Under the pieces are notes generated by a model. It had not been told where the DNA came from. It was given only the letters and a program-made list of their open reading frames with translations, and ran no database searches. Shown piece by piece: positions 1-9,162 of a stretch of DNA of 9,162 nucleotides; the first letter of the stretch is position 1, and the number at the start of each line of letters is the position of its first letter. The position numbers were made by a program, and so were the translations under genes. Origin of the DNA: Candidatus Desantisiibacteriota bacterium (GTDB lineage: Bacteria > JACRDZ01); contig JACQWU010000102.1 in the NCBI GenBank assembly GCA_016209155.1, positions 1 to 9,162 on the forward strand. Direction: 5' to 3'.

Positions 1-1
1 A

Positions 2-64
2 AGGCTTGAAGACGAATTAGATAAAATTCTATCTGAACCGGAAAAGGAGAAAGACCATGATTAA
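2..64 (+). CDS. 3' end of an unidentified upstream gene (partial)
   Basis: A frame open from the window edge ends in TAA at 62-64 and overlaps the dapB start by 8 bases. It encodes a short charged tail, about RLEDELDKILSEPEKEKDHD. Such a stop-start overlap is typical of translationally coupled operon genes, and dapB often follows dapA. The tail does not resemble the usual DapA C-terminus, however, and another frame (ending GLKTN, stop at 18-20) could equally be the real upstream gene. The product cannot be named from 20 residues. Confidence 0.3.
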   Translation, partial: RLEDELDKILSEPEKEKDHD

Positions 65-860
65 CATAACGGTGGTAGGCGCGGCAGGAAAAATGGGAAG
101 CCGCATCATTGCGCTTTCAAAAGACTACGCAGATATAAAACTCATCGGCGCTGTTGAGCGCAGCGGGCATAAAAATATAGGGCAGGACATCGGGGAAATT
201 ACAGGCCTTGGCAAAACAGGCATAAGCCTTGCTGATAATATCAAAAAGGTGGCAGGGGAAACCGGCGTGTGCATAGATTTCTCAAGTTCTGAGTCAACAT
301 CTTTAAACCTAAAAGCCCTGTACAGCAGCCCGGTCCCTTTGGTCATAGGCACTACAGAGCTTCCAAAGGAAATTATTGAGGACATTAAATCATATGCAAA
401 AAAAACGCCGTGCGTCTTTGCCCCGAATATGAGCGTGGGAGTAAACCTTCTGCTGAAAGTCCTCGGTGATATTGCACAGGTCCTCGGAGATGATTACGAC
501 ATTGAGATAGTTGAGGCGCACCACAGGCTCAAGAAAGATGCGCCCTCAGGCACGGCCATGAAGATGGCGCAGGTCCTTGCGGAGTCTCTCGGCAGGAATC
601 TGGACGAAGTCGCCGTTTATGCAAGAAAGGGCCTTATAGGAGAACGCACAAAAAAGGAAATCGGGATACAGACCATACGCTCCGGCGACATAGTCGGAGA
701 ACATACCGTGTTTTTCGGAGGGCTCGGAGAAAGGATTGAAATCACTCATAAGGCCTCCAGCAGGGATACTTTTGCAAGAGGCGCTCTTAAGGCTGCGCTC
801 TGGGTATCAAAACAAAAACCCGGGCTGTACGATATGCAGGACGTCCTCGGCCTGAAATAA
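57..860 (+). CDS. dapB: 4-hydroxy-tetrahydrodipicolinate reductase (DapB)
   Basis: A cytosolic enzyme of the diaminopimelate/lysine pathway that reduces the dehydrated 4-hydroxy-tetrahydrodipicolinate with NAD(P)H. The 267-residue protein has the family's usual length. The N-terminal Rossmann domain shows GAAGKMG (8-14) for the dinucleotide and IGTT at 97-100. The substrate-binding domain shows the diagnostic EAHHRLKKDAPSGTA block (153-167). H155 and K159 align with the proposed catalytic His and Lys of the E. coli enzyme, and G165-T166 contact substrate. CVFAPNMSVGVN (119-130) is also a family signature. A good Shine-Dalgarno (AAGGAGA, 44-50) sits six bases before the ATG, and the start overlaps an upstream reading frame, which suggests an operon. 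The gene runs toward the - strand response regulator gene, and both end inside one hairpin. It appears intact, and its base composition is clearly higher in GC than anything right of 2340. Confidence 0.97.
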   Translation: MINITVVGAAGKMGSRIIALSKDYADIKLIGAVERSGHKNIGQDIGEITGLGKTGISLADNIKKVAGETGVCIDFSSSESTSLNLKALYSSPVPLVIGTTELPKEIIEDIKSYAKKTPCVFAPNMSVGVNLLLKVLGDIAQVLGDDYDIEIVEAHHRLKKDAPSGTAMKMAQVLAESLGRNLDEVAVYARKGLIGERTKKEIGIQTIRSGDIVGEHTVFFGGLGERIEITHKASSRDTFARGALKAALWVSKQKPGLYDMQDVLGLK

Positions 861-904
861 CAAGCAAACATCAAGCCTCGGGTTTGATGTTTGCTTGTTA
901 TTTC
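854..904. terminator. Bidirectional hairpin between convergent genes, containing both stop codons
   Basis: Bases 854-877 pair with 881-904, giving a 24-bp stem with a single G-T wobble and a three-base TCG loop. The dapB stop (858-860) lies in the left arm and the response-regulator stop (898-900) lies in the right arm. The stem includes A-rich and T-rich ends rather than a long separate T-tract. It sits exactly between two convergent genes, so it most likely ends transcription in both directions or blocks antisense read-through. Confidence 0.85.
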
Positions 905-1920
905 TCCAGTATCTTCCGCTTGAATATCAAATCCACAATAAACGGGTCAAACTGACTTCCGGCGCCGTTCCTAAGCTCCTGCATTATGCTGCCCATCGGA
1001 AGCCTGTTCCTGTACGGCCTGTCATGCTTCATTGCATCTATCGCATCCGCTATAGAAATAATCCTTACCGGCAGGGGTATCTCCTCCCCTCTTAACCCCT
1101 CCGGATACCCGGAGCCGTCATATACCTCATGGTGATATAAAATTATCTGTGATGTTTTTTCAAGAAAAGGCACGGCGCTGACAATCCTGGCGCCAATCTC
1201 AGGGTGTTTCCTAAGCTCAACAAGCTCTTCTGCCGTCAGAGCGCCTTTCTTCCTGAGAATTGCCTCATCAACTCCTATTTTCCCGATATCATGAATAAGG
1301 GCCGCCTGGCTTAATTCATCCCGTATGTCTTTTGGCATACCGAGCGACTCAGCTATTAAAGAAGACAGCCTTGAAACATTTTCCGAATGGTCCGAGGTGT
1401 AATGGTCTTTTGCGTCAATGGCCAGTATCAAGGCTTTTACCGTACCGTCATAGCACATCATAATGTTTTCCCTGGCCCTTGCTATCTGCTCCTCCAAATA
1501 TTTATTCTTATCCAGCAGGCTGTCGCGCTCTACCCTTACTGTTTCATGCGCCCGCTTTTTATGAAGCCCCCTCTCCACAACATTTAGAACATCCGTTTTA
1601 TCAAAAGGTTTTATAAGATAGTCCAGGGCGCCAAGGCGCACCGCGCTTCTTGCCGATTCAATACTGGCATAAGCAGTCAGCAGAACAACTTCGGTTGCAG
1701 GATACATTTTCTTAAGCTCCTTTAATACCGCTATCCCGTCCATATCCGGCATCTTTACATCAAGCACCACCAGATCTGCAGGAGTATGAGCCATAAAATT
1801 AAGACCTTCGGCGCCTCCGGCAGCTGTAAATACCGTGTACCTGTCCTTTAAGACCTGCTGAATAGAGTATCTCGGTATCAATTCATCATCAATAACAAGA
1901 ATTCGCTCTTTGCTGTCCAT
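898..1920 (-). CDS. Response regulator with HD-GYP phosphodiesterase output domain
   Basis: A 340-residue two-component response regulator, predicted cytosolic, that probably lowers cyclic-di-GMP when phosphorylated. The receiver domain (about 5-120) has the acidic pair D11-D12, phospho-acceptor D54 in LDVKMPDMDG, T82 and K104-P105. A helical, coiled-coil-like linker (about 120-160) leads to the HD-GYP domain (about 160-340). Metal and catalytic residues are visible: H178, the HDIGKIG motif (210-216), H239, HHE (263-265), the GSGYP signature (269-273) and D292. All key residues of both domains are present. The start has a strong Shine-Dalgarno (AGGGGGAG on the - strand, just upstream). The ATG overlaps the stop of the preceding kinase gene by one base (TAATG), so the two are translationally coupled and are presumably cognate partners. 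HD-GYP regulators of this layout are common in environmental Gram-negative bacteria. The specific process controlled cannot be told. Confidence 0.95.
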   Translation of the reverse strand: MDSKERILVIDDELIPRYSIQQVLKDRYTVFTAAGGAEGLNFMAHTPADLVVLDVKMPDMDGIAVLKELKKMYPATEVVLLTAYASIESARSAVRLGALDYLIKPFDKTDVLNVVERGLHKKRAHETVRVERDSLLDKNKYLEEQIARARENIMMCYDGTVKALILAIDAKDHYTSDHSENVSRLSSLIAESLGMPKDIRDELSQAALIHDIGKIGVDEAILRKKGALTAEELVELRKHPEIGARIVSAVPFLEKTSQIILYHHEVYDGSGYPEGLRGEEIPLPVRIISIADAIDAMKHDRPYRNRLPMGSIMQELRNGAGSQFDPFIVDLIFKRKILEK

Positions 1921-2351
1921 TAATTGTCTCCCCCTTTATAGGTTACAGACTTTGAGCCGTTCAACTCTTCAACCCTGTCAATGACAGGTAATCTGATTAC
2001 AAAGGAGTTAGCTCCCTGCTCGCTCTTTAAATCAAGGCTTCCATTATGTTCTTCAATAATTTTGCGGCTGATCGGGATATTCAACTCGCTGCCGAGGTTG
2101 TCAATATTTACAAGCGGCTTTAACAGGTCCTGCCTTTCCTTATCAGAAAGCTCCACGCCGTTATATTTAATTGATATTTCCGCATATGCTCCGCTTCCTG
2201 ACGTGTTATTTGCGCCGAGGTAAATAAAGGCGCCTTTGGGTGTCATATCAATTGCGTTAAAAATCAGGTAGCAGATGGCCTTTGCAAGAAGCTTCCTGTC
2301 TGCCTGGACAAATACTTTCATGTCAAAATTCTGTTTTGAAAATTTGTGCAA
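1920..2351 (-). CDS. Histidine kinase, C-terminal ATP-binding part only (5'-truncated)
   Basis: The frame encodes 143 residues that correspond to the ATP-binding (HATPase_c) domain of a sensor kinase. The N-box is recognisable (CYLIFNAIDMTPKG, N32), as is the C-terminal stretch SRKIIEEHNGSLDLKSEQG...FVIRLP. The dimerisation/phospho-histidine domain and any sensor domain are missing because kinase homology stops at about 2335-2350, where + strand DNA ligase sequence begins. The ATG at 2349-2351 therefore lies in or next to foreign sequence and is unlikely to be the native start. The glycine boxes are also weak: the usual DxGxG reads YNGVELS (63-69) and the second box reads LGSEL (86-90). The kinase may thus have been a poor ATPase even when whole. 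Its stop overlaps the start of the HD-GYP regulator gene by one base, which marks it as that regulator's partner. Confidence 0.8.
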   Translation of the reverse strand: MHKFSKQNFDMKVFVQADRKLLAKAICYLIFNAIDMTPKGAFIYLGANNTSGSGAYAEISIKYNGVELSDKERQDLLKPLVNIDNLGSELNIPISRKIIEEHNGSLDLKSEQGANSFVIRLPVIDRVEELNGSKSVTYKGGDN

Positions 2352-2352
2352 T
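2330..2352. other. Junction of two unrelated sequences (rearrangement or assembly join)
   Basis: Left of this point the - strand reads as histidine kinase. Right of it the + strand reads as the C-terminal part of DNA ligase. Both genes lose their 5' portions here, and base composition drops abruptly, from about 47% GC at 2101-2160 to 33% at 2341-2400 and 20% at 2401-2460. No inverted repeat, transposase or tRNA is visible at the point. The exact base cannot be fixed because the few bases around 2335-2350 can be read sensibly in both genes. Confidence 0.75.
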
Positions 2353-2745
2353 TTAAGTAAGGAACAGCTTGATTCAATACCTGAAATCGGACCAAAAATG
2401 ATTGAAAGTATTACTGATTTTTTTCAAGACAAAAATATCCGGTATATTTTAAATAAATTCAAAAAAGCCGGACTTAAATTATCGCTTGAAGAAAATATGC
2501 AAAATTCGTCCATTGCAAATAAAATTTTTGTACTGACCGGTACTTTGAAAAAGTATTCACGAAACGAAGCAGTAAGACTTATTGAAAAATACGGCGGGAA
2601 AGTAAGCTCCGGCGTAAGTAAAAATACGGATTTTGTTTTAGCCGGAGATGATCCGGGAAGTAAATTTGATAAAGCTAAAAAAATAGGTGTAAAAATAATA
2701 AATGAGGAGGAATTTGAAAAAATTCTTAATCCTGACAGCATCTAA
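2338..2745 (+). pseudogene. ligA: NAD-dependent DNA ligase, C-terminal remnant (HhH end plus BRCT)
   Basis: About 135 residues match the end of bacterial LigA, which seals nicks using NAD. The last helix-hairpin-helix motif appears as LDSIPEIGPKMIESITDFF and is followed by the linker KFKKAGLKL. A complete BRCT domain follows: IFVLTGTLKKYSRNEAV, then IEKYGGKVSSGVSKNTDFVL, AGDDPGSKFDKAKKIG and IINEEEFEKIL. LigA is normally about 670 residues, so the adenylation, OB-fold, zinc-finger and most HhH domains are absent; the catalytic lysine would lie in the missing part. The frame stays open upstream to an ATG at 2275, but those residues lie in antisense kinase sequence and do not look like ligase. 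It ends tail-to-tail with the lipoprotein gene, overlapping it by 20 bases. It is either a truncated pseudogene or the end of a real ligA cut by an assembly join. Confidence 0.85.
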
Positions 2746-3664
2746 AACCAAGATCATAGTAATATAATGAAGGATTAAGTCCAAATTTACTTGAACATTT
2801 TGTATCTTCAGGTCCGCTGTCCCAGAATCCGCCATAATAAATTGCACCGGGTTTGTCCGTCCACTCCCATACATTTCCGCTCATGTCGTATACTCCGTAA
2901 TCACTAACACATTCTTTGTAAGTTCCTGCAGGAGCGGGGCCTTTTGCCCATTTCATGAAATTGCGGCATTTATGCGGAGAGAATTCATGCCCGTATGGAT
3001 ATTCCATATGATTGGGTCCGTCTAAGGATGAACTCCAGTCATAAGTCCCATTCCCGTCAAAGTCCCATTCATATTTAATTATTTTTCCGTCTCTGTCTCT
3101 GCCGGTTCCGTTAAAGATAACAGGAATATTTATAGTTGTCACTATCTCAGGTTCAGAATGTGCTTCCGGCAAAATATTTCCTGTGAATTCATCAATATTT
3201 AATGCATCCAGATCATAAAATTTTTCTTTGCCTTTGGGTATGGTTATTTTTATAGGATTGGAATATGAAGATTCATTCCCATTCGGAAGTATGCCTGTAA
3301 CGGTATAGTAATATGTTTCTCCTTCAAAAATATTCTGATCCAAAAAAGTTATATCCTTGATCTGTTCAGAGTTTATCTGCATATATAATTCTTTTTCTTT
3401 TAAACTCCTATAAATATTATATCCGCCTTTATAAAGCTTAATATCAAATAATTCATCCCATAATAAATATACACTTTTATTCATTTCATTATAAGAAATG
3501 CGTAAATTCGAAGGAGAAGATGATAAGGTTATGTTTCTTGGAGTAATAGACCTGGGAGTCTCCGTGAAAGGAGTAAAAGTCTCTGTTTTTTTAACAGGAG
3601 CACATCCGGTTAATAACAATAGTATAATTGCTATAATTAAAAAACCACATATTTTTTTCCCCAT
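2726..3664 (-). CDS. Lipoprotein with fibronectin III, PKD-like stub and partial SUMF1/FGE-like domain
   Basis: A 312-residue predicted lipoprotein. The N-terminal signal MGKKICGFLI...LLLLTGC ends in lipobox L18-T19-G20-C21, so C21 should be lipidated and the rest exported. Residues 51-143 resemble a fibronectin type III domain (PSNLRISYNE...YLLWD...GGYNIYR...YYYTVTGILPNGNESSYS). Residues 181-212 carry the start of a PKD domain (GTGRDRDGKIIKYEWDFDGN). Residues 220-312 match the second half of the formylglycine-generating-enzyme-like fold: YPYGHEFSPHKC, DYGVYDMSGNVWEWT, YYGGFW and LGFRC. The first half of that fold is absent and the PKD domain stops half-way, so an internal in-frame deletion around residues 210-220 (DNA about 3005-3035) is likely. 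The cysteine pair of true FGE enzymes is not evident, so sulfatase activation is not implied; a surface binding role is more likely. No Shine-Dalgarno is seen before the ATG, but the signal peptide supports this start. Confidence 0.8.
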   Translation of the reverse strand: MGKKICGFLIIAIILLLLTGCAPVKKTETFTPFTETPRSITPRNITLSSSPSNLRISYNEMNKSVYLLWDELFDIKLYKGGYNIYRSLKEKELYMQINSEQIKDITFLDQNIFEGETYYYTVTGILPNGNESSYSNPIKITIPKGKEKFYDLDALNIDEFTGNILPEAHSEPEIVTTINIPVIFNGTGRDRDGKIIKYEWDFDGNGTYDWSSSLDGPNHMEYPYGHEFSPHKCRNFMKWAKGPAPAGTYKECVSDYGVYDMSGNVWEWTDKPGAIYYGGFWDSGPEDTKCSSKFGLNPSLYYYDLGFRCCQD

Positions 3665-3675
3665 GACTTATTATA

Positions 3676-3703
3676 TATATATTAAATATGTATATAAAGT
3701 CAA
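3676..3703 (-). promoter_or_regulatory. Candidate promoter for the lipoprotein gene
   Basis: On the - strand TTGACT (3703-3698) is followed after 16 bases by TATATA (3681-3676), close to sigma-70 -35 and -10 boxes. Transcription would begin only a few bases before the ATG at 3664, which fits the absence of a Shine-Dalgarno if the message is nearly leaderless. The surroundings are very AT-rich, so chance matches are easy. Confidence 0.3.
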
Positions 3704-3730
3704 CATTTTTTTCTATTGCAAAGTTTTTAA

Positions 3731-3774
3731 TTGAATATTATAATAATTCATGCGGTATAATATTTTAAAATATT
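3731..3774 (+). promoter_or_regulatory. Candidate promoter with overlapping 16-bp palindrome
   Basis: TTGAAT (3731-3736) and a perfect TATAAT (3756-3761) are separated by 19 bases, slightly more than ideal, upstream of the five-gene + strand row. A perfect palindrome AATATTTTAAAATATT (3759-3774) overlaps the -10 end and the expected transcription start, where a repressor dimer could bind. In such AT-rich DNA both may be coincidental. Confidence 0.35.
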
Positions 3775-3793
3775 GGGAATGACAGCATAACTT

Positions 3794-3830
3794 AGCCTGA
3801 AGGATTTCAGCCTGAAAGCTGATAGCTGAA
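3794..3830 (+). repeat. Short imperfect AGCTGA-type repeats
   Basis: AGCCTGA occurs at 3794-3800 and 3809-3815, followed by AGCTGA at 3817-3822 and 3824-3829. They form an irregular run with about 7-base steps in the leader of the EIIA gene. The stretch is richer in GC than its flanks. It looks like a decayed or short copy of a simple heptamer repeat and has no assigned function. Confidence 0.5.
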
Positions 3831-3852
3831 GGATAAGATTAAAAGGATTATT

Positions 3853-4404
3853 ATGAAAGATAAATCCATAAAAATAGCACCGCTTATTTTAGAAAAATAT
3901 ATAAATACAGAGATATGTGCAGTGTCTAAAACAGAAGTAATTAATGAAATGATTGATTTGATAGCTGATGGTGAAATATTAATTGATAAAAATAAATTTT
4001 TAAATTCAGTGATTGAAAGAGAAGATTTATGCAGTACCGGGCTTGAAAATGGAGTGGCTTTTATTCACCCCAGATTTGCACTTGATGAGATTGTTTCTAA
4101 ACCTGTGATTGCAATCGGTATTTCTAAAAAGGGAATAGATTTTGAATCAATAGATGATGAGCCGACTTATATTTTTTTTGTTTTATGTTTTAATAAACTT
4201 CAAAACCATTTACATTATCTTGCATATTTAAGCAGGTTGTGTAAGGATGGTGAATTTTTAGACGCGCTAAAAGAAGCAGATAAGCCTGAAGATATTTTAG
4301 AAATTATCAAGGAGAAAGAAAAAGACGGCGATAATCTCAAAGTCCCATCCAAAAAGTCACTTTATTCTGATGGTATTATGAGTTTTTATCGAAAGAAAAA
4401 ATAG
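3853..4404 (+). CDS. PTS EIIA (fructose/nitrogen type) domain protein
   Basis: A 183-residue protein whose residues from about 6 to 152 form a PTS_EIIA type-2 (fructose/mannitol/Ntr) domain. The signature runs IEREDLCSTGLENGVAFIHPR (54-74), with H72 at the phosphorylated histidine position. VIAIGISKKGIDFESIDDEP (85-104) and HLHYLAYLSRLCKDGEF (119-135) continue the fold. The charged tail beyond about 152 (EKEKDGDNLKVPSKKS...YRKKK) is extra. No EIIB or EIIC domain or HPr gene is adjacent, so a regulatory role like EIIA-Ntr (PtsN), with phosphorylation state as a signal, is more likely than sugar uptake. A Shine-Dalgarno-like AAAAGGA (3841-3847) precedes the ATG. It is the first gene of a + strand row, and the next start lies one base after its stop. 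Domain assignment is firm; role and phospho-donor are inferred. Confidence 0.85.
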   Translation: MKDKSIKIAPLILEKYINTEICAVSKTEVINEMIDLIADGEILIDKNKFLNSVIEREDLCSTGLENGVAFIHPRFALDEIVSKPVIAIGISKKGIDFESIDDEPTYIFFVLCFNKLQNHLHYLAYLSRLCKDGEFLDALKEADKPEDILEIIKEKEKDGDNLKVPSKKSLYSDGIMSFYRKKK

Positions 4405-4405
4405 T

Positions 4406-4909
4406 ATGTTGAAAAAAAAAGGTGAGAAAAGAACTACTAGAGACAATATCAAATTAGCCGGGATTTTATCATGTATTGCGGGTTATACAAATGCATTGGC
4501 ATTTCTAACTTTACTAATGCTTAATTACAGTAATAGCGTTCCAATTATAATTGAAGGTTGTGTTTTGATAGCAGTTAGTTTAATACCGTATAAATCTTTA
4601 AATTTTATAATGTTTATTTCATTAAATTTTATGCCGCTATTTTTAAGTTTTGCTATGGGTATGCAGAGTGCCTCAACAACGTATTTGTCCTCGGCAATAG
4701 TTCGTACAACTCATCTTACTGGTGCTGCAACTGATATTGGAATGGCTATTGTAAGAAGGGATTTAAAAGCGTTCGTCATTCTTTTTACTATTTTATCAGG
4801 ATTTATATTAGGCGCATTTTTAGGATCTTTTGCAAATGCACATCTGGGCATATCCGGTTTTTTATTTCCGGGAGTTATAACCCTTTCCATAGGAATTGCC
4901 TATTTATAA
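4406..4909 (+). CDS. DUF1275 (YoaK-like) membrane protein, internally shortened
   Basis: A 167-residue inner-membrane protein with about five hydrophobic segments (about 16-38, 45-60, 63-82, 118-140, 147-165). The family is recognised from SCIAGYTNALAFLTL near the N-terminus and from FAMGMQSASTTYLSSAIVRTTHLTGAATDI (about 82-111), the usual MGMQNA...TTxxTG block. Members normally have about 220-240 residues. The segment that should follow ALAFLTL, including the conserved TGN-containing loop and an adjacent helix (about 60 residues), is missing: the sequence jumps to LNYSNSVPIIIEGCVLI. The frame is intact, so this is an in-frame deletion or a divergent short form. The molecular function of DUF1275 is unknown. 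The gene begins one base after the EIIA stop and is probably co-transcribed with it. Confidence 0.75.
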   Translation: MLKKKGEKRTTRDNIKLAGILSCIAGYTNALAFLTLLMLNYSNSVPIIIEGCVLIAVSLIPYKSLNFIMFISLNFMPLFLSFAMGMQSASTTYLSSAIVRTTHLTGAATDIGMAIVRRDLKAFVILFTILSGFILGAFLGSFANAHLGISGFLFPGVITLSIGIAYL

Positions 4910-4982
4910 AAACTCTAAATCACATGCAATTTTTGGGCATATTGCATTATGATTAATTAAAAATAAACCGGATAATACTTCT

Positions 4983-6323
4983 ATGGAATCACAAGAAAAA
5001 TTATCAAATGCAAATGGAATTGATTTTAATGAAAAAAAAATCATACTACTGGTTTTTGTTTTTGCTGTTTTAATCAGATTTTTTTATATTTATTTTTTTT
5101 ATGGATTTGATACTTTACCGGGTATGGACGAAATTTATTATCAGAAGCTTGCAGGCAATATCAGCGACGGATTGGGTTTTGCAATTAAGAAGGATGCATT
5201 CTCTACAAAAAAACCTCCTGTTTACCCGTATTTCATGACAGGAATCTATTTTATTTTCGGACGGGATAATTTCTTTGCACTGCGAATTATTCAGATTTTA
5301 CTTGGCGGAATATGTACGATTTTAATATATATTATTGCGGGGAAATTAGGGGGAAGACGTGTTGCACTTATATCCTCTATTCTGGTATCCATTGATCCGC
5401 TCCTGATCTATATCTCAGCATGGATACTGGCGCATATTATGGTCTATTTGTTTACTCTGCTCGCGGTTTTTTATTGTTTAAACACAATTGAAAAGCCTTC
5501 ATGCTATAATATAATTTTAGCAGGAATGTTCTGGGGGCTTACCGGGCTTTCAATGGGGTATAATACATTTCTTTTTTATCCGTATATTTTTATCTGGGGA
5601 TTAATTATTTTCCGGACTGATAAAAAGGAAGCATTAAAAATTTCTGTTATTTTATTTTTGAGTATGACTTTAACTGTTTCTATCTGGACAATTCGCAATT
5701 ATACTATTTATAAAAAGTTTATTCCGATTGTAACAAGCGGAGGACATCGGTTTAAAGGTTCAAATAATGCACGGGCAGACGGGATGTGGACCCCATCCAG
5801 CGGTTCCCCGCGATTTTTTTCAACGAGCAGAAATCGCGGATGGGGGGATTCTCCTGATTGGGAATCATGGGCATGTGACGCTGATTCTCTCTGGCTTGAT
5901 CTTCTTTTTAGCGAAAAAAAGGATTATAATGATTATGAAGTAAATCTGCTTAATTATAGAGCTGGATGGAAATGGATAAAAAATAATCCTGTTTCATGGC
6001 TAAAACTTTTGCCGAAAAAATTTTATCATCTGTGGGAACCATTAAATCCCCGTTCAACATTTCCTCGTCTGACACAAAAAAGGCGCCGGGCAGTAATTAT
6101 TTTTTACTGTTTTATTTTCCCGCTTTTTGTTATTGGAATATACTTATCAAAAGCTTTTTGGAGAAAATATTTAATTATATATTTAGCTATTATTCACACA
6201 ATTATAGGTTCTATGATTTATTACGGAGACGCTCAGCAAAGGGTGATAATAACTCCGTTTTTGAGTATTTTTGCCGCTTTTACTTTGAGCAGAATAATAA
6301 AATTCAGGAAAAATGATGAATAA
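4983..6323 (+). CDS. Membrane glycosyltransferase, GT-C fold, family 39-like (PMT_2)
   Basis: A 446-residue polytopic membrane protein resembling ArnT/PMT-type glycosyltransferases, which move a sugar from a polyprenyl-phosphate donor to a lipid or protein outside the cytoplasmic membrane. The first transmembrane helix (about 19-40) leads into an outer loop with the acidic pair D49-E50 in LPGMDEIYYQKLAGNI, the expected catalytic position. KKPPVYPYFM (76-85) matches the usual PPxYP segment. Further helices lie at about 98-119, 127-166, 176-210 and 216-236. A soluble stretch (about 240-370) starts with RNYTIYKKFIPIVTSGG, and the C-terminus returns to membrane with YYGDAQQRVIITPFLSIFAA (413-432). 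The start is preceded by only a weak ribosome-binding site (GGAT near 4970). Its end overlaps the hydG start by 11 bases. The acceptor and sugar cannot be told, and nothing ties it functionally to hydrogenase maturation. Confidence 0.82.
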   Translation: MESQEKLSNANGIDFNEKKIILLVFVFAVLIRFFYIYFFYGFDTLPGMDEIYYQKLAGNISDGLGFAIKKDAFSTKKPPVYPYFMTGIYFIFGRDNFFALRIIQILLGGICTILIYIIAGKLGGRRVALISSILVSIDPLLIYISAWILAHIMVYLFTLLAVFYCLNTIEKPSCYNIILAGMFWGLTGLSMGYNTFLFYPYIFIWGLIIFRTDKKEALKISVILFLSMTLTVSIWTIRNYTIYKKFIPIVTSGGHRFKGSNNARADGMWTPSSGSPRFFSTSRNRGWGDSPDWESWACDADSLWLDLLFSEKKDYNDYEVNLLNYRAGWKWIKNNPVSWLKLLPKKFYHLWEPLNPRSTFPRLTQKRRRAVIIFYCFIFPLFVIGIYLSKAFWRKYLIIYLAIIHTIIGSMIYYGDAQQRVIITPFLSIFAAFTLSRIIKFRKNDE

Positions 6324-7701
6324 TGAAATTATTAATAATAATAAAATTTTAGAAATTTTAAGTAAAACTTTTAATCCTGACAGAGCCAGATTAAAAGAAA
6401 TTTTACATAAAGCAAAAGCAAAAAAAGGATTAAGTTTGGAAGAAACTGCCTGCCTGATAAATATAAATGACAAAGAATTGGAAAACGAAATGTTTGAAAT
6501 TGCCGCGCGGATTAAGGACGAAATATATGGTGAAAGACTGGTTTTTTTTGCACCGCTTTATGTATCTGATCATTGTGTTAACGATTGTGAATATTGTAAT
6601 TTTCACATTAGAAATAAAACAATTTTAAGAGCAAAGTTGTCATCCGAAAAAATTCAGGAACAGGTGGAATTTTTAATTAATGCGGGGCATAAGCGGGTTC
6701 TTCTTGAATTTGGCGAAGATCCTTTAAATAATCCGATAGATTATATTATTGATACAATAAATAAAATTTATTCTGTACAAACAGAAAAAGGAAATATTCG
6801 AAGAATAAATGTAAATATTGCCGCAACAACAAAAGAAAATTATTTCAGGCTTAAGCAGGCTAAAATTGGGACATATCAGCTTTTTCAGGAAACATACCAT
6901 TTCCCTACTTACAAAAAATTACATATTGGTCCTAAAGCAGATTATTTAAGACAGTTATACGCGCACAATAATGCTTTTGAATCAGGATTGGATGATCTTG
7001 GGTTGGGCGTTCTTTTCGGACTTTATGACTGGCGGTTTGAAGTCCTTGCTATTATGTCACATGCAGAGTACATGAATAAAAAATACGGGATAGGTCCTCA
7101 TACGATTTCTGTCCCGAGATTCCAAACCGGACAAACAATTAAATATGAACCCGAATATAAAGTAAGCGATGAGAATTTTCTTAAGCTTATTGCGATTTTA
7201 CGTATTTCAGTTCCATATACAGGAATTATTATAAGTACAAGAGAAAATTCTGAAATTAGAAGTACTGCATTCAAAATCGGCGTTTCGCAAGCTTCAGCCG
7301 GATCTGTTGCTTCACCGGGCGGCTATGGAAAAAAAAGCAGTCAGCCACAGTTTGAAATTCATGATAAACGCTCTCTCAGGCAGATAATAGAAACCGTTCT
7401 TGACGATAAATTGCTTCCGAGTTTTTGCACTGCATGTTACCGGCTGGGAAGGACAGGTGAAGCATTTATGGCTATTTCCAAACACGGTGATATACACAAT
7501 TTCTGCCGACCAAACGGAATTCTGACATTTGCGGAATATCTTGAAGATTTTGCTGATGATAAACTAGATGATAAACTATACAAAAAAGGATCGGAAGTAA
7601 TTACTTTTTATTTGAACAAAATTGAAAATGAAAGTATGCGTAATAAAACAAAAGAAAGATTAGCAAGAATTAAGCATGGCGAGAGAGATCTTTATTTTTA
7701 A
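6313..7701 (+). CDS. hydG: [FeFe]-hydrogenase H-cluster radical SAM maturase HydG
   Basis: A cytosolic radical-SAM tyrosine lyase that cleaves tyrosine to supply CO and cyanide and builds the Fe(CO)2(CN)-cysteine unit for the H-cluster. The 462-residue protein has full family length. The SAM-cluster motif is C88-VND-C92-EY-C95. The C-terminal auxiliary-cluster signature specific to HydG is complete: C372 and C375, then C398 after exactly 22 residues (CX2CX22C, context SFCTACYRLGRTGEAFM). Other strong landmarks are QETYHFPTYKKLH (192-204), GVLFGLYDWRFEVL (232-245) and GPHTISVPR (261-269). It starts MM with the first ATG at 6313, overlapping the glycosyltransferase gene by 11 bases, and AGGAAA lies just upstream, so it is coupled to that gene. 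hydE follows after 109 bases. All catalytic cysteines are present, so the enzyme should be active. No HydF or hydrogenase gene is in the window. Confidence 0.97.
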   Translation: MMNNEIINNNKILEILSKTFNPDRARLKEILHKAKAKKGLSLEETACLININDKELENEMFEIAARIKDEIYGERLVFFAPLYVSDHCVNDCEYCNFHIRNKTILRAKLSSEKIQEQVEFLINAGHKRVLLEFGEDPLNNPIDYIIDTINKIYSVQTEKGNIRRINVNIAATTKENYFRLKQAKIGTYQLFQETYHFPTYKKLHIGPKADYLRQLYAHNNAFESGLDDLGLGVLFGLYDWRFEVLAIMSHAEYMNKKYGIGPHTISVPRFQTGQTIKYEPEYKVSDENFLKLIAILRISVPYTGIIISTRENSEIRSTAFKIGVSQASAGSVASPGGYGKKSSQPQFEIHDKRSLRQIIETVLDDKLLPSFCTACYRLGRTGEAFMAISKHGDIHNFCRPNGILTFAEYLEDFADDKLDDKLYKKGSEVITFYLNKIENESMRNKTKERLARIKHGERDLYF

Positions 7702-7715
7702 TAAAATTAAATGGG

Positions 7716-7794
7716 AAATGGGAAATAAGGAAATAGGAAGTTAATTTGAAGATTTGTTTTTATTTCCAATTTCCCATTTCCTTATTTTCCATTT
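7716..7794. repeat. Long imperfect inverted repeat between hydG and hydE
   Basis: Bases 7716-7739 match the reverse complement of 7771-7794 at 22 of 24 positions, and one of the two differences is a G-T wobble. The stem can be extended inward to about 27 pairs around a loop of about 25 bases. The left arm is purine-rich, built from GGGAAAT/AAGGAAAT-like units. It fills most of the 109-base spacer and may be a dispersed palindromic element, or an RNA hairpin that protects or separates the two cistrons. No T-tract follows, so it is not a standard terminator. Confidence 0.75.
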
Positions 7795-7798
7795 ATCT

Positions 7799-7804
7799 TA
7801 GGAG
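7799..7804 (+). promoter_or_regulatory. Ribosome-binding site fixing the HypC-HydE start
   Basis: TAGGAG lies six bases before the ATG at 7811. This strong site and the MCxAIPGKI start it serves show that translation begins with the HypC-like domain. The next in-frame methionine is residue 134, inside the radical-SAM core. Confidence 0.75.
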
Positions 7805-7810
7805 TAAATA

Positions 7811-8989
7811 ATGTGTTATGCAATTCCGGGTAAAATAACTGATATAAAAGACAAAATTGTAACAGTAGATTATTTTGGTGAAATAAAAAAAGCCCGAAAT
7901 GAATTTTATGAGCTTAATCCGGGTGATTATATTTATGCTCAGGGCGGATTTGTTATTAATAAAATATCAAATGAAGAAGCGGAGGTTATATTAGAGACCT
8001 GGCGTGAGTTTTTTTTTAAGCTTAAAGAAGTCGATCTTAAACTAACATATGATACTAAAACACTGCATCAAAGGGCAAATGCGGTACGCAGGCAAAATAC
8101 TGACAATTCATGCTGTGTTCACGGAATAGTTGAGTTTTCCAATTATTGTATTAACGACTGTTTATATTGCGGACTAAGAAAAAGCAATAATACCTGTATA
8201 CGTTATAGAATGGATACAGAGGAAATAGTTGAAACATGTGAAAATGCCGTAAACAAATTGGGATTTAAAGCTCTTGTTTTACAATCAGGAGAAGATTTTT
8301 TTTATGATGATGAAAAACTCAGCAAAATAATAAATAGAATAAGAGAGAAATGCGCGGTATTACTTGTAATGAGTATTGGTGAACGTGATTTAAAAATTTA
8401 TCAAAAATTGTATCAATATGGTGCAAGAGGAGTGCTGCTTAGATTTGAAACAAATAATCATGAGCTATATAAAAAAATAAGACCGGGACATGTTTTGGAA
8501 GACCGGATTAACTTGATAAAGAGTTTAAGAGATATGGGATTTTTAATTATGACTGGTTTTCTTGTTGGTCTTCCGGAGCAATCCGAAGCAGATATATTGA
8601 GCGGTATTGATCTTACAGGGACGCTCGGGACAGATATGTTTTCTTTTGGGCCGTTTATTCCGCATCCGCAAACTCCGCTTGCCGGTAATCCAATTCCGGA
8701 TATAAATTTAGTTCTGGATACAATTGCAAGAGCAAGAATGCGTTTCCCTGCTTCCAAAATTCTTGCGACTACAGCTCTTGAAACCCTGGATAAAAAAAAT
8801 GGCGCACAAAAAGGACTTTTAGCAGGAGCAAATTCTTTGATGATAAATGTTACCCCAAAAAAATATCAGAGCTTATATGAGTTATATCCCGACCGTGCAG
8901 GGATAGAATCAGATATTGAGGAAAAAATAAATTTAACTTTAGAACTGCTCTATTCTTTAGGTAGAGCGCCGGCTGATATTGGAATTTAA
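7811..8989 (+). CDS. hydE: HypC-like domain fused to [FeFe]-hydrogenase maturase HydE
   Basis: A 392-residue fusion. Residues 1-68 are a HypC/HupF-type beta-barrel domain: MCYAIPGKI at the very N-terminus, VDYFGEIKKA, then NPGDYIYAQGGFVINKI and EEAEVILE. Cys2, the iron-binding residue in HypC, is kept; the conserved His of the GDxxxxHxGFA motif is Gln44. From about residue 77 the protein is HydE, the radical-SAM maturase that processes the HydG iron product on the way to the diiron subcluster. The SAM-cluster motif is C113-IND-C117-LY-C120 in EFSNYCINDCLYCGLR. LQSGED (157-162), MSIGER (187-192), LLRFETNN (209-216), GFLVGLPEQ (249-257) and GPFIPHPQTPL (280-290) are HydE landmarks. The optional second iron-sulfur site near residue 319 has no cysteines, as in many active HydE. 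HydE alone is about 350 residues, so the HypC part replaces its short N-terminal helices. The gene is preceded by hydG and followed by a hairpin. Confidence 0.95.
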   Translation: MCYAIPGKITDIKDKIVTVDYFGEIKKARNEFYELNPGDYIYAQGGFVINKISNEEAEVILETWREFFFKLKEVDLKLTYDTKTLHQRANAVRRQNTDNSCCVHGIVEFSNYCINDCLYCGLRKSNNTCIRYRMDTEEIVETCENAVNKLGFKALVLQSGEDFFYDDEKLSKIINRIREKCAVLLVMSIGERDLKIYQKLYQYGARGVLLRFETNNHELYKKIRPGHVLEDRINLIKSLRDMGFLIMTGFLVGLPEQSEADILSGIDLTGTLGTDMFSFGPFIPHPQTPLAGNPIPDINLVLDTIARARMRFPASKILATTALETLDKKNGAQKGLLAGANSLMINVTPKKYQSLYELYPDRAGIESDIEEKINLTLELLYSLGRAPADIGI

Positions 8990-8990
8990 A

Positions 8991-9019
8991 ACCTGAATCT
9001 TGCTATGCAAGATTCAGGT
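8991..9019. terminator. Hairpin directly after hydE
   Basis: A perfect 13-bp stem (8991-9003 with 9007-9019; ACCTGAATCTTGC in the left arm) and a three-base TAT loop begin one base after the hydE stop. It lies at the expected place for the end of the + strand gene row. The following sequence (AATATCTAATTTA) is AT-rich but lacks a clean T-tract, so it may act as a weak terminator or as an mRNA 3'-end stabiliser. Confidence 0.6.
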
Positions 9020-9021
9020 AA

Positions 9022-9147
9022 TATCTAATTTATCCGTGTAAAGGTGAATATTTTATACTTGATACTGATGCGTCAAAGTATTTAAAAATGGCAGTTTATC
9101 CTGTCCCTCCCAAAGACGGCAGGGGAGTTAACTATGGTATTGGCTAA
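9022..9147 (+). pseudogene. Fragment of an FAD-dependent oxidoreductase (LhgO-like), decayed
   Basis: A frame without a plausible start reads as an internal piece of the L-2-hydroxyglutarate oxidase-like (COG0579 type) flavoprotein family. YPCKGEYFILD corresponds to the family's xxxCKGEYFxL segment, and AVYPVPPKDGRGVNYGIG to its LIYPVPxxxxxGLGIH segment. A stop follows at 9145-9147, where the family would continue for over a hundred more residues. The N-terminal FAD-binding half is also missing, because the piece begins right at the hairpin after hydE. It is therefore a relic of about 40 residues. The family call rests on two short motifs from memory and is moderate. Confidence 0.45.
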
Positions 9148-9162
9148 TTACATTAATTTGTT

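Follow-up and report, generated by a model that had tools for sequence, protein, structure and literature searches.

The window, the whole 9,162-nucleotide stretch of Candidatus Desantisiibacteriota DNA analysed here, contains two neighbouring hydrogenase maturation genes on the + strand, separated by 109 bases. The upstream gene, hydG (6313-7701), encodes a 462 aa protein that scored 524 bits against TIGR03955 (cut-off 312) and keeps both the CX3CX2C motif and the C-terminal auxiliary-cluster motif (CTACYR...FC). HydG is a radical SAM tyrosine lyase and the expected source of CO and CN-. The downstream gene (7811-8989, stop included; 392 aa) runs from an ATG at 7811 to a stop at 8989 in one open frame, with a ribosome site (AGGAG) at 7800-7804, and joins a HypC domain to a HydE-type radical SAM domain. 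Between the two genes lies a long inverted repeat (7712-7795; GGAAATGGGAAATAAGGAAATAGGAA... and its complement) with a fold of -32.6 kcal/mol (z -3.9). This repeat was absent from the related loci compared and may act as an attenuator or represent a small mobile repeat. Elsewhere in the window, a C-terminal fragment of a histidine kinase (1920-2351, - strand) and an apparent C-terminal fragment of LigA (HhH-BRCT; 2275-2745, + strand) run in opposite directions and meet at about 2300, a possible rearrangement or assembly joint. A lipoprotein gene at 2726-3664 (- strand) includes a fibronectin-like part, and its end resembles the last part of a formylglycine-generating-enzyme domain (GNVWEWT...GFRC).

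Residues 1-64 of the fusion (7811-8002, + strand) matched Pfam HupF_HypC (PF01455) over its full length at 53.2 bits (gathering cut-off 28.5) and just missed the stricter TIGR00074 model (43.9 bits, cut-off 48). A phmmer search of solved structures with residues 1-72 alone returned HypC chains only, with 2z1c at E 3.9e-10. The HydE-type barrel was placed by profile match and predicted fold at residues 80-392 (8048-8986, + strand). Residues 79-372 scored 247.0 bits (E 2.9e-73) against the NCBIfam HydE equivalog model TIGR03956, narrowly missing its curated cut-off of 254.6; HydE was still the best-scoring family. Alignment located the radical SAM cluster motif, C113-x3-C117-x2-C120, at 8147-8170 and a fusion-specific Cys101-Cys102-x-His104 at 8111-8122, both on the + strand. 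The AlphaFold model of the fusion had a pLDDT of 87.8 and a pTM of 0.89. Against T. maritima HydE, its HydE part gave Z 40.2 across 310 residues; a separate model of the HypC part matched HypC 2z1c with a TM of 0.83. The original prediction had read a HypC signature continuing in one frame into a HydE with its CX3CX2C motif, and profile, phmmer and fold agree with that reading, including the presence of a HypC-like fold. A stop or frameshift between the domains was looked for and found neither in the window nor in any of 56 fusion loci. These results confirm a true HypC domain joined to HydE in a real single gene.

The 56 fusion loci were read directly, are all uninterrupted and come from at least three phyla, so that relatives with an N-terminal HypC on HydE, as the original prediction had proposed to search for, do occur. 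In a genome scan, ten contigs from Omnitrophota and Elusimicrobia encoded relatives of full length (47-65% identity); the nearest relatives of the window fusion share 58-65% identity with it. Further fusions were found in G018, G075, G090 and G121 and in a survey of 285 Omnitrophota genomes. The carrier phyla are Omnitrophota, the window's own (four genomes covered) and the phylum of G090, where 2 of 37 genomes have the fusion; one named Elusimicrobia contig (L036) also carries it. Most carriers are metagenome bins, but completeness reaches 95-99% in G018, G075 and G090, and G377 comes close to being a single contig.

Two forms of the fusion were seen. The short form of about 392 aa, to which the window protein belongs, passes from HypC straight into the HydE core without the N-terminal helices of ordinary HydE, and the long form (about 430-460 aa) keeps those helices between HypC and the core. 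In a quick tree the fusion HydE domains formed one clade (SH-aLRT 100). A single 915-aa HypC-HydE-HydG chain is encoded in G221 (L176:9650-12394), beside a group 4 [NiFe] large subunit, a protease and HypA, and G292 has two fusions, each by a different [NiFe]-hydrogenase. Unfused Omnitrophota HydE proteins (L196-L201, 39-45% identity) were considered as split ancestors and rejected: they gave no HypC match, and the stretches read held no [NiFe] large subunit. The suspicion that the fusion had not been described was upheld in the open-access literature, a set with few subscription papers and no bioRxiv preprints, where we found neither such a fusion nor a [NiFe] route independent of Hyp. A survey of [NiFe] gene neighbourhoods names HydE in its introduction only (PMC12727194).

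To identify what changed in each domain, the HydE parts of the 56 fusions were compared with 41 canonical HydE proteins, the latter in T. maritima numbering. All or nearly all 56 fusions retain the radical SAM motif together with many residues of the pocket: Q158, E161, S188, E191, E213, R232, M276, R309, T320, T321, M344, Y356 and Y359, equivalent in T. maritima to Q107, E110, S136, E139, E161, R180, M224, R257, T268, T269, M291, Y303 and Y306. At the place where canonical HydE has V51-H/Y52-x-R54, all 56 fusions have C101-C102-x-H104, a motif absent from all 41 canonical proteins compared. The position of D154 is changed to R in the fusions, and those of T134, Y156 and P266 are also changed. 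The pocket of the fusions differs at several residues in this way from that of HydE, which binds complex B and forms the Fe(I) dimer. On the HypC side, 54 of the 56 fusions start with MCY, placing a cysteine at position 2, and one starts with VCY; the remaining frame has no such start as read and is probably cut at a contig end. The His of the canonical VHAGF motif is Gln44 in the window and Gln in all 56 fusions, and is His in 5/5 stand-alone Omnitrophota HypC proteins. This substitution is consistent, at the sequence level, with loss of HypD as a partner. A HydG variant, CTAGYRCGRTG, was tried as a marker of the partners of the long form and rejected, as HydG proteins next to canonical HydE have it too.

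Genome content was assessed by family-model searches, in which positive controls matched. These covered the first 15 genomes in which the fusion was seen, of which three have a completeness of 95-99%. Neither HypD nor HypE was over cut-off in any of the 15, and HypF zinc fingers were found in none; the weak HypE matches probably reflect other proteins of the broad superfamily to which HypE belongs. A [NiFe] large subunit was over cut-off in 14 of the 15 genomes. HydF was over cut-off in one (G018), and an [FeFe]-hydrogenase (PF02906) was present in two (G018 and G108). The full [FeFe] set of G018 is accompanied by a separate canonical HydE without HypC. Among the 285 Omnitrophota genomes, 46 carry the fusion, 44 as complete fused frames or frames with both domains and two cut by contig ends; at least 12 of them have a second, canonical HydE. 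A [NiFe] large subunit was found in 46/46 of these carriers and HypD in 0/46, compared with HypD in 101 of the 112 [NiFe]-positive genomes without the fusion. The exclusion of HypD by the fusion gave a Fisher p of ~1e-29 over the 285 genomes, a value that overstates independence owing to kinship. HypD-negative Omnitrophota had a [NiFe] large subunit in 46/46 cases with the fusion versus 11/134 without it (p ~1e-32, with independence likewise overstated by kinship). In three of these eleven [NiFe]-positive genomes with neither HypD nor fusion, the contig breaks off at, or shortly after, the large subunit or protease, and in G218, also one of the eleven, HypE adjoins an N stretch. The window's own genome (79% complete) yielded no [NiFe] large subunit, HydF, HypD, HypE, HypF or [FeFe]-hydrogenase; its one PF00374 match, a NuoD-like subunit, lacks the Cys motifs. 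The function of the window fusion is therefore assigned through its relatives.

The gene neighbourhoods of the relatives point to [NiFe]-hydrogenases. A [NiFe]-hydrogenase component lies on the same strand within 10 kb of the fusion at 49 of 56 loci, a large subunit within 10 kb at 39 and HypA within 10 kb at 20. HydG lies within 10 kb at 35/56 loci and is not adjacent at 21/56; at least nine genomes among the latter have a canonical HydE, which makes HydG elsewhere in those genomes probable. Group labels were given by resemblance to the L031 and L032 subunits, with no formal classifier. Operons of group 3 type follow the order beta, gamma, small subunit, large subunit, protease, sometimes HypA, fusion, and often Rex and HydG; those of group 4, membrane-bound type contain Mrp-like or Ech-like subunits, ferredoxin, protease, HypA, fusion and HydG. 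HypD-positive relatives have hypC-hypD-hypE-hypA ahead of a similar group 3 operon. Complete large subunits adjoining fusions have both nickel-binding Cys motifs, RxCGxC and DPCxxC. Some large subunits stop right after the second motif, so that a protease is not needed, and their operons contain the fusion with no protease gene detected.

Several other arrangements were observed at these loci. L163:4194-6023 encodes a [NiFe] large subunit and maturation protease as one 610-aa frame. A gene for a ThiF/HesA-like E1 enzyme lies immediately before hydG in L033 (7577-8353), L037 (7865-8614) and L149. A gene for a Rex-like redox repressor (~210-230 aa) immediately follows the fusion in L157, L160-L162, L164, L165, L168 and L181, in most of them just before hydG, which suggests NADH-responsive control. 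Near the [NiFe]-fusion operon of L161, an HndD-like [FeFe]-hydrogenase (14869-16632) has TSCSSAW instead of the usual TSCCPAW; this contig also has a canonical HydE.

Between genomes, very similar [NiFe]-hydrogenases were accompanied in some cases by Hyp and in others by the fusion. In quick trees of large subunits, which address the kinship of the genomes, fusion-served and HypD-served enzymes were interleaved: the group 3 tree had 11 changes of fusion label, at least five of them forced by well-supported branches, and the group 4 tree had six, at least two forced in this way. This interleaving indicates that the two maturation systems replaced each other on very similar hydrogenases. It argues that the Hyp and fusion systems would deliver an equivalent product, and genetic replacement of HypD/E/F by the fusion is, as judged from genes and trees, well supported.

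We consider it probable that the fusion and HydG together are the module that assembles and delivers the iron-CO/CN unit in a [NiFe]-hydrogenase maturation route independent of Hyp. In the Hyp route, cyanide comes from HypE/HypF and Fe(CN)2(CO) is assembled on HypC/HypD (PMC6802093); in the [FeFe] route, HydG makes [Fe(cys)(CN)(CO)2]-, which is passed directly to HydE (PMC12752695). In the route proposed here, HydG would cleave tyrosine and build an Fe(CO)x(CN)y unit, which would enter the barrel of the HydE domain. There, radical SAM chemistry and the Cys-Cys-x-His site may hold or remodel the unit, so that the barrel would be the scaffold replacing HypD, and the cyanide supply of HypE/HypF would also be replaced. 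Like that of ordinary HypC, Cys2 of the tethered HypC domain would then bring the iron unit to the large subunit in its apo form, and maturation would finish in the usual manner with nickel insertion (HypA) and C-terminal proteolysis. Against this route counts the ligand exchange that it would require, because the HydG unit has one CN to two CO and the ordinary [NiFe] site two CN to one CO. Also weighing against it are the [NiFe] large subunit missing from the window's 79%-complete genome, the 21 loci where HydG is not adjacent and the predominance of metagenome bins among the carriers. We infer every chemical step of this route, together with Fe(CN)2(CO) as the final unit and the possession of such a hydrogenase by the window organism.

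The original prediction had the HypC domain capture the HydG product and feed it to HydE. Of this, it is plausible that a tethered domain carries an iron-CO/CN unit derived from HydG, but an [FeFe] target is contradicted by genome content and by the [NiFe] operons. That the fusion acts as an [FeFe] maturase, passing the unit on to HydF, is thus very improbable. Elsewhere HydE and HydG mature [FeFe]-hydrogenases, HydG adjoins the fusion and the HydE pocket scaffold is largely conserved, yet HydF is over cut-off in only 1/15 and an [FeFe]-hydrogenase present in 2/15 fusion genomes, G018 has a separate canonical HydE where the [FeFe] enzyme is present, and the [NiFe] operon context is joined by a complete exclusion of HypD. 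The crossing of two maturation systems that had been noted is real; its direction is the recruitment of HydG/HydE chemistry to [NiFe]-hydrogenases. Somewhat less improbable, though still unlikely, is a module that serves [NiFe]-hydrogenases and installs another iron unit, such as Fe(CO)2(CN), in an unusual active site. The two CO and one CN of the known HydG product (PMC12752695) would fit such a site, as would the missing HypE/HypF, the known source of extra cyanide; against it, fusion-served and HypD-served large subunits closely resemble each other and mix in the trees, suggesting that both have the same site.

There is little probability that the fusion is auxiliary or regulatory for the [NiFe] operons, with maturation left to an unrecognised pathway or to very divergent HypD/E/F. 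The genome searches rest on family models and the chemistry of the fusion is deduced, which leaves room for such a role, but HypD, HypE and HypF are jointly missing while HypC, HydE and HydG are present with conserved catalytic motifs. The chance that an artefact joined two genes is negligible. A T9 run (8009-8017) does lie at the domain junction, in frame, on a contig from a fragmented assembly; an assembly or sequencing frameshift at this run was ruled out by the 56 intact loci, which have the same unbroken fusion in two forms and one clade.

The preferred reading, a [NiFe] module of HydG and HypC-HydE, shares with HypCDEF a HypC domain with Cys2, the [NiFe] large subunit, protease and HypA of the fusion operons and presumably the recipient. 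It differs in that fusion genomes lack HypD, HypE and HypF and have HydG with a fused HydE-type radical SAM protein instead, and in that the HypC His is Gln. With the [FeFe] HydE/HydG system it shares the HydE barrel (Z 40), CX3CX2C, much of the pocket and an adjacent HydG with both cluster motifs, whereas the N-terminal HypC, the C-C-x-H site and the usual lack of HydF and [FeFe]-hydrogenase set it apart. Hcg/HmdB, of [Fe]-hydrogenase cofactor synthesis, also relies on a radical SAM protein, one that shares a broad family with the fusion, but the fusion scored only 66.7 bits against the HmdB model (cut-off 320.9). We regard it as likely that these genes represent a fourth hydrogenase maturation pathway, in which HydG and HypC-HydE would make and deliver Fe(CN)2(CO) from tyrosine, with the CC-x-H barrel site in place of HypD, and which has been repeatedly swapped with HypCDEF.

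[NiFe]-hydrogenases are taught as needing HypC, HypD, HypE and HypF and as drawing their cyanide from carbamoyl phosphate, and HydG/HydE chemistry is taught as private to [FeFe] enzymes. All components described here come from known families; what would be new is the pathway they make up. If true, it would give [NiFe]-hydrogenases a second, radical SAM, tyrosine-based route, and two annotation rules would fail: that hydE/hydG indicate [FeFe] potential, and that a genome without hypD has no active [NiFe] enzyme. It would also offer a short two-gene cassette for making [NiFe]-hydrogenases, and the handling of mononuclear Fe-CO/CN units by HydE would become testable in a new setting.
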